A stretch of DNA of 64,000 bases from Clostridiales bacterium Firm_14 (GTDB taxonomy: Bacteria > Bacillota > Clostridia > Saccharofermentanales > Saccharofermentanaceae): contig LVAT01000045.1 in NCBI GenBank assembly GCA_001604135.1, forward strand, positions 62,001-126,000. The letters are read 5' to 3'. Within the stretch, counting starts at the first letter, position 1, and each line of letters starts with the position of its first letter. The translations under genes were made by a program, and so were the position numbers. Shown in pieces: positions 1-64,000 of the stretch. The notes beneath the pieces were generated by a model. The model saw only the letters and a list, made by a program, of their open reading frames with translations, was not told the origin of the DNA and made no database searches.

Positions 1-1
1 G

Positions 2-325
2 CTGGGACTTAATGTCGATGCCGGTCTCATGTACACATGCAACGATGAGGCATTCTATATGGAGCTCCTTTCTGACTATGCAAACAGCGCTTCTGACAAG
101 TGTTCTGACTTGTCTTCATTCCTCGAAAACAATGACCTTAAGAATTATGAGATACTTGTACATTCTTTAAAGAGCGCTTCGAAGACTGTCGGTGCTGATG
201 AAGTTTCCGAACAGGCAAAGGCTCTCGAAGAGGCTGCAAGGAACGGGGATGCTGATTTCGTAAAGGCAAATCACGATGCCTTTGTCACAATCTTTAGGGA
301 GCTCTCCGGCAAGATCTTAGGATAA
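2..325 (+). CDS. C-terminal Hpt domain of a hybrid sensor kinase (partial, 5' end outside window)
   Basis: The frame is open from base 2 and enters from outside the window, so this is the last ~107 residues of a longer protein. The visible part reads as a histidine phosphotransfer (Hpt) domain: a lead-in of the type LGLNVDAGL, a helical stretch, then HSLKSASKTVGA, whose histidine is the expected phosphorylation site. Hpt domains of this kind usually form the C-terminus of hybrid histidine kinases and pass phosphate between receiver domains. A stand-alone Hpt protein is less likely because the frame has no start here. It is followed 93 bases later by a GGDEF/EAL gene, a plausible output partner, although that gene has its own -10-like TATAAT at 373-378. 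Confidence 0.8.
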   Translation: MGLNVDAGLMYTCNDEAFYMELLSDYANSASDKCSDLSSFLENNDLKNYEILVHSLKSASKTVGADEVSEQAKALEEAARNGDADFVKANHDAFVTIFRELSGKILG

Positions 326-418
326 CCCGTATATCTCAAGGGATTCACAGGGAAACTTTTCTTTCCATCTGATATAATAAAAATGTAGTAATTCCTTTAG
401 GGATAGGGGGGATTTATT

Positions 419-2221
419 ATGTTCGTAAATAAACTCAATCAGTTGTACAAGCCTTTCAGACGTCTGTATTATTCAGAATCAACACCTGAACAGATCGAAG
501 CGTTCCGCAAAGGAGTGCCTTTTGATCCCGTAAGCAAGTTTGAAAATGCTTTCGGTACATACGATCATGTAGGCGTCTTCTATGTGAAGCAGTTAGACAG
601 ATTCGTAATCGGAATCGAATTCAGAGTGGGAGATGACAGGGTCCATTATCCGGACGACCTTAAGTACATCGAACTCGAAGGCACTTTCTTCTACTCTGTT
701 GAGATCGATGACGGCATTGCGGCAGACAAGAATGCCATTAAGGAGATCTTCGAAAAGATCGCTTTGGATGACGATGCCCACAGAGCTTATTCCGATCTCT
801 CGATCAAGGAAGAGACTGAAGTGATCGGCATTTTCACTAGCGAGAATAAAGAGAGGATCCTCTACGAATGGAAGGTCGATATCGACCGTGCAGCAGCCAT
901 CATCAATGATGACATGGATGCGCTGAAGAAAAAGACTCTTTACAAGCAGTCTTTCTTTGATCCGATCACAAAACACTACAACTGGAACCACCTCCAGGCC
1001 TTCCTCGAGATGCCTATGGACTATGGAATTAACGACTATGCATTTGTCCATTTCGACATCAAGGAGTTCAGGGTCATAAATGAGGTATATGGCCACATTG
1101 CCGCCAATAAAGTGCTTTGTAACATTGTTAAAGCGATGAATGAGGCCGATTTTGTCTATGCGAGCGCCAGATGCCACAACGACAATTTCGCCATGATGAT
1201 CGAAGATATGCCCGAGAAGGAAATGGTCGAGCGTCTGCAGGAATTCTTTGAAGATCTGTCACATTTGGAGGGAGATCCTAACTATAAGATCTACTACAGA
1301 GTCGGTGTTGTTCCGATGCAGAGAACGATCCTGAACGGCAACCGTGTGGCTGATGCTGCAAAGCTTGCCCAGTCATTAGGCCAGAATATGTATAAGACAG
1401 AGATCACCATATTCACGGACAAGATGCATAATGACATCTCCTGGGGTAATTACATCAAGGCTTCTATAGACAAGGCAGTTTCAAATGATGAGTTCATGGT
1501 CTTCTTCCAGCCAAAGTTCGATATTACAGGCGATACGGCTGTCCTGAAGGGCATCGAAGCACTTGTAAGATGGAATTACAGAGAAGAGGAATTTTTATCT
1601 CCTGTTAAGTTCGTCCCATTCTTCGAGAAGGATGGCTCCATCGGCAAGATCGATGACCTTGTATTAAGCAAATCATGTGAGACGCTTGCCAAATGGAAGA
1701 GGGAAGGCAAGAAGCTCTATACGGTATCCGTTAACCTCTCCAGGAGCAGGTTCTACTTTGAGAACCTCGTCGAGCACCTGATATCTATAGTCGACAGATA
1801 TCATGTAGATCACCAGTACATCGAGTTCGAGCTTACAGAGAGCGCGACATACGAAGACAGGGAGCACATGATCGGAATCCTTGATGAATTGCGCGAAAAA
1901 GGTTTCCAGATCTCAATGGACGACTTCGGAACCGGTTATTCATCTCTGTCGCTTCTTACCGAGATGCCGCTTGATACGTTGAAGATCGACAAGAGCTTTG
2001 TAGATAAGCTCGGCCTTGAGAAAGAGAAGAAGGACGATGTTGTCGTAATAAGCCACATCATCACTCTGGCAAAGGAACTTGGATTCATTACTCTTGCCGA
2101 AGGCGCAGAGACTGAGGCTCAGGTAAGAAGACTTAAGGAACTCGGCTGTGAGACGGTACAGGGATACTTCTTCAGCAAACCGATGACGATAGCGGAGTTC
2201 GAAGAGAAATACAACAGTTAA
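419..2221 (+). CDS. GGDEF-EAL protein, degenerate GGDEF, probably active c-di-GMP phosphodiesterase
   Basis: A 600-residue soluble protein. Residues 1-170 match no domain I recognise. Residues ~175-325 have a GGDEF-domain fold pattern (SFFDPITKHYNW, then FVHFDIKEFRVINEVYGH), but the active-site GGDEF is replaced by HNDNF near residue 250, so cyclase activity is unlikely. Residues ~350-595 are an EAL domain with the usual catalytic and metal-binding positions: EALVRW (~380), VNLSRS, ELTES, DDFGTGYSS (~500), LKIDKSF and AEGAETE (~560). The protein therefore probably hydrolyses c-di-GMP, with the degenerate GGDEF part as a regulatory module. The start is supported by a G-rich site (GGGGGG) about ten bases upstream, and a strong terminator follows the stop. 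Confidence 0.9.
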   Translation: MFVNKLNQLYKPFRRLYYSESTPEQIEAFRKGVPFDPVSKFENAFGTYDHVGVFYVKQLDRFVIGIEFRVGDDRVHYPDDLKYIELEGTFFYSVEIDDGIAADKNAIKEIFEKIALDDDAHRAYSDLSIKEETEVIGIFTSENKERILYEWKVDIDRAAAIINDDMDALKKKTLYKQSFFDPITKHYNWNHLQAFLEMPMDYGINDYAFVHFDIKEFRVINEVYGHIAANKVLCNIVKAMNEADFVYASARCHNDNFAMMIEDMPEKEMVERLQEFFEDLSHLEGDPNYKIYYRVGVVPMQRTILNGNRVADAAKLAQSLGQNMYKTEITIFTDKMHNDISWGNYIKASIDKAVSNDEFMVFFQPKFDITGDTAVLKGIEALVRWNYREEEFLSPVKFVPFFEKDGSIGKIDDLVLSKSCETLAKWKREGKKLYTVSVNLSRSRFYFENLVEHLISIVDRYHVDHQYIEFELTESATYEDREHMIGILDELREKGFQISMDDFGTGYSSLSLLTEMPLDTLKIDKSFVDKLGLEKEKKDDVVVISHIITLAKELGFITLAEGAETEAQVRRLKELGCETVQGYFFSKPMTIAEFEEKYNS

Positions 2222-2232
2222 ACCCATTATTT

Positions 2233-2261
2233 AAATCGCCCACAAACCGTGGGCGATTTTT
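2233..2261 (+). terminator. Rho-independent terminator after the GGDEF-EAL gene
   Basis: An 11-bp perfect stem AAATCGCCCAC / GTGGGCGATTT with a 5-base loop is followed by a run of T. It begins 12 bases after the stop codon. Confidence 0.9.
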
Positions 2262-2323
2262 ATATCAGATTGTCATATAAAGCAAGCGACATCCGTTGGT
2301 TTAAGGTGTAAAATCGTGTCGCT

Positions 2324-3433
2324 ATGTTAGAAAGAATCAAGAAAGATCCGGTATTATTCATCTCCGGCATATTGGCTGTCGTATCCTGCTTCTTTGTCCA
2401 TCCGGACAAGGAGTATATCGGCTACGTTGATTTCAGGGTGCTCTCGATCCTCTTCTGCATGATGATCGTCGTATCCGAACTCGTAATACTCGGCGTCTTC
2501 GATAAGCTCACTAACAAGCTCTTATCAAAAGTCCATTCGTCAAGAATCGTATCGCTTGTCCTCGTCTGGCTCTCATTCTTCCTCGGAATGATCCTCACCA
2601 ACGACGTGACTCTCGTAACTCTCGTTCCTTTCGCGATCGCGCTGATGAAGTCATTTGACGACAGGAAGACTCTGACGTTCACCCTGATTTTAATGACTGT
2701 TGCGACCAATCTCGGAAGCATGCAGACGCCGATCGGAAATCCTCAGAATATCTATCTCTACACGCATTACAACATGGAGATGGGACACTTTCTGCTTCTG
2801 GTACTGCCTTATTCTTTGTGCTCGCTGGTGCTCGTTACCATTGCCGTATTCATCCTCTGCAAGGACATGAAGGTCCGGCATGAGGAGGACAAAGAGCAGA
2901 AGAAGATATCCGGTATCAAGCTTGCGATATGCATCCTGCTTTTTATCGCGAGCCTCCTCGTCGTATTGAAAGTCATCGAATACTATATCGTTCTCGGCAT
3001 CATGATCGTTGCGATGCTCATAATGGACAGAAAAGCTTTCAAGGGCGTTGACTACACGCTCCTTATCACGTTTGTATTCTTTTTCGTTTTTGTAGGAAAC
3101 ATGGGCAGGATCGATATCGTTTATGAGACGATATCCAAGATCGTCGAGAAGTCTCCGGCGATCACGGCAATTGCTTCATCACAGGTTATAAGCAACGTTC
3201 CCGCTGCGATCCTCCTGTCGGTATTTACTGACAACGGTGATGCTCTGGTAATCGGCACCAACTTAGGCGGCCTCGGAACGCTCATCGCGAGCATGGCAAG
3301 CCTTATCACTTACAAGTTCCATGCAGCTCTTCCCAAAGCTAAAGAAAAGAGCATAAGCTACGTCGGTGCGTTCACTGTCGTAAACATCATCTTCCTTGCT
3401 GTGCTCTTAACTTTGTATTTCTTTATCAGATGA
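2324..3433 (+). CDS. Anion permease-like membrane protein (ArsB/CitMHS ion-transporter superfamily)
   Basis: A 369-residue polytopic membrane protein with about ten hydrophobic segments. Two motifs point to the ion transporter superfamily: TNDVTLVTLVP near residue 92, and TVATNLGSMQTPIGNPQN near 130-140, both typical of ArsB, CitMHS and SLC13-like permeases. The substrate (arsenite, citrate, other anions or Na+/H+ exchange) cannot be told from sequence, and no arsenic or citrate genes are adjacent. There is no Shine-Dalgarno sequence close to the ATG. A -10-like TAAAAT lies at 2309-2314, so the transcript may start only a few bases before the start codon. No terminator is clear before the convergent gene. 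Confidence 0.75.
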   Translation: MLERIKKDPVLFISGILAVVSCFFVHPDKEYIGYVDFRVLSILFCMMIVVSELVILGVFDKLTNKLLSKVHSSRIVSLVLVWLSFFLGMILTNDVTLVTLVPFAIALMKSFDDRKTLTFTLILMTVATNLGSMQTPIGNPQNIYLYTHYNMEMGHFLLLVLPYSLCSLVLVTIAVFILCKDMKVRHEEDKEQKKISGIKLAICILLFIASLLVVLKVIEYYIVLGIMIVAMLIMDRKAFKGVDYTLLITFVFFFVFVGNMGRIDIVYETISKIVEKSPAITAIASSQVISNVPAAILLSVFTDNGDALVIGTNLGGLGTLIASMASLITYKFHAALPKAKEKSISYVGAFTVVNIIFLAVLLTLYFFIR

Positions 3434-3542
3434 TCTTATTGTGCTGCTTTGGCAGTGAACGAATCATCATCCGGCAATGCCATATAGATCGAGCATTCCA
3501 ATGCGATCTTTCCTGCGTCTTCTTTGGGAGCTCCGCTTTCTC

Positions 3543-3950
3543 TCAGCCTGTCATCCTGATGACCGGATCAAGATTTGCTGCATCAACGGTTATCCCGTAG
3601 TAACCCGGATCGATTATTGCGCCGATCTTTACAGGAGAATCACCATTGTTTACATTCCTGGTTGTCGCCAGCACTCCGTGAAAGTCAGAATACATAAGGA
3701 TATATCCTGCTCGGCCTGTCTTCTCGAAGAATTCTCTTGCGCGCTCTTCCGTGGAAAATAACGGGAGGTATCCGGTGTTATCAGGACCGGGAACAAGGAA
3801 TAATCTGGAACCGCCGTCCTTGTGGTCACCGAAAGGGGTAGAATACCATAGTCTTATCTTTCCGAATTCGCGTAAGAATTCCACATCGTTTAACTGTTTG
3901 TTCTCGTGCTGCTCTAATAACTCCAGAGCTTTCTTCTCATCGTTTTCCAT
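3543..3950 (-). CDS. SseB-like domain protein
   Basis: A 135-residue soluble protein. The central part (SRLFLVPGPDNTGYLPLFSTEERAREFFE) resembles SseB N-terminal domains, small proteins of unclear function often near secretion or stress genes. The start at 3950 is chosen because AGGAGG sits six bases upstream; the longer frame to 3992 lacks a site. The first 14 bases overlap the end of the upstream gene, so the two are probably translated as one operon. The family assignment rests on a short resemblance only. Confidence 0.55.
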   Translation of the reverse strand: MENDEKKALELLEQHENKQLNDVEFLREFGKIRLWYSTPFGDHKDGGSRLFLVPGPDNTGYLPLFSTEERAREFFEKTGRAGYILMYSDFHGVLATTRNVNNGDSPVKIGAIIDPGYYGITVDAANLDPVIRMTG

Positions 3951-4491
3951 ATTCTGCCTCCTGTTCCTGAATCTTAAACAGAGCTCTGTCATACCTTCTC
4001 TTTTGAAGATCTGTCAGGCATGATGCGTGTTGTTTGTAAAATCTTGCTGCCCAGCGGAAATCACCTGACAGATAGGCCTGATCCGCGCGTTCGAGATCGT
4101 ATATATGTATGGGCGGCGGAGACGGAAGCAATGTGCCCTCGAGCTTTGTTATCAGGCCATTCTCGTCCATCCGGTAGATATCGTTGATAAGCTTATCTAA
4201 AGCTTCTGCAAGGTAAGCTACGCCTTTTTCGATGCCGGCACCGAAGTACTCGTAAGAGGACCTGTAGGGGAGATCGAGATCGCTGAACAGCTTGGCCACA
4301 TCGACCTTTTTGTCATGAACATAAATATCAAGCACTAATCTGAATTCATAACTCTCATGCTCGATGGTGATGATCACATTCCGTTTTTTCCAGGCGATAC
4401 GTTCGTAGTTAGAACTCCTCACTTCCAGCCAGTAGATATAACCTGCATCGATAAGGAAGGCCGTTTTGTTCTCGCATAGTTCTATAAACAT
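3937..4491 (-). CDS. Hypothetical protein
   Basis: A 184-residue protein of no family I recognise. It has no signal peptide or membrane segment. The N-terminal ~70 residues alternate hydrophobic and charged residues, suggesting beta strands. The C-terminal ~50 residues (from DLERADQAYLSGDFRWAARFYKQ) look like a single TPR-type helix pair. AGAAGGA lies about eight bases upstream of the ATG. It overlaps the downstream SseB-like gene by 14 bases, so the two probably act together. Confidence 0.6.
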   Translation of the reverse strand: MFIELCENKTAFLIDAGYIYWLEVRSSNYERIAWKKRNVIITIEHESYEFRLVLDIYVHDKKVDVAKLFSDLDLPYRSSYEYFGAGIEKGVAYLAEALDKLINDIYRMDENGLITKLEGTLLPSPPPIHIYDLERADQAYLSGDFRWAARFYKQHASCLTDLQKRRYDRALFKIQEQEAEYGKR

Positions 4492-4534
4492 GTTGTGGGT
4501 CCTTCTTTCCGGGAAAATCTGTAAGACCGGATTA

Positions 4535-5323
4535 CTATTCGTTCTTAACGTTCTTCTTGGCGAGCTTGCCCCAGTTCCTGATGCCTACGAAGGCTTCGAT
4601 GAGATAAATTGTTTTCTTTGTGACGTAGACCGGATCGCCCTTTAAGACGTACTGCGCGACGGCGATAATGTCTGTGATGATCCACCAGCCGTACTGCGCT
4701 TTATATCTGAAAGCTTCGAGAAGGCTTGCAACGATGCCGATAGCGAAGATCGCTGCGTCGATCCATTTCATGACAGTGACGTTCCAATTGTACTTAACCG
4801 CAAACTTCATCCATGTATCGCCTGCCCAGAAGCTAAGCACATAGTAGACCAGAACAGTCAGTGCGATGATCCCTGCCGTTACGATCAGGTGCTGCCACCA
4901 CTTAAGAACTTTGGATTTGGCAAGAAGCTTATCTTCTTCGTCCTTGTGCTTGTACCAGTTGACCCAGCTGTAGATGTTTAAAGGTGTGTATACGATAACT
5001 TCGAGCCAGAATGTTGCCCATATCCCGAAGTAGCCCAGGTATATCGCGAAGACGATCGTGTTGACCATTGCGAAAGGGAAGTTCATTCTGTTTGCCTTAG
5101 CGCAGAAGAAGATGCATATGATGCCGCACAGACCGGAGATGAAGTTGATTATCGCAAGCCACTGCGGTGTGCCTTCCTGAGGCTCTATGGCGTAGTAGAT
5201 GGAGATGCCGAGCATTATGACGCACATCAGTATCTCGTACCACTTAAGGCTCTTAAAAGCCCTGCCGATCTTAACGAATAAGTTCGCTTCTTTTTCTTTT
5301 ATATTTGCTGTTATACCATCCAT
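4535..5323 (-). CDS. pnuC: Nicotinamide riboside transporter PnuC
   Basis: A 262-residue membrane protein with about seven transmembrane segments, matching the PnuC family in length. The PnuC signature lies near residues 113-127 (NIYSWVNWYKHKD), with the conserved tryptophans that line the vitamin-binding pocket. PnuC takes up nicotinamide riboside or a related pyridine precursor by facilitated diffusion. The gene overlaps the upstream NMN adenylyltransferase by 13 bases and is third in an operon headed by an NrtR-type regulator, which fits NAD salvage. No nicotinamide riboside kinase, usually needed to trap the substrate, is present in the window. Confidence 0.9.
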   Translation of the reverse strand: MDGITANIKEKEANLFVKIGRAFKSLKWYEILMCVIMLGISIYYAIEPQEGTPQWLAIINFISGLCGIICIFFCAKANRMNFPFAMVNTIVFAIYLGYFGIWATFWLEVIVYTPLNIYSWVNWYKHKDEEDKLLAKSKVLKWWQHLIVTAGIIALTVLVYYVLSFWAGDTWMKFAVKYNWNVTVMKWIDAAIFAIGIVASLLEAFRYKAQYGWWIITDIIAVAQYVLKGDPVYVTKKTIYLIEAFVGIRNWGKLAKKNVKNE

Positions 5324-5799
5324 TTTTGTCTATCCTCCAAAATCTCCATTGCTCTTATCATCGTGCCGCTGATAGGGTAGGTCTTGCGTTCTGCATCTAC
5401 GATGATGTGTGTTGCTTCGGGATATGCCCTTGAGAAGTATTCTCCGTACTGCGGTTCACTTGAGTAAACGTAATCCATATGCGGTACATATTGTCTTACC
5501 AGAGGCGTTTCCTTGTCCCAGTCTTCCTCGCCGTCAGGTCCTCTCAGCGGATTGTCGTCTATTATCTGAAACTCGACGTTAGGGTAGAGGGTGCAGACTT
5601 TTTTAAGCTGCCTGATGCGTGATTCGACTGTGAGCATCTCATCGTGGTTGGTCTTAAGGATCTTCAATTCGTCGTCGCCGTTGATGAACATTATGACTAC
5701 TACGTGGTCGCACATTCCTGCCGCAGTATCGATGCAGTAAAGGTGGCCCTTATGCAGCGGCATGAACTTTCCGCCGTAAAATCCTTGTATCTTATCCAT
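5311..5799 (-). CDS. NadR-type nicotinamide-nucleotide adenylyltransferase (single domain)
   Basis: A 162-residue nucleotidyltransferase. The nucleotide-binding HxGH motif is PLHKGHL at residues 14-20, and the second signature ISGTMIR is at residues 143-149. It corresponds to the adenylyltransferase domain of NadR, which joins NMN to ATP to give NAD. Full NadR proteins also carry an N-terminal HTH and a C-terminal ribosylnicotinamide kinase. Both are absent here, and the regulator role is filled by the separate upstream NrtR-like gene. It lies between nrtR (3-base gap) and pnuC (13-base overlap). Confidence 0.85.
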   Translation of the reverse strand: MDKIQGFYGGKFMPLHKGHLYCIDTAAGMCDHVVVIMFINGDDELKILKTNHDEMLTVESRIRQLKKVCTLYPNVEFQIIDDNPLRGPDGEEDWDKETPLVRQYVPHMDYVYSSEPQYGEYFSRAYPEATHIIVDAERKTYPISGTMIRAMEILEDRQKWMV

Positions 5800-5802
5800 C
5801 TT

Positions 5803-6564
5803 TTATTCCTCGATAAGTTTGTACAGCCTTGCCGGTTTTCCTTTCGAGATAACGGTCTTTTCGAGATCTATGACTTTGCCTGATGAGACATAATCTCTTA
5901 AGAAAGTCTTTCTGAAATTCGGGAGATCCAATGACCTGTTCTTGATCGTCTCGTATATCCTCTTAAGTTCTGAGATGGTGAATTCATTCTTGTTCTTTAA
6001 GAGACTGAATGCATCATCTTCGTAATCGATCCTGTTCCTTAATCTGGTTATCGCCATCTTGATTATCTCGTTGTGATCGAAAGCCAGATCGTTCTCTGTT
6101 ATGGTCAGTCCTTCGTTGGTAAAGACGATTCCGTTCACGTCGTACATGATCTTAAAAAGCCTTGCGTCCTGGGCATCATCGCCTGCCTTGATGTCGAGCA
6201 TATGCTTCGGAACAAGTGCGGTGTAGGCTATCGATATTACGGTGGTTCTCGGATCTCTGCCGAGATTGCCGAAGGTGTAGAGCTGCTTTAAATAGACATT
6301 GTCGATGTTGGTCTCGGTCTTTAATTCTCTGGCAGCAGCTTCATCGATCGATTCTTTTCCTACCTGGAGGAATCCTCCGGGGATTGCCCAACATCCTTTG
6401 AACGGATACTCGCCTCGCTTGATCAGGAGGATCGAGAGGTCGTCGGAGGAATCCAGGGTGAAGACCACCACATCTGCCGTGACTGAAGGACGCTCGAATT
6501 CTGAAGCATCGTACTTATTAAGAAATTCGATCTCTTCTTTTGTTGAACGCTTATTGTTTTTCAT
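5803..6564 (-). CDS. nrtR: NrtR-family transcriptional regulator of NAD metabolism
   Basis: A 253-residue protein with an N-terminal Nudix-like domain and a C-terminal winged-helix (about residues 170-250). The Nudix box at residues 63-87 is altered: one residue is inserted before E71, and the REUxEE core reads RELKTET, so pyrophosphatase activity is probably lost. NrtR proteins use this domain to sense ADP-ribose or related NAD metabolites. It heads the nrtR-adenylyltransferase-pnuC operon and has AGGAGG eight bases before the ATG. A perfect dyad covers its promoter, so autoregulation and control of the operon are likely. Calling it NrtR rather than a Nudix hydrolase rests on the C-terminal domain and the neighbours. 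Confidence 0.88.
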   Translation of the reverse strand: MKNNKRSTKEEIEFLNKYDASEFERPSVTADVVVFTLDSSDDLSILLIKRGEYPFKGCWAIPGGFLQVGKESIDEAAARELKTETNIDNVYLKQLYTFGNLGRDPRTTVISIAYTALVPKHMLDIKAGDDAQDARLFKIMYDVNGIVFTNEGLTITENDLAFDHNEIIKMAITRLRNRIDYEDDAFSLLKNKNEFTISELKRIYETIKNRSLDLPNFRKTFLRDYVSSGKVIDLEKTVISKGKPARLYKLIEE

Positions 6565-6581
6565 GGCCGCTCCTCCTTAAT

Positions 6582-6629
6582 GGTTATCTTAACCACTTGT
6601 ATTATGGTACAAATTACCATAAGTGTCAA
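6582..6629 (-). promoter_or_regulatory. nrtR operon promoter with overlapping operator dyad
   Basis: Read on the minus strand, TTGACA (6624-6629) and CATAAT (6601-6606) are separated by exactly 17 bases, a near-consensus sigma-A promoter. A perfect dyad TTATGGTA-N5-TACCATAA (6602-6622) fills the spacer and -10 region. A second, shorter dyad GGTTA-N3-TAACC lies at 6582-6594 in the early transcript. A repressor bound to the first dyad would block RNA polymerase. The likely ligand-responsive repressor is the NrtR protein encoded just downstream. That assignment is inference. Confidence 0.8.
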
Positions 6630-6649
6630 TATCCATTTTTGAGGAGAGC

Positions 6650-6713
6650 GAAAAAATAACCCCTGTACGGTTATTCTTGCCGGCTGGTTCCGGCTGAAGT
6701 GCATAGGGTTATT
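6650..6713 (-). terminator. Terminator of the minus-strand lipoprotein gene
   Basis: Read on the minus strand, AATAACCC (complement of 6706-6713) pairs with GGGTTATT (complement of 6655-6662), enclosing an inner GCCGG/CCGGC hairpin, and ends in a run of T. It lies 20 bases after the stop codon of the large lipoprotein and before the nrtR promoter. Confidence 0.7.
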
Positions 6714-6732
6714 ATAATATTATTTTGCTTGA

Positions 6733-9117
6733 TTATTTACGTTCGTCTAAAACTTTTTGGACTCTGTTCTGAGCTACCTTTATTACTGAGTCCAGATCCT
6801 TCTGGCCTAAGAAATATGCAGGCATCTCTTCGATCAGGATAATGCTTATCTCAGAATCTGCGGAATCGTTATGAGAGCAGCTCAGGATTATCTTTTCGAG
6901 GTCATCAATGCTTTTGTCGGGTACAGTTATACGGTATGCATCATAGAACTGATCGTTATTAGCGTAATAAAACCTCTCACTGTTAGTATACTCGAGTGCT
7001 GCGGCAGCTGATTTCTTGAATGCTTCGCGGCTAAGTACGAAATATCCGTCCGTTGCTATCTTATCCTGCATCTCAACGCTCATGAAGAGCTTTACAAATT
7101 CACCGCACGCTTCAACATCCAGGGCATTGGCGGAAACTGCAACTGAAGTATTAGCGGAAACCGAAGGACCGCGGCCATCTGTTGACGGTATACCGAGGAA
7201 ACGGTTTGCATTTCCGAATAAAACGGAATAATAGAGATAGTCTTTAGGACCATAGCAGGTAGTGTAGTTTGTTCCAATCTCAATGAACTCATCTTCAGTT
7301 AAGTCATTTTCCTCAGCAGATCTCTGATGTACATTGTCATTAACGAATCTTGCAAGTTCGGCAAACTCGGGACATGTGAAATCAGCATTGCCGTTAACGA
7401 TGAACTTATCGTGCATGGCGTTGAAGAGCATGGCAAAGTAGAATGTCTGGCCATTTACGAGGACATCATTACCGTTAAGTTTTTCGTTTAAGAATTTCTC
7501 ATATTCGGCAGTTGTAAAACCTATTCCCGATGAAACATTGAAATCATGTTTTGTCTGGATGCCGTTTATGGTGAAATCAATAGGCAGATTATAGAGTTTT
7601 CCGTCAACTTTAAAAGCATCGAGGACATTTGTGAAATACTTAGACTGATCCAAAGTTCCGATATACGGTGTCAGATCAGCAAGATACTTGCCGCCGTTAA
7701 GCTGATTAAGGTATGCCGTATTAATAAGAATGTCCGGACCGTCACCGTTTACGATATCTGCAGCAAGCTGTGAGCTTTGTCTGGTATTGATATTAAGCCT
7801 GGCCATGGTGCTCTCGTCCATGCTTGTTGCTTCCATTGCTTCTGCTTCAGACTGATCGTAACGGTATGTGTACTCGATAAAGTATTTTCCGTTTGTATCG
7901 TTGAATTCTGCAACAACATCACCTACGTACTGAGAGATATAATTACTTCCGGCATATAATTCCAAGACGGTCTTGCCTTCATGAGGATTCTTGCCGGCCT
8001 TTGTAAACCGGAACACTTCGATGCTCTTAAGCACAGGATCATCGTTAAACTGTCCGAATGCACCAGGACGCAGTACATAAACAAAACTGTCTCCATTAAC
8101 ATCGATCAAGTTCAGATCAGCGAACAGATCCCTATTGATTCCGCAGTTGTTGTAATTGAAGAGTTCATCCAATCTTTTTGCCGCAAAGTTGACCTTATAG
8201 ATACCGGTCTTTGTACCGCAGTAAAAACTGCCGTCAGAACCGACCAATTCTAATGTGTGCGTGTTTTCAAATATCCAGATGTAATCCTTTGAATCGGCTC
8301 TTGTTATTGTTAGTGATCTTAGATCGAGTTTATAAAAGCTTAATTCTGAATCAGTCGTTGCGCTGATGAGCGCGGTGGATTCATTCTCGAGAACTATAAA
8401 GTTAATGTAGTCTATGTAGTGCCTGTCTTCTTTAAGTTCAACGACATTAGTATTACCGTCAGGCGCAGTTACACTGAGATAATAACCGGAAGTCTCCGTG
8501 ATCTCGACAAAGAAGAATTTAGCCTCTATGTAATAGGTTCCCAATTTATACTTTGAGATATCAGATTCAAAATCAGGAACGTTTTCCGTTACACTGACTT
8601 CGGCACCGCTGTCAGTATTGATAGTCTTTATATAAGAGGTTGATTCAAAACAATCAGGTTCAGTTTCTACGGTGCGAGTAAAAACAATCTCTATATTTCC
8701 ATTGGAAACAGAGACTCTCTCAATAGAGTCGGTGCTTCCCAGACCTTCACGAAGATCGATATTACGAACAGGCTCGTTAGTCCCGCGGTCAATAATCGTT
8801 AAGGTATCAATGTCATAATCATGACTGTTCCAACTGATGAGATCAGCTTCGTTTACGGGAATTTCATACCGCCCGTTGGTACGTACCAGTAGTCTCTCCG
8901 CATCATAATCGAGAATTGACTGCTCAAGAACCATCAGATTCCTTGATCTGTCGACCGGCGGTTCGACGGCGAAAGAACTGCAGTCAAACCACGGCGTGTC
9001 AGAAGTGATCTTCTTACCGCTCCTTTTCTCCGATTTCTTTTTGTTGCATGCCGCGATCGGCAGCGTCATTGAAATTGCCAGCAGAGCTGACACAATTCTG
9101 ACAGCATTCTTATTCAT
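6733..9117 (-). CDS. Large lipoprotein with solute-binding-like C-terminal half (paralogue 1 of 4)
   Basis: A 794-residue exported lipoprotein. The signal peptide ends in the lipobox PIAAC with the lipid-attachment cysteine at residue 24. The start at 9117 has GGAGA upstream; the longer frame adds 18 residues before the signal. Residues ~35-380 form a beta-rich region of repeated short strands. From KTVLELYA near residue 383 onward the protein resembles family 1 extracellular solute-binding proteins, with GDGPDILI, KYLADLTPYIG and LPIDFTINGI. It ends in EEMPAYFLGQKDLDSVIKVAQ followed by RVQKVLDER, shared almost exactly with the lipoproteins at 42.8, 46.4 and 57.7 kb. No ABC transporter gene is adjacent. 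The divergent neighbour is a single-span membrane protein. Confidence 0.85.
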   Translation of the reverse strand: MNKNAVRIVSALLAISMTLPIAACNKKKSEKRSGKKITSDTPWFDCSSFAVEPPVDRSRNLMVLEQSILDYDAERLLVRTNGRYEIPVNEADLISWNSHDYDIDTLTIIDRGTNEPVRNIDLREGLGSTDSIERVSVSNGNIEIVFTRTVETEPDCFESTSYIKTINTDSGAEVSVTENVPDFESDISKYKLGTYYIEAKFFFVEITETSGYYLSVTAPDGNTNVVELKEDRHYIDYINFIVLENESTALISATTDSELSFYKLDLRSLTITRADSKDYIWIFENTHTLELVGSDGSFYCGTKTGIYKVNFAAKRLDELFNYNNCGINRDLFADLNLIDVNGDSFVYVLRPGAFGQFNDDPVLKSIEVFRFTKAGKNPHEGKTVLELYAGSNYISQYVGDVVAEFNDTNGKYFIEYTYRYDQSEAEAMEATSMDESTMARLNINTRQSSQLAADIVNGDGPDILINTAYLNQLNGGKYLADLTPYIGTLDQSKYFTNVLDAFKVDGKLYNLPIDFTINGIQTKHDFNVSSGIGFTTAEYEKFLNEKLNGNDVLVNGQTFYFAMLFNAMHDKFIVNGNADFTCPEFAELARFVNDNVHQRSAEENDLTEDEFIEIGTNYTTCYGPKDYLYYSVLFGNANRFLGIPSTDGRGPSVSANTSVAVSANALDVEACGEFVKLFMSVEMQDKIATDGYFVLSREAFKKSAAAALEYTNSERFYYANNDQFYDAYRITVPDKSIDDLEKIILSCSHNDSADSEISIILIEEMPAYFLGQKDLDSVIKVAQNRVQKVLDERK

Positions 9118-9260
9118 ATTACTTTCTCCTACAATCCCCGAAAATAGATGTCTACCGGATAATAATAACATCGGAAGGAATTGTTTTTGCGGTATTTTTG
9201 CAACATTTTACATTGTCAAAGTGTATATAAGATAAAGTTTCCGGGATCAGGGAGGAGAAC

Positions 9261-9920
9261 ATGGTAAAGAGCAACAGAAAGATAAGAACGGCTATGATCA
9301 TTGGGATCTGTGTCAGCATCGTCTCGCTGATCGTTTTGGCAATAGTTGTGCTGCAACCGTTTTTCTCTGCGAAAGGCCGGAAGTCTCAGAGCCCGGAAAC
9401 AGTCCATGAGAAGAAATACGTTTCAGAATATATCCTGGCCTGCGGTGAGAACCGGAATCTCATCGACAGGTGGAATATTGCAAAAATGAAAAAGGAAGAC
9501 GGCACGGAGTATCTGAGGATCGTCAGGATACAGGATCTGGATGATCCGATCGATTATCTGCATTTCGAAGTTTTCGACAGTTCTTCCGAAGCCGAAAACG
9601 CATACAGAAAACTGTATGAGCAATATAAAGGATACGATTCCGGGTTCGTGAGCTGTGACGGATATTTCAAATCCTATGATCCGTATGTTGATGACGCGGT
9701 GGTCTATGAGATGGTCTATCTGAAGGACAATATCATTATCTTTGCTGAGCTTTCCATCGAGAGCTGTTATGTGGAAATGGAATCCACAACTGCTCCCGGT
9801 GAGACAGAAAAGCGTGAACCGCCTGATGTCAAATACGACAGAGCAAGACTGGAAAAATACATCATCGACAATTCAGATATGATCAAGGAAATCGTTCTTG
9901 AACACCTGCTCAAGTATTAA
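9261..9920 (+). CDS. Membrane-anchored protein with extracytoplasmic domain, unknown function
   Basis: A 219-residue protein with a basic N-terminus, one transmembrane helix at about residues 10-33, and a ~185-residue domain outside the membrane. I recognise no family. GGAGGAGAAC precedes the ATG. It is divergent from the paralogous lipoprotein and its stop overlaps the convergent MutS-like gene by four bases. Its layout (one helix plus outer domain next to a large lipoprotein) resembles the anti-sigma-like protein at 45.7 kb, but no sequence similarity is evident by eye. Confidence 0.7.
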   Translation: MVKSNRKIRTAMIIGICVSIVSLIVLAIVVLQPFFSAKGRKSQSPETVHEKKYVSEYILACGENRNLIDRWNIAKMKKEDGTEYLRIVRIQDLDDPIDYLHFEVFDSSSEAENAYRKLYEQYKGYDSGFVSCDGYFKSYDPYVDDAVVYEMVYLKDNIIIFAELSIESCYVEMESTTAPGETEKREPPDVKYDRARLEKYIIDNSDMIKEIVLEHLLKY

Positions 9921-11473
9921 GATTCCTTATTCTTCATCTGCTCGTATGTGATGCCGTACTTAAGGGCTATATCCCTTGCATAAGAGCAGCAGTCAGGTTC
10001 GGCACGCTTTAACATGAACGTATTCTTATCGTCTTTGCGCTCCATTATGATGCTGATGATGTCTCCCTGACCGTTCCATTTGTTCATCTCGGGAATATCC
10101 TTTGCGAGATCGTGAAGATGCGTGTTGAAGATGACGTAAGTGCCTTTCTCTTTAAGGACTCTTATGAGGTCCCTGGCAAGGTAAACACCGTCTGAAGATG
10201 ATGTTGTCGAATAAGTCTCATTGAAAAGAATGAGAGTGTTTTCATCAGACTGGCTTACGATGTCCTTGACCCTTACTGCTTCTTCACCAAGACGTCCGTA
10301 ATTGATCGTAAGATTCTCGTCTATCGGGAAGTGGGAAAGGATATTCTTAAAAGGCATTCCGGTAAAAGAATCCGCAGCAACGAACAGTCCGTGTGAAGCC
10401 ATAACGGAAGCGATTCCTATGGCCTGTTCTATAATCGTCTTACCGCCTCTGTTAGGGCCTGTGAGGATAAATATACGCTCGTCTTCTTTGAAGGAGAAAT
10501 CATTTTTTACGATGTCCTGCACACCTTCGATCGCAAGCCTTAAATTGTATAATCCCTTGATATCGAATCTTACTTTCTCATCGATGGCAGGGAAGCAGAT
10601 GTCATACCCCTTGTCCTTAAGGTTTCTGCCGAATCTGGCCATTGCAAGATAGAACGTCAGGCCTTCATACATTCCTGTGAGCTCTTTGGTATCGCAATCA
10701 GCATATTTGGTGAATGTCTTCTGTATATCGCTGAAGTGCTTCTTTAAGTGCTTCTGGAGCTTCGGAGCTATAGCCTGGAGAAGCGGATCAGGAGCTCTTC
10801 CGAGCTTGGTTCCCGTCTCGAAAGGTGAGATCAGGTTCATTGCGGTGAGCCTTTCAATAACACCATATTTAGAAACCAGTTTATGGGGAACGAATTCTAT
10901 CGCTGCGACACTCTCAATATTGAAATCAGTCGTGAAGTTAACAGCAACATAGGCTGCCTGCACGCCGCCGAGATCGTTCTTCATGTCTTCAAGATCCTTC
11001 TTCAATGCGGAGAAGTCTTCCGAGTTTACGGTCTTATCAAGATCTTCGCGAAGTCTTGTCAGTCCTTCGGATTTTATCTCATGTTCATGGAGGCAGGTTG
11101 CGAGCTTCTCGGTAACGTTAGTAAAAACCATCTGTTCTCTGATGTCTTCCAAAAGGTTATAGAGATTGGTCTCATTTCTCCTCATCTGCTTATAGCTTCC
11201 GCCATAGTATTTGAGTGCCATGATGTCGTGGGAGCAATCGCTGATCTTATCGCACAGTTCTTTATTACCGATAAGATCCTGAACAATACTGCTCCTGAAT
11301 CTTATGTCATCAGGTTCGGAAGGTATCTGCGAGAATATCTTCATTACGATCTCACGGTCTTCCTTCATGGAACACGCGTAAGCAACGATGTCTTCCAGTG
11401 CCAGATCCTTAATTGTTTCCTTCGGTAATGCTATTGTCTTCTTTGAAGAACCCTGCGAAAAGAGTATGTCCAT
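9917..11473 (-). CDS. MutS-like ATPase domain protein (paralogue 1)
   Basis: A 518-residue protein with a MutS-type C-terminal ATPase. The Walker A is TGPNRGGKT near residue 340. The Walker B region near 415 reads TLILFNETYSTTSSSDG, aligning with MutS LLDExGxGTSxxDG but with Asn in place of the usual Asp. The His-containing switch (FNTHLHDL) follows. The N-terminal ~300 residues are mainly helical and correspond to MutS core/lever-like regions; the mismatch-recognition domain is absent. Function in classical mismatch repair is therefore unlikely. It aligns throughout with the 570-residue protein at 25.9 kb, including the start chosen here at 11473 rather than 11530. The ribosome binding site (GGGGA) is moderate. 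Confidence 0.8.
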   Translation of the reverse strand: MDILFSQGSSKKTIALPKETIKDLALEDIVAYACSMKEDREIVMKIFSQIPSEPDDIRFRSSIVQDLIGNKELCDKISDCSHDIMALKYYGGSYKQMRRNETNLYNLLEDIREQMVFTNVTEKLATCLHEHEIKSEGLTRLREDLDKTVNSEDFSALKKDLEDMKNDLGGVQAAYVAVNFTTDFNIESVAAIEFVPHKLVSKYGVIERLTAMNLISPFETGTKLGRAPDPLLQAIAPKLQKHLKKHFSDIQKTFTKYADCDTKELTGMYEGLTFYLAMARFGRNLKDKGYDICFPAIDEKVRFDIKGLYNLRLAIEGVQDIVKNDFSFKEDERIFILTGPNRGGKTIIEQAIGIASVMASHGLFVAADSFTGMPFKNILSHFPIDENLTINYGRLGEEAVRVKDIVSQSDENTLILFNETYSTTSSSDGVYLARDLIRVLKEKGTYVIFNTHLHDLAKDIPEMNKWNGQGDIISIIMERKDDKNTFMLKRAEPDCCSYARDIALKYGITYEQMKNKES

Positions 11474-11622
11474 GATTCTGTTTCCCCATAAATGCAAACA
11501 AGTCTTAAACCAACTTTTATATTCTATCATTATCGTAGGTTGTTTTGTGTAGCGGTTAGCCCTTCATGTTATAATCGTATCGGTATGTCGGATTTGCTGA
11601 TGCATTCAATGGGGAGTTTATT

Positions 11623-12102
11623 ATGAATCCATATCACATTCTGGAATTGGCATTTGTAGGGGCAGCAGTCATCTGCATAATTATCGGCGTAAGCGGCAAG
11701 TCAAGAAAGAAAAGGGCCGAAGATAATTTCGTTGCGCAGTTTAAGCAGCAGCACCCGTTCGTCGATGCTGCCGCAGGCGTTATGGTCACAGACTATGAAG
11801 AAGTCGTTGTTAACCGCGACACCGTTTTTAAGCTCTGGAAGGTAAGGGATATCGCTTATGTTAATGTTGATTCTTCGCTTAACAGAGTCAGTCAGCCTCA
11901 GAGATATTTCACATTCCTTGATGCGGACAAAAACGTTATTGAAGGCGAGCTGTTTGCGCCTCCCGGAGCCGCTGTCGAGAACTACCAGAACAGCAATCAC
12001 ATCGGCGTCGTCGGTGATAATCAGGTGCGCGATGTCTTAGAGCTTCTGAAGAGACACAATACTTATATCAAGCTCATGAAGGATGGCGTAGTGCAGGTGT
12101 GA
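11623..12102 (+). CDS. Hypothetical membrane-anchored protein
   Basis: A 159-residue protein with one N-terminal transmembrane helix (about residues 7-24), a short basic segment, then a ~130-residue domain that could face the cytoplasm. I recognise no family. TATAAT at 11570-11575 may be its -10 element and GGGGAG precedes the ATG. Its stop codon overlaps the GTG start of the next gene, so the pair is translationally coupled. Confidence 0.65.
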   Translation: MNPYHILELAFVGAAVICIIIGVSGKSRKKRAEDNFVAQFKQQHPFVDAAAGVMVTDYEEVVVNRDTVFKLWKVRDIAYVNVDSSLNRVSQPQRYFTFLDADKNVIEGELFAPPGAAVENYQNSNHIGVVGDNQVRDVLELLKRHNTYIKLMKDGVVQV

Positions 12103-12731
12103 AGATTGCGGTAATACAGGCAAGCTCCCAGTCACAGAAAAACGGACTGATATACGGCACTGTTAAGAAATACGCATCTGATTACGAAGTGATCAACTTC
12201 GGGTGCTTTGGCAATGAAGAGCAGAAATTCAGTTATATAGAGATATCTATATTGGTTGGAATCCTCTTATCCTGCAAGGCTGTCGATTTTGTTGTTACCG
12301 GATGTTCGTCCGGGCAGGGCATGATGCTCGCCTGCAATAACATGCCGGGTGTGCTTTGCGGATATATTCCGACACCGATGGATGCCTATCTTTTCGCGCA
12401 GATAAATGACGGCAATGCAGTGTCGCTCCCGTTGGGCGAAGAGTACACCTGGGCAGGTGAGGAGAATCTCGATAAGACTATTGCAAAGCTTTTCTCAGAG
12501 CCCTTCGGACAGGGTTTTCCGAAGAGCGAAGCAGAGAGGAAACTCGAAGATACCAAGCTTCTTAAGAGCATCAGGAATTCTTCGCAGGTAAAGATGACAG
12601 ACCTCTTAAAAACCTTAGAAAAACCTCTTTTAGATAAAGTATTATCCAAAAAGGATGTTGTAGAATACGTCCTGGAAAACGGCAAAGACGAAGATTTGTC
12701 TTTGCTGATAACTGAATTAAAGAAGGGATAG
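12099..12731 (+). CDS. RpiB/LacA/LacB-type sugar-phosphate isomerase family protein
   Basis: A 210-residue protein starting with GTG inside the stop of the preceding gene. The central part TGCSSGQGMMLACNNMPGV followed by TPMDAYLFAQINDGNAVSLPLG matches the RpiB/LacAB fold, in which this region binds the phosphate and carries the catalytic Cys (here C in TGCSSG). RpiB enzymes interconvert ribose 5-phosphate and ribulose 5-phosphate, and LacAB handles galactose 6-phosphate. The C-terminal ~60 residues are an extra helical segment not usual in RpiB (~150 residues). The real substrate is unclear, and the neighbours give no pathway. Confidence 0.65.
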   Translation: MKIAVIQASSQSQKNGLIYGTVKKYASDYEVINFGCFGNEEQKFSYIEISILVGILLSCKAVDFVVTGCSSGQGMMLACNNMPGVLCGYIPTPMDAYLFAQINDGNAVSLPLGEEYTWAGEENLDKTIAKLFSEPFGQGFPKSEAERKLEDTKLLKSIRNSSQVKMTDLLKTLEKPLLDKVLSKKDVVEYVLENGKDEDLSLLITELKKG

Positions 12732-12734
12732 CTC

Positions 12735-13352
12735 ATGGAAGTTCAAACAGGAAAGATAATCAGTGCGCAGAAGGAACCTACGCACTTTATGTTAGCGGCA
12801 AAGATAGTGATCTTAGTTGCTACAGTTGTTCTCTATGTGATGCAGATGCTGATCGCAGTTCCGATCTTTGGAACCTTTGTTATGCAGCAGAACTGGGGCG
12901 AGCTTGACAATACACGCCTCTCGGCTGTGGGCATACTGCTGGCTGTAGCGTTAGTATTGGATCTCGTTTCATTCGTACTCGCGATCATCGGATCTGCAAA
13001 GCAGGAAGATCCTAAGACAGGTATGACGATCCTGATCAAGGCTCTCTTTATTCCGTTCTTTCTGATCAACATCACGCTCTATGTATTATCATTTTTGGGA
13101 ATGTTAAATCCGTTCCTTATGTGGGCGATCCCGCTAGTTATGGTCATCGGTGTCTGCCTGACATATGCTTATATGTTCATGTCGAGCTGGCCTGACATCA
13201 TCTACATGATCATCTATCTGATCAAGAATAAAAGACGCCCAAAAACCGGTATGGTTCTGGGCCTCATCTTCGAATTCTTTTTTGTGCTTGATCTCATAGG
13301 TGCTATTCTTGTACACAGGGCATATAAGAAGAGCCTTGAAGAGACAGTCTGA
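12735..13352 (+). CDS. Hypothetical polytopic membrane protein
   Basis: A 205-residue protein with four clear hydrophobic segments (about residues 20-45, 62-85, 100-125 and 128-150) and a fifth near 172-192. I recognise no family. AAGGGA precedes the ATG; the gap to the upstream isomerase gene is three bases, so it is probably in the same operon. Its stop directly abuts the stop of the convergent rrf2 gene. Confidence 0.6.
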   Translation: MEVQTGKIISAQKEPTHFMLAAKIVILVATVVLYVMQMLIAVPIFGTFVMQQNWGELDNTRLSAVGILLAVALVLDLVSFVLAIIGSAKQEDPKTGMTILIKALFIPFFLINITLYVLSFLGMLNPFLMWAIPLVMVIGVCLTYAYMFMSSWPDIIYMIIYLIKNKRRPKTGMVLGLIFEFFFVLDLIGAILVHRAYKKSLEETV

Positions 13353-13748
13353 TCAGAGAAGATCGCTTAATTTCTTACCATACAGATAATCGTGAACGAT
13401 ACCGTCGAACTCTTTCCACATGGGAAGAGTCTCGCATTTTTTGCGCCTCGGACAGTCGTAATTCTTGTCAGCAAGACATGCTACGGAACAGATCGTTCCC
13501 TCGAGAAGCGTGAGTATCTCGCCGACGGTATATTTCTCAGGCTTTTTTACGAGCTTATATCCGCCTCCTTTGCCGCTTAAGCCCTTGATGAGGCCGCCTT
13601 CGACCATCTGCTTTACGATTATCTCCAGATATTTCTTGGAGATCTCCTGGCGCTCTGCTATATCCTTGAGCGGAATATAACTGCCGTCGTCGTTCTGGGC
13701 CAGGTCTATCATTACGCGCAGACCGTATCTTCCTTTGGTTGAGATCAT
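13353..13748 (-). CDS. Rrf2-family transcriptional regulator (IscR/CymR-like)
   Basis: A 131-residue winged-helix repressor. The start at 13748 gives the classic Rrf2 N-terminus MISTKGRYGLRVM; a longer frame adds ten unlikely residues. The dimerisation region carries four cysteines, C87, C91, C99 and C105, a pattern compatible with an Fe-S cluster as in IscR/NsrR, or with direct thiol sensing. The gene is divergent from iscS-iscU and followed by a long run of cysteine and methionine genes. A box ACCTATT-N5-AGTAGGT (13777-13795) overlaps its own -10 (TATAAT on the minus strand, 13781-13786), and the same box recurs at three promoters of that run. It is thus the likely master regulator of the sulfur cluster. 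Whether it senses Fe-S status or cysteine is open. Confidence 0.88.
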   Translation of the reverse strand: MISTKGRYGLRVMIDLAQNDDGSYIPLKDIAERQEISKKYLEIIVKQMVEGGLIKGLSGKGGGYKLVKKPEKYTVGEILTLLEGTICSVACLADKNYDCPRRKKCETLPMWKEFDGIVHDYLYGKKLSDLL

Positions 13749-13776
13749 ATCCTTACACCCCGTTCCTGATATTTTC

Positions 13777-13795
13777 ACCTATTATAACAGTAGGT
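13777..13795 (-). promoter_or_regulatory. Rrf2 box 1 (autoregulatory)
   Basis: ACCTATT-ATAAC-AGTAGGT, a 7-5-7 inverted repeat, overlaps the complement of TATAAT (13781-13786) that is the -10 of the rrf2 gene. It is the same geometry and nearly the same arms as the boxes at 13819, 15473 and 21556. Confidence 0.75.
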
Positions 13796-13818
13796 AATAG
13801 GGCAAATCAATACAATAA

Positions 13819-13852
13819 ACCTATTGACATAGTAGGAAATAGGTATTACCAT
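13819..13852 (+). promoter_or_regulatory. Rrf2 box 2 with iscS promoter
   Basis: ACCTATT-GACAT-AGTAGGA (13819-13837) contains the -35 TTGACA (13824-13829). A weak -10 TACCAT lies 17 bases on (13847-13852). A further half-site AATAGGT is at 13838-13844. The iscS start follows 33 bases downstream. Confidence 0.72.
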
Positions 13853-13885
13853 ATCGCAAGACATGTACAAGAGAGGAGAATCAAC

Positions 13886-15070
13886 TTGATATACGCAGAT
13901 AATGCCGCCACCACGAAGATGAGTGACGCGGCTGTTCAAACACTTACAGATCTTTTAAAGGATACTTATGGAAACCCTTCAAGCCTTTATGAATTCGGCC
14001 AGAAGGCAAAGGAAGTCTTAGAGCAGGCAAGAAGAGATGTTGCCGAAGCGATCGGCGCGCAGCCTAATGAGATCATATTCACATCGGGCGGAAGCGAAGC
14101 CGACAACCAGGCAATCCTTTCTGCAGCCAAGATGGGCGCTCTTAAGGGCAAGAAGCACATCATCTCAACTGCTTTCGAGCATCACGCAGTGCTTCATACT
14201 TTAAGAAAGCTCGAAAAGGAAGGCTACGAAGTAACCTATCTCGACGTTCATTCGAACGGCCTTGTTACTGCTTCTCAGGTTGCTGATGCGATCCGCGAGG
14301 ATACATGCCTTGTTACGATCATGTATGCAAATAACGAGATCGGCACGATCCAGCCCATCCGTGAGATCGGTGAGGTATGCAAAGCCAAGAACGTCACATT
14401 CCACACTGACGCAGTTCAGGCGGTAGGACATATCCCGGTAAATGTCGTTGACGATAATATCGACATGCTCTCTGCATCCGGCCATAAGTTCCACGGTCCG
14501 AAGGGCGTAGGTTTCCTCTATGTAAAGAAGGGAATTAAAGTTTTTAATCTTATCGAAGGCGGCGCCCAGGAAAGAAACAGAAGAGCGGGTACTGAGAACG
14601 TTCCCGGTATCGCAGCGATGGCAACAGCGCTTAAGGAATCTGTTGCAAATCTTGATTCCTACAAGGCAAAGCTCACGCCCATAAGAGATAAGATCATTAA
14701 GGGCATAGGAGAGATCCCTCATTCTGCGCTGAACGGTGATGCTGTAAGCAGAGTTCCTTCTAATATCAATTACTGCTTCGAGGGCATCGAAGGCGAGTCG
14801 CTCTTGCTCCTTCTTGACGATAAGGGTATTGCGGCATCTTCCGGAAGCGCTTGCACCTCAGGCTCGCTCGATCCCTCACATGTTCTTCTTGCTATCGGCA
14901 GGATCCACGATGTTGCCCACGGTTCGCTTCGTTTAAGCCTCGGTGAGGACATTACGGATGAAGACGCCGATTACATCATCAAGTCAGTCAGGGAAGTTGT
15001 TGAGTATTTAAGAGGCTTCTCGCCCGTATGGCGTGACCTTGTTGCAGGCAAGAAAGAATTCATTCTCTAA
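13886..15070 (+). CDS. iscS: Cysteine desulfurase (NifS/IscS family)
   Basis: A 394-residue PLP enzyme that removes sulfur from cysteine for Fe-S cluster assembly. The start is a TTG at 13886 with GAGAGGAGAA upstream, giving the family N-terminus IYADNAATT; the longer ATG frame from 13739 runs through the promoter and is artefactual. The PLP lysine is K201 in SASGHKFHGPKG, and the active-site cysteine is C323 in SSGSACTSG. The adjacent iscU-like scaffold gene (13-base gap) shows a minimal ISC operon. Placement under an Rrf2 box fits Fe-S or cysteine control. Confidence 0.95.
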   Translation: MIYADNAATTKMSDAAVQTLTDLLKDTYGNPSSLYEFGQKAKEVLEQARRDVAEAIGAQPNEIIFTSGGSEADNQAILSAAKMGALKGKKHIISTAFEHHAVLHTLRKLEKEGYEVTYLDVHSNGLVTASQVADAIREDTCLVTIMYANNEIGTIQPIREIGEVCKAKNVTFHTDAVQAVGHIPVNVVDDNIDMLSASGHKFHGPKGVGFLYVKKGIKVFNLIEGGAQERNRRAGTENVPGIAAMATALKESVANLDSYKAKLTPIRDKIIKGIGEIPHSALNGDAVSRVPSNINYCFEGIEGESLLLLLDDKGIAASSGSACTSGSLDPSHVLLAIGRIHDVAHGSLRLSLGEDITDEDADYIIKSVREVVEYLRGFSPVWRDLVAGKKEFIL

Positions 15071-15083
15071 GGGAGGTAATAAT

Positions 15084-15464
15084 ATGGCTTTATATAGTGA
15101 GAAAGTAATGGATCATTTCAGAAACCCCAGAAACGTCGGCGTGCTTGAGGACGCTAACGGAATAGGTGAAGTCGGCAACGCCAAGTGCGGCGACATCATG
15201 AAGATGTATCTGAAGATCGAAGACGATATCGTAAAGGACGTTAAGTTCGAGACATTCGGCTGCGGCAGTGCTATCGCATCAAGCTCTATGGCAACAGAGC
15301 TCATCAAGGGCAAGCCGGTATCGGAGGCAAGACAGCTCACCAACAAGGCTGTTGCAGAGGCTTTGGACGGCCTTCCGGACTACAAGATGCATTGCTCGGT
15401 CCTGGCCCAGGAAGCAATAGAATCAGCGCTCAAGGACTATGAGAGCAGACAGGAAAAGAAGTAA
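15084..15464 (+). CDS. iscU: Fe-S cluster scaffold protein IscU/NifU N-terminal type
   Basis: A 126-residue scaffold on which Fe-S clusters are built. The three conserved cysteines are C35 (KCGD), C60 (GCGSA) and C104 (HCS), and D37 is the usual cluster-release aspartate. The start at 15084 has GGGAGG eight bases upstream; the longer frame begins inside iscS. No hscA, fdx or iscA gene follows, as is common in Clostridia. Transcription probably ends or is reinitiated at the Rrf2-controlled promoter right after it. Confidence 0.95.
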   Translation: MALYSEKVMDHFRNPRNVGVLEDANGIGEVGNAKCGDIMKMYLKIEDDIVKDVKFETFGCGSAIASSSMATELIKGKPVSEARQLTNKAVAEALDGLPDYKMHCSVLAQEAIESALKDYESRQEKK

Positions 15465-15472
15465 ATTTATAA

Positions 15473-15506
15473 ACCTATTGACATAATAGGTAAGTAGGCG
15501 TAAAAT
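15473..15506 (+). promoter_or_regulatory. Rrf2 box 3 with promoter of the cysteine operon
   Basis: ACCTATT-GACAT-AATAGGT (15473-15491) is a perfect 7-5-7 inverted repeat. It overlaps TTGACA (15478-15483), followed after 17 bases by TAAAAT (15501-15506). The transcript would start near 15513 and carry the Cys-rich leader peptide. Confidence 0.85.
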
Positions 15507-15548
15507 CACTGCCATAAACAAAATCTATATCAGAAGGAGACAGTAATA

Positions 15549-15623
15549 ATGAAGTGCATGTGTTGTTGTATGTCATATAACCGGGCAATGAACTGTTGCT
15601 GTCTTAATTTGATTCGATGTTAA
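15549..15623 (+). CDS. Cys-rich leader peptide, 24 residues (attenuator)
   Basis: A short frame missed by length filters. It starts with ATG, preceded by AAGGAGA at a normal distance, and ends with TAA. Eight of 24 residues are cysteine: C3, C5-C7, C16-C18 and C24, a composition far from chance. Between the two Cys clusters the codons for Arg12-Ala13 contain CCGGGCA, complementary to the 5' arm of the downstream terminator. The peptide itself probably has no function; its translation speed would report charged tRNA-Cys levels. It lies between an Rrf2-controlled promoter and the mccB-like gene. Confidence 0.85.
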   Translation: MKCMCCCMSYNRAMNCCCLNLIRC

Positions 15624-15659
15624 TGGATCATACTGACAATCGCGTTCTTAAATGCCCGG
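15581..15659 (+). promoter_or_regulatory. Candidate antiterminator pairing of the cysteine operon
   Basis: CCGGGCA (15581-15587, inside the leader peptide frame) is the exact complement of TGCCCGG (15653-15659), which forms the 5' arm of the terminator. The two pairings exclude each other. A ribosome stalled on the first Cys cluster (15555-15569) would leave 15581-15587 free to form the antiterminator; one on the second cluster would cover it. Confidence 0.7.
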
Positions 15660-15690
15660 AGCTGAAGTGACAGTTCCGGGCTTCTTTTTT
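15654..15690 (+). terminator. Intrinsic terminator of the cysteine attenuator
   Basis: GCCCGGAGCTG / CAGTTCCGGGC, an 11-bp stem with one G-U pair and a 6-base loop, is followed by CTTCTTTTTT. It lies before, not after, the structural genes, which is the hallmark of an attenuator. Confidence 0.9.
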
Positions 15691-15723
15691 ACAAAATCCA
15701 CTAATCCGAAAGAGGTAAACAAA

Positions 15724-16887
15724 ATGAGCAATACAGACGGTCTTAAACTTAATTCACTCCTTATCCACGGCGGTATCGACGGCGATGAGATAACAGGTGC
15801 GGTAAATGTTCCCGTATACCAGACTTCAACTTATAAGCAGGACGGTATCGGCAAGAACAGAGGATGGGAATATTCCAGAACAGGCAACCCCACAAGAGCA
15901 GCTTTAGAAAAGCTTATTGCAGACTTAGAGCAGGGAAAGCACGGACTTGCATTTGCATCAGGTCTTGCAGCTATCAACACAGTCTTATCACTTTTTAAGA
16001 GCGGCGATAAGCTCGTTGTATCAGACAATATCTACGGCGGAACTTTCCGTATACTTGATAACGTTTTCAAGAACTTCAATATTACATACAAGATCGTAAA
16101 TACCTCTGATCTTGAAGCAGTTGAAAGTGCTATCGACGATGACGTAAAAGCTATTTACATTGAGACTCCCGCAAATCCGCTTCTCACGATCACCGACATC
16201 GAAGCAGTATCCAAGATCGCAAAGAAGCACAATAAACTCGTCATCGTCGACAACACTTTCCTTACACCTTATCTGCAGCGTCCTCTTACATTAGGCGCAG
16301 ATATCGTTATCCACAGCGGTACTAAATATTTAGGCGGCCACTCTGATACGATCTCAGGATTTGTAGTAGTTAATGATGATGCTCTGGCTGACCGTCTCTA
16401 CTATCTCCAGAATGCGATCGGCGGCGTTCTCGCACCCTGGGACAGCTTCCTTATCATCAGAGGCATCAAGACGCTTGGCTTGCGCATGGACAGGCATGTT
16501 GCAAACGCCGGCAAGATCGCAAGATGGCTTAATGAAAGTGGCTTTGTTAGCAAGGTCTATTATCCGGGCCTCGAAAACGATCCGGGCTATGAAGTGCAGA
16601 AGAAGCAGGCTGACGGTGCAGGCGCGATGATCTCATTTGTGCTTAAGGATAAATACGACTATAAGAAATTTTTCGAGAACTTAAACCTCATTACTCTTGC
16701 AGAGAGCTTAGGCGGCGTTGAATCGCTCGTATGCCACCCCGCCACGATGACACATGCTGCGATCCCCGCAGATATCAGACGCAAGGTCGGCATAGTAGAT
16801 GAGCTTATCAGATTCTCTGTTGGCATCGAAGATGTTGATGATCTCATCGCAGATCTTAAGCAGGCAATCGAGAATTCGGCAAAGTAA
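15724..16887 (+). CDS. Cystathionine gamma-lyase/gamma-synthase family enzyme (MccB/MetB type)
   Basis: A 387-residue PLP enzyme of the Cys/Met metabolism family. The PLP lysine is K201 in HSGTKYLGGHSD. SLGGVESLVCHPATMTH and the HSD motif are typical of cystathionine gamma-synthase and gamma-lyase. The start at 15724 follows AGAGG; the longer frame runs through the terminator hairpin. Together with the next gene (cysteine-synthase-like, MccA-type length) it could form the reverse transsulfuration pair MccA-MccB, making cysteine from homocysteine. Alternatively the pair makes homocysteine and cysteine by sulfhydrylation. It is the first structural gene after the Cys attenuator. Confidence 0.88.
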   Translation: MSNTDGLKLNSLLIHGGIDGDEITGAVNVPVYQTSTYKQDGIGKNRGWEYSRTGNPTRAALEKLIADLEQGKHGLAFASGLAAINTVLSLFKSGDKLVVSDNIYGGTFRILDNVFKNFNITYKIVNTSDLEAVESAIDDDVKAIYIETPANPLLTITDIEAVSKIAKKHNKLVIVDNTFLTPYLQRPLTLGADIVIHSGTKYLGGHSDTISGFVVVNDDALADRLYYLQNAIGGVLAPWDSFLIIRGIKTLGLRMDRHVANAGKIARWLNESGFVSKVYYPGLENDPGYEVQKKQADGAGAMISFVLKDKYDYKKFFENLNLITLAESLGGVESLVCHPATMTHAAIPADIRRKVGIVDELIRFSVGIEDVDDLIADLKQAIENSAK

Positions 16888-16902
16888 TAAGAGGTGATCA
16901 CC

Positions 16903-17820
16903 ATGAATAATGTATATGAAGATATCAGAAGCATGATCGGCAACACACCGATCCTTAAGATCAACCATATGGGCGTTAAGCCCGGAGTAAATATTTATGC
17001 AAAACTTGAACTTATGAACCCCGCAGGAAGCGTAAAAGACCGTGTAGGCGTCTACATGATCGACGATGCAAAGAAGCGCGGGATCCTGAAAGAAGGCGGC
17101 ACGATAATCGATGCCACGGCAGGCAACACCGGAATAGGGATCGCAGTTGCAGCGCTTAACCAGGGCATCAGGGTCATCTTCACGGTACCTGAGAAATTCT
17201 CCATTGAGAAGCAGCAGGTGATGCGCGCTTTAGGCGCGGAGATAATTCACACATCAAGAGAAGAAGGCATGTTAGGTGCCGAGAGAAAAGCAGAAGAACT
17301 CTTAAAGCAGATCGATGGCTCAGTCTCCTTAAGACAGTTCAGAAATCCTGCAAATCCTCTTGCGCACTATGAGACAACCGGACCTGAGATCTATTCACAG
17401 CTTGACGGCAATATCGATTATTTCGTAGCTGGCGCAGGCAGCGGCGGAACATTCTCAGGCGTTGTTAAGTACCTGAAAGAGCAGAACCCGGATATCACCG
17501 GAGTGCTCGCAGATCCTTACGGATCAACGATCGGAGGCGGAGAGCATTTCGATTACAACATAGAAGGAATAGGCAATGATTTCATCGCTGATACGATGGA
17601 CATCACCCTGGTAGATAAAGTCATCAAAGTAAATGACGACGAAGCATTCGAGATGAGCAGAAGGCTCGCAAAGGAAGAAGGCATCCTTGCAGGATCTTCA
17701 TCGGGCGCAGCACTCACAGCAGCATTCAAACTCGCATCTGAAATAGAGAGCGGAAACATAGTAACTGTTTTCCCTGACAGGGGCGACAGGTATCTTAGCA
17801 AAGGATTATTCGATCAATGA
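16903..17820 (+). CDS. Cysteine synthase / cystathionine beta-synthase family (CysK/MccA type)
   Basis: A 305-residue PLP fold-type II enzyme. The PLP lysine is K45 in PAGSVKDR, with the phosphate-binding and substrate loops TAGNTGIGIA and GSGGTFSG. These enzymes make cysteine from O-acetylserine plus sulfide, or cystathionine from serine/O-acetylserine plus homocysteine. The short length, lack of CBS domains, and position beside an MccB-type gene suggest the MccA role. I chose the ATG at 16903, with AGAGGTGA upstream, over the GTG nine bases earlier. It overlaps metN by four bases (ATGA). Confidence 0.88.
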   Translation: MNNVYEDIRSMIGNTPILKINHMGVKPGVNIYAKLELMNPAGSVKDRVGVYMIDDAKKRGILKEGGTIIDATAGNTGIGIAVAALNQGIRVIFTVPEKFSIEKQQVMRALGAEIIHTSREEGMLGAERKAEELLKQIDGSVSLRQFRNPANPLAHYETTGPEIYSQLDGNIDYFVAGAGSGGTFSGVVKYLKEQNPDITGVLADPYGSTIGGGEHFDYNIEGIGNDFIADTMDITLVDKVIKVNDDEAFEMSRRLAKEEGILAGSSSGAALTAAFKLASEIESGNIVTVFPDRGDRYLSKGLFDQ

Positions 17821-18824
17821 GCAACGTCTTTGAACTGACAAACGTATATAAGACATATAAGAACGACGGCAAGGAATTTGAGGCGTTAAAGGACGTAAGC
17901 CTTGAAGTGCGTGAAGGCGAGATCTTCGGCATCATAGGCATGAGCGGCGCAGGCAAATCAACGCTTGTAAGAACTCTGAACCGCCTTGAGGAAGTAACAT
18001 CCGGCAGCGTTAAGTTCTATGATAAGGATCTCGCGTCATTAAAAGCGCGCGAGCTTCGCGAAGTAAGACACTCCATCTCCATGATCTTTCAGGGGTTCAA
18101 CCTCGTTAACCAGAGAACGGTCCTGTCTAACGCTGAGCAGCCCCTGAAGATCGCGGGAGTACCGCGTAAGGAGCGCAAGGAGAAGGCGCGTCAGATGCTT
18201 GAGATCGTAGGACTTCTTGATAAGCAAGATGTTTTTCCGGCACGCCTTTCCGGCGGCCAGAAGCAGAGAGTCGCGATCGCAAGAGCGCTTGCGGCAGACC
18301 CCAAGGTGCTCTTGTGCGATGAGGCCACGAGCGCATTGGATCCCAAGATCACGGGAGAGATATTGGATCTTCTCAAGAAGATCAATCTCGAGAGGAAGCT
18401 TACGATAGTCATCATCACGCATGAGATGTCTGTGGTAGAGAAGATCTGCGACCGCGTTGCGATCATCGATGACGGCAGTCTTGCAGAAGTAGGCGACGTT
18501 AAGGACGTCTTCTCGAATCCTAAGTCGAATGCAGCGAAAAAGCTCGTCTTCCCGAGCAATCCCTTCGACCCTTCCGATCCTTCGGGCAGGATCGTACGTA
18601 TCGTTTTCGACGGCACGCATTCAAGCGAACCTTTTATCGCAAATCTCGTCGAGAAGACAGGCCTTAAGGTAAACATCTTAAGCGCAAATACAAGAAGTGT
18701 GGGCGGCATCGGCTACGGCCAGATGATCGTCGAGCTCCCTGAATCTTCTGAAGACCAGAAGACCATCATCGACTTCTTCACAGAGGGCGGACTTAACGTA
18801 ACGGAGGTGGAACACCATGAGTGA
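17817..18824 (+). CDS. metN: Methionine ABC transporter ATP-binding protein
   Basis: A 335-residue ABC ATPase. Walker A is GMSGAGKST at residues 41-49, the signature is LSGGQKQR, Walker B is VLLCDEATSALD, and the H-loop lies in ITHEMSVV. The C-terminal ~90 residues form the NIL-type domain characteristic of MetN, which binds methionine and inhibits transport when it is abundant. It overlaps the cysteine-synthase-like gene by four bases and metI by eight. The binding protein metQ is encoded separately at 21.9 kb under its own attenuator. Cystine or methionine could be the physiological substrate. Confidence 0.93.
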   Translation: MSNVFELTNVYKTYKNDGKEFEALKDVSLEVREGEIFGIIGMSGAGKSTLVRTLNRLEEVTSGSVKFYDKDLASLKARELREVRHSISMIFQGFNLVNQRTVLSNAEQPLKIAGVPRKERKEKARQMLEIVGLLDKQDVFPARLSGGQKQRVAIARALAADPKVLLCDEATSALDPKITGEILDLLKKINLERKLTIVIITHEMSVVEKICDRVAIIDDGSLAEVGDVKDVFSNPKSNAAKKLVFPSNPFDPSDPSGRIVRIVFDGTHSSEPFIANLVEKTGLKVNILSANTRSVGGIGYGQMIVELPESSEDQKTIIDFFTEGGLNVTEVEHHE

Positions 18825-19470
18825 ATATATACGACAGGCAATACTGTCGGGCATCCTTGAGACCTTTGAGATGACGTTCTTTGCGTCTTTGTTCTCATAT
18901 ATTGTCGGAATGCCTCTGGGCGTTATCCTCTATGCCACATCCAAGGGACGCCTTCTCGAGAACCGCATCGTAAATGCAGTCATCGGATTTATCGTCAACG
19001 TAACGCGTTCACTGCCGTTCCTGATACTGCTGGTTTTGCTCATTCCGTTTACGCGTTTTGTAGTCGGATCTTCGATCGGCACGGTAGCATCGATCGTGCC
19101 TCTTACGGTAGGCGCGATCCCGATCGTCGCACGAATGGTCGAGTCATCCTTAAATGAAGTAAATCCGGGCATCATCGAGGCAGCAACGTCCATGGGCGCA
19201 TCGCCCGTATACACGATAATACATTTCATCATTCCCGAAGCGACACCTTCGCTTCTTCAGGGCGGCGCGATCAACGTTGCGACAGTTCTCGGATACTCTG
19301 CGATGGCAGGCGTTATCGGCGGCGGTGGCTTGGGAGCGATCGCACTGCAGTACGGATATTACCGTTACCAGAAGGATGTTTTGTGGACCACGGTCACGCT
19401 TCTCATCATCATGGTAATGCTCATTCAGGAGATAGGAATCAGATTGTCGAAGAAAACCAGAAAAGTATAG
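18817..19470 (+). CDS. metI: Methionine ABC transporter permease
   Basis: A 217-residue membrane protein with five or six transmembrane helices. The permease EAA-type loop is EAATSMGASPVYTIIHFIIPEA. Length and motif match MetI. It overlaps metN by eight bases and partners with MetN and the separately encoded MetQ. Confidence 0.93.
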   Translation: MSEYIRQAILSGILETFEMTFFASLFSYIVGMPLGVILYATSKGRLLENRIVNAVIGFIVNVTRSLPFLILLVLLIPFTRFVVGSSIGTVASIVPLTVGAIPIVARMVESSLNEVNPGIIEAATSMGASPVYTIIHFIIPEATPSLLQGGAINVATVLGYSAMAGVIGGGGLGAIALQYGYYRYQKDVLWTTVTLLIIMVMLIQEIGIRLSKKTRKV

Positions 19471-19481
19471 GAGGTTAACAT

Positions 19482-20702
19482 ATGTCATTACATGAAGATA
19501 TCGTTGAATACATCCGCTCAGGCGAGACGGACGGGCAGGCATTGGGACTTGAAGTGGAACACTTCGTCGTGAATGACGAAGGCGTCCAGATAGGGTTCGA
19601 CGAGGTGACGTCGCTTATTAAGCAGGTTGCCGAGAATCTTCAGGCAAAGATAATATACATGGACGGATATCCTGTCGGTTATGTAACCGGCGGGTATTCT
19701 GTTACTTTGGAGCCTGCGTGCCAGTTTGAGATAAGCATCGATCCGAAGGCAGACATCGAATCGATAAAGCAGATCTATAAAGAGTTCCTTTTGTTGTGGA
19801 TCCCTGTTTTCGCGAACTGCGGATATCACATCATAACCAAAGGCAATCTCCCTCTCGTGGAGTCCGGCGTGCTCGATCCTGATGATATCCCGCTGTCTCA
19901 CAAGAAGCGCTACGAATACATGGATGCCTACTTCAGAAACAGCGGCAAATACGGCAAATACATGATGAGAGCATCTTCATCTGTCCAGATATCCGTCGAT
20001 TACAGTTCGGAGGATGATCTCGTGCGTAAGCTCCTCATACTGCAGAAGATCTCACCGGTCCTCATGATCGCCCTTGAGAATAAGTCTTTCGAAGATTCCG
20101 TCATCGAGAAGGGCTCTGATAAGAAGCACCTTCTGAGGATCCAGGAGTGGAACGATCTCGATCCTGCAAGGACCGGATTCTATCCGCACTCATTCGACGC
20201 GGACTTCGGTTACGACAAGATCGCTGACGTAATATCACATACGCCCCTGATCCTTCTTACAGATGACGGCAATACATCTTATGTCGGAAGCGCATCGGCA
20301 TCAGATCTTATCCGCGACGGAATAGTCGGCGAGGATAATGAGAGCCCGCGCAAAGAAAAGCTCATCGAGCATTACATATCGATGGGATTCTTCCATTTCC
20401 GCATCAAGAAATACATCGAGATCAGAGTTGCCGACAGTGTGCCTTTGGACCGCGCGTTGAGCTATGTTGCGCTGATCAAAGGCCTGATATATTCTGATGA
20501 GAATCTCTCTGCGCTCGAGACGGAACTTTCCGGCATCACATCCATTGAACAGATCGAAGATGCGGTCGACAGCATAATTGTCTCAGGCCTTGATGCAAAG
20601 ATCTATGGTGACCGGACGGTCAGAGAGTGGTATAAATATCTGTTGGAACTTGCAAATAATGCGCTTTCCGAAGAGGAGCGGAAATATCTTTTAAATGTGT
20701 GA
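19482..20702 (+). CDS. Glutamate-cysteine ligase family 2 (GshA/EgtA-like)
   Basis: A 406-residue protein of the plant-type glutamate-cysteine ligase family. Visible family features are LGLEVEHFVV near residue 20, TLEPACQFEIS near 85, and MRASSSVQISVDY near 165, which bind ATP-Mg and the amino acid substrates. The expected reaction is ATP-dependent formation of gamma-glutamylcysteine. GGAGG precedes the ATG. It sits in the cysteine operon, 11 bases after metI, and overlaps by eight bases a class II amidotransferase gene, a pair reminiscent of EgtA-EgtC. No glutathione synthetase or ergothioneine genes egtB/egtD are in the window, so the end product is unknown. Confidence 0.85.
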   Translation: MSLHEDIVEYIRSGETDGQALGLEVEHFVVNDEGVQIGFDEVTSLIKQVAENLQAKIIYMDGYPVGYVTGGYSVTLEPACQFEISIDPKADIESIKQIYKEFLLLWIPVFANCGYHIITKGNLPLVESGVLDPDDIPLSHKKRYEYMDAYFRNSGKYGKYMMRASSSVQISVDYSSEDDLVRKLLILQKISPVLMIALENKSFEDSVIEKGSDKKHLLRIQEWNDLDPARTGFYPHSFDADFGYDKIADVISHTPLILLTDDGNTSYVGSASASDLIRDGIVGEDNESPRKEKLIEHYISMGFFHFRIKKYIEIRVADSVPLDRALSYVALIKGLIYSDENLSALETELSGITSIEQIEDAVDSIIVSGLDAKIYGDRTVREWYKYLLELANNALSEEERKYLLNV

Positions 20703-21450
20703 ATTATTCGGAGTAACATCTGACAGGACAATAGATGTATCTGCCGAGCTTAAGGAATTCTTTAAGCACGGTGATACTAATCCCCATGGCTGGGGCATTG
20801 CTTCATGGAATGATGACGGCAAGATCACTATTGATAAAGAACCTGTTGATTCTACGAAGAGTACACTTATCGATTCCTATATCTCTTCCGGCAGGCACTG
20901 CCGCGGCATGATCGCCCACATCAGAAGGGCGACGATCGGATACGTCGACTATAAGAATACGCATCCTTTCATCGCGCACGATCCCAACTGGCGCGAATGG
21001 GTGCTGGCTCATAACGGCACGATATTCGAATCTGATGAACTGCTTCCTTATGCGGATATCCAAAGCGGTGCAACGGACAGTGAGAGGATTTTGCTCTATA
21101 TCCTTGATAAGAACAAGGGCGTCAGGGGTGAAGAAGCGCGCTTCCGCGTAATCGATTCCGTTGCCGTTAAGCTTTCAGATAAGAACAAACTGAACTTCGT
21201 TGTATTTGACGGACAGGATCTCTATGTCCATAAGAATGAAGCAGGAACGATGTTCAGAAAGGTATGTGACGGATATGCCCTGATCGCAACAAAGCCTCTG
21301 GATGACGGGGTTTGGGAAGAGGTTCCTCTTAACAGGCTTCAGGTCTACAGGGATGGAAAGCTCATCTGGGAAGGTACGCAGCACGACCACACTTATGTCC
21401 ACGATGAAGAGCAGATGAACATGCTCTATCTTGGGTATTCAGAGCTCTGA
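20695..21450 (+). CDS. Class II glutamine amidotransferase family protein (YafJ/EgtC-like)
   Basis: A 251-residue Ntn-hydrolase. After removal of Met1 the nucleophile would be C2 (MCELFGV). RRATIGYVDYKNTHPF and LAHNGTI are the typical substrate-pocket motifs. Members include EgtC, which removes glutamate from a gamma-glutamyl-cysteinyl intermediate, and YafJ of unknown role. It overlaps the glutamate-cysteine ligase-like gene by eight bases at the end of the six-gene cysteine operon. A role in cleaving gamma-glutamyl amides made by that ligase is inferred from this pairing. Confidence 0.82.
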   Translation: MCELFGVTSDRTIDVSAELKEFFKHGDTNPHGWGIASWNDDGKITIDKEPVDSTKSTLIDSYISSGRHCRGMIAHIRRATIGYVDYKNTHPFIAHDPNWREWVLAHNGTIFESDELLPYADIQSGATDSERILLYILDKNKGVRGEEARFRVIDSVAVKLSDKNKLNFVVFDGQDLYVHKNEAGTMFRKVCDGYALIATKPLDDGVWEEVPLNRLQVYRDGKLIWEGTQHDHTYVHDEEQMNMLYLGYSEL

Positions 21451-21466
21451 GTTTTTTTTCGAAAGG

Positions 21467-21534
21467 TCTCGAAAATATTCTGCCCATACCCGCTTAAAAC
21501 TCCTGCAAACGCAGTAAAATCAGGCTTTTCGAGA
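21467..21534. repeat. Inverted repeat in the gap before the metQ promoter
   Basis: TCTCGAAAA (21467-21475) and TTTTCGAGA (21526-21534) are perfect 9-base complements, enclosing a small CTGC-AAAC-GCAG hairpin. An overlapping short hairpin TTTTCGA-N6-TCGAAAA starts at 21456, just after the stop codon. No T-run follows on the + strand, so termination is doubtful. It may be a 3' end or processing structure of the upstream operon. Confidence 0.45.
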
Positions 21535-21555
21535 ATTTTGAAAAATAATCGAATT

Positions 21556-21589
21556 ACCTATTGACATAGTAGGTAAGTACCGATATACT
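21556..21589 (+). promoter_or_regulatory. Rrf2 box 4 with metQ promoter
   Basis: ACCTATT-GACAT-AGTAGGT (21556-21574) overlaps TTGACA (21561-21566). TATACT (21584-21589) follows after exactly 17 bases. The operator covers the -35 and spacer, as at the cysteine operon promoter. Confidence 0.85.
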
Positions 21590-21620
21590 TACACCATCAA
21601 CTCGAAAGGAGGCGTGAACA

Positions 21621-21743
21621 ATGTATAACCAGATAACGATCACTACAAACAGCATGATGTGTTGTCGAATGCTTAGCTCCCGGGCACGCAAGATGGCCAC
21701 GGCGATGAGCTCTGACGCTTCACGCCTTGCAAAACGATGTTGA
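21621..21743 (+). CDS. Met/Cys-containing leader peptide, 40 residues (attenuator)
   Basis: A short frame starting with ATG after AAAGGAGG and ending in TGA. Residues 12-17 read MMCCRM and the last residue is Cys; in all six Met and three Cys occur in 40 residues. Codons 19-23 contain CTCCCGGGCAC, complementary over 11 bases to the 5' arm of the terminator downstream. Position, ribosome binding site and architecture match the Cys-rich leader at 15549, so I read it as the second member of the same control type. Stalling at the Met-Met-Cys-Cys run would report methionine and cysteine supply. Confidence 0.78.
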   Translation: MYNQITITTNSMMCCRMLSSRARKMATAMSSDASRLAKRC

Positions 21744-21781
21744 TGCTTTGATACGCATATAACATGCCATGTGCCCGGGAG
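21677..21781 (+). promoter_or_regulatory. Candidate antiterminator pairing upstream of metQ
   Basis: CTCCCGGGCAC (21677-21687) is the exact complement of GTGCCCGGGAG (21771-21781). Pairing can be extended by ATGGC (21693-21697) with GCCAT (21766-21770). It competes with the terminator, whose 5' arm is 21773-21779. Confidence 0.72.
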
Positions 21782-21805
21782 TTAAATATAACACCCGGGC
21801 TTTTT
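21773..21805 (+). terminator. Intrinsic terminator of the metQ attenuator
   Basis: GCCCGGG (21773-21779) pairs with CCCGGGC (21794-21800), extended inside by GTT/AAC across one mismatch, and is followed by TTTTT. It lies 68 bases before the metQ start. Confidence 0.9.
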
Positions 21806-21873
21806 CTTGGCCCTGAACAAGAAAGCAATCATCAAAGCAAAAAATAAAACATATCCAAAAGGAGATAAAAACC

Positions 21874-22758
21874 ATGAAAGCCAACATTCTTAAAAGAGTA
21901 ATCGCATCTGCACTTTTACTTACAGTTACAGCATCTTTTGCAGCATGCGGCAAGACAGAGAGCACAACGGCAACAACAGCTGCGGCAGGAAGCGACACAC
22001 AGTCCGAAGCTAACGCAGACGTACAGGCTAACGTAGTCCTCAAGGTAGGCGCAAACATCACACCTCACTCAGAGATCTTAGAGATCGCAAAGCCGATCCT
22101 CGCAGAGCAGGGAATCACACTTGAGATCGTAAAGCTTGAAGATTCCATCACACCTAACACAGGCGTAATCGAGGGAAGCCTTGATGCAAACTATTTCCAG
22201 CATGTTCCTTACCTCGAGCAGTTCAACAAAGAGAACAACTCAACACTCGTTTCAGTAGGCGCAGTTCACTATGAACCCTTCGGCATCTACGCAGGCAAGA
22301 CAAAGGACCTCAAGGACCTTCCGGACGGCGCAACAGTTGCAGTTCCGAACAACGTAACAAACGAAGCAAGAGCACTTTTGCTCCTCGCACAGGAAGGCAT
22401 CATCAAGCTTAAGGACGACGCAGGCATCAACGCAACAGTAGAAGACATCACAGAGAACCCCAAGAATATCAAGTTCAAGGAGCTTGCACCCGAGCAGCTC
22501 GTAGCAGCACTTCCTGACGTAGACGTAGCAGTCATCAACGGCAACTATGCGATCGAAGGCGGCCTCCACGTAAGCCAGGCTCTCGCAGTAGAAGCAAATG
22601 ACGGCCTCGCAGCACAGACATACGGCAACATCATCGCAACATCCGCAGAGAAGGCTAACGATCCTGCGATCAAGAAGCTCGTTGAAGTACTCCAGGGACC
22701 TGAAGTTTCCAAGTACATCAAGGAAACATACGACGGCGCAGTCGTTCCCCTTTTCTGA
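21874..22758 (+). CDS. metQ: MetQ/NlpA-family substrate-binding lipoprotein
   Basis: A 294-residue lipoprotein. The signal peptide ends in FAAC with the lipidated cysteine at residue 25. The mature part matches the NlpA/MetQ family: VKLEDSITPNTGVIEGSLDANYFQHVPYLEQFN and the later AVINGNYAIEGG. It delivers methionine (or cystine) to MetN-MetI, encoded 2.4 kb upstream. AAAGGAGA precedes the ATG. It has its own Rrf2-box promoter and leader-peptide attenuator, so it can be made in excess of the membrane components. Confidence 0.92.
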   Translation: MKANILKRVIASALLLTVTASFAACGKTESTTATTAAAGSDTQSEANADVQANVVLKVGANITPHSEILEIAKPILAEQGITLEIVKLEDSITPNTGVIEGSLDANYFQHVPYLEQFNKENNSTLVSVGAVHYEPFGIYAGKTKDLKDLPDGATVAVPNNVTNEARALLLLAQEGIIKLKDDAGINATVEDITENPKNIKFKELAPEQLVAALPDVDVAVINGNYAIEGGLHVSQALAVEANDGLAAQTYGNIIATSAEKANDPAIKKLVEVLQGPEVSKYIKETYDGAVVPLF

Positions 22759-22773
22759 TAAGGAGCAATAATC

Positions 22774-23934
22774 ATGATCGGATTTGAGTACTATAACCCC
22801 GCGAAGATCGTCTTCGGCGAAGGGTCTGAAAAGAGTCTTGCAAAGCTCCTTAGACAGAACAACGTAAAGTCACTCCTATTAGTAACCAGCGGAGATTTTG
22901 TAGAGACACTCGGAATTTACGAAGTTATCAGGGACGCCGTAAAAGAATTGAATATCAAGTTCTCCGAGAGCAGGGAAGTAGTACCCAATCCGAGCATTGA
23001 GCTCGTAAGAAAACTTGTAGAACAAGGAAAGACCGACGAAATAGATTTTGTTTTGGCTGTCGGTGGAGGAAGCTCCATCGACACCGCCAAAGCAATCGCT
23101 ATCGGAATCCCATACGAAGGAGATGTCTGGGACTTCTTCTCGAAGGGTGAAGTTCCGGAGAAGGTATTGGGAATCGGCGTAATCGCTACAACAGCATCTT
23201 CAGGATCTGAGACATCCAATGCAGCTATCCTCTCATATGGTGAGTGGAAGAAGGGCTTTGAGGATGACCGCATCATTCCGAAGTTCGCCATCATGAACCC
23301 CCGCTACACGGTCAACCTTCCCGAATACCAGACATATGTAGGCATCGCAGATGTTCTTTCACACTTGCTCGAAAGATACTTCTCCGATGAGAAGAATTCA
23401 GACACAACGGACTACCTTATCGAAGGCGCGATCAAAGCTTTGCAGGTAAACGCGAAAAGACTGATCGACGACCCCAAGAACATCAATGCAAGAGCAGAGA
23501 TCCAGTGGCTCGCATCCGTCGCTCACAACAATTTCCTCGACGCCGGAAGATCAGCCGACTGGGGCTCGCACCGCATCGAACACGAACTGTCCGCACAATA
23601 CAACATCACCCACGGCGAAGGCATGGCGATCGTTTTTGTCGCATGGACGAAATACATCGCTCAGATCAAGCCCTGGAGACTAGCATTGCTCGCTTCAAGG
23701 GTTTACGGCAAAGATCCGTACGATTTCGATGAGAAGGAGAGAGCACTTCTTCTGTCAGAAGAACTCGAGAGATTTTTCAAGAGCTTAGGACTTAAGACAA
23801 AGCTCTCAGAACTCGGAATCACAGATAAAGACTTTGAGACAATGGCTGCACGTGCAACAGCCGGAGGCAACGTAGGACACTACGTTCCCTTAGATTCACA
23901 GAAGATAATCGACATACTTAAATTGGCACTTTAA
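22774..23934 (+). CDS. Iron-containing alcohol dehydrogenase
   Basis: A 386-residue group III dehydrogenase, similar in layout to butanol dehydrogenases (YugJ/BdhA type). The NAD(P) site is VGGGSSIDTAKAIA. Metal ligands appear in GIADVLSHLLERYF, WGSHRIEHEL and ITHGEGMA. It probably interconverts an aldehyde and an alcohol with NAD(P)H. It follows metQ by 15 bases with AAGGAG before its ATG, so it should be under the same sulfur control. That is an odd partner and may reflect disposal of an aldehyde or keto product of sulfur amino acid catabolism (inference). Confidence 0.85.
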   Translation: MIGFEYYNPAKIVFGEGSEKSLAKLLRQNNVKSLLLVTSGDFVETLGIYEVIRDAVKELNIKFSESREVVPNPSIELVRKLVEQGKTDEIDFVLAVGGGSSIDTAKAIAIGIPYEGDVWDFFSKGEVPEKVLGIGVIATTASSGSETSNAAILSYGEWKKGFEDDRIIPKFAIMNPRYTVNLPEYQTYVGIADVLSHLLERYFSDEKNSDTTDYLIEGAIKALQVNAKRLIDDPKNINARAEIQWLASVAHNNFLDAGRSADWGSHRIEHELSAQYNITHGEGMAIVFVAWTKYIAQIKPWRLALLASRVYGKDPYDFDEKERALLLSEELERFFKSLGLKTKLSELGITDKDFETMAARATAGGNVGHYVPLDSQKIIDILKLAL

Positions 23935-23980
23935 CGGAATCACCGCATAAAGAATCACTAACAAAAGGAGAAACAACAAA

Positions 23981-24538
23981 ATGGCTAGAATTAAATTGGT
24001 AGAACAGAACGAGGCAACAGGCGCAGAGAAGGAGCGCTATGACGAACTCGCAGGAAGAAACGCAGTAACAAACATGAAGAAGGGCCTTCTGAACGACGCT
24101 GCAACATACGATGCTTATATGGCTTGGTACACATCCTGGAACAGACTTGTTGAAGTAATCGGTGAGAAGGATGCTATCCTCTATGCTCACAAGATATCTA
24201 CAACAAACTCCTGCCAGCTCTGCTCACTTTTCTTTATCAGCGACGTTAAGGGCCTTGGCCTTGATCCCGCTAACCTCATTTACGATGAGAAAGAAACACT
24301 TCTCGCACAGCTTGCTGAATCGATCGTTAAGGATCCTACAGCAGTATCAGACGAGCTTTTCGATAACTTAAGAAAATACTTCAACGATCAGGAACTCGTA
24401 GTTATCGTTGGTTTTGCAGGACAGATGATCGCAACCAACAATTTCAACGCAGTATTTAAGATCGACGTAGATAAGCGTCTCCTGCCTTTGCTTGACGAGT
24501 TCAAGCCTGCTACATGGAGAGCTGACATCAAGAAGTGA
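23981..24538 (+). CDS. AhpD-like/carboxymuconolactone decarboxylase family protein
   Basis: A 185-residue helical protein with the CxxC motif SCQLCS near residue 75, preceded by AHKISTTNSC, as in AhpD-like alkylhydroperoxidases. Such proteins use the cysteine pair in peroxide or disulfide chemistry. AAAAGGAG precedes the ATG. It is the third gene of the metQ operon and is followed by a terminator. A thiol-redox role would fit the sulfur context, but the substrate is unknown. Confidence 0.75.
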   Translation: MARIKLVEQNEATGAEKERYDELAGRNAVTNMKKGLLNDAATYDAYMAWYTSWNRLVEVIGEKDAILYAHKISTTNSCQLCSLFFISDVKGLGLDPANLIYDEKETLLAQLAESIVKDPTAVSDELFDNLRKYFNDQELVVIVGFAGQMIATNNFNAVFKIDVDKRLLPLLDEFKPATWRADIKK

Positions 24539-24632
24539 CCGGCATTGGTCCCTGCAAGCTTTTGGTGATTCGAATTCGCAGGGCCTTATACGGACGCAGG
24601 AACTCATTAGAGTCATCCCTGTGATATGAGTT

Positions 24633-24674
24633 GGACGGGCATTCTCGGAGAGAGGTGCCCGTCCTTCATTTTTA
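24633..24674 (+). terminator. Terminator of the metQ operon
   Basis: GGACGGGCA (24633-24641) pairs with TGCCCGTCC (24656-24664), followed by TTCATTTTT. Between the stop codon and this hairpin lies another hairpin, CCCTGC/GCAGGG (about 24551-24584). The GNAT gene converges from the other side. Confidence 0.85.
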
Positions 24675-24690
24675 TCGAAAGTATTTCTGA

Positions 24691-25137
24691 TCAGAGTTTG
24701 TACTGCATGAAATTGCCGTTCTTAACGAATCCGAAATCCGTATAGAGAAGCACACCCATATCAGACGCGGTGATCTGCACATTTCCGCAACCATAGTTTC
24801 TTGCTTCTTCGACAACTCTCGATAGCAATTCTTTTGCAATACCCATACGTCTGTAATCAGGATCTGTATACATGCTCGAAAGTATTCCGGTCTTTCCGCT
24901 AGGACAGCTGAAATAAGGCGGCCGTTCCACGAACGACATTCCGCTCGTGCCGATTATCTTATCACCGTCGACGGCAAGCCATGATACAAAGGTGCGGTCA
25001 GCAAGATGTCTTATGTAGTAGTCCTTTAATGCGGGGACCAGATCGATGTCTTCAGTGGCGCCTTCTTCGCGCAGCTGGTTTATCCTGAGTCTTATAAACT
25101 CATCGAGTTTATCTTCTGTAAGTTTTACATATTCCAT
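24691..25137 (-). CDS. GNAT-family N-acetyltransferase
   Basis: A 148-residue acetyltransferase. The acetyl-CoA binding motif A is MYTDPDYRRMGIAKELLSRVVEEA, and the C-terminal LLYTDFGFVKNG is the usual motif B. The start at 25137 has GGGGGAA upstream; the longer TTG frame adds nine residues. The substrate is unknown. It is a single gene facing the metQ operon and divergent from the wHTH regulator. Confidence 0.85.
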   Translation of the reverse strand: MEYVKLTEDKLDEFIRLRINQLREEGATEDIDLVPALKDYYIRHLADRTFVSWLAVDGDKIIGTSGMSFVERPPYFSCPSGKTGILSSMYTDPDYRRMGIAKELLSRVVEEARNYGCGNVQITASDMGVLLYTDFGFVKNGNFMQYKL

Positions 25138-25207
25138 TTTTATTTCCCCCAAATGAAATTTCAATAATTATATCAGTGTTGAGACGACAGAGAAGGCCGT
25201 TTTATCG

Positions 25208-25249
25208 TTGACAATTATCAAATTTGAAATTATTATCAATAATGATAAT
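25208..25249 (+). promoter_or_regulatory. Promoter and operator of the wHTH gene
   Basis: TTGACA (25208-25213) and TATTAT (25231-25236) are spaced by 17 bases. ATTATC-N6-GATAAT (25232-25249) is a perfect dyad covering the -10 and start site, and ATTATCA also occurs at 25215. The arrangement suggests repression, most simply by the product of the gene itself. The TGATAAT arms also resemble part of a Fur box, which I cannot exclude. Confidence 0.7.
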
Positions 25250-25290
25250 GGTTGTGTAGAATGCAGTCTCACAAAGGAGGTAAGCAGCTA

Positions 25291-25824
25291 ATGGATCTGG
25301 CAAAATTATTCTCGAATCCGACCGCCTGGAGGATACTAATGAGTTTTGATGATGATCTGGAGCATACTACTAAGGAGATCGCTGAGCATCTGTCTGATGT
25401 TCCCGCACCTACTATATACAGGTACATCAACAATATGATTGAAAACGGTCTGCTTTTAGTAAAGGAAGAACGTAAAGTCAGGGGCAGCAGGGAACGTATT
25501 CTTATCTGTAATAGTGATTGGTGTAGAAAATATAGTGTAGCGGAATTATCGTCCCATTACTTTATGGATCTTATAAAACGGTTCAACCGGTATGTTCAGA
25601 CACATCCGAACATGGATAACCATGAAGTGTATAAAGAAGACCGTTTATTTCTCTCGAAGCTGGTGCTTTATCTGGATGACGATGAAATGGACGCATTAGT
25701 AGATGACTACAACAATTTTGCACAGAAATATGCAAAGATATCACAAGAATCCAAGTTAAAGAATGGCAAGAAGAGCAAACTCAGGATCATCAACGTGATT
25801 TCCTCTCCGGGTGAATTCGAATAA
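25291..25824 (+). CDS. Winged-helix transcriptional regulator (ArsR-like)
   Basis: A 177-residue DNA-binding protein. Residues 1-75 form a winged helix (LFSNPTAWRILMSF, then TTKEIAEHLSDVPAPTIYRYINNMIENGLL), as in ArsR/HTH_20 proteins. The remainder is helical and charged, with no known ligand domain. The start at 25291 follows AAAGGAGG; the longer frame begins within the promoter region. It stands 67 bases upstream of a MutS-like gene and may control or be cotranscribed with it. Confidence 0.8.
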   Translation: MDLAKLFSNPTAWRILMSFDDDLEHTTKEIAEHLSDVPAPTIYRYINNMIENGLLLVKEERKVRGSRERILICNSDWCRKYSVAELSSHYFMDLIKRFNRYVQTHPNMDNHEVYKEDRLFLSKLVLYLDDDEMDALVDDYNNFAQKYAKISQESKLKNGKKSKLRIINVISSPGEFE

Positions 25825-25891
25825 TCATTCACCCTTCACATAATCGATGTATTAAAATAAAAATATCCGCATAAAGCAGGAGGTAGCAAAT

Positions 25892-27604
25892 ATGGTAGGT
25901 GATAAGAAATTTAGTCTTCTTTATCCGAGAGGAAAAAAATACGAGTTTACGAAGATCGAAGATGATGCTTTCCATGATCTTGGTCTTGATGTCATAACAA
26001 AGGAAGTATCTTCCGAACCGAGGGAACAGTCGATAATTTCCAATATCTTATCTCATCTGTCAGCGGATCCCGACGTAACAAATTACAGACAGGATGTTTT
26101 CGAAGACCTGAAGAATCTTCCTGACATCAGGAAGAAGATCTCCGAGTTGTTCGAGAAGATCGAATTCAATAAGCAGTATGGCGTTATCAAGAAATCAAAG
26201 GACGAGGTCGAAGGCCTCTGGTTCCTGATGCACCGCTTAAACTCATACCGTGATTACATTACATGTGTTGATGCTCTTAAAGAGTGTCTGGGCGATGAGA
26301 GGATCAAGTCACAGGGTCTTAAGGATTACAGAGCATTCATCGATGAGGTCTATGCAGATGCGCATTTCAACGAGCTCAAAAAGGACCTTGAGAAGCTCAC
26401 CCAAGATACTTCAGAGATCCAGAGTGTTACCATCGGCATGAATCTCAACAGCCGCCTCGAAGCTGTAAGCATGGGTATCGTTTCCGTTAATAACAAGCCG
26501 TTTAAGAAGTCCAACATTGTAAGCAACTTTGCTGACGGAATCGGCGGTGACAAGATCAAAGATACATCCGACTGGAACGGTGATATGCATTACCGTGTAG
26601 TCGAGAAGCACGGCGCTCCGGGCTTTGCAGGTGTCATGACCGAAGCTATCAAAGCTACAAATCCTCTGGCGCGTTCTGCTTCCGGCAGCACGACTGCATC
26701 TATTCCTAACAGCGACGGACTTGCCAACACCCCCGCGCAGTTCGATACAGTCTTGAACAAAATGCTTGACGTTATGGCAAAGAATCTGAGAAGAACACTC
26801 GATAAATATTCGGAGATGGCCTTAAGCGAAGTTGCAGATGTTATTCCTGAATTTGTTTACTACATCAGGTTCATAGACTTCCTATCAAAGATTGAAGCGA
26901 AGGGCTTTAAGCTTACAAAGCCAAAGGCAGTTCCTAAGAGCGACATATCCATGGATGCAAGGGGATTCTATAACTTTAAGCTTGCGATGAATCTCCTGAC
27001 TCCGAAGGATCTCGTAGTAAATGACCTGGTCTTCGATGACGATCACACGATCTATATTCTTACAGGTGCCAACAGAGGCGGTAAGACGACAGCAACACAG
27101 GGTATCGGTCTGTTATATGCGCTTGCACAGGCCGGCGTTTATGTTCCCGCAGCTTTCTTCGAATTTACACCTGCAGACTGCATCTATACTCATTTCCCTG
27201 CAGACGAGGACCAGACCATGGATCTCGGTCGTCTCGGTGAAGAGTGCATCCGATTCAAGGAGATCTTTGAAAATGCGACGGACAACAGTCTCATTCTCAT
27301 GAACGAGACATTCTCTACGACGTCATTCGAAGAAGGTTATTACATCGCGTGCGACTCGATAAAGGCGCTTCTTACAAAGGGTGCGAGAACGATCTATAAC
27401 ACCCACATGCATAAGCTCGGGATCGATGCGGAGGACTTCTCCAAAGACTTCAAAAAGAAGGCATCTTCGCTCATCGTTAAGAGCGATGGAGGCAAGCGTT
27501 CTTTCAAGCTCGCGATCGCGCCTCCGGAAGGTTCTTCCTATGCTGCAGACATCGCAAAGAAGTACGGCGTAACGTACGAGATGCTCACCGGCAAGACCGA
27601 ATAA
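25892..27604 (+). CDS. MutS-like ATPase domain protein (paralogue 2)
   Basis: A 570-residue paralogue of the protein at 9917-11473. Walker A is TGANRGGKT near residue 390 (Ala replaces the Pro of paralogue 1). The Walker B region near 466 reads SLILMNETFSTTSFEEG, again with Asn for the usual Asp. It has an extra ~50-residue Gly/Ser/Thr/Ala-rich insertion at about residues 240-290 absent from paralogue 1. It lacks the MutS mismatch-binding domain. CAGGAGG precedes the ATG, and a strong terminator follows. The upstream wHTH gene is its likely regulator. Role unknown. Confidence 0.82.
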   Translation: MVGDKKFSLLYPRGKKYEFTKIEDDAFHDLGLDVITKEVSSEPREQSIISNILSHLSADPDVTNYRQDVFEDLKNLPDIRKKISELFEKIEFNKQYGVIKKSKDEVEGLWFLMHRLNSYRDYITCVDALKECLGDERIKSQGLKDYRAFIDEVYADAHFNELKKDLEKLTQDTSEIQSVTIGMNLNSRLEAVSMGIVSVNNKPFKKSNIVSNFADGIGGDKIKDTSDWNGDMHYRVVEKHGAPGFAGVMTEAIKATNPLARSASGSTTASIPNSDGLANTPAQFDTVLNKMLDVMAKNLRRTLDKYSEMALSEVADVIPEFVYYIRFIDFLSKIEAKGFKLTKPKAVPKSDISMDARGFYNFKLAMNLLTPKDLVVNDLVFDDDHTIYILTGANRGGKTTATQGIGLLYALAQAGVYVPAAFFEFTPADCIYTHFPADEDQTMDLGRLGEECIRFKEIFENATDNSLILMNETFSTTSFEEGYYIACDSIKALLTKGARTIYNTHMHKLGIDAEDFSKDFKKKASSLIVKSDGGKRSFKLAIAPPEGSSYAADIAKKYGVTYEMLTGKTE

Positions 27605-27632
27605 CGACCGGAATTTTATCCTGATTTTCATC

Positions 27633-27665
27633 CCGTCCCGTTCTCGAAAACGGGGCGGTTTTTTT
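27633..27665 (+). terminator. Terminator after MutS-like paralogue 2
   Basis: CCGTCCCGTT and AACGGGGCGG form a 10-bp stem with one G-U pair around a CTCGAA loop region, followed by seven T. Confidence 0.9.
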
Positions 27666-27811
27666 ATAGATGTGGATTATGTTTTTCGTGCACATATAAA
27701 AAATAATTGTTGTTGAGTTTGTGACATAAAACATATAAAATCAATACATAAATACCCGCGGTCATATTGGTGGGGGTCTCGGAGTGCCGCATGACGAAGG
27801 GGGTCATATTT

Positions 27812-29980
27812 ATGAAGAGCAGAATCAAACTTCTGGCAGCACTTTTGACATGCATGCTGGTGGCAGCGCTTTGTCCTGCAGCACTTGCATCGGCAGCAGA
27901 AGAGGAAAAGTATCCTCTCTGGATCGGCGGAGTACAGGTTACCTCAACTAATTGCAACGACTTATCGGGTAATAAATGGAGTTACGATCCCGTGACTCAT
28001 ACTCTGACGCTTGACGGTTACAAATACGTAGGAGAGGGATATAACTACAACGCAAGTCTTTACGCATGCATTTACTATAACGGTGCAGATGATCTGACGA
28101 TCTTACGTAAGGGCGATAGCAGTGTTAGCCAGACACGTAACTATGCGAACTCTTCGGATCATGTGTTAAAGATCGATAATCCCAGGGCCGATCTGTTCTT
28201 CACCGGTTCGGGAAGTCTTGAGTTAAGAATGTATGATGACTGGGCAGGTCCTGCAGTATCCTGCATCGGAGATGTAGAGATCAAGGGCGGCTCATTGACA
28301 GTCGATGGTGGTCTCGGTGGTATTGATTCGCCTAAAGTTACCATCAGGAAAGATGTCACATCAGCAATTTTAAGGGGTCACAGGGATTCTGCAAAAGCTG
28401 TTACCGGAAATTTCATCAACGAGATCGACGGAATGGCTGCTGACCGGTTTAATAGGGTAACGAAGTTAGAGCCTTCAACAACGGAAGTTCAATGTGTCTA
28501 TAAAGCCCTCGCATTTCCCATCGCGAAATATAAGCTTGTATTCGATCCCAATGGCGGTACAGGCAGCATGGATCCGGTAACAGTAAGTGATGGCGATAAT
28601 TATAAGTTTCCGGAATGCGGCTTTGAAGCTCCCGACGGCAAGGTTTTCAGTTTCTGGAGAATCGACGTAGTCGACTTGATCGTTTTACCGGGTAATGGTT
28701 GTGATATTAACAACGCCTACGTATCAAGCGGAGTGATCACCGTTATTGCAGCCTGGAAGGATGCTCCTGCAGCTACCGTCAAGACTGCTCCGAAGGAAAT
28801 TCTAATGAAATATGACGGCACAACAAAGGATCTTGTTACGGCGGGCGAGGCTACAGATGGCGAGATGCAGTATGCTTTAGGTAATGACGCGACAAATGCG
28901 CCTGCAACAGGCTGGAGCAAGAGTATTCCTCAAGGAAACGATGCTAAATCCTATTATGTCTGGTACAGAGCTGCCGGAGACAAGGATCACAGCAACTCAG
29001 CAAAGAACTGTGTCACGGTAAAGATCGAAAAAGCAAATGCTTTAGTACAAGCGAATGACCAGACGGTCAAGGAATCAGAGGATCCAAAATTAAGCAAGGA
29101 TTATGCAAGTCTTACCGGTGCTGCATCAGGTCACTCGCTCGGCAATGTAACTATCACGTCAGACGGTAAGAAACTTAGTCCTTCTGATGCAACGATAGTT
29201 AACGCCGTAGGCGAGGACGTTACAGCCAATTACAACGTTTCATATTCATCCGGCACCCTGACAGTGATCCCCAAGACCAGTGTGAAGGTTACTTTCAGTG
29301 TTGCAAACGGCGAATGGGATAATGGCGGCAGTGATGACATTGAAGTCGTATTCCAGGGTTATGAAGGCGATACTTTTAAGCTTGCTCCTGACCAGATTCC
29401 GGCTGCCGGAACAAAGCCTGCTGCAAGCTATAAGAAGGGTGACTGGGATAAGACTCCTGACACGGATACAGAGATCACAGGTGATACCAATTATGTTTAT
29501 ACCTACGCTGAAGACCCTGTCTACACAGTTACGGTAGAAGGTGACGGTTTTGTACCCGGAAGCGGAAAGGACATGGTCATTACCGTAAAGTGCAGCATCA
29601 ATGACAGTCAGACATTCAGCAAATTCGTGAGCGCAAAAGTTGATGGTTCTGACCTCAGTGATGAGAACTGTGAGATGGCCCCCGGAAGCCTTATCCTGAC
29701 GATCAAGTCGGCCTATCTTGATACGCTTTCAACAGGCAGTCACAACATCGAGATCACGTTTGCGGACGGCACGGCTACGGCAGCGATAAACATTGCCAAG
29801 GCTCCTGCTCCTGTGCCGAAGACCGGCGAGACCGACAGTCCGTTTACTTTCATCGGCATCGTGATGCTTCTTGCAGGCGTTTTAGGCGTGATCTTTGAGA
29901 TCAGGGCATCGAGAGCTCCCCGCAGAAAAGTAAGGCAGGCTCCCCGCGCTCACGGGCAGAGAACAAGGGAAGACGAGTAA
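27812..29980 (+). CDS. Cell-surface protein with beta-helix/MBG-like repeats and C-terminal sorting-like signal
   Basis: A 722-residue exported protein. The signal peptide is at residues 1-29 (cleavage near ALASA-AEE). Residues ~35-225 resemble carbohydrate-binding beta-helix regions (DLTILRKGDSSV, VEIKGGSLTVDGGLGG). Around 240-320 is an InlB B-type repeat (VFDPNGGTGSMDPVTVSDG). Further Ig-like or MBG-like modules follow (KANALVQANDQTVKESEDPKL). The end has PKTGE, a hydrophobic helix and a basic tail (RASRAPRRKVR), the layout of a sortase signal with VPKTG instead of LPXTG. The start at 27812 follows GGGGG; the longer frame adds 15 residues. It probably is attached to the cell wall. Confidence 0.8.
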   Translation: MKSRIKLLAALLTCMLVAALCPAALASAAEEEKYPLWIGGVQVTSTNCNDLSGNKWSYDPVTHTLTLDGYKYVGEGYNYNASLYACIYYNGADDLTILRKGDSSVSQTRNYANSSDHVLKIDNPRADLFFTGSGSLELRMYDDWAGPAVSCIGDVEIKGGSLTVDGGLGGIDSPKVTIRKDVTSAILRGHRDSAKAVTGNFINEIDGMAADRFNRVTKLEPSTTEVQCVYKALAFPIAKYKLVFDPNGGTGSMDPVTVSDGDNYKFPECGFEAPDGKVFSFWRIDVVDLIVLPGNGCDINNAYVSSGVITVIAAWKDAPAATVKTAPKEILMKYDGTTKDLVTAGEATDGEMQYALGNDATNAPATGWSKSIPQGNDAKSYYVWYRAAGDKDHSNSAKNCVTVKIEKANALVQANDQTVKESEDPKLSKDYASLTGAASGHSLGNVTITSDGKKLSPSDATIVNAVGEDVTANYNVSYSSGTLTVIPKTSVKVTFSVANGEWDNGGSDDIEVVFQGYEGDTFKLAPDQIPAAGTKPAASYKKGDWDKTPDTDTEITGDTNYVYTYAEDPVYTVTVEGDGFVPGSGKDMVITVKCSINDSQTFSKFVSAKVDGSDLSDENCEMAPGSLILTIKSAYLDTLSTGSHNIEITFADGTATAAINIAKAPAPVPKTGETDSPFTFIGIVMLLAGVLGVIFEIRASRAPRRKVRQAPRAHGQRTREDE

Positions 29981-30012
29981 TTCCAGTCGATCTGATATAG
30001 TTGTTTAATGGC

Positions 30013-30053
30013 GGTGCCGTTTTCGAAGTCCTCGAAAACGGTACCTCTTTTTT
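30013..30053 (+). terminator. Terminator of the surface-protein gene
   Basis: GGTGCCGTTTTCGA (30013-30026) pairs with TCGAAAACGGTACC (30032-30045) with one G-T pair and a 5-base loop, followed by TCTTTTTT. Confidence 0.9.
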
Positions 30054-30118
30054 AGTCCCATTATTATACCGCCCGATAGTATATTATTATACTGAACAAT
30101 AATATCGGGGTGATCTTT

Positions 30119-30601
30119 ATGCCTGCATATGAAGACTTTACAGTGGAATTGAGCAATAACCTGCCGGCGCTGATCTTAGGCGTGCTCCTGGCGGTGACGC
30201 TGATCGTGCTCATCGTGGTGACCGTCAGATTTAAGATGCAGCAGTATTCGATCTTCCGAAGGGACAGCATGGAGCGGGAAGTTGCCGGAAGGCGCAGGAT
30301 AAAGCTGTCTGATAAGCGCAGGGTGCTTGAGCGTGATAATTACACATGTCAGATATGCGGGATCTCCAAGGGGATCTTAGACAGCTTCTGCGAGGGCTTA
30401 GGCGACTATCTGCTCCTTGAAGTGGATCACATTCAGTCTGTGTCGCAGGGCGGCACCGGAAGGGACATCGATAACCTGCAGTGCCTTTGCTGGCGGTGCA
30501 ACCGCAAGAAGGGAGGATTCAGGACGAATGAAGAGGTCATGGACATGATCGATTACGGCGTGGAGTATATCGACGAAGACAAGCCCTCTGACGGATACTA
30601 A
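30119..30601 (+). CDS. Membrane-anchored HNH nuclease domain protein
   Basis: A 160-residue protein with one transmembrane helix at about residues 15-37 and a cytoplasmic HNH domain. The domain shows CQICG, VDHIQSVSQGG, DNLQCLCWRCNRKKGG: two CxxC zinc pairs and the DH...N...core of the HNH fold. HNH domains cut DNA or RNA. A membrane-tethered version is unusual and may not be an active nuclease. ATG at 30119 is preferred over the GTG at 30110, with GGGGTG upstream. It stands alone after a terminator; TATACT-like sequences lie at about 30088. Confidence 0.75.
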   Translation: MPAYEDFTVELSNNLPALILGVLLAVTLIVLIVVTVRFKMQQYSIFRRDSMEREVAGRRRIKLSDKRRVLERDNYTCQICGISKGILDSFCEGLGDYLLLEVDHIQSVSQGGTGRDIDNLQCLCWRCNRKKGGFRTNEEVMDMIDYGVEYIDEDKPSDGY

Positions 30602-30665
30602 TGTTATAATCGCTTTAAGGACACATGAGTATTAAGCGCGTGAGTATTTAGAGCAGGAGGGCAGC

Positions 30666-30884
30666 ATGAGGAAGGCATTGTTGATCATCGGAATTATCGT
30701 TTTCGTTGCATGCGGGATCGCTCTTCTGATGGCTCTGTTATTTAATCTCGGATACTATAACGTGATGGACGGATCGACAGAATTATACCACAGACTGCGC
30801 AGCAGTGTGACTGTATCACTTATTACGGGAATAGTCCTTGCACTGATAGGAACGGCCTGTTTTATTATCCGTTCGAAGATCTAA
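30666..30884 (+). CDS. Small two-helix membrane protein
   Basis: A 72-residue protein of two transmembrane helices (about residues 4-27 and 48-68). AGGAGGG precedes the ATG, and TATAAT at 30605-30610 may be its -10. Function unknown. Confidence 0.65.
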   Translation: MRKALLIIGIIVFVACGIALLMALLFNLGYYNVMDGSTELYHRLRSSVTVSLITGIVLALIGTACFIIRSKI

Positions 30885-30892
30885 TAGAAGAA

Positions 30893-31456
30893 TTATACGA
30901 TGCCTGCCTTGCGCTTCTCGCATTCGGGACAGTTTGTCATCGGTGTAAATGAGAACATTGATTCTTTTCTGTAGCCGCACTTGGAGCATATGAATACGTA
31001 TTTTGAGAAGACGCTGCCCATTGATGTGCTTACGAGCCATGTGCCGTCAGCATCGTCATCTACAGCCGGATGCAATACAGGCTGGAGTGCAGGCTGAGAA
31101 GCATTCTGAGAAACAGGCCATGTGGCAGGGCCGGGTCTCTGAGGTGCCGGCTGTTCTTCGGGTTCGGCTGCTGACTCGGGTGCCATGACAGGCGCAGGTG
31201 CTGCTTCTTCCTTTGTAGCAGATGCAACTTCTTCCTTGGGCTGCATGACGATATCTTTGTCTGTGAATTTCAGATAGTTAGGAGAGAACTTGTTCTCGAT
31301 GGTCTCTTCATCGAACCAGGTGCTGGGTCTTGGCTCACCGAACGTGCACTTCGTGATGTGGAAAGGACACTCTTTGCAGTTGTCCCTGGTTACACACATT
31401 CTGTAAATGCCTCTTAATAGCTGGTCTACCTGCTGCTCTCTATTCTCAGTACTCAT
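30893..31456 (-). CDS. Cysteine-motif protein with proline-rich linker and C-terminal zinc ribbon
   Basis: A 187-residue protein of no family I recognise. The N-terminal part has a CTRDNC-KEC-type cluster (CVTRDNCKECPFHITKC) that may bind metal. The middle ~60 residues are low-complexity Pro/Ala/Glu. The C-terminus is a zinc ribbon (FICSKCGYRKE, then CPECEKR). It lacks a signal peptide. The start at 31456 follows GGGAGC; the longer frame adds eight residues. It is convergent with the small membrane protein, nine bases apart. Confidence 0.65.
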   Translation of the reverse strand: MSTENREQQVDQLLRGIYRMCVTRDNCKECPFHITKCTFGEPRPSTWFDEETIENKFSPNYLKFTDKDIVMQPKEEVASATKEEAAPAPVMAPESAAEPEEQPAPQRPGPATWPVSQNASQPALQPVLHPAVDDDADGTWLVSTSMGSVFSKYVFICSKCGYRKESMFSFTPMTNCPECEKRKAGIV

Positions 31457-31684
31457 GTCTTGCTCCCATACATAGGTCATCAGATATGCTTTATTAGGAT
31501 CACCCAGATGATAATATTATAGCACGTTTGGGGGATTAGACCATTTCGAAATGTTATAATTAGACGGTCCGGACGTAATAAGGGCGGATATTTGCTATAA
31601 AACAAAGCATTATGTAAAGAGCCGGATTATGAGCATCGCTTAAGGTTTTCTTAAAAGGACTCATTTCTTACGAAGGAGGACAAG

Positions 31685-32167
31685 ATGAAGAAGAAATATC
31701 TGCTCCTCAAACTTGAGGGCATTAAGAAAAAAGATGCGCCCCTGATCGCTGAATTAAGGGATATCAACATTTATACTGCAGTTTACACTAAAGGCACTGA
31801 AGCCAAGGATTCAGACGTGGTAAGGATCATAAGACCGTCTTATTGTCTGACTTCTTCAGATAAGAACAGAGCTCTTGATAAGCTTTCGAAAGAGTTCAAG
31901 CTGAAAGCTGACGCCATAATCATCCCGGATAAGATAAATGAGATAAGCATAAGGACCGAGCGCGTCAGTTATATGGAGAGCCTTTACGATAAGGCTCTTG
32001 CCGGCAAAGCTGCAAAGGGCGAGATCAAGATCCTTGATAAGTACCTGTCAGACGGCTTTAAGGGCGACTTCGAAGCTGACGAGAAGGGCATGTTCCCACA
32101 GGATCTGAAGCGTGGAGTTCTCTCTGAAGACGGACTTTATAATCTGTTGGAAGATCTGAACGGGTAA
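31685..32167 (+). CDS. DUF4298-containing protein
   Basis: A 160-residue protein. The C-terminal ~75 residues (from RVSYMESLYDKAL to FPQDLKRGVLSEDGLYNLLEDL) match the DUF4298 pattern, a small family of unknown function. The N-terminal ~80 residues are an additional alpha/beta segment. AAGGAGG precedes the ATG. The 228-base gap upstream contains a TATAAT near 31554 but no other gene that I can support. It probably forms an operon with the HAD gene 10 bases downstream. Confidence 0.7.
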   Translation: MKKKYLLLKLEGIKKKDAPLIAELRDINIYTAVYTKGTEAKDSDVVRIIRPSYCLTSSDKNRALDKLSKEFKLKADAIIIPDKINEISIRTERVSYMESLYDKALAGKAAKGEIKILDKYLSDGFKGDFEADEKGMFPQDLKRGVLSEDGLYNLLEDLNG

Positions 32168-32177
32168 TGGGGAAAAC

Positions 32178-32846
32178 ATGATAAAAGCCGTCATTTTCGA
32201 CATGTATGAGACCCTTGTAACAATGTTCAACAGCGCTTATTACAAGGGAAAAGAGATATCTGAGGACATGGGGATCCCTGAAAATACTTTCCGTGAGATA
32301 TGGGATCCTTCAGTAGATGACAGAACGCTCGGGATCAGGTCTTTTGAGGATGTGATCACTGAGATCATGAACGTAAACGGGATCTACGATAAGGAACTTT
32401 TCGATACGATCGTCAGAAAGAGATACACCTTAACGGCTGAGGCGTTCAGTCACAAAGATCCGGATATTATACCGATGCTCAAAGCCTTGAAGGACAGAGG
32501 GATCAAGGTCGGACTTATAACGAACTGCTATTTTGAGGAGCGCGACGCGATCAAGGCGTGTGACTTATATGAATTCTTCGATGCCGTGTGCATGTCCTGT
32601 GAGACCGGCATAAAGAAGCCTGATCTGCGGGCCTATGAGCTGTGCGCCGGAAAGCTCGGCGTAGAGCAAAATGAGTGCCTCTTCGTAGGCGACGGCGGAA
32701 GCAATGAGCTCGATGCGGCAAAATCTGCCGGAATGAAGCCTTTGCAGGCAGCATGGTATCTTAAGGACGGCGTTGACCAGCCATGCGGGAGGCTCGATCT
32801 GTTCGATCAGGCCGATACTCCGATGAATGTGATCAAGTTCTTATAA
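32178..32846 (+). CDS. HAD-superfamily hydrolase
   Basis: A 222-residue haloacid dehalogenase-type protein. Motif I is FDMYETL near residue 8 (nucleophile Asp), motif II is LITNC near 115, motif III includes KKP near 147, and motif IV is FVGDGGSNELDAAKSAGM near 170. The second Asp of DxD is Tyr, as in dehalogenase-like or phosphonatase-like members, so plain phosphatase activity is less certain. GGGGAA precedes the ATG. Confidence 0.85.
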   Translation: MIKAVIFDMYETLVTMFNSAYYKGKEISEDMGIPENTFREIWDPSVDDRTLGIRSFEDVITEIMNVNGIYDKELFDTIVRKRYTLTAEAFSHKDPDIIPMLKALKDRGIKVGLITNCYFEERDAIKACDLYEFFDAVCMSCETGIKKPDLRAYELCAGKLGVEQNECLFVGDGGSNELDAAKSAGMKPLQAAWYLKDGVDQPCGRLDLFDQADTPMNVIKFL

Positions 32847-32940
32847 TAAGTTCCTTCAGATGATGGTATCCATAAGCTTATATGGAGCAATTGAGCATAG
32901 GGTATAATAGTGGGACTAAAACAATGTTTGGAGAAAGCAA

Positions 32941-33867
32941 ATGAGAGTTTTTATCGTATATTGCCATCCTTCCGAGGATTCGTTCACGAAGAATATCCGT
33001 GACGCCTTTATCAAGGGCATTACAGACAGCGGGAACGAATATATCATCTCGGATCTTTATAAGATGGATTTCAAGGCTGACATTACTGAGCAGCAGTATT
33101 TAAGGGATGCTAAATACGAGAACACGCCTTTTACCGAAGAAGACGTTCTTGCCGAGCACGAGAAGATCAATTCCTCTGATGCCATAGCATTTATCTATCC
33201 TGTTTTCTGGACTGAAGCTCCGGCTAAGCTCGTCGGGTGGTTTGACAGGGTATGGACTTACGGATTTGCTTATGGCGAAAAGAAGATGAAAATGATGGAT
33301 AAGGCTATGGTCCTCTGTTCTGCAGGAAATCCGATAGAGAGATTAGAGCAGTTCGGACTCCTTTCCAGCATGAAGAAGGTAATGTTCGGCGACAGGCTCT
33401 TTAACCGTGCGAAGCAGATGGAATTCGTTGTTTTCGACGGCACATCGAGAGAGAAGGAAACACGTGAAGGCAACTGGGACAGTAACCTGGAGAAGGCTTA
33501 TGAGAAGGGAAAGAACTTTTTCGCGAAGGCTGAAGAAGTCTTCACTGTCGACGATAAGATCTTTACCGCGATCGAGAATTCAGAATCGGGAGAGGTATCG
33601 GACCAGACCATTTTCTGCTATCACCAGAAGGGCAATGTCATCTGGGCCGAGTATTCAGGCGGCAGTGTCGTCAAGGGGTTCCTCATCGGCACGATGGATG
33701 ACGATCACAACCTTCACTTCAACTATCAGCACATGAATACTGACGGCAATCTGAGGACGGGTTCATGCGATTCAGCGCCTGAGACAAAGAACGGTAAGCT
33801 GAGATTCAATGAGAAGTGGAAATGGACGATGGGCGAAGAAGGCACATCGGTAATAGAAGAGATTTGA
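32941..33867 (+). CDS. NAD(P)H-dehydrogenase-like flavoprotein fused to a C-terminal NAGS-like small domain
   Basis: A 308-residue protein with two parts. Residues 1-200 are a flavodoxin-fold quinone reductase of the NQO/MdaB type (FIVYCHPSEDSFTKNI; AIAFIYPVFWTEAPAKLVGWFDRVWTYGFAY). Residues ~215-305 (TIFCYHQKGNVIWAEYSGG ... GFLIGTMDDDHNLHFNYQHMN) match a small beta domain usually seen alone and often labelled N-acetylglutamate synthase in databases, though its function is not proven. The fusion is unusual. GGAGAAAG precedes the ATG, and TATAAT at 32903-32908 may be the -10. It is followed by a Nudix gene at 15 bases. Confidence 0.8.
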   Translation: MRVFIVYCHPSEDSFTKNIRDAFIKGITDSGNEYIISDLYKMDFKADITEQQYLRDAKYENTPFTEEDVLAEHEKINSSDAIAFIYPVFWTEAPAKLVGWFDRVWTYGFAYGEKKMKMMDKAMVLCSAGNPIERLEQFGLLSSMKKVMFGDRLFNRAKQMEFVVFDGTSREKETREGNWDSNLEKAYEKGKNFFAKAEEVFTVDDKIFTAIENSESGEVSDQTIFCYHQKGNVIWAEYSGGSVVKGFLIGTMDDDHNLHFNYQHMNTDGNLRTGSCDSAPETKNGKLRFNEKWKWTMGEEGTSVIEEI

Positions 33868-33882
33868 GAGCAGAGGAAAAAT

Positions 33883-34413
33883 ATGGAACTTTGGGATCTT
33901 TACGACAGAGACGGCAATAAGACAGGCGAAGTGTGGGAAAGAAAGCCCATGAATTATCTCAATATCCCTGAGGGCAGGTATCACATCGTAGGCGATATTC
34001 TCGTAAAGCATGTGGACGGGACTTTTCTTCTTACCAAGAGGGACCCCCGCAAAGATATCTATCCCGGATGCTGGGAGCCCGGTGCGGGCGGCGCAGCGCA
34101 GCAGGGCGAGAGTCCTTATGAATGCGCGGTAAGAGAGCTTCTGGAGGAGACAGGACTTACGGCTGACAGCATGGAGCTGATCGGCAGTTCCATAAGCGAA
34201 CGCAGCCACGCGCTCTACTATTCCTATCTTGCGATCGTGAGCTGCGACAAAGATTCCGTCGTGCTCCAGGAGGGCGAGACCACTGATTACAAATGGGTCG
34301 ATGCAAAGGGCCTTCTTGACTATTCGGAGTCTGCAGATGCGATGAGAAATCACGTGGAAAGATACCGCGGATTTATAAATGAACTCGAGACTGAGATCGG
34401 TTACGGTCAGTAA
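33883..34413 (+). CDS. Nudix hydrolase
   Basis: A 176-residue Nudix protein with an intact box at residues 70-92: G70, E76, R84-E85, E88-E89 and the closing GL. The opening (LWDLYDRDGNKTG) and overall layout resemble the IDI-like/YfcD-type Nudix group. It would hydrolyse a nucleoside diphosphate linked to another group; the substrate is unknown. GAGGAAA precedes the ATG. Confidence 0.88.
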   Translation: MELWDLYDRDGNKTGEVWERKPMNYLNIPEGRYHIVGDILVKHVDGTFLLTKRDPRKDIYPGCWEPGAGGAAQQGESPYECAVRELLEETGLTADSMELIGSSISERSHALYYSYLAIVSCDKDSVVLQEGETTDYKWVDAKGLLDYSESADAMRNHVERYRGFINELETEIGYGQ

Positions 34414-34432
34414 ATAACAACAGGAGGCACGC

Positions 34433-35062
34433 ATGAACACTAATGTCTTTAAGAGAAATGAACTTCTGGCACAGAAAACGATAGCAGGACTTAAGTCCCG
34501 CAACATGAATGGCTACTATGCCGCAAGCAAGGAAGAAGCTCTGAAGATTGCGTTAGATCTTATTCCTGAGGGCAGTTCCATATCGATGGGCGGCGCGATG
34601 AGCGTTCATGAGATCGGTCTTTCTGATGCTCTTAAAGAAGGCAATTACAACTTTATCGACCGCGATGCTTATGAGGACAAGAGACAGGCCATGCTCCTGG
34701 CTTACGATGCCGATTTCTTCCTCTCATCAGCCAATGCCATGACCGATGACGGCATCCTCGTTAATATCGACGGCAACGCTAACAGGGTATCTGCGATCGC
34801 ACAGGGCCCCAAGCACGTTATCTTCGTTGTCGGAATGAATAAGGTATGTAACGATCTTGATTCTGCCATGAAGCGTGCGAGAAACGTCGCTGCGCCTTCT
34901 AACGTACAGCGCTTCGGCCTTAATACTCCCTGCGCGAATAAGGGAACATGCTTTGACTGCAAATCACCTGACACGATCTGCTGCCAGATCCTTATCACGC
35001 GCTTCTCCAGACACGAAGGAAGAATAAGCGTAATACTTGTTAACGATAATCTCGGTTTCTGA
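34433..35062 (+). CDS. LUD-domain protein (LutC/YkgG-like)
   Basis: A 209-residue protein of the LUD family, related to LutC of the lactate oxidation complex (LKSRNMNGYYAASKEEAL; SSISMGGAMSVHEIGL; NANRVSAIAQGPKHVIFVVG). A cysteine-rich C-terminal section (TPCANKGTCFDCKSPDTICC) may bind an Fe-S cluster or metal. No lutA or lutB is adjacent, so a role in lactate use is not supported by context. AGGAGG precedes the ATG. Confidence 0.85.
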   Translation: MNTNVFKRNELLAQKTIAGLKSRNMNGYYAASKEEALKIALDLIPEGSSISMGGAMSVHEIGLSDALKEGNYNFIDRDAYEDKRQAMLLAYDADFFLSSANAMTDDGILVNIDGNANRVSAIAQGPKHVIFVVGMNKVCNDLDSAMKRARNVAAPSNVQRFGLNTPCANKGTCFDCKSPDTICCQILITRFSRHEGRISVILVNDNLGF

Positions 35063-35063
35063 T

Positions 35064-35876
35064 ATGTTGATCGAACTTACAAAAGAAAAAATGGAAGCAT
35101 TATTTCTCCGTTTTTTGGGGGAGATATTCGCTCATCCTGAAGTCATAAGTGCAACTGTAAAAGAAGTCCTCATTACGAGAGAGACGATGGAAGAAACCGG
35201 CAAAAAAGCCTTTGAAGCAAGCTTCCACGATCTCTACAGTGATGTTGATATTTCAGTGAAGGTGTTCCTTCCGGGTGACGGTTCAGTTACGGCTGAGGAA
35301 TACGAGAAGAGGATCGACCGCTTCGGCGTGAACAACGATACTGCGCTCGGGTGGATGTTCGTTCCGGATAATCATGTTTACAGGCTGATCTTCAAGAACG
35401 GAATGAGATATGATCTCCTTTTCGAATTCGAGTATTCGGATGATTCGAAGGTGGAACTTGGAGAGCCTTTATCTGCTGTGGAAGATAACCCGGACTGGCC
35501 CGTGGCTAACATCAATCGGTTCTGGTTTATTCAGATCCAGGCGCTGGGAAAGCTTTACCGTAAGGATCACCTGATAAGCTGTCATCTCGCGAACATGAAT
35601 TGCAATGACACGCTGGTCATGCAGATGATCCTGAGGGATAAGGAATACGGAACCAACCATCACAGATATGGTCATTCGGAGGAACTGGAATATCTGAAGG
35701 ATCTGGGCAAGATGCCTTATAGATCAGACGATCCGGCATTTAACAGGATTGCAGATCAGATTTATGCGGCAGCTCTAACTTACGACCGCCTGGCTAAAAA
35801 CTTCTATCCCGGATATCAGGACCGTAGCGGAGAATTTCTCGCAATCTGGGATTGGTATGAATCCTGTAAGGGTTAA
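35064..35876 (+). CDS. Nucleotidyltransferase-like protein (possible AadE/ANT6-type fold)
   Basis: A 270-residue soluble protein. The N-terminal half has FHDLYSDVDISV followed by LGWMFVPDNHVYRLIFKNGMRYDLLFEFEY, resembling the catalytic Asp-x-Asp region and following strand of aminoglycoside 6-adenylyltransferases, but the GS motif is not clear. The C-terminal half is helical. The ATG at 35064 lies one base after the stop of the LUD gene with no good ribosome binding site, suggesting translational coupling. The resemblance is too weak to infer antibiotic resistance. Confidence 0.5.
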   Translation: MLIELTKEKMEALFLRFLGEIFAHPEVISATVKEVLITRETMEETGKKAFEASFHDLYSDVDISVKVFLPGDGSVTAEEYEKRIDRFGVNNDTALGWMFVPDNHVYRLIFKNGMRYDLLFEFEYSDDSKVELGEPLSAVEDNPDWPVANINRFWFIQIQALGKLYRKDHLISCHLANMNCNDTLVMQMILRDKEYGTNHHRYGHSEELEYLKDLGKMPYRSDDPAFNRIADQIYAAALTYDRLAKNFYPGYQDRSGEFLAIWDWYESCKG

Positions 35877-35884
35877 CGAAGCTT

Positions 35885-36340
35885 ATGGAACTGTCTTATA
35901 AGAACGCAGACATAAACGATGCAGAGACCTTGATCGATATCTATAATTCTGCATTCTACGATGACTATATCCTTTATGGTGAGTGCCCTGCATATGGCAG
36001 GAGCAGGGAAAACATGGAGCAGTCGATAGCAGAGTTTCCTAAGGTTATAGCTTACGATCAGGGCAGGCCCGTCGGCGTTATCTCGACTAAGTGTGAAGGC
36101 AAAGGAAAGTATTACATCGGATGCTTAGCTGTTAAAAAAGAAGAGCAGGGCAAAGGCATCGGAACAGCCCTGATGAATTACTTTCTGGATGGGCATCCCG
36201 ACTGGAACGAGATCACTCTTGTGACACCTTGCGATAAAGAACAGAATATCCGGTTTTATACAGAACGCTTTGGCTTCGACATCACCGGAGAAGAGGATGA
36301 CGGAAAGGTAAAAGTCCTTTGGTTCAGGCTTTGCAGGTGA
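35885..36340 (+). CDS. GNAT-family N-acetyltransferase
   Basis: A 151-residue acetyltransferase. The acetyl-CoA motif is VKKEEQGKGIGTALMNYF, followed by IRFYTERFGFDITGE. Substrate unknown. It is 8 bases after the preceding gene and 5 bases before the next, so it is part of a tight run of genes. Confidence 0.87.
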   Translation: MELSYKNADINDAETLIDIYNSAFYDDYILYGECPAYGRSRENMEQSIAEFPKVIAYDQGRPVGVISTKCEGKGKYYIGCLAVKKEEQGKGIGTALMNYFLDGHPDWNEITLVTPCDKEQNIRFYTERFGFDITGEEDDGKVKVLWFRLCR

Positions 36341-36345
36341 GTTTT

Positions 36346-37782
36346 ATGGAATCCGAATACGTTTATTTTTTCCTCTTGACTATGCTTCCCTACGCTTTGG
36401 GGACTGCTCATTTTGCATGCACGATGGTGCTGCTGATACGCTGGGCGGTCTTAAGGTCGGCAAGGTCAAGAGACAGGATAATACGCCCTGATATGCACAA
36501 GTATGCTTCGATAACATATCCCAGGTCATTCAAAGTGCTGGCGCTTATCGTTATCGGAGGATATCTGCTGGTCATTATTCCTGCGATCGTATGGGCAATC
36601 GCATTGGCATTACATGCTTCAAATCCGCTGATATCGGCTATCATAGCTGCAATTATCGGATTTATCTGTCTGGCGGCACTTATCAGATTACCTTTGAGCC
36701 ACAAAGAATCTGCTGCGATCGTTGATTCGAGAGGACTTACCATCGAGTATAAAGACGGTGAGAAGAACACTATCGGCGTACGCGGATACAAGGGCTATCT
36801 GGGCCAGACCAAAAAGCGAGGCTTCAGGCTAGTCTATGAAGGTGAGGACGGCAAGGATGAATATGTATATCTTCCTTTCCTGTCCGAAAGAGACGCGATC
36901 TTGGTCGGACAGGATCTGATCTCGCTCCGCGATCACGGCTGCATCGAACCGCCGAAGGCTCAGAAACCTGCTGCGCAACCTGCAGCAGCGCCTGTTTCCA
37001 TTCCTGTGAGGACCCATGAAGAGCAAAAGAAGATCGAAGAGAAGATCGCTTATACAGATCCGATAAATGCAGGCGGAGAGATTGGCGACAAGGCCAAATA
37101 CAGAGATTATCTGGAGGATGTTCTTGCAAAGATCCCTTTCGAGAAGAGGGACGAGATAATAAAGTTGGTTTTGCAGGGCAATAAGATCGAGGCGATGAGA
37201 GTGTGCCAGAGAGCATCAGGCGAAGGCTTGAAGATCGCATCTGACCTCTTCGGCAATTACCTGATGTTCCCGAACCTTAAGTATTTTAACTGCAGGATCT
37301 GTGTGCGGATCGCAGACAGCAGCAAGATCCGCGATTCGTTCAGGGAATATAACGGGATCTATACCGATCCCGATAAATGCTATATCTCGGCAGAGGGCGA
37401 TCTTGGTGACAACTGGCACTATATAGAGCTCTCAGCTTCGACGTCTGATCCTGCGGATTTTTCTTTTGCGGAATTCATGAACATCCTCATCTGGATGGGC
37501 GACTTGACTCATGATGTTTTCGCATACGCTAAGCCCAATAACACATATCCCGGCATGGGCAGCAGCGCTGTAGATAAGGTCGGCGACTGGACAAATACAG
37601 AGCCTTTCTACGCCGAACCCGACAGAAATGACGAACTTACGGAATCTTGTGTGGGTATAATGAACGGTAAGGAATTCAGGTTTGTTGTTACTGAACTTGC
37701 AGTTTCTTATAAGAAGGAACTGAATTCGGGATCAGATGTCGAATCTTATATCAGTAAGAAGCACAGGGTGAAGCTTTCTTAA
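36346..37782 (+). CDS. Membrane protein with L7/L12-C-terminal-like segment, unknown function
   Basis: A 478-residue protein. The N-terminal ~130 residues hold about four membrane helices. A Pro/Ala-rich linker follows near residue 210. The stretch RDEIIKLVLQGNKIEAM and RASGEGLKIASDLF (about 265-300) resembles the C-terminal helix-turn of ribosomal protein L7/L12, a module found in various hypothetical proteins. The last ~180 residues are an unidentified domain. The start at 36346 is chosen over 36319, which lies within the previous gene. It forms an operon with the next two genes. Confidence 0.6.
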   Translation: MESEYVYFFLLTMLPYALGTAHFACTMVLLIRWAVLRSARSRDRIIRPDMHKYASITYPRSFKVLALIVIGGYLLVIIPAIVWAIALALHASNPLISAIIAAIIGFICLAALIRLPLSHKESAAIVDSRGLTIEYKDGEKNTIGVRGYKGYLGQTKKRGFRLVYEGEDGKDEYVYLPFLSERDAILVGQDLISLRDHGCIEPPKAQKPAAQPAAAPVSIPVRTHEEQKKIEEKIAYTDPINAGGEIGDKAKYRDYLEDVLAKIPFEKRDEIIKLVLQGNKIEAMRVCQRASGEGLKIASDLFGNYLMFPNLKYFNCRICVRIADSSKIRDSFREYNGIYTDPDKCYISAEGDLGDNWHYIELSASTSDPADFSFAEFMNILIWMGDLTHDVFAYAKPNNTYPGMGSSAVDKVGDWTNTEPFYAEPDRNDELTESCVGIMNGKEFRFVVTELAVSYKKELNSGSDVESYISKKHRVKLS

Positions 37783-37792
37783 GGAGGTAACC

Positions 37793-38467
37793 ATGGTCAG
37801 GAAAACAGCACTTTTCGCATACGGCATAAAGATCATCGCTATGTGGATGCTTATTCCGTTTGTGATGATGTTCATTCCAAGATTTGCCGGCGAATTCGGT
37901 GCCAAAGTTACCGTTCAGGAAGTCACTTTAGTGAAAGAGACTTTCAGCATGTATCCTGATGAGCACAAGCGCTATGAGGCTGATGTGAACGGCAGGAAGA
38001 CGAATGTTATCGCGCCTCTTACGAGCAAAGAAGGAGATACCATAACCGTTATCTTAAGAGACGGCGAATACTATAAGACCGCTAACGATGCTGAAGATAT
38101 CAATGCTAATGTGAGTTTTGCCGGAAGGTTCATGAAGATTGCAAATAACAATTTCGGATACCATGTGATAGGTCTTGCCGCAGCATTCCTTCTCACATTC
38201 CTTCTCACGATCAAGCGCGGGAAAGCCATCCGCAAGACTGCTCCGAAGCTCTCGAAAATAACGGCCGCCATTGGATTTGCAGTGTCGGTCTTAATGTCGG
38301 CTGCGTTGCTCTACGGCGTGATCGACAATTCGCTGACCAGTCTTGGCATTGCATATCTGGGCTTATCGCTTGGTATTCTTTATACGGCGGTCTTCGTGAG
38401 CGTCTGGGCTGTCAGGAGCGCGATTGCTACGCCCGGGAAAAAAGAGCGACATGAACAAGAAGCTTAA
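37793..38467 (+). CDS. Hypothetical membrane protein
   Basis: A 224-residue protein with an N-terminal helix (about residues 10-30), a ~85-residue domain outside the membrane, and three further helices (about 120-140, 155-178 and 182-205). AAGGAGG precedes the ATG. Function unknown. Its end overlaps the GH25 gene by 17 bases. Confidence 0.65.
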   Translation: MVRKTALFAYGIKIIAMWMLIPFVMMFIPRFAGEFGAKVTVQEVTLVKETFSMYPDEHKRYEADVNGRKTNVIAPLTSKEGDTITVILRDGEYYKTANDAEDINANVSFAGRFMKIANNNFGYHVIGLAAAFLLTFLLTIKRGKAIRKTAPKLSKITAAIGFAVSVLMSAALLYGVIDNSLTSLGIAYLGLSLGILYTAVFVSVWAVRSAIATPGKKERHEQEA

Positions 38468-39173
38468 GGCGATCCTCATTGCGGCAGCAGCCCTGGTGCT
38501 CACGTGCATCGTGATCTGTGCATGTCTTTACTTCGGGATCATCCACATAAACCAGCCTGAATTGAGCGGATACAAAGTGAAGGGCGTCGATGTATCTTCC
38601 TATCAGGGAGATATCGATTGGGACGAGTTATCTGAGCAGGGGATCAGTTTTGCATATATCAAAGCGACCGAAGGTTCATCAACGGTGGACCGCTGTTTTG
38701 AGGCTAATTGGAATAACTCATCAAATACAGATCTGCGCATAGGTGCGTATCATTTCTTCAGCTTTGAATCGTCAGGTGAGAATCAGGCAAAGCTCTTCTG
38801 TGATACTGTTAAAGCCGTTCCCAACATGCTTCCTCCAGTGATCGATGTCGAATTCTACGGGCGTTTCCACGGAGCGGATGACATCTATGTTGATGCAGTA
38901 AAGAAAGAGCTCCGTTCCATGGTCGATATCCTGACTGAACACTATGGCGTAAAACCCATCATATATGTAAGCCGCGAGACTTATAACCTGATAGTGAGAG
39001 ATGATTTCCCAGATTGCGGCCTGTGGTATCGAAGCGTTTACGGACCTGTTCCCAAGGACGTCAAATGGACCATTTGGCAGTATTCGAACCGCCATGTTCT
39101 TAAGGGGTATAGCGGCACCGAGAGATACATCGATATGAATGTTTTCGCAGAAGATCAGTTCGCCAGATATTGA
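38451..39173 (+). CDS. GH25 family lysozyme (membrane-anchored muramidase)
   Basis: A 240-residue protein with an N-terminal membrane helix (about residues 7-30) and a GH25 domain. Catalytic positions appear in GVDVSSYQGDIDW (D47) and PPVIDVEFYG (D132/E134); WQYSNR near the end is also characteristic. GH25 enzymes cut the N-acetylmuramic acid bond of peptidoglycan. The start at 38451 overlaps the preceding gene. Without a cleavage site the enzyme probably stays tethered to the outer face of the membrane and acts in wall remodelling. Confidence 0.9.
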   Translation: MNKKLKAILIAAAALVLTCIVICACLYFGIIHINQPELSGYKVKGVDVSSYQGDIDWDELSEQGISFAYIKATEGSSTVDRCFEANWNNSSNTDLRIGAYHFFSFESSGENQAKLFCDTVKAVPNMLPPVIDVEFYGRFHGADDIYVDAVKKELRSMVDILTEHYGVKPIIYVSRETYNLIVRDDFPDCGLWYRSVYGPVPKDVKWTIWQYSNRHVLKGYSGTERYIDMNVFAEDQFARY

Positions 39174-39244
39174 ATGGTATAATTAACCGGCACAGATATT
39201 GCAATAAACCATTTTTCTTATTTGGGGAAAGAAGATGACTTATC

Positions 39245-40153
39245 ATGAAGAAGATCCTTATTACCGGCGGAACCACATTTGTAAGCAAGTTTACTGCGAA
39301 GTATTTCGTTGAGCTAGGCTATGACGTGTATGTCATTAACCGCGGTACCAAAGAGCAGATCTCCGGTGTAAATCTCATTAAGTGCGACAGGCATGAGCTT
39401 GGTGACTTGATCAAGGATCAGTCTTACGATGCGGTGCTCGACATTACCTCATATAACGCTGATGATATTAACGCTCTCTTAGACGGGCTCGGTTCGTTCG
39501 GAACATATATCTTCATCAGTTCCAGTGCGGTTTATCCTGAGACTGGGACGCAGCCGTTCAGAGAGGAGAGCACGCTTGCTGAGAATAAGTTCTGGGGCAG
39601 GTACGGTACTGATAAGATCGCTGCCGAGAAGGCTTTGCTTAGCAGGGTTCCTGACGCATATATACTGAGACCGCCTTATCTTTACGGACCTATGAATAAC
39701 GTTTACCGTGAGGCATTTGTTTTCGACTGCGCGAGAGCAGACCGCAAATTCTACCTGCCCGGAAACGGCGACATGAAGCTCCAGTTCTTCCATGTTGAAG
39801 ATCTCTGCAAGTTAATGGAAATAATTATCAGCACGAAGCCTGAAGATCACATAATGAACGTCGGAAACGAAGACGCCGTGACCATAAAGGAATGGGTCAA
39901 TGCCTGCTACAAGTGCCTCGGAAAAATACCTGAATATGTTAATGTTACGGCAGATATCGAGCAGAGGCTATACTTCAGTTTTTATAACTACGAATATTAT
40001 CTTGATGTATCTAAAATGCTGAAGCTGTTGCCGGCCACAAAGAGCCTTGGGGAAGGCCTTCTTGAGTGTGCCGCCTGGTATGAAGGAAATGAATCAGAGG
40101 TAAGAAAAAAGCCGATGCTCGAATACATCGACAACAACCTTGCCAAGCAGTAA
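39245..40153 (+). CDS. NAD-dependent epimerase/dehydratase family protein (extended SDR)
   Basis: A 302-residue extended short-chain dehydrogenase. The Rossmann motif is ITGGTTFVSKF (a variant of GxxGxxG with the last Gly missing), the catalytic YxxxK is YGTDK near residue 120, and the preceding SSS supplies the Ser. RPPYLYGP is typical of nucleotide-sugar epimerases. Substrate unknown. TATAAT at 39178-39183 may be its -10. Confidence 0.85.
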   Translation: MKKILITGGTTFVSKFTAKYFVELGYDVYVINRGTKEQISGVNLIKCDRHELGDLIKDQSYDAVLDITSYNADDINALLDGLGSFGTYIFISSSAVYPETGTQPFREESTLAENKFWGRYGTDKIAAEKALLSRVPDAYILRPPYLYGPMNNVYREAFVFDCARADRKFYLPGNGDMKLQFFHVEDLCKLMEIIISTKPEDHIMNVGNEDAVTIKEWVNACYKCLGKIPEYVNVTADIEQRLYFSFYNYEYYLDVSKMLKLLPATKSLGEGLLECAAWYEGNESEVRKKPMLEYIDNNLAKQ

Positions 40154-40223
40154 ATTGCGAGCCGCAGATATTAATCCACGCAACCTTCAATTCAATATTG
40201 CCACAATTTATTCTGCTTTCTAA

Positions 40224-40274
40224 GGTTGACGATTGTCCACCAGTAAGTTATATTCAGGTGGACAGACGTCAACC
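40224..40274 (+). promoter_or_regulatory. BlaI-type operator overlapping the blaI promoter
   Basis: Two 18-base arms, 40224-40241 (GGTTGAC...GTCCACC) and 40257-40274 (GGTGGAC...GTCAACC), are complementary at 16 of 18 positions, separated by 15 bases. The promoter TTGACG (40226-40231), 17 bases, TATATT (40249-40254) sits inside the dyad. The likely binder is the BlaI-family repressor encoded 26 bases downstream. The arms differ from the TACA/TGTA core of known BlaI and MecI sites. Confidence 0.8.
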
Positions 40275-40299
40275 AATGGGTAATTAGGAGTATAAGTTT

Positions 40300-40656
40300 A
40301 TGCGTTTAACAGATTCAGAATGGAAGATCGCAAATTGTCTTTGGGATAAGAGCCCGATGACGATCGCAGAGATCACCCAGGAACTCAAAGAAAGCACAGA
40401 ATGGACAAAGTACACCGTGATCACGCTTCTCAAGCGTATGGAAGAAAAGGGTGCTGTCACGTATGTGCAGGAAGGACGTACCAAATACTTTTCGCCTGCC
40501 ATAGACAAGGCTGAAGCAGAGAATGAAGAAGTCTCAACGCTTTTGGACAAGGTCTATAACGGCAATGCGGGCTTATTGATCTCCAATCTGGTCGGCTCTG
40601 ACCGCCTTACGGAAGAGCAGATCGAAGAGCTCAGAAGAATGTTTACGGAGGATTAA
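40300..40656 (+). CDS. BlaI/MecI/CopY family repressor
   Basis: A 118-residue winged-helix repressor with the family pattern SEWKIANCLWDKSPMTIAEITQEL, then TEWTKYTVITLLKRMEEKGAV. BlaI proteins are dimers released from DNA by proteolysis triggered by the BlaR1 sensor protease. AGGAG precedes the ATG. The gene is one base upstream of the BlaR1-like gene, and a large dyad covers its promoter. No beta-lactamase gene follows; the third gene is a paralogous lipoprotein. Confidence 0.9.
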   Translation: MRLTDSEWKIANCLWDKSPMTIAEITQELKESTEWTKYTVITLLKRMEEKGAVTYVQEGRTKYFSPAIDKAEAENEEVSTLLDKVYNGNAGLLISNLVGSDRLTEEQIEELRRMFTED

Positions 40657-40657
40657 T

Positions 40658-42751
40658 ATGCTGCGCTATATCATCGGTATTACATTGATTACGGCAGGCC
40701 TTATCCTGATCCGTGCACTGTCGAACGGGAAGATCCTTAAGAAGCACCAATATGCCCTCTGGCTTATTATTCCGGCCTTCATGATCTTATTCCCTTTAGT
40801 TAAATTCGTTATTCCTGCGGCTCTCGAAACGGCTTCTGCCGAGGCTGACCCAAGGCGGGCCATTCCATCCTATGTAATGGTCGATGGCGAGTACATAAAG
40901 CCCCAAGAGATCGGCGATCAGTATATGTATCACGAACTGCTTAATGACATAGAGTTAATTAAAGACCGTGAGCAGTTGAGAGCTATAAAGGCAGCTGAGG
41001 CAGCAGGTAAGACGGCGCCAAGCCCGCTCTTCATACTTGCTTGTGCTTATTGCTTTGTGACTGCGTCTCTGCTGATAGCTATGGCTGCATATAACACAGG
41101 GTTCATTGCATATTGCAGACGAAGAAGAGAATATGTCGGAAGAGATCCTGCAAGCGGTCTTAAGATATACAGGATAAGGCACAACGGAGCGCCATTCCTG
41201 TTGTTCAACAAGATCTATCTTGACAGGGATTCAGGAAAGATCAGCGACTATACCATATGCCATGAGGCGAGCCACCATAAGCACGGCGATCACATATGGG
41301 TATTGGTAAGATATATTGTCCTGATACTTAACTGGTATAACCCGGTCATTTGGGCAGCATTCATATTGTCAGGAAGAGACTGTGAGCTGGCTTGTGATGA
41401 AGAAGTATTGCGCACACGCGGAATCGGCTCTTCTGCAGGTTATGTGAATGCTCTGCTTGATGCATTGAAGAAGAATACCAGGAAGAATATCGGATTTGCT
41501 CTTTCCACCGGTATGGGCGGCGGATATAAGATGATGAAGAAGAGGATCAGCAACATTAAGAAGCCTGCAAGAAACAGCCGTAAGGCACTTGCGTTGACAT
41601 TGGCGGCTGTATTTGCTTTCTCAGGATGTTCCATGATCCTGCCGGATCCTTCTGAAAGCAGCATTGAAGAAACAGCAAATGCTTCTGAAACTATTAACGC
41701 AGAAACTGCTCCTTCAGTTTCTGATACCACCGAAGCTACAACGGAAGAGATTCCGGAAGATCTTGAGGAAATAGTTAATACATTCCCGGCGTCCTACAAG
41801 AATAAGATCGGCAAATGCACTTTTGATATAGATAAACTGGACTGCCCCGAAGAACTGGTATTCCATAAGACGACAGCAAGATTCAAGGACGCAAAGTACA
41901 GACAGTTTGTGGAAGATACATTGAACGGATTGACGTATAAAGAACTAAAAGAAACAGAAGAGATCTATTCCGTTGATCAGAACGGGAAGTTGTTATACGC
42001 TTTCAGTTGCGTTGATTCCAACATAGATTTTACAAAGTATGACGTTCCGTATTCTGATTCGGTCAGTATTGATTTTGAGAGTGACAATTACAACTTAAAT
42101 AAATATACAAAACCTAAGACTTTTGCTTTTGGAACAGCGGAAGAGAGTTTCGGCAAGGCCGCAGATATGTTTGGGAAATATGGAATTGACATTAAAACGG
42201 GAACTGCAGTAGAGACGTACTATCTGGATCATGAGATCTTAGCAAAAGAAGAAACGTTTGATGAGGGAAAACCTAGGAATCCAAGAAATTGGTCTGCTGC
42301 TGATGATGCTTATTTGTTTGTAGTAAAACAAAGTGTTCAGGGAGTAACGCTATCGCCGACAAATTATTTTTTGTGGCCCGGCAGTTTTCATGCTCTAAGT
42401 GATGTAAGATATATCATTATTGTTAACAAAGATGGTCTTGCTGACGTCGAGAGCTGGAAAGGCAGTTGCGATTATGACATGTCGCCTGCCACTGAAAAAC
42501 TGCTTACATTTGACGAACTTGGCCAGAGCATATCTGATTACCTGACGTTTAAATCTGACAGTTCCAAGTATACAGTTACAAAGGCTAAATTATTTGCATC
42601 GCATGACTATCTTAATGATAAGAATGACAGTAAGCCTGTTGAACTGTATTGGGCAGTCTGGGTAAAGGAAAACAAGAACGGCACTGTTACTGAGTACGAA
42701 CTCAGGTTCGATGCAAAGACCGGAGAGATCGCTCCGCGCCTGGCAGACTGA
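40658..42751 (+). CDS. BlaR1-like M56-family membrane metalloprotease with long C-terminal outer domain
   Basis: A 697-residue protein. Membrane helices flank a zinc protease motif CHEASHHKHGD (H202, E203, H206), with the third ligand in ELACDEE, as in BlaR1/MecR1. After a helix near residues 310-328 (LALTLAAVFAFSGCS) comes a Thr/Ser/Glu-rich linker and a ~330-residue outer domain that does not show the penicillin-binding SxxK/SxN/KTG set of true BlaR1. It probably senses something other than beta-lactams and cleaves the BlaI-like repressor. It is followed 18 bases on by a large lipoprotein in the same operon. Confidence 0.85.
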   Translation: MLRYIIGITLITAGLILIRALSNGKILKKHQYALWLIIPAFMILFPLVKFVIPAALETASAEADPRRAIPSYVMVDGEYIKPQEIGDQYMYHELLNDIELIKDREQLRAIKAAEAAGKTAPSPLFILACAYCFVTASLLIAMAAYNTGFIAYCRRRREYVGRDPASGLKIYRIRHNGAPFLLFNKIYLDRDSGKISDYTICHEASHHKHGDHIWVLVRYIVLILNWYNPVIWAAFILSGRDCELACDEEVLRTRGIGSSAGYVNALLDALKKNTRKNIGFALSTGMGGGYKMMKKRISNIKKPARNSRKALALTLAAVFAFSGCSMILPDPSESSIEETANASETINAETAPSVSDTTEATTEEIPEDLEEIVNTFPASYKNKIGKCTFDIDKLDCPEELVFHKTTARFKDAKYRQFVEDTLNGLTYKELKETEEIYSVDQNGKLLYAFSCVDSNIDFTKYDVPYSDSVSIDFESDNYNLNKYTKPKTFAFGTAEESFGKAADMFGKYGIDIKTGTAVETYYLDHEILAKEETFDEGKPRNPRNWSAADDAYLFVVKQSVQGVTLSPTNYFLWPGSFHALSDVRYIIIVNKDGLADVESWKGSCDYDMSPATEKLLTFDELGQSISDYLTFKSDSSKYTVTKAKLFASHDYLNDKNDSKPVELYWAVWVKENKNGTVTEYELRFDAKTGEIAPRLAD

Positions 42752-42769
42752 TAATTAGGGAGATAAAGG

Positions 42770-45130
42770 ATGAAAAGTGTAAGAAGAATAGTGTCAGCAC
42801 TGCTGGCAGCAAGTATGCTGTGCGCAGTAATCAGTTCATGCGGAAAGAAAGATGAGACAACCGTACCGTCGGCAACCGGGGAAGTGCTGCCTGCAGATTC
42901 CATGTGGTATGACTCACAGAGGATGGAATTAAATCCTTTCGAGGGCAACAGGGAAACCATTGTAAACCGCGCGGTGTTTGATTACAGCGAAGGCAAGATC
43001 AGTGTCGTTTATGACTATATGCAGATACCTTCGGAAGAAGATTATCTTTCTGAGAACTTTGACGGTTCAAGCCTCAATGGAACTGAGCTTTGTGTTTTCG
43101 ATAACAGCGGAAACATACTGAATAAGAGTGATCTGAGAAAGCTTATATCTAACGGCACGGAACCTGCTGCCGGTGCAAGAGGATTCGGCTTCTCGGACGG
43201 GAAACTCTTCGTGCTTTCCAATGCGGGATGGGAGACGCCTGACGTGATGCTTTCCGTCATCAATCCTGCAAGCGGAGCTGTTCTGGAGAGCTTCCGCTAC
43301 AACGCATCTGCTTCGCAGACTCTATGCGGGATGCTTCCGGAAGAGATAATCGCCGTTACGGATGATATCTTTATGATGTATGAGAAATCCGGCCGTGTTG
43401 CTTTGTTTGACAAAGAGGGCAATGCCAGGATCGACATGATGGCAGACCTGTTCGGAAAGGACATATTTTTTTGGGACACCTTTAGTGACAAGAACGGGAA
43501 CGTAGTCTTCAGTGCTTCTGATGTACAGAATGAGTCGAAGCAGGTTGCTCTGGGAAACGGAACTGTTACTTATCAGATCAGGAACATGAACCCCGGAGGC
43601 GGCTTTAGCACCGATGCTGCAGAAGACGGTCATTACTATACCGTAAGCAATAACGGCATCGCTGCATACAATGAAGAGACAGCTTCTTTTGACATGAAGA
43701 TCCCTGCAGATTGTTTCAATGCCGATTATTCTGAGTTCTATAAGTTATCTGTATTGGATTACACAGAGGATGAGGTGATCTTAGCTAACGTCCATGCCGT
43801 AGATCCTTTGACGGGAATAGTTGCTTATAAGCTCAAGAAGGCTCAGACAAATCCCAATGCCGGGAAGGCCAAGATTACCGTCGGACTGTTTGGCGATTAT
43901 GTTGTCACCAGAGCTCTGGGAAAAGCCATCTATGATTTCAACAGGACAAATGAGAATAATTTTGCGACACTTAAGATCTACAGCTACAAACAGGATTATT
44001 TCGCAGACGCTGACAGCGAAGAGAAGGCCGCAAGAGATGCTGCAAACAACCTGATGCGTGATATCAGGGACGGAAAAGGACCTGATGTGATCGTCAATGC
44101 ATTTGACGTTATGGAGCTCTACGATGAGGATTTCCTGACAGATCTTAACGGGCTTATAGATTCGGACAAAGAGTTTAATTCCGAAGATTATGTTAAGTCT
44201 GTTATCGACCTCGCGAAAACAGACGGCAAGCTTTACCAGATGCCTTTAAGATTCGGCACTCTCGGCATTGCAGCTCCTTCTGACTGCGCACCTTCCAACA
44301 GCACCGGGTATTCCTTCGAAGAGTATAAGGGAGTCGTATCAGGAGCAAATAACGGCGCAGACAGTCTTGCGTATAAGATGGACAGGTCAGCTTACTATTC
44401 GCTCCTTTTTACCGCCATGCAGAGCGATCTTTACAAGGACGCGAAATGGAATCTGAATTCACCTGAATTCGAGGCGCTTGCTTCGTACTGTAAGGACAGC
44501 GTGCCTGAGAAGTGCCTTGCGAACTGGAATGATGATAACGTCAAGTTTCCGGAAGATTACAAGGTCACAGAACTTCAGGTTGAAGGCATAGGCACCTATA
44601 TCTCGAATGTTTATTCGCAAGGGAAAAACATATACGGATATCCGTCTGCAAATGGCAGCCACGGAGTGATCGTATCCGTGAATTCGTCAGCTGCGATCTC
44701 TTCGCAGTCACAGAACAAGAACGGCTCTTGGGAATTTATTAAGACCATGATGTCTTATGATATCCAAAGCATTGATCCCAAATATGCATATGATTCCTCG
44801 ATCAATCTCAAAGCCCTTAAGGAAAGGGGCAGCATGGCAATTGCCGATTACAACAGGACCGTTCAGGAATACAAGAATATGGACAGCTACGCGCTCGAGA
44901 AGGCCAGGATGATGGGTGTGGTGATTCCTGGTAAAGAGATAGACCAGACTGCAACAGACGCTTATCTTGCACTTCTTGACAAAGCTACGGATGTATACCG
45001 CATCGACAGAAATGTCCTTCTGATCACCAAGGAAGAACTGCCGGCATATTATACCGGCCAGAAGGATCTTAATTCTGTTATCACGATCGCTCAGGACAGG
45101 GTCCAGAAAGTGATGGACGAGAGAGGTTAA
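42770..45130 (+). CDS. Large lipoprotein with solute-binding-like C-terminal half (paralogue 2 of 4)
   Basis: A 786-residue lipoprotein with the lipobox ISSC and lipidated cysteine at residue 24. It is the most divergent of the four paralogues, but shares the beta-rich N-terminal half, a solute-binding-like half from about residue 366 (KAKITVGLFGDYVV), GKGPDVIVNA, the Tyr-rich end EELPAYYTGQKDLNSVITIAQ and RVQKVMDER. GGGAGA precedes the ATG. It is the third gene of the BlaI-BlaR1 operon, so it is probably induced by that sensor or forms part of it. Confidence 0.85.
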   Translation: MKSVRRIVSALLAASMLCAVISSCGKKDETTVPSATGEVLPADSMWYDSQRMELNPFEGNRETIVNRAVFDYSEGKISVVYDYMQIPSEEDYLSENFDGSSLNGTELCVFDNSGNILNKSDLRKLISNGTEPAAGARGFGFSDGKLFVLSNAGWETPDVMLSVINPASGAVLESFRYNASASQTLCGMLPEEIIAVTDDIFMMYEKSGRVALFDKEGNARIDMMADLFGKDIFFWDTFSDKNGNVVFSASDVQNESKQVALGNGTVTYQIRNMNPGGGFSTDAAEDGHYYTVSNNGIAAYNEETASFDMKIPADCFNADYSEFYKLSVLDYTEDEVILANVHAVDPLTGIVAYKLKKAQTNPNAGKAKITVGLFGDYVVTRALGKAIYDFNRTNENNFATLKIYSYKQDYFADADSEEKAARDAANNLMRDIRDGKGPDVIVNAFDVMELYDEDFLTDLNGLIDSDKEFNSEDYVKSVIDLAKTDGKLYQMPLRFGTLGIAAPSDCAPSNSTGYSFEEYKGVVSGANNGADSLAYKMDRSAYYSLLFTAMQSDLYKDAKWNLNSPEFEALASYCKDSVPEKCLANWNDDNVKFPEDYKVTELQVEGIGTYISNVYSQGKNIYGYPSANGSHGVIVSVNSSAAISSQSQNKNGSWEFIKTMMSYDIQSIDPKYAYDSSINLKALKERGSMAIADYNRTVQEYKNMDSYALEKARMMGVVIPGKEIDQTATDAYLALLDKATDVYRIDRNVLLITKEELPAYYTGQKDLNSVITIAQDRVQKVMDERG

Positions 45131-45168
45131 TTATACTTTCATAAAGATTTTTCCAAATTTCATTTTCC

Positions 45169-45216
45169 ATGTGAGAAAACCAGTGGCAGAATTGTTTTAT
45201 AAGTGAGATCTCACAT
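45169..45216. repeat. Inverted repeats upstream of the ECF sigma gene
   Basis: ATGTGAGA (45169-45176) and TCTCACAT (45209-45216) are perfect complements. The right arm is itself part of the 12-base palindrome GTGAGATCTCAC (45203-45214). The element sits 15-60 bases before the sigma factor start and could be an operator or an mRNA hairpin. No T-run follows, so it is not a typical terminator. Confidence 0.6.
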
Positions 45217-45230
45217 ATGGAGGAAAGAGT

Positions 45231-45710
45231 TTGAAGAACGACGAAGTGGTCAGATTATTTGATCTGTACGCAGGTGATCTGTTCAGATTTGCGCTCTCGT
45301 ACATGGGTTCGAAGCAGGATGCCGAAGACGTTGTTCAGGAAGTGTTTCTTAAGCTGCTGAACAAGACGGTATTTCTGAAGGCCGATTACGAGAAAGCATA
45401 TCTGATGAAGATGACGGCGAACGGCTGCAAGAATCTTTTGAAGTCACCGGCACATAAGACCGGCGTGGACTTGGAAGCCGCGGCAGAAGAACTGGCCTGT
45501 TTCTACGAACTCGGTGAGGATGATAAAGAGGTCTACGATGCTCTCATGAAGATGGATGAGACATTAAGGATCCCTTTATACCTTCACTACTACGAAGACT
45601 ATTCATATAAGGATGCAGCAAAGTTCCTAAAGCTCTCTGAATCGGCGGTCGCCATGAGGATCAAGAGAGGCAAGGAGCAGCTGAGAGAAAGATTGGAGAA
45701 GTCAATATGA
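45231..45710 (+). CDS. ECF-type RNA polymerase sigma factor
   Basis: A 159-residue sigma-70 family protein of ECF size. Region 2 is LYAGDLFRFALSYMGSKQDAEDVVQEVFLKLL, and region 4 is MKMDETLRIPLYLHYYEDYSYKDAAKFLKLSESAVAMRIKRGKEQL. The start is TTG, preceded by GGAGGAAA. It overlaps by four bases (ATGA) a single-span membrane protein that would be its anti-sigma factor, and a large lipoprotein follows. Target promoters are unknown. Confidence 0.92.
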   Translation: MKNDEVVRLFDLYAGDLFRFALSYMGSKQDAEDVVQEVFLKLLNKTVFLKADYEKAYLMKMTANGCKNLLKSPAHKTGVDLEAAAEELACFYELGEDDKEVYDALMKMDETLRIPLYLHYYEDYSYKDAAKFLKLSESAVAMRIKRGKEQLRERLEKSI

Positions 45711-46354
45711 AAGAGATAAAATCACTTTTCAGTAAGTTCGAATTAGATGAGGCGAAGTCTGATGAGATCAGAGCTAAGCTCGTCTCGAAAAGAAGTGCCG
45801 GCCGTGTCTGGCTGATCCCGGTTATTGCTGTGGCTGTAGCAATTGCCATTATCATGGTGATCCCTGTCACAAGGACTAGGGTAGTTAATGCTGCGGAAAA
45901 GATATTAAAGAGCTTCCACATTAATACTGCCGATGGATTAGAAATGGGGTTGGAAACGGAACCTGATACCGGAAAAGAATACAGCTATATCAGCTATATA
46001 AGATATGATAAAACTAAATCCGTCGAAATTGCCAGAGTAAAAGACGGCCGTCTTTACCTGGTGCTCGGAGAAGAATGGACCGACATAACTGACAAGTGCA
46101 GCGCCACGGAATATTACCGATATGAACTGGTCCACGAAGACGGCGCAAAAGAAGTCATTCTGGTTGGCGGAGTACCTGAAAAGTATAAGTACGGCTGGGT
46201 TATAGAGATTTATGATAATGAAGGGAACTTCATGGCTGTTCGTAACAATATTCCTTACTCTTCACCCAGGTATTATCCTAACTGCGAAGCTGAAGATTTT
46301 GAATGGGTCAAGAAAGCCTATGAAGATGAAGGAATGGTGTTTCCCGGTTTTTGA
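45707..46354 (+). CDS. Probable anti-sigma-like single-span membrane protein
   Basis: A 215-residue protein with a ~33-residue cytoplasmic N-terminus, one membrane helix (about residues 34-54) and a ~160-residue outer domain. It shows no zinc-binding anti-sigma (ZAS) motif and no family I recognise; the role rests on its layout and the four-base overlap with the ECF sigma gene. The next gene is a large lipoprotein, possibly the signal input to this protein. Confidence 0.65.
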   Translation: MKEIKSLFSKFELDEAKSDEIRAKLVSKRSAGRVWLIPVIAVAVAIAIIMVIPVTRTRVVNAAEKILKSFHINTADGLEMGLETEPDTGKEYSYISYIRYDKTKSVEIARVKDGRLYLVLGEEWTDITDKCSATEYYRYELVHEDGAKEVILVGGVPEKYKYGWVIEIYDNEGNFMAVRNNIPYSSPRYYPNCEAEDFEWVKKAYEDEGMVFPGF

Positions 46355-46389
46355 ACGGTCGCAGATATTGGGGTTAGGAGAACGTGGAG

Positions 46390-48765
46390 ATGAGAAAGAT
46401 AATCGCTAAGACGTTGTCTGTTGCATTGCTGCTCGCAATGGCGGCAGCAACAGCATCATGCGGAAGGAAGACGAACAAAGAGATCAGGAAAATCTCTGAA
46501 GATTCACCGTGGTTTGATGCAAGCATTACCGATGTGGAGACAGGCGCGGAGAAGGACCGTGAGACCGGCACTTGGGTTAACCAGCAATTTGTCGCTTCGG
46601 ATGATCAGTATTACTTTATTGAAACGAGCGGAGAATACCAGATCCCTCCGGATGATATGATCGATGTGAAAACATTTAATTACAGAGACTATCGATTTGA
46701 TTATCTTGCAGTTGTTGACCGCAATACCAGGCAGACGGTGAATACGATCGATCTCAAGAAAGACCTTACCGCAAGCGAACCATTCACCGACAATATTTTT
46801 TCAAACAACGGCATAATAACAGCCCAGTCCAAGCTTAAGGAAAGAGATTATGATCCGTTGAACGGTGAGCTTCTGGATACTCGTCCGCGTAAAGCGAGCG
46901 ACGATGATCTCTTCACGAAACATTATTTTATAGGCAATTATGAGGTTGAGACTATCGTCTACCAGACCGAGACCGATCAGCGTTACAGCAGGATTAGTGT
47001 GAAGGGACCGGACGGGGAGGTCAGGGAGAATGAACTTAATAAGCCCGACAAGAGCATGTACATTAATTATGTTCTTGCTGAAGGTGATACAAAAGCCGTT
47101 ATATCCGTAAGTGTCGGCAGAAATCTCGAAGAAGATGTTTATTATGAGCTTGACCTTGAGACAAATAAACTGACTGTTGCAGATCAGAAAAAATACGAGT
47201 GGTTAGACGAAGTAGCTTTATACAACAGCATCTGCTGTCCGGACGGCACTATCTATTTTATGGATTCAGAGGGTGTATTCAAGATCAACGCAGAGAAGAA
47301 GACGACAGAAAAACTGTTTGATTACAATCAGTGTTCGCTTAACCTCGGACTCGCAGAGAGATTTAATATGGTTGAATGCTCTGAAGACCGAATTCTGCTC
47401 TGCGGACGTTGCGATAATCCTTCTGTATACGAAGGACGTACGGCAGATAAGATCAACTTTGTAGAGCTTAAAAGAGCTGATAAAAATCCGCATAGCGGCA
47501 AGACCGTTTTGGAGATATATTCTCCCAACGGAATAGATGATAAAACCGGTGAAGCTGTTACGAGATTCAATGAGACGAACAGCAAGTACTTTATAGAATA
47601 CGCTTTTGACTATGATGACAGGGATAACTATGACGATACTGATGATGAAAGTAACGAAGACGTTTGGATGATGACAAAGACCAGAAATAATGCGCATCTA
47701 AGCAACAAGCTTGCAATAGACATCATGAACGGAGACGCGCCGGATATCCTTTTGGACTGCAGCAGTTTCAGCGTGCTTGATAATTCTAACTGCCTTGCTG
47801 ATCTTACGCCGTTCGTTAAGGATGCAGATCCGGACAAATACTTCACGAACATAATCGAAGGGTCCAAGACTGACGGTGTGATCTATCAGCTTCCGGTAAG
47901 CTTCAAGCTGGAAGGGATAATGACTAAGACCGCTAACGCCGGGAACTCGGGCAAAGGCTTTACTCTTGATGAATATCAGAAATTCACAGATGAGGTAATG
48001 AACGGAAACGATCCGCTCATCTATGGCCAGGCAGTATATTTTTCGCTGCTCTTTAACAGCATGAGGGATGAATTCATAAGCAAAGGCAAAGTCGATCTGT
48101 CTAAGCCTGAATTCAAGATCCTTGCAGATTATGTCAAAGACAATGTTCGCGAAAATGGTATTTCCATAAATGACTGGTATCAAAAAGCTGCGGGAGGCAG
48201 CGGTATTCCCAAAGGCATGTATATTGAATACTGTACCGGTATAGGCGGTTATTATTTTGAGGGAATGGGAATCGCCTCGCGCGGGAAAGGCGTAGCTATG
48301 CTTGGTCTTCCGTCACTTGACGGGCGGGGCCCCAGGTTTATCCCAAGCCGTTCTGTCGCGATATCTTCACAAGCAACTGACATAAAGGCTTGCGGAGAAT
48401 TCGTTAAGCTCCTCCTGACCGACGAGTTCCAGACAAAGGTCGCCATGAACGATGAGTTCGTCTTAAGCCGTGAAGCTTACAAAGCCGCCGGTTCTGCTGC
48501 GGTTACATACTATACTAACGGCGGAAGCAGTTATATGGGCGGCAACGGGTTCGGAGCCGGAGGGATGACTGATTTCACGTCCAAAGACGTCGACTTTGTC
48601 GAGAACATAATCCTGTCCTGCTCCAAGATGAAGACCGAAGATCCGGACATAAGCATGATCCTGACTGAAGAGATGCCGGCATATTTCCTTGGCCAGAAGG
48701 ACCTTGATGCAGTAATCAAGATCGCGGAAAACAGGATACAGAAAGTGCTGGATGAGAGAGGGTAA
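46390..48765 (+). CDS. Large lipoprotein with solute-binding-like C-terminal half (paralogue 3 of 4)
   Basis: A 791-residue lipoprotein with lipobox TASC and lipidated cysteine at residue 24. The start is ATG at 46390, nine bases after TAGGAG; the GTG six bases earlier is too close. After the Cys comes ISEDSPWFDAS, also found in paralogues 1 and 4. The beta-rich N-terminal half is followed from about residue 371 (KTVLEIYSPNG) by the solute-binding-like half with GDAPDILLDCSS, YFTNIIEGSKTDGV and GEFVKLLLTDEF, and ends in EEMPAYFLGQKDLDAVIKIAE and RIQKVLDER. It is third in the sigma/anti-sigma operon. Confidence 0.87.
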   Translation: MRKIIAKTLSVALLLAMAAATASCGRKTNKEIRKISEDSPWFDASITDVETGAEKDRETGTWVNQQFVASDDQYYFIETSGEYQIPPDDMIDVKTFNYRDYRFDYLAVVDRNTRQTVNTIDLKKDLTASEPFTDNIFSNNGIITAQSKLKERDYDPLNGELLDTRPRKASDDDLFTKHYFIGNYEVETIVYQTETDQRYSRISVKGPDGEVRENELNKPDKSMYINYVLAEGDTKAVISVSVGRNLEEDVYYELDLETNKLTVADQKKYEWLDEVALYNSICCPDGTIYFMDSEGVFKINAEKKTTEKLFDYNQCSLNLGLAERFNMVECSEDRILLCGRCDNPSVYEGRTADKINFVELKRADKNPHSGKTVLEIYSPNGIDDKTGEAVTRFNETNSKYFIEYAFDYDDRDNYDDTDDESNEDVWMMTKTRNNAHLSNKLAIDIMNGDAPDILLDCSSFSVLDNSNCLADLTPFVKDADPDKYFTNIIEGSKTDGVIYQLPVSFKLEGIMTKTANAGNSGKGFTLDEYQKFTDEVMNGNDPLIYGQAVYFSLLFNSMRDEFISKGKVDLSKPEFKILADYVKDNVRENGISINDWYQKAAGGSGIPKGMYIEYCTGIGGYYFEGMGIASRGKGVAMLGLPSLDGRGPRFIPSRSVAISSQATDIKACGEFVKLLLTDEFQTKVAMNDEFVLSREAYKAAGSAAVTYYTNGGSSYMGGNGFGAGGMTDFTSKDVDFVENIILSCSKMKTEDPDISMILTEEMPAYFLGQKDLDAVIKIAENRIQKVLDERG

Positions 48766-48826
48766 ATTCATTCATAATTGCACTAATGATGCTCTTGTTT
48801 CAAAGGACATATGAATTACTATAGTG

Positions 48827-48858
48827 GACATAATTCACTTGATGAAGTGATTTATGTC
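48827..48858. repeat. Inverted repeat upstream of a lipoprotein gene
   Basis: GACATAA-T-TCACTT and AAGTGA-T-TTATGTC form 13 pairs with one central mismatch around a GATG loop. It lies 45 bases before the lipoprotein start. There is no T-run, so an operator or a 5' mRNA hairpin is more likely than a terminator. Confidence 0.6.
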
Positions 48859-48902
48859 ATGACTAGCGAAGTAATTTTTGTTTGTTGAACAGGGGTAATA
48901 AT

Positions 48903-49559
48903 ATGAATAGAAATCGTAAAGCTGTATCTTTGATCTGTTTTATTATTTCGGGACTGGTAATCGGTTTCTCGGTTTGTGCTTGCTCACAGACCGGTGCGGA
49001 AACAACAGCGAGTGAATCTGTAACTGCTGCAGAGAGTTCGTCTGAAAGCCCGTCAGAAAGCACTGTGGATTCAGTGGAATCTGAACCGGAAGCATCAATA
49101 TCCAAGAGATCAGAACTGGGGCATATCCTTGGCTTTGAGAATTGTTATGCCGAGAGTGAGAATACAGGCCCGGATCACTATTATTGGAGAATCTTCAATT
49201 CCGAAGGCAAGGAGATTGCCTGCCAGTTTGGCTTCGGGTGCGATTCAAAGCCTGATATCGTCATAACTGATATTGACGGTGATGGCAAAGATGAACTGCT
49301 AAGCAACTGCGTTTACGGCGGCGACGGTGCTGAGCGCGCCTATGTTTTCCGCAGCAGGAACGGAGTAATCGAAGTAGGCACCATTAACCAGGAAAAGCTT
49401 CAAAAAGAACTTGGCATAACACTTGGTGCCAATAACTATAAGGTTAATTACTCTGCAGAAAAGAATCAATTAGTGTTCGTAAACAGTACGGACGATCAAG
49501 AGCGCGTCCTTACGATGGATGATCTGATATTCGAAGAATACACGCCCGGAATGTTCTGA
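48903..49559 (+). CDS. Lipoprotein with DxDGDGxDE calcium-loop-like motif
   Basis: A 218-residue exported protein. The signal peptide ends in VCAC, with the probable lipidated cysteine at residue 27, and is followed by a ~35-residue Ser/Glu/Thr-rich linker. The domain after it holds DIDGDGKDELL near residue 125, as in FG-GAP or dockerin-like calcium loops. Function unknown. The start at 48903 has GGGG upstream; the longer TTG frame adds seven residues. Confidence 0.75.
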   Translation: MNRNRKAVSLICFIISGLVIGFSVCACSQTGAETTASESVTAAESSSESPSESTVDSVESEPEASISKRSELGHILGFENCYAESENTGPDHYYWRIFNSEGKEIACQFGFGCDSKPDIVITDIDGDGKDELLSNCVYGGDGAERAYVFRSRNGVIEVGTINQEKLQKELGITLGANNYKVNYSAEKNQLVFVNSTDDQERVLTMDDLIFEEYTPGMF

Positions 49560-49639
49560 CAGCCACGGTTGTTTATTGCCACAAAGGTCCTCTTCTGATA
49601 AATTGCATAAGCAAACGCTGATGGATGAAGGGATCTTAC

Positions 49640-50452
49640 ATGTCAGAAACAGAACACGGAATATACTTTGTCGAAGAGATAGCCAAGGGCATCTATAAGT
49701 TTTACGAGCAGCGCAACGCGTCGATCTATCTTGTGACCGGCAAGGACAAGGCCTGCCTGATCGATACCGCATACGGCCTTACGGATCTTAAAGAGCTCGT
49801 AAGTCACTACACCGATCTCCCAGTCACGGTCGTTAATACGCACGGGCATATCGACCATGTGCTGGGCGACCACTGGTTCGACAATGCGCGCCTGAATAAG
49901 GCTGACAGGGCGATGTACAATGAGATCGTTTTCGAGTTCTCGATGCTGATAAATGAGCCGTGGGTGCAGGATTTCTACGGCGATTTCGTAAAGAACATCG
50001 ACGCTGAAGAAGTGTTTTTTCCGGCGCCTGAAGATATATGCGAGGGCGATAAGATCGATCTTGGCGGCAAGTGCCTTGAGGTCTATGAGATGCCCGGCCA
50101 CACAAAGGGCAGCATCGTGCTGGTAGACCGCGCTGATAAGATCTGTTTCTCGGGCGATTCCATCATCGAGAATCTCTGGCTCTTCCTTGAAGAATCCGAA
50201 AGTCCGGAGACGTACCTTGCCTCACTTAAGCGCATCCGCGAAGTGCTGATCGATGCAGGGATCGAGAAGATCTATGACGGCCATTACAGTTATGAACCGA
50301 TCACCGTGACCGGGCTTGATAATATGGTTGAAGCGATGGAACTGCTGGTGGCAGGGAAGCTTCAGGGTGCTGAAGTGGAGAACCATGCAGGAAAGGGCAT
50401 TGAATACTCATATAACGGTTGGAAAGTCATTTGCCCTTTGAAAACGCAATAA
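49640..50452 (+). CDS. Metallo-beta-lactamase-fold hydrolase
   Basis: A 270-residue MBL-fold protein. The zinc motif is THGHIDH (H68, H70, D72, H73), with further ligands in MPGHTKGS, FSGDSI and DGHYS. Members hydrolyse thioesters, phosphodiesters, lactones or serve other roles; the substrate is unknown, and the resemblance to beta-lactamases is of fold only. The start at 49640 follows AAGGGA; the frame from 49625 adds five residues. Confidence 0.88.
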   Translation: MSETEHGIYFVEEIAKGIYKFYEQRNASIYLVTGKDKACLIDTAYGLTDLKELVSHYTDLPVTVVNTHGHIDHVLGDHWFDNARLNKADRAMYNEIVFEFSMLINEPWVQDFYGDFVKNIDAEEVFFPAPEDICEGDKIDLGGKCLEVYEMPGHTKGSIVLVDRADKICFSGDSIIENLWLFLEESESPETYLASLKRIREVLIDAGIEKIYDGHYSYEPITVTGLDNMVEAMELLVAGKLQGAEVENHAGKGIEYSYNGWKVICPLKTQ

Positions 50453-50521
50453 GGAGAATAGGTTTTTCCGGTTATCGTCTGCTGCTGAAGTTTTGAAATT
50501 CTTCGGTATTATTGTCAGATT

Positions 50522-50540
50522 TTGTCCGTTGTTGTCCGTT
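50522..50540 (+). promoter_or_regulatory. Direct repeat upstream of the ABC permease gene
   Basis: TTGTCCGTT occurs at 50522-50530 and 50532-50540, ten bases apart, i.e. on one face of the helix. Direct repeats of this type are typical of AraC-type regulator sites near sugar ABC genes. TATCCT at about 50553 could be a -10. No regulator gene is adjacent. Confidence 0.5.
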
Positions 50541-50634
50541 TAATCTAAATGCTATCCTATCCGTGAAAGACAAAGAGTAAGTAACCCGTCAGGAGGTTTT
50601 GGAACAGCAGGAATAATACGGAGAGGAGAAGATC

Positions 50635-51549
50635 ATGGCTATAAGTGAAAGTGCTTCTTTCGGGAAGATAAAACACAAGAAAAAGATCTCATCGTCAGAT
50701 CTGGTCTTCTATGTAATCGTTTATTCTGTCTTCGTATTGTTTGCGGTAGTTACGCTCTATCCTCTTATCAACATGCTGGCGTATTCATTTGACAGCATTT
50801 ATGATGCGGCAGATGGTCATATCCATTTCTTCCCTCGTGAGTGGACATTGGAAAACTATGAAAGGATTTTCCGGAACCCTCATATCGTACAGGGCATATT
50901 GATCACCGCCGCGAGAACCGCATTAGGAACTTTTGCCTCATTGGTATCCACCGCATTGCTCGCATTCATACTTAGCCGCAAGAAGTTCCTGTTCAAGTCG
51001 TCTCTGTCTCTTTTCTGGATCATTACGCTGTATGCTCAGGGTGGCATAATTCCGACACAGCTTCTGTATCATAAATATCTTCATCTTACAAACGGCTTCT
51101 GGGTATATGTTATCCCGTGCCTTATCAGTGCTTTTAACGTAATGGTCATGAGAACTTACATGCAGAGCATCCCGGAATCATTGGAAGAAGCTGCACAGAT
51201 GGAAGGTGCCGGCTACATGAGAGTTTTCTGGAGCGTAATCACGCCTTTGTGCAAGCCGGTTTATGCCGTGATCGCACTCTTCATTGCAGTATTTCACTGG
51301 AATTCCTGGTTTGATTCATTGTTGTTTAACAGACTGGCTCCAGAGTATACTACTCTGCAGTATGAAGTGATGAAACTCATGAATTCGGTCGTTGCAGTGC
51401 GTCCGGGCACTGTCTCAGCCCGCTCAGTTTCTATTCAGCCGATCAGATCTGCAGCATGTGTTTTGTCGATGATCCCCGTCATTATCATCTATCCGTTTTT
51501 CCAAAGATATTTTGTTGACGGGGTAACGATCAGGGGGATCAAGGAATGA
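50635..51549 (+). CDS. Carbohydrate ABC transporter permease (YtcP/LplC-like), unpaired
   Basis: A 304-residue permease with six membrane helices and the EAA loop EEAAQMEGAGYMRVFWSVITPLCKP near residue 185. It matches the MalG-side permeases of the LplC/YtcP group (YPLINMLAYSFDS; GGIIPTQLL; RYFVDGVTIRGIKE at the end). Such permeases normally work with a second permease (LplB) and a binding lipoprotein, neither of which is adjacent. GGAGAGGAG precedes the ATG. The next gene overlaps by four bases and is an unrelated membrane protein. It may be a remnant, or may pair with components elsewhere. Confidence 0.85.
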   Translation: MAISESASFGKIKHKKKISSSDLVFYVIVYSVFVLFAVVTLYPLINMLAYSFDSIYDAADGHIHFFPREWTLENYERIFRNPHIVQGILITAARTALGTFASLVSTALLAFILSRKKFLFKSSLSLFWIITLYAQGGIIPTQLLYHKYLHLTNGFWVYVIPCLISAFNVMVMRTYMQSIPESLEEAAQMEGAGYMRVFWSVITPLCKPVYAVIALFIAVFHWNSWFDSLLFNRLAPEYTTLQYEVMKLMNSVVAVRPGTVSARSVSIQPIRSAACVLSMIPVIIIYPFFQRYFVDGVTIRGIKE

Positions 51550-52892
51550 GCATTGATTTTTGGCGTTTTATTATCCGGACCTTTTACCCTTCAGTTCTGC
51601 CTGTTTTATTGTGGATTTTAAGCGGAATCGCAATCATTTTTTTATTTGCCTTTATTGGCAAGCGGAAGGGCAAAGCACTTTTGTCAGACCGTGAGACATT
51701 GCTGTCAGAGTGTGCGGCAAACATCGCTTCTGTAACTTTTATACTGGCTCAGCTTATGTTCCCGCTATACGGATATGTTATGTCACCCACGGGAAATGTC
51801 AGACTGAACGATAATAGGATGGGTGATTTCGGAATAACGGCCAGAAAGGTTCTTACAGAATTTCATGTCAATCTTCTGTCACCATTCGAACTGCTGCGTG
51901 GAGAAAGTGTTTATCTATTCGTGATAATCATAGCCGTGTTCTGCTTTTTCGCAGGAATGCACTTATACAAGAACGGCCTGAAGATCCGTCACAGGATATT
52001 TCTTCTTATTCCTGCCCTGGTCCTGACTGCATCTGTTATATGGTCATATTTTTTCAGGCTTCACCGGAAAAGATGGATCATGAATTTCATTAAGTATCAG
52101 GTGATCTTGCAGCTCGATTGTATCGTGAGATATCTTCTGGGTGCATTTGTTATGATCGCTTTGCTTTACGGCATTTATCTGCTTTTGAAAAAGCTTCTCA
52201 GAAACGAGATCATTCCTCTCGTAGTGATACTTCTTCTGTCATTTTTGTCGCCATATGTCCATTTGTTAAATGACGGTTTGACAGCTGCCGAACCTAAGAT
52301 AGGTCATCTCCTATTCGGTCCGGACATCCCGTTGTTCCCGATAGGCATGATGGTGATGAAGTATAAGGACAAGCTATTGCCGAAGACGAAAAAAGGCACA
52401 CTGATAAACATTGCTTCCTGGGCAGTTGCAGCAGCTTTCTCATTCATTTCACTTTTTGGCATTGAGATCCTGCTGGCCATTCGGGCAGGCGTCGGTTTCT
52501 CCCAAGCATACAGTTGTTTCGACACTCCCGAATACAGGGAAGCCGTGAGGATTCTAAATAATATCTATAAGTTCGACTGCATACCCTGGCTCTTATTGGG
52601 ATTTGCTCTGTCGATGCTTATCTTGAATGCTGCGCTTCTTGTAAGTACCGGCAATCCCGTGACGAAGTTCTTGAGGAAACACTGCTATCTCATAACCTTG
52701 TTTATGTTCAGCAGGCATATCTTTTTTGAAGTCAGCGGATACAATGATGATTTCTGGACTGAAATACTCAAGATGCCTAAAGCCTGGACTATCGCCGTGC
52801 CGATTATCTACTTTGCTGTTTCTGTCATTCTGGCAGTTCTCATCAGGAAATTCATCATTGATAAGCGTAAGAAAACAACAGAAGTGAATTAG
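51546..52892 (+). CDS. Polytopic membrane protein, possible acyltransferase-3-like
   Basis: A 448-residue protein with about ten membrane helices. GPDIPLFPIGMMVMKYKDKLL resembles a motif of membrane acyltransferases (acyltransferase 3 family), but the N-terminal catalytic His of that family is not evident, so the assignment is tentative. It overlaps the permease gene by four bases. Confidence 0.5.
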   Translation: MSIDFWRFIIRTFYPSVLPVLLWILSGIAIIFLFAFIGKRKGKALLSDRETLLSECAANIASVTFILAQLMFPLYGYVMSPTGNVRLNDNRMGDFGITARKVLTEFHVNLLSPFELLRGESVYLFVIIIAVFCFFAGMHLYKNGLKIRHRIFLLIPALVLTASVIWSYFFRLHRKRWIMNFIKYQVILQLDCIVRYLLGAFVMIALLYGIYLLLKKLLRNEIIPLVVILLLSFLSPYVHLLNDGLTAAEPKIGHLLFGPDIPLFPIGMMVMKYKDKLLPKTKKGTLINIASWAVAAAFSFISLFGIEILLAIRAGVGFSQAYSCFDTPEYREAVRILNNIYKFDCIPWLLLGFALSMLILNAALLVSTGNPVTKFLRKHCYLITLFMFSRHIFFEVSGYNDDFWTEILKMPKAWTIAVPIIYFAVSVILAVLIRKFIIDKRKKTTEVN

Positions 52893-53011
52893 TGGTTTTT
52901 TAGCTTCTTTTAGTTGTAAATTCGCGAAATATTCTGTACTATCAGCTTTGGGGAAATGCAAAGCGCTTTCTTGTTGTGCCTTTGCTTAGGAATTTTTTAT
53001 GGTGAATCAGT

Positions 53012-53848
53012 ATGATTGAGATCCGCAGTCTGAATAAGACTTATAAAAGTTTTAAATTAAACAATGCTTCTTTTGATCTGGCATCAGGCAAAGTTACGGG
53101 TTTGATCGGCGTTAACGGTGCCGGCAAATCTACGATCCTGAAGATCCTGATCGGACTTGTAAAAAGTGAATCGGGCGAGATATTGATTGACGGTGACAAT
53201 GTCTCTGATATCGGAGAAAAGCTCAGAGTAGGATTTGTTTCCCAGGAACTTAATATCTATTCGAATCAGAAGATGTCGGCAGTGTCCGCTTTTGTTAAGG
53301 ATGTTTACCGGAAAGAGTGGAAAGATGATCTGTACAGGCACTATCTGCTCGATGTTTTCGAGCTTAGTGATGATCTTAAGATAAAAGAACTTTCCACGGG
53401 AATGAGAGTCAAGTTCTTCCTTGCCATGGAGCTCGCAAAAAAGCCTGAATGCTTATTGCTGGATGAAGTCACTTCAGGTCTGGATCCGATGATCAGGGAT
53501 GAAGTTCTTGATATCCTGCTGGAGATTGCAAGAGAAGATGATATTCCGATCCTTATGTCTTCTCACATTACGGAAGATCTTGAGAAGATCGCAGATGAGA
53601 TCATCTATATCGATTCCGGACGCATCCTGCTCTCAGATTCTGTCGAAAACATCAGGAAGAACTATTACAGGATCAGCGAAGAAGAACTGAATGAATTGAG
53701 TGAAGAGACCAGAAATGTAGTCTTGGGCAAATGCATTAAGCAGCATCAGTATTATGTTTACGATGTAAGCTCATTAGGCGGCGGTGAGCCGGCCGGCAGT
53801 CCGGCTTTGCTGTCGGACGTTCTGTCGTATTTGAGAAAGGGAAAATGA
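53012..53848 (+). CDS. ABC transporter ATP-binding protein (exporter type)
   Basis: A 278-residue ATPase. Walker A is GVNGAGKST at residues 33-41, the signature is a variant LSTGM, Walker B is CLLLDEVTSGLD, and the H-loop is in SSHITED. It resembles the YtrB/BcrA group, which exports peptides or acts in wall-stress resistance. It overlaps by four bases the membrane component. Confidence 0.88.
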   Translation: MIEIRSLNKTYKSFKLNNASFDLASGKVTGLIGVNGAGKSTILKILIGLVKSESGEILIDGDNVSDIGEKLRVGFVSQELNIYSNQKMSAVSAFVKDVYRKEWKDDLYRHYLLDVFELSDDLKIKELSTGMRVKFFLAMELAKKPECLLLDEVTSGLDPMIRDEVLDILLEIAREDDIPILMSSHITEDLEKIADEIIYIDSGRILLSDSVENIRKNYYRISEEELNELSEETRNVVLGKCIKQHQYYVYDVSSLGGGEPAGSPALLSDVLSYLRKGK

Positions 53849-54468
53849 TGTTAAGTTATTTGAAAAAAGACATTCGGTTTTCTTCGAAGTGGCTGATGAT
53901 TGCTGCTGCGTACTGCCTTATTGCAGGATTTTTGTTAGTAAAGGAAAGAAACGATTCTCTTTTCTTTGTCGAATTTCTGATCCCGTTCTTTGTTGTGTAT
54001 TTTCCTCTGGGCAGATTAATGAATCTGGAAGATCCTAAAGACACGCGTGACTTCATAAGAAGAATGCCTCAGAGCAAGTACGGAAGAGCGATCGCGAGGA
54101 TCATCTATATCCTGTCATTGCTTGTATTCTCATTCGCGGTAAAGATCATTTATAAGTATTTGCTGATCGAAGGTTACGATCTTATAGCCGACGGCTCACT
54201 GGAAAAGGAGATTGCGGTTTTCCTTGCTTTCCTGGTCTATTTTCTGACCGTACTGATCGTGTTTTATAAAGTGTCATTTCATGCGGCACAGAATATCGGG
54301 TTGCTTCTTTGTGCCGTAATCTTTCTGATCGAATTGATCGGCAAGTATACAAAGATAAGGATCGGTCTGCCCGCTGTCGGTCCCGTGGCTGCAATAGTCT
54401 TATTTATTATCTTGATCGCAGGCTTGATAATCGGTGTCCTTAAGGCTGAGAACTCCAGAACAAAATAG
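53845..54468 (+). CDS. ABC-2 type transporter permease
   Basis: A 207-residue protein with six predicted membrane helices. SYLKKDIRFSSKW at the start and the size fit ABC-2 permeases of small exporters. It starts within the stop of the ATPase gene and forms its transporter partner. The substrate is unknown. Confidence 0.8.
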   Translation: MMLSYLKKDIRFSSKWLMIAAAYCLIAGFLLVKERNDSLFFVEFLIPFFVVYFPLGRLMNLEDPKDTRDFIRRMPQSKYGRAIARIIYILSLLVFSFAVKIIYKYLLIEGYDLIADGSLEKEIAVFLAFLVYFLTVLIVFYKVSFHAAQNIGLLLCAVIFLIELIGKYTKIRIGLPAVGPVAAIVLFIILIAGLIIGVLKAENSRTK

Positions 54469-54574
54469 GGCGGAGCCTGAAGGAATGATATAATAAATCC
54501 GTTTGAGGTTTTCATCGGTGGATGAACATGAAGAATGTTCATTTCTCGAGTTGTTTACAGAAAGACAGGCAAAC

Positions 54575-55705
54575 ATGGGATTTATAAGTAACATCGCAGG
54601 AACGATATCAGATTCAATAAGCTCAGAACTTCAGGACCAGTATCTGGAGGCATTCAGGACTGATTCACTGGGCCAGGACATGCTCGTTAAACGCGCGAAG
54701 CGCATGAACTCCAAGGGATTCAACCAGGGCAGCAATAATGTCATATCTGCAGGATCGAAGGTCATAGTTCCCGAAGGCACTTATGCTCTCATGATCGACA
54801 ACGGCGAGATCGTTGACAGCGTTGACACTCCCGGCCTTTATACATGGGATACATCATCATCCGCATCCGTTCTCTCAGGCGGAGTTAAGAGCGTTCTGGG
54901 AGATGCTTTCGACAGGTTCAGATTCGCTGGCGAGATTACGAAGGAACAGAAGATCTACTACGTAAACGCGCTCGAGATTATGAACCAGACATGCAAGGAA
55001 TATCTGAATGTTCCTTATCCCGACCCGATTTATGGCAACCTGTATTTCAAATTCAGGATAATGTTCTCATTCAGGATCGTTGACCCGATCAATTTCTTCA
55101 GGAAGACCGGCAAGGATACGTCCGTATACGATTATATGGGCTCAGAATACAGCCCGAAAATGCCCTTCCTCGAAGTGCAGGACCACATGGAAGAAGCTCT
55201 TAATCTCTGCGCAACCAGAGACAGGATCCCTTTCCCTCAGCTTCTCTCGCATAAGAGCAAGCTGAAGGAAGCGGTTAATGAAGCGATATCCAAACAGTGG
55301 TCTCCCAGAGGCATAGTCATAGAGTCTATCGCACTTACTGATCTGACGCTTGATGAGAAATCCAGAAAGCGTGTCGAGCAGTTCGATTCCGCAAAGCTCT
55401 TTGCTGACGATCCGGCAGCTCTGGGTGCGCTGGTCGCATTAGGATTAACAGAGGCAATGAAGTCTGCTGCATCAAATCCGGCAGGTGCCGTCGGAGGATT
55501 TGCGGGCTTGGGAATGGCAAGTACCGTCGCCGGAAATATGGGAACAGCAAATGCGGTCAATCCTATAACAACCAATTCTGCTTCGAATACTAAGCCTGTA
55601 ACCGGGCCTGAGACATGCCCGTTCTGCGGAACACCGCTGGCTTCACAGACGCGCCTGGATAATTGCCCGGCCTGCTATGCAGACATCAGATCCTGCTATT
55701 CCTGA
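54575..55705 (+). CDS. SPFH-domain protein with C-terminal zinc ribbon (YdjI-like)
   Basis: A 376-residue protein. The SPFH/band-7 region spans about residues 40-260 (VISAGSKVIVPEGTYALMIDNGEIVD ... FKIRIMFS-type strands; RKRVEQF). A Gly/Ala-rich segment follows, then a zinc ribbon CPFCGTPLASQ...CPACYAD. It resembles YdjI-type proteins, which in bacilli recruit membrane-associated partners during phage-shock-like stress. The start at 54575 gives the typical MGFI N-terminus; the longer frame adds 24 residues. TATAAT lies at 54489-54494. Confidence 0.82.
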   Translation: MGFISNIAGTISDSISSELQDQYLEAFRTDSLGQDMLVKRAKRMNSKGFNQGSNNVISAGSKVIVPEGTYALMIDNGEIVDSVDTPGLYTWDTSSSASVLSGGVKSVLGDAFDRFRFAGEITKEQKIYYVNALEIMNQTCKEYLNVPYPDPIYGNLYFKFRIMFSFRIVDPINFFRKTGKDTSVYDYMGSEYSPKMPFLEVQDHMEEALNLCATRDRIPFPQLLSHKSKLKEAVNEAISKQWSPRGIVIESIALTDLTLDEKSRKRVEQFDSAKLFADDPAALGALVALGLTEAMKSAASNPAGAVGGFAGLGMASTVAGNMGTANAVNPITTNSASNTKPVTGPETCPFCGTPLASQTRLDNCPACYADIRSCYS

Positions 55706-55792
55706 TCTTTTCCGTGAAACCTGCTGTCTGCAAAATGGTATAATCGTTAATATCTGAGATGTTCTCAGACTGATATTGATGATTCGAGGCAT

Positions 55793-56221
55793 ATGATGCT
55801 TAAATATGTAGATTACATTTCACCTGAAGAATACATGGAACTGAGAAGGCTTGTCGGCTGGATGGAGTTCCCGCTTGATGAAGCAAGGAACTGTGTCGAG
55901 AACGCATACATGGTCCTTTGTGTCAGGGACGAATCGGACAAGGTTATTGGTGTTGTAAGGCTTCTTTGGGATGGCGGCTACGTTGCTTTCCTGTCCGATG
56001 TTATAGTCATTCCCGAGTATCAGGGACAGGGTATCGGAAGGGCGCTTGTCGAGGCGGTCATAAAAAGGATCAAAGATGATATGAAACCAGGTTACAAAGT
56101 CAAGCTGAACCTGAATTCCGCAAAAGGCAAAGAGCCATTTTATGAGAAGTTCGGCTTTAAGATACGCCCCAACGAAGATTGCGGAGCAGGAATGGATCAG
56201 TGGCTGACATTAGAGGATTAA
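55793..56221 (+). CDS. GNAT-family N-acetyltransferase
   Basis: A 142-residue acetyltransferase. Acetyl-CoA motif A is VIPEYQGQGIGRALVEAVI, followed by EPFYEKFGFKIRP. It has a TATAAT at 55739-55744. Either of two adjacent ATGs may be the start. Substrate unknown. It lies 15 bases before tcdA. Confidence 0.88.
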   Translation: MMLKYVDYISPEEYMELRRLVGWMEFPLDEARNCVENAYMVLCVRDESDKVIGVVRLLWDGGYVAFLSDVIVIPEYQGQGIGRALVEAVIKRIKDDMKPGYKVKLNLNSAKGKEPFYEKFGFKIRPNEDCGAGMDQWLTLED

Positions 56222-56236
56222 TCATCAGGAAATCAA

Positions 56237-56950
56237 ATGTTGGATCAATTTTCGAGAACTGAATTATTATTGGGAAAAGCTGCTGTAGAGCACCTGTCTG
56301 AATGCCGCGTTGCCGTATTCGGAATCGGCGGCGTCGGCGGATATGTGTGCGAAGCCCTGGCAAGAAGCGGCGTCGGTTCTTTCGATCTGATAGATAAAGA
56401 CAAAGTCTGCTTATCCAACATAAACCGCCAGATCATAGCAACCATGAAGACTGTCGGAGAATATAAGACTGAAGTAATGAAGGAGCGCATTCTGGACATA
56501 AATCCCGAAGCGGTCGTGAATACACACGAGTGTTTCTTCCTTCCTGAGAATGCAGCTGAATTTCCTTTTGACAAATACGATTATGTGGTCGATGCCATTG
56601 ATACTGTCACTTCGAAAATAGAACTTGTTCTTCAGTGCCAGAAGGCAGGTGTTCCGATAATCAGCTCGATGGGAGCAGGAAATAAGCTCGATCCTACACA
56701 GTTCCGCGTTGCAGATATCTATAAGACAAAGATGGATCCGCTGGCAAAGGTAATGCGCCGCGAACTCAAGAAGAGAGGCGTAACAAATCTTAAAGTCGTC
56801 TATTCGGAGGAGGAGCCTGTAATTCTTCCTGAGGCTGAGCCTCAGCCCGGCGGCAGAAGAAGCACACCCGGCAGCACAGCCTTTGTGCCGTCTGTTGCAG
56901 GCCTTATCATTGCCGGTGAAGTGATAAAAGATTTGATTAAACAGTATTAA
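56237..56950 (+). CDS. tcdA: tRNA threonylcarbamoyladenosine dehydratase (TcdA/YgdL family)
   Basis: A 237-residue ThiF/E1-like enzyme. The ATP-binding motif is GIGGVGGY at residues 29-36, with DKVCLSNINRQ and DAIDTVTSK, as in TcdA. It converts t6A at position 37 of tRNAs to the cyclic form ct6A, using ATP. The C-terminal PSVAGLIIAGEVI is also typical. AGGAAA precedes the ATG. Confidence 0.9.
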   Translation: MLDQFSRTELLLGKAAVEHLSECRVAVFGIGGVGGYVCEALARSGVGSFDLIDKDKVCLSNINRQIIATMKTVGEYKTEVMKERILDINPEAVVNTHECFFLPENAAEFPFDKYDYVVDAIDTVTSKIELVLQCQKAGVPIISSMGAGNKLDPTQFRVADIYKTKMDPLAKVMRRELKKRGVTNLKVVYSEEEPVILPEAEPQPGGRRSTPGSTAFVPSVAGLIIAGEVIKDLIKQY

Positions 56951-56992
56951 CAGATAATGACAGGCGGCAGGTTCAAAAATGAGGGCTGAACG

Positions 56993-57586
56993 ATGAGATG
57001 CATAAAGATAAAACATCCGAAAGTGTTAGCTTTTATATTGTTGGTGTTAGAACTCGCCCTTATATTGAGCTGCTCATATGCAGTTGCCGAGAACCATGCG
57101 CGGTATTCAGGGCCACATAGAATCGATACGGAGAATATGCATCTGACTTTCAAAGAGGATGTGTCCTTCGAAGAGAAAACTGAAACGATCGATATCCCCA
57201 AAGGTCAGATTATCGACCCTCAATTCATATATGCAGACACGGTTGGATTCTTTTACTCAACTTCGGGATACAGCACAGAAGAATGCGTGAGTGTTGATCC
57301 TTCCCGGCGGGAGGAAAAAGGCATTTATTATCTCAACGCAAAGCCGGAAAATTTCGAGGAACATGAAGAACTTGAAAGGCTTTGGAATGAATTTGTACAA
57401 CAGACTGAAGCTGAACAGAAAAGTGTATTCCTGCAGCGATTTATCCCGGTTGTGTGTTTTTGTATAGTCTGGCTTGTTATATGGATTATTCTAAGCCGGA
57501 AGCAGAAGGCCGGTCTGCTGTTGGTGATGGATATTATTTTGCTTCCGCTGTTTCTTCTTATCAGTTTATTTCTCTTTAACAGATGA
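56993..57586 (+). CDS. Hypothetical membrane protein
   Basis: A 197-residue protein with an N-terminal helix (about residues 10-30), a ~110-residue outer domain, and two C-terminal helices (about 146-166 and 172-194). GAGGG precedes the ATG. I recognise no family. It lies 122 bases before the fourth paralogous lipoprotein, a position comparable to the membrane proteins beside the other three. Confidence 0.65.
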   Translation: MRCIKIKHPKVLAFILLVLELALILSCSYAVAENHARYSGPHRIDTENMHLTFKEDVSFEEKTETIDIPKGQIIDPQFIYADTVGFFYSTSGYSTEECVSVDPSRREEKGIYYLNAKPENFEEHEELERLWNEFVQQTEAEQKSVFLQRFIPVVCFCIVWLVIWIILSRKQKAGLLLVMDIILLPLFLLISLFLFNR

Positions 57587-57708
57587 TCTGAAGTACAGAT
57601 TGACATAACGGATATTACCTGAGAATTGCCTAATTGTCGACGCCTTTTATTCTTTTCGAAGCCCTACAATTATTTTTGACAAAAATGTGGGGAAATGGAG
57701 AAAGTGTG

Positions 57709-60111
57709 ATGAAAAGATCAGCACGCAGGTTGGTTTCGGCTGCCCTGGTTTTCGCGATGGCACTATCATTTGCAGCATGCGATAAGAAAAACGGCGGCGG
57801 AAATGTTAATGGAAATTCAGGCAGGACCGGCAGGAAGATCGCGGAAGATTCGCCGTGGTTTAATTCCACTAAGACGGAGATCATGCCTGTAATCGATGCA
57901 AGTAAGAATATCCCGTTCGCAAATTCTTTCCTGGCGGGAGCCGACGAGAATAATATAGTCATCTATACGCGCGGTGATTCCATGTCTACACCTGGCATTA
58001 TCTACGTGGGTTATGGTGCTATGGAGAGCTCGGTTGCCACGCTTACGGTAGTGGACAGAACTTCCAAGCAGGTCAGGAATACGATAGATCTTTATAAAGA
58101 TTTTCAGGAGACTGTCTATATCCTGTCTGTATCCTATTCAGACGGCAAGGCCAAAGTAACGTATACCATGTTCGATGAGCATACCGGAGCTCCAAGCTAT
58201 ATCGAGAATACCATCGATCCGTCCACGGGTACGGTCTTAGACAGCAGGAAAACTGAACCTTCAAAGGATCTGTTCATAGAGAACACCTTATATCTCGGTT
58301 CATACAGAGTCAGTATCTGCACAGCAGGATCTGAGGAACAGTACTATGTGCTCAAGATCAATGCGCCTGACGGACAGGAAAGAACAGTCGATCTTAAGCT
58401 CGAAGGCAAGAGCGTGTGGGATGTCTCCACGCTTATTTCCACGGGTGACGATAAGGCTTTGATCCCTGCTCATACTGACGGAAATGCCAGACTGCTCCTG
58501 GAGGTCGATCTTAAGGCCGGTCAGATTAAAGAACTTGACTCCAAGGAATACGAATGGCTCGATTTCGATAACATTGAATCGTCAAGAACGGGTGCCGACG
58601 GGAATCTGTATTACAGCACTTCTTCAGGCATTTTCAAGGCTGATTTTACGAACAGGACAACTGAAGAGGTGTTCAATTACAGCTGGTGCGGTGAGAACAG
58701 GGCAGAGCTTTCCAATCTCCAGATCGGATACTGTTCCGGTGATTCGATCATTCTGTGCGGTGAATTCTATGAGAACACCCAATTCAGAAATGTAGAGCAG
58801 TGGCCTTTTGTTATCTTTGAATTTTCAAAGGCAGACAAGAACCCCCATGCAGGCAAGACCGTCCTTGAACTCTATGCACCTTACGGCTATGTCGAAAACA
58901 AGATCGCTGACGCAATAGGAAAGTTCAACAGTACGAACGGCGAATACTTCATTGAATTCTCGAGCCGCTATACAGGCGATGAGAGAATCGATTACGGCAA
59001 TGAAAACAATCAGGATGAGAGTGATGCGATCGCGCTCTCCGGCAATGCGAACTTCAGCAACAAGCTTGCCATGGACATCATAAACGGAGAAGGCCCTGAC
59101 ATCCTCATGGGCGTAAGTAATCTTGGTCAGCTCAATAATTCCAATTATCTCGTTGATCTTTCCAAGTACACCGGAAAATTCAATCAGGATAAGTATTTCA
59201 CTAATATCATTGAAGGTTCGAAGGTCAACGGTGCTCTCTACCAGATGCCGCTTACCTTTGGAATTGAAGGTATCGTGACTGAAGCCAAATATGCCGGCAA
59301 GAGCGGCGTAGGCTTTACGACCGCGGAATATGAGACCTACCTTAAGGAAACTTTGAACGGCCAGGACGCAATAACTTCAGGTCAGGCGATATACTTCACC
59401 AAACTCTTTAACGCCATGAGCGACAAGTTCATCAAGGATAATAAGGCAGATTTCTCAGGCAAGGAATTCGCTGAGCTTGCAGATTTTGTCAAGAACAATG
59501 TCATGGAAAAACCGAAGACCGGCAACGAAAATGATGATTTTTTCAATGATTCGGCGGCAGTATACCCGGCCGGCTACTACGCTACTGTCAGCGGTATCGG
59601 AAACTTCCTTATGAACATGATCGATGCAGACGGTGACCAAACGATATTGGGAATCCCATCAACTGACGGCCGCGGCCCGATGTTCAGGGTCAGGTGTTCC
59701 ATCGCGGTCTCTGCTCAGGCCACGAGTGTTGAAGCCTGCGTCGAATTTGTTAAGCTCCTTATGACCGATGATGTAATGTATTCTCTTACATTAAATGACG
59801 ATTTCGTCATAAGCCGCGCCGCATTCAGAAAGAGCGCGGAAGAAACTGTAGCTTACTACAACGCTGATAACAGAACCACAAATTCGCTGACCCCGATCAG
59901 CGGCCCTGTTTACGGGCATTTCTCTGACAAGAACATCGACAACATGGAGAAGATCATTTCGAACGCCTCGAAAATAGATTCCGAAGACGCCGCGATCAGC
60001 ATCATCCTCTACGAGGAGATGCCGGCCTACTTCCTGGGTCAGAAAGACCTCGCTTCCGTAGTGAAGATCGCCCAGGATAGAGCCCAGAAGGTTTTAAGCG
60101 AGAGAGCGTAA
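57709..60111 (+). CDS. Large lipoprotein with solute-binding-like C-terminal half (paralogue 4 of 4)
   Basis: An 800-residue lipoprotein with lipobox FAAC and lipidated cysteine at residue 24. The start is ATG at 57709 after GGAGAAAG; the longer frame adds 25 residues. IAEDSPWFNST follows the Gly/Asn-rich linker, as in paralogue 3. From about residue 383 (KTVLELYAPYG) the solute-binding-like half carries GEGPDILMGVSN, YLVDLSKYTG, YFTNIIEGSKVNGA and LPLTF-type segments, and ends in EEMPAYFLGQKDLASVVKIAQ and RAQKVLSER. It is closest to paralogues 1 and 3. It is the only gene before a terminator, and no regulator gene other than the upstream membrane protein is near. Confidence 0.87.
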   Translation: MKRSARRLVSAALVFAMALSFAACDKKNGGGNVNGNSGRTGRKIAEDSPWFNSTKTEIMPVIDASKNIPFANSFLAGADENNIVIYTRGDSMSTPGIIYVGYGAMESSVATLTVVDRTSKQVRNTIDLYKDFQETVYILSVSYSDGKAKVTYTMFDEHTGAPSYIENTIDPSTGTVLDSRKTEPSKDLFIENTLYLGSYRVSICTAGSEEQYYVLKINAPDGQERTVDLKLEGKSVWDVSTLISTGDDKALIPAHTDGNARLLLEVDLKAGQIKELDSKEYEWLDFDNIESSRTGADGNLYYSTSSGIFKADFTNRTTEEVFNYSWCGENRAELSNLQIGYCSGDSIILCGEFYENTQFRNVEQWPFVIFEFSKADKNPHAGKTVLELYAPYGYVENKIADAIGKFNSTNGEYFIEFSSRYTGDERIDYGNENNQDESDAIALSGNANFSNKLAMDIINGEGPDILMGVSNLGQLNNSNYLVDLSKYTGKFNQDKYFTNIIEGSKVNGALYQMPLTFGIEGIVTEAKYAGKSGVGFTTAEYETYLKETLNGQDAITSGQAIYFTKLFNAMSDKFIKDNKADFSGKEFAELADFVKNNVMEKPKTGNENDDFFNDSAAVYPAGYYATVSGIGNFLMNMIDADGDQTILGIPSTDGRGPMFRVRCSIAVSAQATSVEACVEFVKLLMTDDVMYSLTLNDDFVISRAAFRKSAEETVAYYNADNRTTNSLTPISGPVYGHFSDKNIDNMEKIISNASKIDSEDAAISIILYEEMPAYFLGQKDLASVVKIAQDRAQKVLSERA

Positions 60112-60136
60112 CAACATAATGTGATCAAAAGCTATG

Positions 60137-60167
60137 GCGGTGCTTCGGTGTGAGGCACCGCTTTTGC
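60137..60167 (+). terminator. Terminator of paralogue 4
   Basis: GCGGTGC (60137-60143) pairs with GCACCGC (60155-60161), followed by TTTTGCTT. It begins 26 bases after the stop. Confidence 0.8.
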
Positions 60168-60230
60168 TTGTTATGGTCATGATATAATTACACAAGTGAA
60201 CCTTTAGCAAAAATATCAGTTGGGATCGCT

Positions 60231-60494
60231 ATGGACAGTTTTGATTTCTATGTTAAAGCATATAAGGACGCGAACTGGAGAGCCTTCATGAAAAATGTAA
60301 AGCCTTCCGGTGTAAAGGTCAAAGGGATTCCGCAGGACATTGTGGATGCTGTCAATCATGTGTTAGGACGCGGCGGGGAAGAGTGGCTTAAACGACCGCT
60401 TACGAATCAGTTTGACGGAAAGACCGCTAAGGAAGTCCTGGAGATGCGAAATGGCGAGAAGGCTCTAAAGGCCGTCATCATGCGCCTGCATTGA
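60231..60494 (+). CDS. Small protein with MbcA/ParS-like C-terminal motif
   Basis: An 87-residue soluble protein. The C-terminal part GEEWLKRPLTNQFDGKTAKEVLEMRNG resembles the antitoxin MbcA/ParS toxin-binding domain (WL..PN.aL.GktP.elL), but no RES-type toxin gene is adjacent. TATAAT at 60183-60188 supports a promoter. The ribosome binding site (GGGAT) is weak. Function unknown. Confidence 0.55.
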   Translation: MDSFDFYVKAYKDANWRAFMKNVKPSGVKVKGIPQDIVDAVNHVLGRGGEEWLKRPLTNQFDGKTAKEVLEMRNGEKALKAVIMRLH

Positions 60495-60527
60495 TAATTA
60501 TGAGGAAGAGACAAAGGAGCAGTAATA

Positions 60528-61283
60528 GTGGGAGACAGCAGATTTGTTTCATATTCTGATAGCGAGAAAGAGATAGTCAGACAGGGTATTGGTGCGATCC
60601 GCAGCGTACTGACGGGGAATGATGAAGATGCCAAACTCAGGCTTTTGTTTTGCCTTGACTGGTTTATGGATCCCTATTACGGACAGGATATTTCTGACTT
60701 CAAAGATGAACTGATAACCCTGCTGCAGGAAATCGTGGTTTCCGATAAATCTATGCACGTCAAGGAAGATGCTCTTGAATTGCTGGATTCTTATTGCCAG
60801 GGCCCGTTTCCGGTGCTCGAAGCAAACCTTGAGCATACGGATGAAGAGATTCTTCCCCGGGTTGAATATACGGTTAATTTTCATAGGATCGAGAAAATAG
60901 TGCCGGTCATGGTAGATGAATGCAAACGCTTATATAAGGAAAATAAAAGTGGCTCTCCTGATAAGATTTCTGACCGTTATTGGATCTTGTACGACAAGAA
61001 ACTGTCTTACCATAGTAGGGACTCTCTAATAGAGATGTCTTGGCTGTTTGAAAAGGATGAACTGATGGAAGGTGTGACTTATCAGGGCAATGATTTTTCT
61101 AAGACAGATAAGGACGGATTTTTCTTCAGACCGGAAATTCACTTTAATATTTTCCTTAAGGAAGGAAAGGCGCTCATCACGTATTACTTTGCGACAAGGT
61201 GGGCCAGATGCCTGGAGTACGACCTGACGTGTGTTGATGATAAGTATTCTTTAAGCAACATGGAGGCTGTGTGGGCCGGCTGA
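60528..61283 (+). CDS. Hypothetical protein
   Basis: A 251-residue soluble protein starting with GTG, nine bases after AAAGGAG. The first ~100 residues are helical and could be a HEAT-like repeat pair (LRLLFCLDWFMDPYYGQDISDFKDEL; VKEDALELLDSY). The rest is mixed alpha/beta. I recognise no family. Confidence 0.6.
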   Translation: MGDSRFVSYSDSEKEIVRQGIGAIRSVLTGNDEDAKLRLLFCLDWFMDPYYGQDISDFKDELITLLQEIVVSDKSMHVKEDALELLDSYCQGPFPVLEANLEHTDEEILPRVEYTVNFHRIEKIVPVMVDECKRLYKENKSGSPDKISDRYWILYDKKLSYHSRDSLIEMSWLFEKDELMEGVTYQGNDFSKTDKDGFFFRPEIHFNIFLKEGKALITYYFATRWARCLEYDLTCVDDKYSLSNMEAVWAG

Positions 61284-61408
61284 AGATACTGTTGAAGAAT
61301 TAGAACCAAACAGTCTGCTCATGCAACAAAAAGTCCTTCTTGATTGTATATAAGATATCATGCGGCGAAATGATAAATGATCCGGCGATTCGTCTAAGTG
61401 GAGGATGT

Positions 61409-62521
61409 ATGAAAAAACTGTCTTGCGTGTTGTTATCAATTGTTCTTATGCTGAGTCTTTCTGCGTGCTCCGATGATAAGACGAGGCTTTATGCCGGTGT
61501 ATGCACTTATTATGCTGACGGCGGCCTGATGAGCTTCAGCGAATATGTATATAAATACGACAAAAACGGCTATCCGGTGAAAGAATTCGAATACTATAAC
61601 GGCAACCTGAAAACAACGATAGAGCGCGAATACGATCCATCAGGAAGCTTCACCGAGAAGAAGACCGACAACAGGGATAATGTCGAGTATTTGAGAGAGT
61701 GCGATAAGAACGGTGTCATCAGAAAAGAAACCACCTATGACTATAACGGCGAGGTCGAAGACATTACAGAATATAACGAAAAGGGATTGCCTATCCGAAA
61801 AGAGTCATTTTCGTGGACATATACCGTTGAATATGAATACGATGACAAAGGAAGACTTCAAAAAGAGATCGAAACCGATTACGACGATGACAACGTGGTA
61901 GGAAATATCTACGAGGATATTTATGACTCCGAGGGAGAAAGGATCCGGAGAACCATCACTTCGCCTGACAGAAGCACCGTTCTGGCCGAGAGAACCGAAA
62001 CGATCGAAGACGGCAATAAGAAGACGTTAAACCAATATGACAGTAATGATGAGCTCCGCTATGTTACCGAGAAAGAATATGATACGAAGGGAAACCTCCT
62101 CAAGAAAACATCTTTCAGTATCAAAAACGGCGACAGAGAGTTCCTGTCTTCTTCAGAATATACCTATGACAAAGAAAGCCGCGTCATTGACTTCATCTAC
62201 GTGCTCGGGGACAGGACCGAAACCAAATATGAATATTCGGATGAAGGTTATCTTAAAAAGGAGAGCATCATTACCGAGAAAAGAATCTCGAGCGCAGTTT
62301 ACAGTGACGGATCAGATGCCGAGCTTAAGGAAGTCATTACGGTCAACCATTACAACGCCGACGGGGAAAAGACGGGATCGGAATACTTTGTCGGAGGAGA
62401 ACTCAGTTCATATACCGAGTATTATTATGAAACCGTGAAGGTGAAGAGCGGCAGCAAGTTCCAATTTGATTTCAGGGACAAAAAGCGGAAGCTCGATGAA
62501 AGGGCAAACAGAGTTTACTGA
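61409..62521 (+). CDS. Lipoprotein with YD/RHS-like repeats
   Basis: A 370-residue lipoprotein with lipobox LSAC and lipidated cysteine at residue 20. The mature part consists of irregular ~20-residue repeats of the kind YxYDxxGxxxKxxxY (YKYDKNGYPVKE; YEYDDKGRLQKE; EYDTKGNLLKK), as in RHS/YD-repeat and MORN-like surface proteins. GGAGGA precedes the ATG; the longer frame adds 23 residues. The stop overlaps a possible ATG of the next gene. Function unknown. Confidence 0.75.
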   Translation: MKKLSCVLLSIVLMLSLSACSDDKTRLYAGVCTYYADGGLMSFSEYVYKYDKNGYPVKEFEYYNGNLKTTIEREYDPSGSFTEKKTDNRDNVEYLRECDKNGVIRKETTYDYNGEVEDITEYNEKGLPIRKESFSWTYTVEYEYDDKGRLQKEIETDYDDDNVVGNIYEDIYDSEGERIRRTITSPDRSTVLAERTETIEDGNKKTLNQYDSNDELRYVTEKEYDTKGNLLKKTSFSIKNGDREFLSSSEYTYDKESRVIDFIYVLGDRTETKYEYSDEGYLKKESIITEKRISSAVYSDGSDAELKEVITVNHYNADGEKTGSEYFVGGELSSYTEYYYETVKVKSGSKFQFDFRDKKRKLDERANRVY

Positions 62522-62559
62522 TGAGTATTATTGCATCCGGAGTACAGGAGGTCTTAAAG

Positions 62560-63072
62560 GTGATCAACAAAAAACATATCTTGATTTCTATTCTTGTCGC
62601 AGGCTTCATTCTCACTCTGCCTGCATGCTCGAACGTGGCTGAAACGACTGAAACTCAGGTTTCCACGTCTGCAGCTTCGACGAAGTCTTCGAACTATAAG
62701 GCTCCTGATTTTCCGGAAGGTATGGATCACGAACCGCCTCAGGGACTGGGATTCGATATTTCAAATGAGGACATTTTCGAGAAGGGTTATTACGCCGTCC
62801 AATACGATTCATTCCCAGGCGCATATTTCTACTGGTCATCGAAAAACAACTCCGGCTCAGACATCGAGTGGAGCGTATATCTTTCCGACAAGGAACTCTC
62901 GGAAGACGAGATCAAAGAACTGGCCAAAACAAAATCGCTGGGAGTCAACGAAGGCTCGGATGCAATAAACGAGGGCCAGTGGATATACGTCCTTTGCAGC
63001 ATCAATAAAGAGACTGCATCCGCACCGGTCGATGCGACATTCCATCTCTCCAGTTTTAGGGATTACGCCTGA
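62560..63072 (+). CDS. Small lipoprotein, unknown function
   Basis: A 170-residue lipoprotein with lipobox LPAC and lipidated cysteine at residue 23. I chose the GTG start at 62560 because AGGAGG stands eight bases upstream; the ATG at 62521, which overlaps the previous stop codon, would add 13 residues before the signal peptide. A Thr/Ser-rich linker is followed by a ~110-residue domain of no family I recognise. Probably cotranscribed with the YD-repeat lipoprotein. Confidence 0.7.
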   Translation: MINKKHILISILVAGFILTLPACSNVAETTETQVSTSAASTKSSNYKAPDFPEGMDHEPPQGLGFDISNEDIFEKGYYAVQYDSFPGAYFYWSSKNNSGSDIEWSVYLSDKELSEDEIKELAKTKSLGVNEGSDAINEGQWIYVLCSINKETASAPVDATFHLSSFRDYA

Positions 63073-63158
63073 ATTACCACATTACTTTAGTCCGGCTGAA
63101 AGGTGTTTTCCAATGTGCGATCGGAATCAATAGGTAAATAAATATATCTACATATGAA

Positions 63159-63188
63159 AAAACGGTCCTCATTACTGAGAACCGTTTT
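63159..63188. terminator. Terminator-like hairpin, possibly bidirectional
   Basis: AAAACGGT-C-CTCA and TGAG-A-ACCGTTTT form 12 pairs with one mismatch and a 4-base loop. The A-run before and T-run after allow use in both directions. It lies 86 bases after the small lipoprotein gene. Confidence 0.7.
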
Positions 63189-63410
63189 GAAAGGGCAAAT
63201 CTGAAAGATATTTGCACTTAGGGGCAGTTAAGTGGCAGTAAGCCGTTTTTTAGATGTGCCCCAAGCCCGCAAATGCCTTATTTTATTGGGCTTTGTGAAA
63301 CCCTTTGATTATTTTGGCGGAGAAGGGGGGCACGAATATTTATTGTTTATAACCCTCCATAATTACCGCAAAACCCTAAGAATAAAGGATTCTGGGCTAT
63401 TTCGTTTTTA

Positions 63411-63467
63411 TGTAAATCTTTATAAATCTACGTAAATCTTGCAGATTTTGTTGCATTTTTTGTTGCA
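63411..63467. repeat. Short tandem direct repeats in a ~550-base non-coding, AT-rich gap
   Basis: TAAATCT occurs three times at about 10-base spacing (63413, 63423 and 63433), and TTTTGTTGCA twice (63446-63455 and 63458-63467). Both repeat sets keep helical phasing, as in arm-type recombinase sites or regulator arrays. The gap 63073-63620 holds no gene I can support. It also contains TGGCGGAGAAGGGGGG (about 63317-63332), which looks like the complement of a tRNA 3' end but is not followed by a complete tRNA. TATAAT at 63543-63548 may be the -10 of the next gene. Confidence 0.5.
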
Positions 63468-63620
63468 CTTTTTTATCGGGTTTTGTGACTCTGAAATCGA
63501 CATTCTTTTTTGCTTAACCATAATTGGTAGTTTAAGTGATGATATAATGAATTAGTTTGAGATTTGGGCAACCCTTAGATAGGATAATCAACAGTTTTAA
63601 CGATTAAGGAGAATATGGGT

Positions 63621-64000
63621 ATGGGAAAAATACAGTTTAAATATCATCCCAATATTTATGAGGATGACGTTCTTGTTCATAAGAGCGGTATATGTCAGTG
63701 CTGCGGTAAACAAATAAGCGAGTATATCGAACATATTTATTCAGCAGAGGATGTCGATTGCATCTGTTTACAATGTGTAAGCGATGGAACAGCAGCCCAA
63801 AAGTTTGATGCGGAATTTGTTTCGTGGGCGGAACCTGTCAGTGATCCTGAAAAAAGTGATGAACTGTTTCATAGAACCCCCGGATATCTTGGATGGCAAG
63901 ATGAAAACTGGCTTGCATGTTGTGATGATTACTGCCAATATCTTGGGCGGGTCGGAATTGATGAATTAAATGATCTTGGGATAAAAGACGAAGTGCTGCA
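63621..64000 (+). CDS. CbrC-family (UPF0167) protein, partial, 3' end outside window
   Basis: The frame is open from ATG 63621 to the window end (126 codons). The ATG is nine bases after AAGGAG; another ATG six bases earlier is too close. FKYHPNIYED, ICQCCGK, CLQCVSDGTAAQKFDAEFV, RTPGYLGWQDENWLACCDDYCQYLGRVG match the CbrC/UPF0167 family, with CxxC pairs that may bind zinc. CbrC of E. coli is linked to colicin E2 tolerance; the biochemical role is unknown. The base composition is more AT-rich than the genes before 63 kb, and a repeat-bearing gap precedes it. Confidence 0.85.
   Translation, partial: MGKIQFKYHPNIYEDDVLVHKSGICQCCGKQISEYIEHIYSAEDVDCICLQCVSDGTAAQKFDAEFVSWAEPVSDPEKSDELFHRTPGYLGWQDENWLACCDDYCQYLGRVGIDELNDLGIKDEVL

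Follow-up and report, generated by a model that had tools for sequence, protein, structure and literature searches.

The leader in front of a cysteine/methionine operon of Clostridiales bacterium Firm_14 is probably a ribosome-mediated transcription attenuator responsive to charged tRNA-Cys, situated downstream of an Rrf2-type promoter; judged from sequence comparison and computed folds, we put the probability of this reading at about 0.84. It lies in a window of 64,000 nucleotides (contig LVAT01000045.1, positions 62,001 to 126,000), the whole stretch of DNA analyzed here, to which all plain coordinates refer. Translation-coupled attenuation by charged tRNA-Cys had been put forward for this leader in a first-pass annotation, and it is supported by Cys codons kept in 59 of 60 assessable cystathionine-lyase leaders and by covariation in the wider family. 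As in leader-peptide attenuators, tandem codons for the amino acid of the operon stand in a short open reading frame (ORF) preceded by a Shine-Dalgarno (SD) sequence, and in the computed geometry a stalled ribosome leaves the antiterminator arm free.

Leader, promoter and operon of the first copy

The first copy and its operon comprise the following features:

13353-13778, minus strand: Rrf2-family regulator, candidate operator-binding protein, divergent from iscS (TIGR00738, above cut-off)
15473-15491, plus strand: predicted Rrf2-type operator ACCTATTGACATAATAGGT, overlapping the -35 element
15478-15483, plus strand: promoter -35 element TTGACA (chosen by eye, letters checked)
15501-15506, plus strand: promoter -10 element TAAAAT (chosen by eye, letters checked; spacer 17 nt)
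15534-15539, plus strand: leader SD sequence AAGGAG (letters checked)
15537-15546, plus strand: helix arm A (GAGACAGTAA), within the SD region 15534-15546; covaries with arm D
15549-15623, plus strand: leader peptide ORF MKCMCCCMSYNRAMNCCCLNLIRC, ATG at 15549, TAA stop at 15621-15623, 24 codons
15561-15569, plus strand: proposed sensor Cys codons TGT TGT TGT (core kept in relatives; spacing to arm C)
15581-15587, plus strand: antiterminator 5' arm C (CCGGGCA), from the fold and C:F covariation
15596-15605, plus strand: arm D (TTGCTGTCTT), partner of the SD region, overlapping the second Cys cluster
15610-15630, plus strand: small hairpin over the leader stop codon (UGAUUC/GGAUCA), inside the antiterminator
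15653-15664, plus strand: arm F (antiterminator 3' arm 15653-15659; terminator 5' arm 15654-15664)
15671-15690, plus strand: arm G (terminator 3' arm 15671-15681, then a T-rich tail)
15724-16887, plus strand: cystathionine gamma-lyase/synthase-type PLP enzyme, first controlled gene (best NCBIfam model PRK07671, E 8e-167, below the equivalog cut-off)
16894-17820, plus strand: cysteine synthase family (cysKM) enzyme (TIGR01136, E 9e-103, 343.7 bits, cut-off 344.15)
17817-18824, plus strand: MetN-like ABC ATPase (best model TIGR02314, below cut-off)
18817-19470, plus strand: MetI-like permease (NF008049, above cut-off)

The 24-residue frame with eight Cys codons between a promoter and an intrinsic terminator, as first annotated, is borne out; the SD sequence AAGGAG precedes it. 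Finding at least eight Cys in the 23 codons after the start has P 2e-10 at the Cys frequency of the window's genes (1.2%) and P 4e-5 even with the frequency set at 6%. Among 178 SD-preceded short ORFs of the window the leader is the richest in Cys, the runner-up having 6. The eight codons are not equally conserved: only UGU-UGU at 15561-15566 is near universal, and the second cluster (15594-15602) is found neither in the window's second copy nor in many other leaders. The second cluster overlaps the SD-region helix (15537-15546 with 15596-15605); this overlap with arm D in the first copy explains how the second copy, with a D arm of different sequence, can do without the cluster.

CCGGGCA at 15581-15587 is indeed the exact complement of 15653-15659. 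The concern that the antiterminator is only 7 bp did not hold, because it is extended by further short helices to -25.3 kcal/mol in all (computed for free RNA from 15579 on, before synthesis of the terminator 3' arm). The 181-nt region is more stable than all 200 shuffles (z -3.8), and the stop-codon hairpin has 90.6% of its cells paired in 16 relatives. Unmasked and at full length, the first copy folds into A:D plus the terminator. With 15579 onward free in the full-length RNA the terminator is also preferred, and therefore the antiterminator of this copy must act in time. No match to Rfam, including T-box and SAM models, was found in the window at the gathering score; the five T-box matches of the genome and its two SAM-riboswitch matches are on other contigs or well away from the leader sites.

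Upstream of the leader, the Rrf2-family gene is divergent from iscS-iscU, and iscU ends at 15464. The operon also encodes, at 19482-21450, a glutamate-cysteine ligase-like protein and a weakly EgtC-like protein (class II glutamine amidotransferase); these are followed by a second leader and a MetQ-type lipoprotein gene.

The candidate Rrf2 target sequence at the promoter can be written as ACCTATTGACATAGTAGGT. Five sites of the ACCTATTGACATAATAGGT type (up to 3 mismatches) occur in the genome, and the reversed pattern gave 0. Four of the five are followed by a Cys-codon leader (the first copy, window 21556, G000:C20:31397 and G000:C45:22108); at the fifth, which belongs to iscS (window 13819), a Cys-codon leader was looked for and none was seen. 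Among distinct elements with at least 115 nt upstream, 155 of 167 have an operator-like site on their 5' side. The regulator at 13353-13778 passes the Rrf2 superfamily model only: it scored 96.5 bits against the CymR model NF047409 (cut-off 195) and fell under the cut-off of the IscR model. Two operator-like repeats (13777-13837) lie between the divergent Rrf2 gene and iscS and suggest that the Rrf2 gene is autoregulated.

A second copy and further copies in the genome

A complete second copy stands before metQ (21556-21805). Its leader is longer and lacks the second Cys cluster:

21556-21574, plus strand: predicted operator (-35 at 21561-21566, -10 at 21584-21589)
21609-21618, plus strand: arm A (GAGGCGTGAA), overlapping the SD sequence AAAGGAGG at 21605-21612
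21621-21743, plus strand: second leader peptide MYNQITITTNSMMCCRMLSSRARKMATAMSSDASRLAKRC, TGT TGT at 21660-21665
21677-21686, plus strand: arm C (CTCCCGGGCA), from the fold
21719-21728, plus strand: arm D (TTCACGCCTT), from the fold
21772-21805, plus strand: arm F (TGCCCGGGAG from 21772) and terminator, T-run at 21801-21805
21874-22758, plus strand: MetQ/NlpA-type lipoprotein, gene of the second copy (TIGR00363, E 3e-49, below cut-off)

Folded at full length and free of ribosomes, this copy adopts the antiterminator as its lowest-energy structure, and termination there must therefore rely on folding order or on passage of the ribosome. The copy at G000:C20:31397 precedes a Cys/Met PLP enzyme. 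A diverged Cys leader, MNSITTTTMYHKCCFEVTLPRMTGIC, with the same operator (L002:1507-1760, G000:C45 from 22108) precedes the S component of an ECF transporter (PF07155). In another genome (G042, locus L325) a protein similar by eye to that S component is encoded just before a cystathionine-lyase gene, a neighborhood which suggests that its substrate is a sulfur compound.

Relatives within the family

With the leader as query, BLAST matched 23 of the 115 family genomes; the weakest matches (L024-L027 at the least) resemble chance hits. We read 19 leaders, counting the window's own: 18 have a Cys-rich peptide, and one (L020, genome G077) has its frame broken by a 4-base deletion. Apart from this broken leader, insertions in the 5' part among close relatives have lengths divisible by three. 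We built a covariance model from 16 of the leaders; among the matches listed, it had hits in 80 of the 115 family genomes at E 0.1, not all of them true. Searched across the order, it matched two genera only, both in the window's family (71/188 genomes, E 0.01). We examined 113 records (100 fetched matches, 11 model-match loci and the two window copies), with some weaker model matches, including antisense matches to leaders, set aside. An ORF with Cys-Cys is present in 105 records; the other eight comprise two real elements with one core Cys (L121 and L141) and six judged false. Leaders of this kind were read in 72 of the 115 family genomes.

The leader core is M-C-C-R-M-x-x-x-R-A. The core Cys pair is written TGT TGT in every one of 100 distinct leaders, and the codon after the pair is CGA in 91 of them (e.g., window 21660-21671), figures that are partly ascertained since the search model and the pattern contain the core. 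The last two leader codons are CGA in 74 and TGT in 79 of the 100. In the 43 ORFs of the window, TGT makes up 30% of Cys codons, and CGA is the rarest Arg codon at 1.9%. Total Cys is 3-5 in 97 of 105 leaders. Assigned by signature strings, the targets of the 105 leaders are 49 MetQ-like proteins, 34 cystathionine lyases and 14 other Cys/Met PLP enzymes; the rest are one MetN, one contig end with a MetQ-type promoter, four LysR regulators and two leaders near alcohol-dehydrogenase-like genes. About 98-99 of 105 leaders thus have Cys/Met-gene targets by signature strings, and most target genes identified serve cysteine/methionine metabolism.

A gene-first search with the first downstream enzyme, which is free of the core-model bias, returned 66 genes in 64 of the 115 genomes. 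By coordinates and among the matches listed, 51 of these cystathionine-lyase genes have a model match directly upstream, and those leaders carry CC. Among the other 15, a CC leader with a terminator after it stands before eight genes, and the leader of one (G085) contains a single Cys; three were left out as unassessable (G043, contig end; G086, matched from residue 29; G034, incomplete upstream) and three as lying, by eye, inside operons (G030, G042, G011). Homologous leaders thus conserve Cys codons, as had been expected, with tandem Cys in 59 of 60 assessable cystathionine-lyase leaders. TGC occurs inside the Cys run of some leaders found in this way (G108, G047). Some of these leaders are diverged enough for the model to have missed them, and the most diverged (G047, G093) still fold in alternative ways.

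Two other loci are of note. At L022 (G036:C120) a Cys/Met PLP enzyme is preceded by another short leader, MLQYIIRHNYRNGRMCRSCCRIS, which has a similar operator and, by eye, no terminator; it is possibly another mode of control. In L183, the leader core is matched twice on one contig, at a distance of 127 bases, ahead of a Cys/Met-type PLP enzyme.

Five leader peptides were compared with Pfam and NCBIfam and no model matched, apart from one meaningless match at E 0.49; seven related loci searched against Rfam at E 0.1 gave no match. Among the leaders and loci searched, the family is a covarying leader that matches no Rfam, Pfam or NCBIfam model.

Covariation of the helix arms

We compared the duplex energy of each element's own arms with that of arms swapped between elements, using non-redundant sets and 20,000 permutations. 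In the wide set (65 non-redundant elements, reduced from 178) the z scores were -8.8 for A:D, -6.3 for C:F and -12.6 for F:G, and in 24 elements of the family they were -7.4, -5.0 and -7.1, respectively; for each pair in each set, 0 of 20,000 permutations were as good. The control pairs showed no gain, either in the 65 elements (A:C, A:F, D:F, K5:D, M:D and K5:Fp; the closest was M:D, z -1.3) or in the 24 (A:C, A:F, D:F and D:C). Counted in a fixed register, all 10 positions of C:F are paired in 45 of 65 elements (z 8.6; z 5.8 in 25 elements of the family only), and changes on both sides occur at several positions (CGGGCA/UGCCCG, CGGGCU/AGCCCG, CGGACA/UGUCCG). A strict ungapped count of A:D gave z 6.9 overall and z 3.5 (6/20,000) in 40 elements from outside the family; it was significant alone in 20 of 65 elements, and its search stretch misses D in window-type copies.

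Antiterminator and terminator had been described as mutually exclusive, and this is confirmed in that C:F and F:G share arm F and both covary. The predicted covariation of antiterminator and terminator arms appears in the wider family (C:F and F:G) but not in the 16 close relatives, whose core is near-invariant. In these 16 leaders the column covariation score was reached by 263 of 500 shuffles, and by 199 of 500 in a second run, because most pairs do not vary; the sole both-sided A:D change among them comes from G041 (L023).

Other helices were considered and dropped. Pairing of the core CGAAUGC with a downstream GCGUUCG (K5:K3) did not covary (z 0.4), and many family members, by eye, keep the core without the partner; as a cause of the invariant CGA it was rejected. 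A K3:D result was an overlap artifact and was set aside. An extension of the antiterminator, AUGGC:GCCAU, is visible in many elements, and its test was not significant (M:Fp z -1.4).

Spread beyond the family

One scan of genome contigs with the pattern TGTTGTCGAATGN9CGGGC found at least 120 stretches. Of 80 listed, 65 look real by eye and 15 were called chance, the latter lacking an SD sequence, terminator or operator and coming mostly from other phyla; 58 of the 65 pass a start-and-terminator filter and seven fail. The real-looking matches listed are mostly from rumen and gut Clostridia that depositors named Lachnospiraceae, Ruminococcaceae, Oscillospiraceae, Christensenellaceae or Saccharofermentans, and they include Butyrivibrio proteoclasticus P6B7 and Lachnospiraceae bacterium AC2029; the record names are often those of metagenome-assembled genomes, and some bins may be mixed (one Aeromonadales and one Eggerthellaceae record). 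Targets checked there included an OAH/OAS sulfhydrylase, a cysteine synthase-type PALP enzyme, an NlpA lipoprotein, an amino-acid-type ABC permease, an SDF-family symporter and an M20 peptidase.

A class-wide pattern allowing synonymous codons matched 31 of 391 genomes, mainly by chance. Eight of its loci outside the window's family were read and three were judged real (L290-L292); the remaining matches were judged from the matched letters alone. The distribution is patchy: a core pattern matched 4 of the 148 genomes in family f62, and in family f32 it matched 1 of 9. Within f62, L290, L291 and L314 are real and L313 lies inside a gene. L290 and L291 (G325 and G543) have no Rrf2 operator and carry another inverted repeat, ACTCCCCGTTTGGGAGT, at the promoter, and their first core Cys codon is TGC; L314 has an Rrf2-type operator. 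The leader had been thought unusual and maybe undescribed: we found no account of it in the literature, but it belongs to a widespread family and is not a single oddity.

Proposed mechanism and alternatives

When cysteine is plentiful, the ribosome would run through the leader and A:D would close behind it, hindering re-initiation; C would be buried in the A:D hairpin, F would pair with G and transcription would stop. When Cys-tRNA is short, the ribosome would stall at UGU-UGU, covering A and exposing C just ahead; C would capture F as it emerges, the terminator would be blocked and the operon transcribed. The terminal Cys codon of most family leaders could act likewise by covering D, which is more speculative.

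The best partner for C, searched within a 45-nt stretch, begins 9-18 nt (mode 13-14) downstream of the second TGT, counted from its first base; this holds for 109 of 113 elements. With the second TGT in the A site, the edge of a ribosome footprint should fall about where C begins. From this spacing, a ribosome waiting at the second Cys codon should therefore cover A and leave C open. In stall-masked folds of both window copies, the antiterminator C:F forms before the terminator 3' arm is made. It also forms in both copies with the ribosome masked at the stop codon (release unmodeled), so that the off state would rest on A:D re-forming after release.

Some observations strain the attenuator reading. 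In the first copy, a ribosome stalled at the second Cys cluster would mask C and so favor termination, which counts against this reading. The tandem Cys codons have exceptions (the one-Cys leader of G085 and the single-Cys cores of L121 and L141), and the four LysR regulators and two alcohol-dehydrogenase-like genes have no plain link to sulfur. Starvation alone does not account for the near-invariant CGA that follows the Cys codons. We offer tentatively, as possible and rather unlikely in this full form, that the elements are an undescribed, broadly distributed class of cysteine attenuators of Clostridia whose sensing goes beyond simple codon starvation, in which UGU-UGU-CGA-AUG is a slow site that times the ribosome, and in which the SD/anti-SD helix allows about one Cys-tRNA reading per transcript. 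The slow site would set the rarest Arg codon beside a minor Cys codon, and most family leaders have a second such site, CGA-UGU-stop.

The near-invariant core could also be read as a peptide signal. TnaC is a nascent chain that arrests the ribosome in response to tryptophan, and an MCCR(M) peptide might likewise stall it on free cysteine or a sulfur metabolite, independently of tRNA charging. The residues MCCRM are conserved together, and in 91 of 100 leaders the Arg among them is written with the rarest Arg codon, CGA. We nevertheless consider arrest improbable: the codons themselves are near-invariant, which amino-acid constraint alone does not predict, the residues before the core vary from 3 to 15, CCC and single-Cys variants occur, and an arrest triggered by abundant cysteine would regulate the genes of biosynthesis and uptake in the wrong direction. 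A structured RNA, either a riboswitch or a protein-binding leader, with the Cys-rich frame playing no part in control, would account for the strong covarying helices; it is very unlikely, given that the Cys codons persist in strongly diverged RNA (L326, L328), that insertions in close relatives keep the frame (L020 excepted), and that Rfam matched neither the window (gathering score) nor seven related loci (E 0.1).

We give still less credit to a Cys-rich peptide acting in trans, for example in metal binding or as a small regulatory protein, an idea favored by the first copy with its eight Cys among 24 residues: 97 of 105 leaders have only 3-5 Cys, much of the peptide is free to vary, and the conserved RA codons coincide with arm C. 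That the terminator just ends the iscS-iscU transcript, with the Cys frame due to chance and the Rrf2 promoter as sole control, is hardly credible. The end of iscU just upstream (15464) fits this explanation, but the unit recurs without a preceding iscU in the same genome (21556-21805; G000:C20) and in other families of Clostridia, and its arms covary.

Relation to known systems and significance

The classical leader-peptide attenuators are those of the trp, his and leu operons of Proteobacteria. Like them, the elements described here have control codons in a leader ORF and an antiterminator and terminator that exclude each other, and they lack a dedicated sensor RNA or protein. They differ in responding, as proposed, to cysteine, in occurring in Clostridia, in the pairing of the leader's own SD sequence with a downstream arm as an anti-antiterminator hairpin, in the Rrf2-type operator of most members and in the UGU UGU CGA core before different targets. 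T-box and SAM riboswitches of Firmicutes control sulfur and amino-acid genes by premature termination as well; unlike them, the leader has no Rfam match in the window.

Outside Proteobacteria and Actinobacteria, leader-peptide systems had, to the knowledge of the authors, not been shown before their report of His leader peptides in Bacilli (Naville and Gautheret, 2010; PMC2965389). For cysteine, the uORFC-8-2 motif before cysS in Rhodobacterales, as described in its report, has the same tandem Cys codons, two stems, intrinsic terminator and presumed tRNA-Cys attenuation (PMC8632094). By that description it is confined to Alphaproteobacteria and cysS, its Cys codons are usually at 14-15 and UGC dominates, whereas the elements of Clostridia use UGU, precede sulfur assimilation and uptake genes and have an SD-sequestering helix. 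No cysS was found among the identified targets, and the positions of the Cys codons differ. Cysteine-responsive polycysteine leaderless uORFs are known in mycobacteria (Canestrari et al., 2020, as cited in PMC13236596 and PMC9094748), and Cys leaders were predicted in Actinobacteria in a report that found no conserved terminator hairpin there (PMC1262725). They too are Cys-codon leaders before cysteine operons; unlike the leaderless mycobacterial ones, the elements of Clostridia are SD-led and have an intrinsic terminator/antiterminator pair. Our search, mainly of open literature in which absence is not proof, turned up Cys attenuators in Rhodobacterales and Actinobacteria and none for Clostridia. 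We concluded that the kind of element, a leader-peptide attenuator, is already known and that the cysteine family of Clostridia is without an account found in the literature.

The family would add a covarying SD/anti-SD switch to the repertoire of attenuators and would provide a signature for annotating cysteine and methionine uptake and synthesis genes, including an ECF transporter. As the genome also has T-boxes, it would represent a second sensor of tRNA charging where T-boxes are common.
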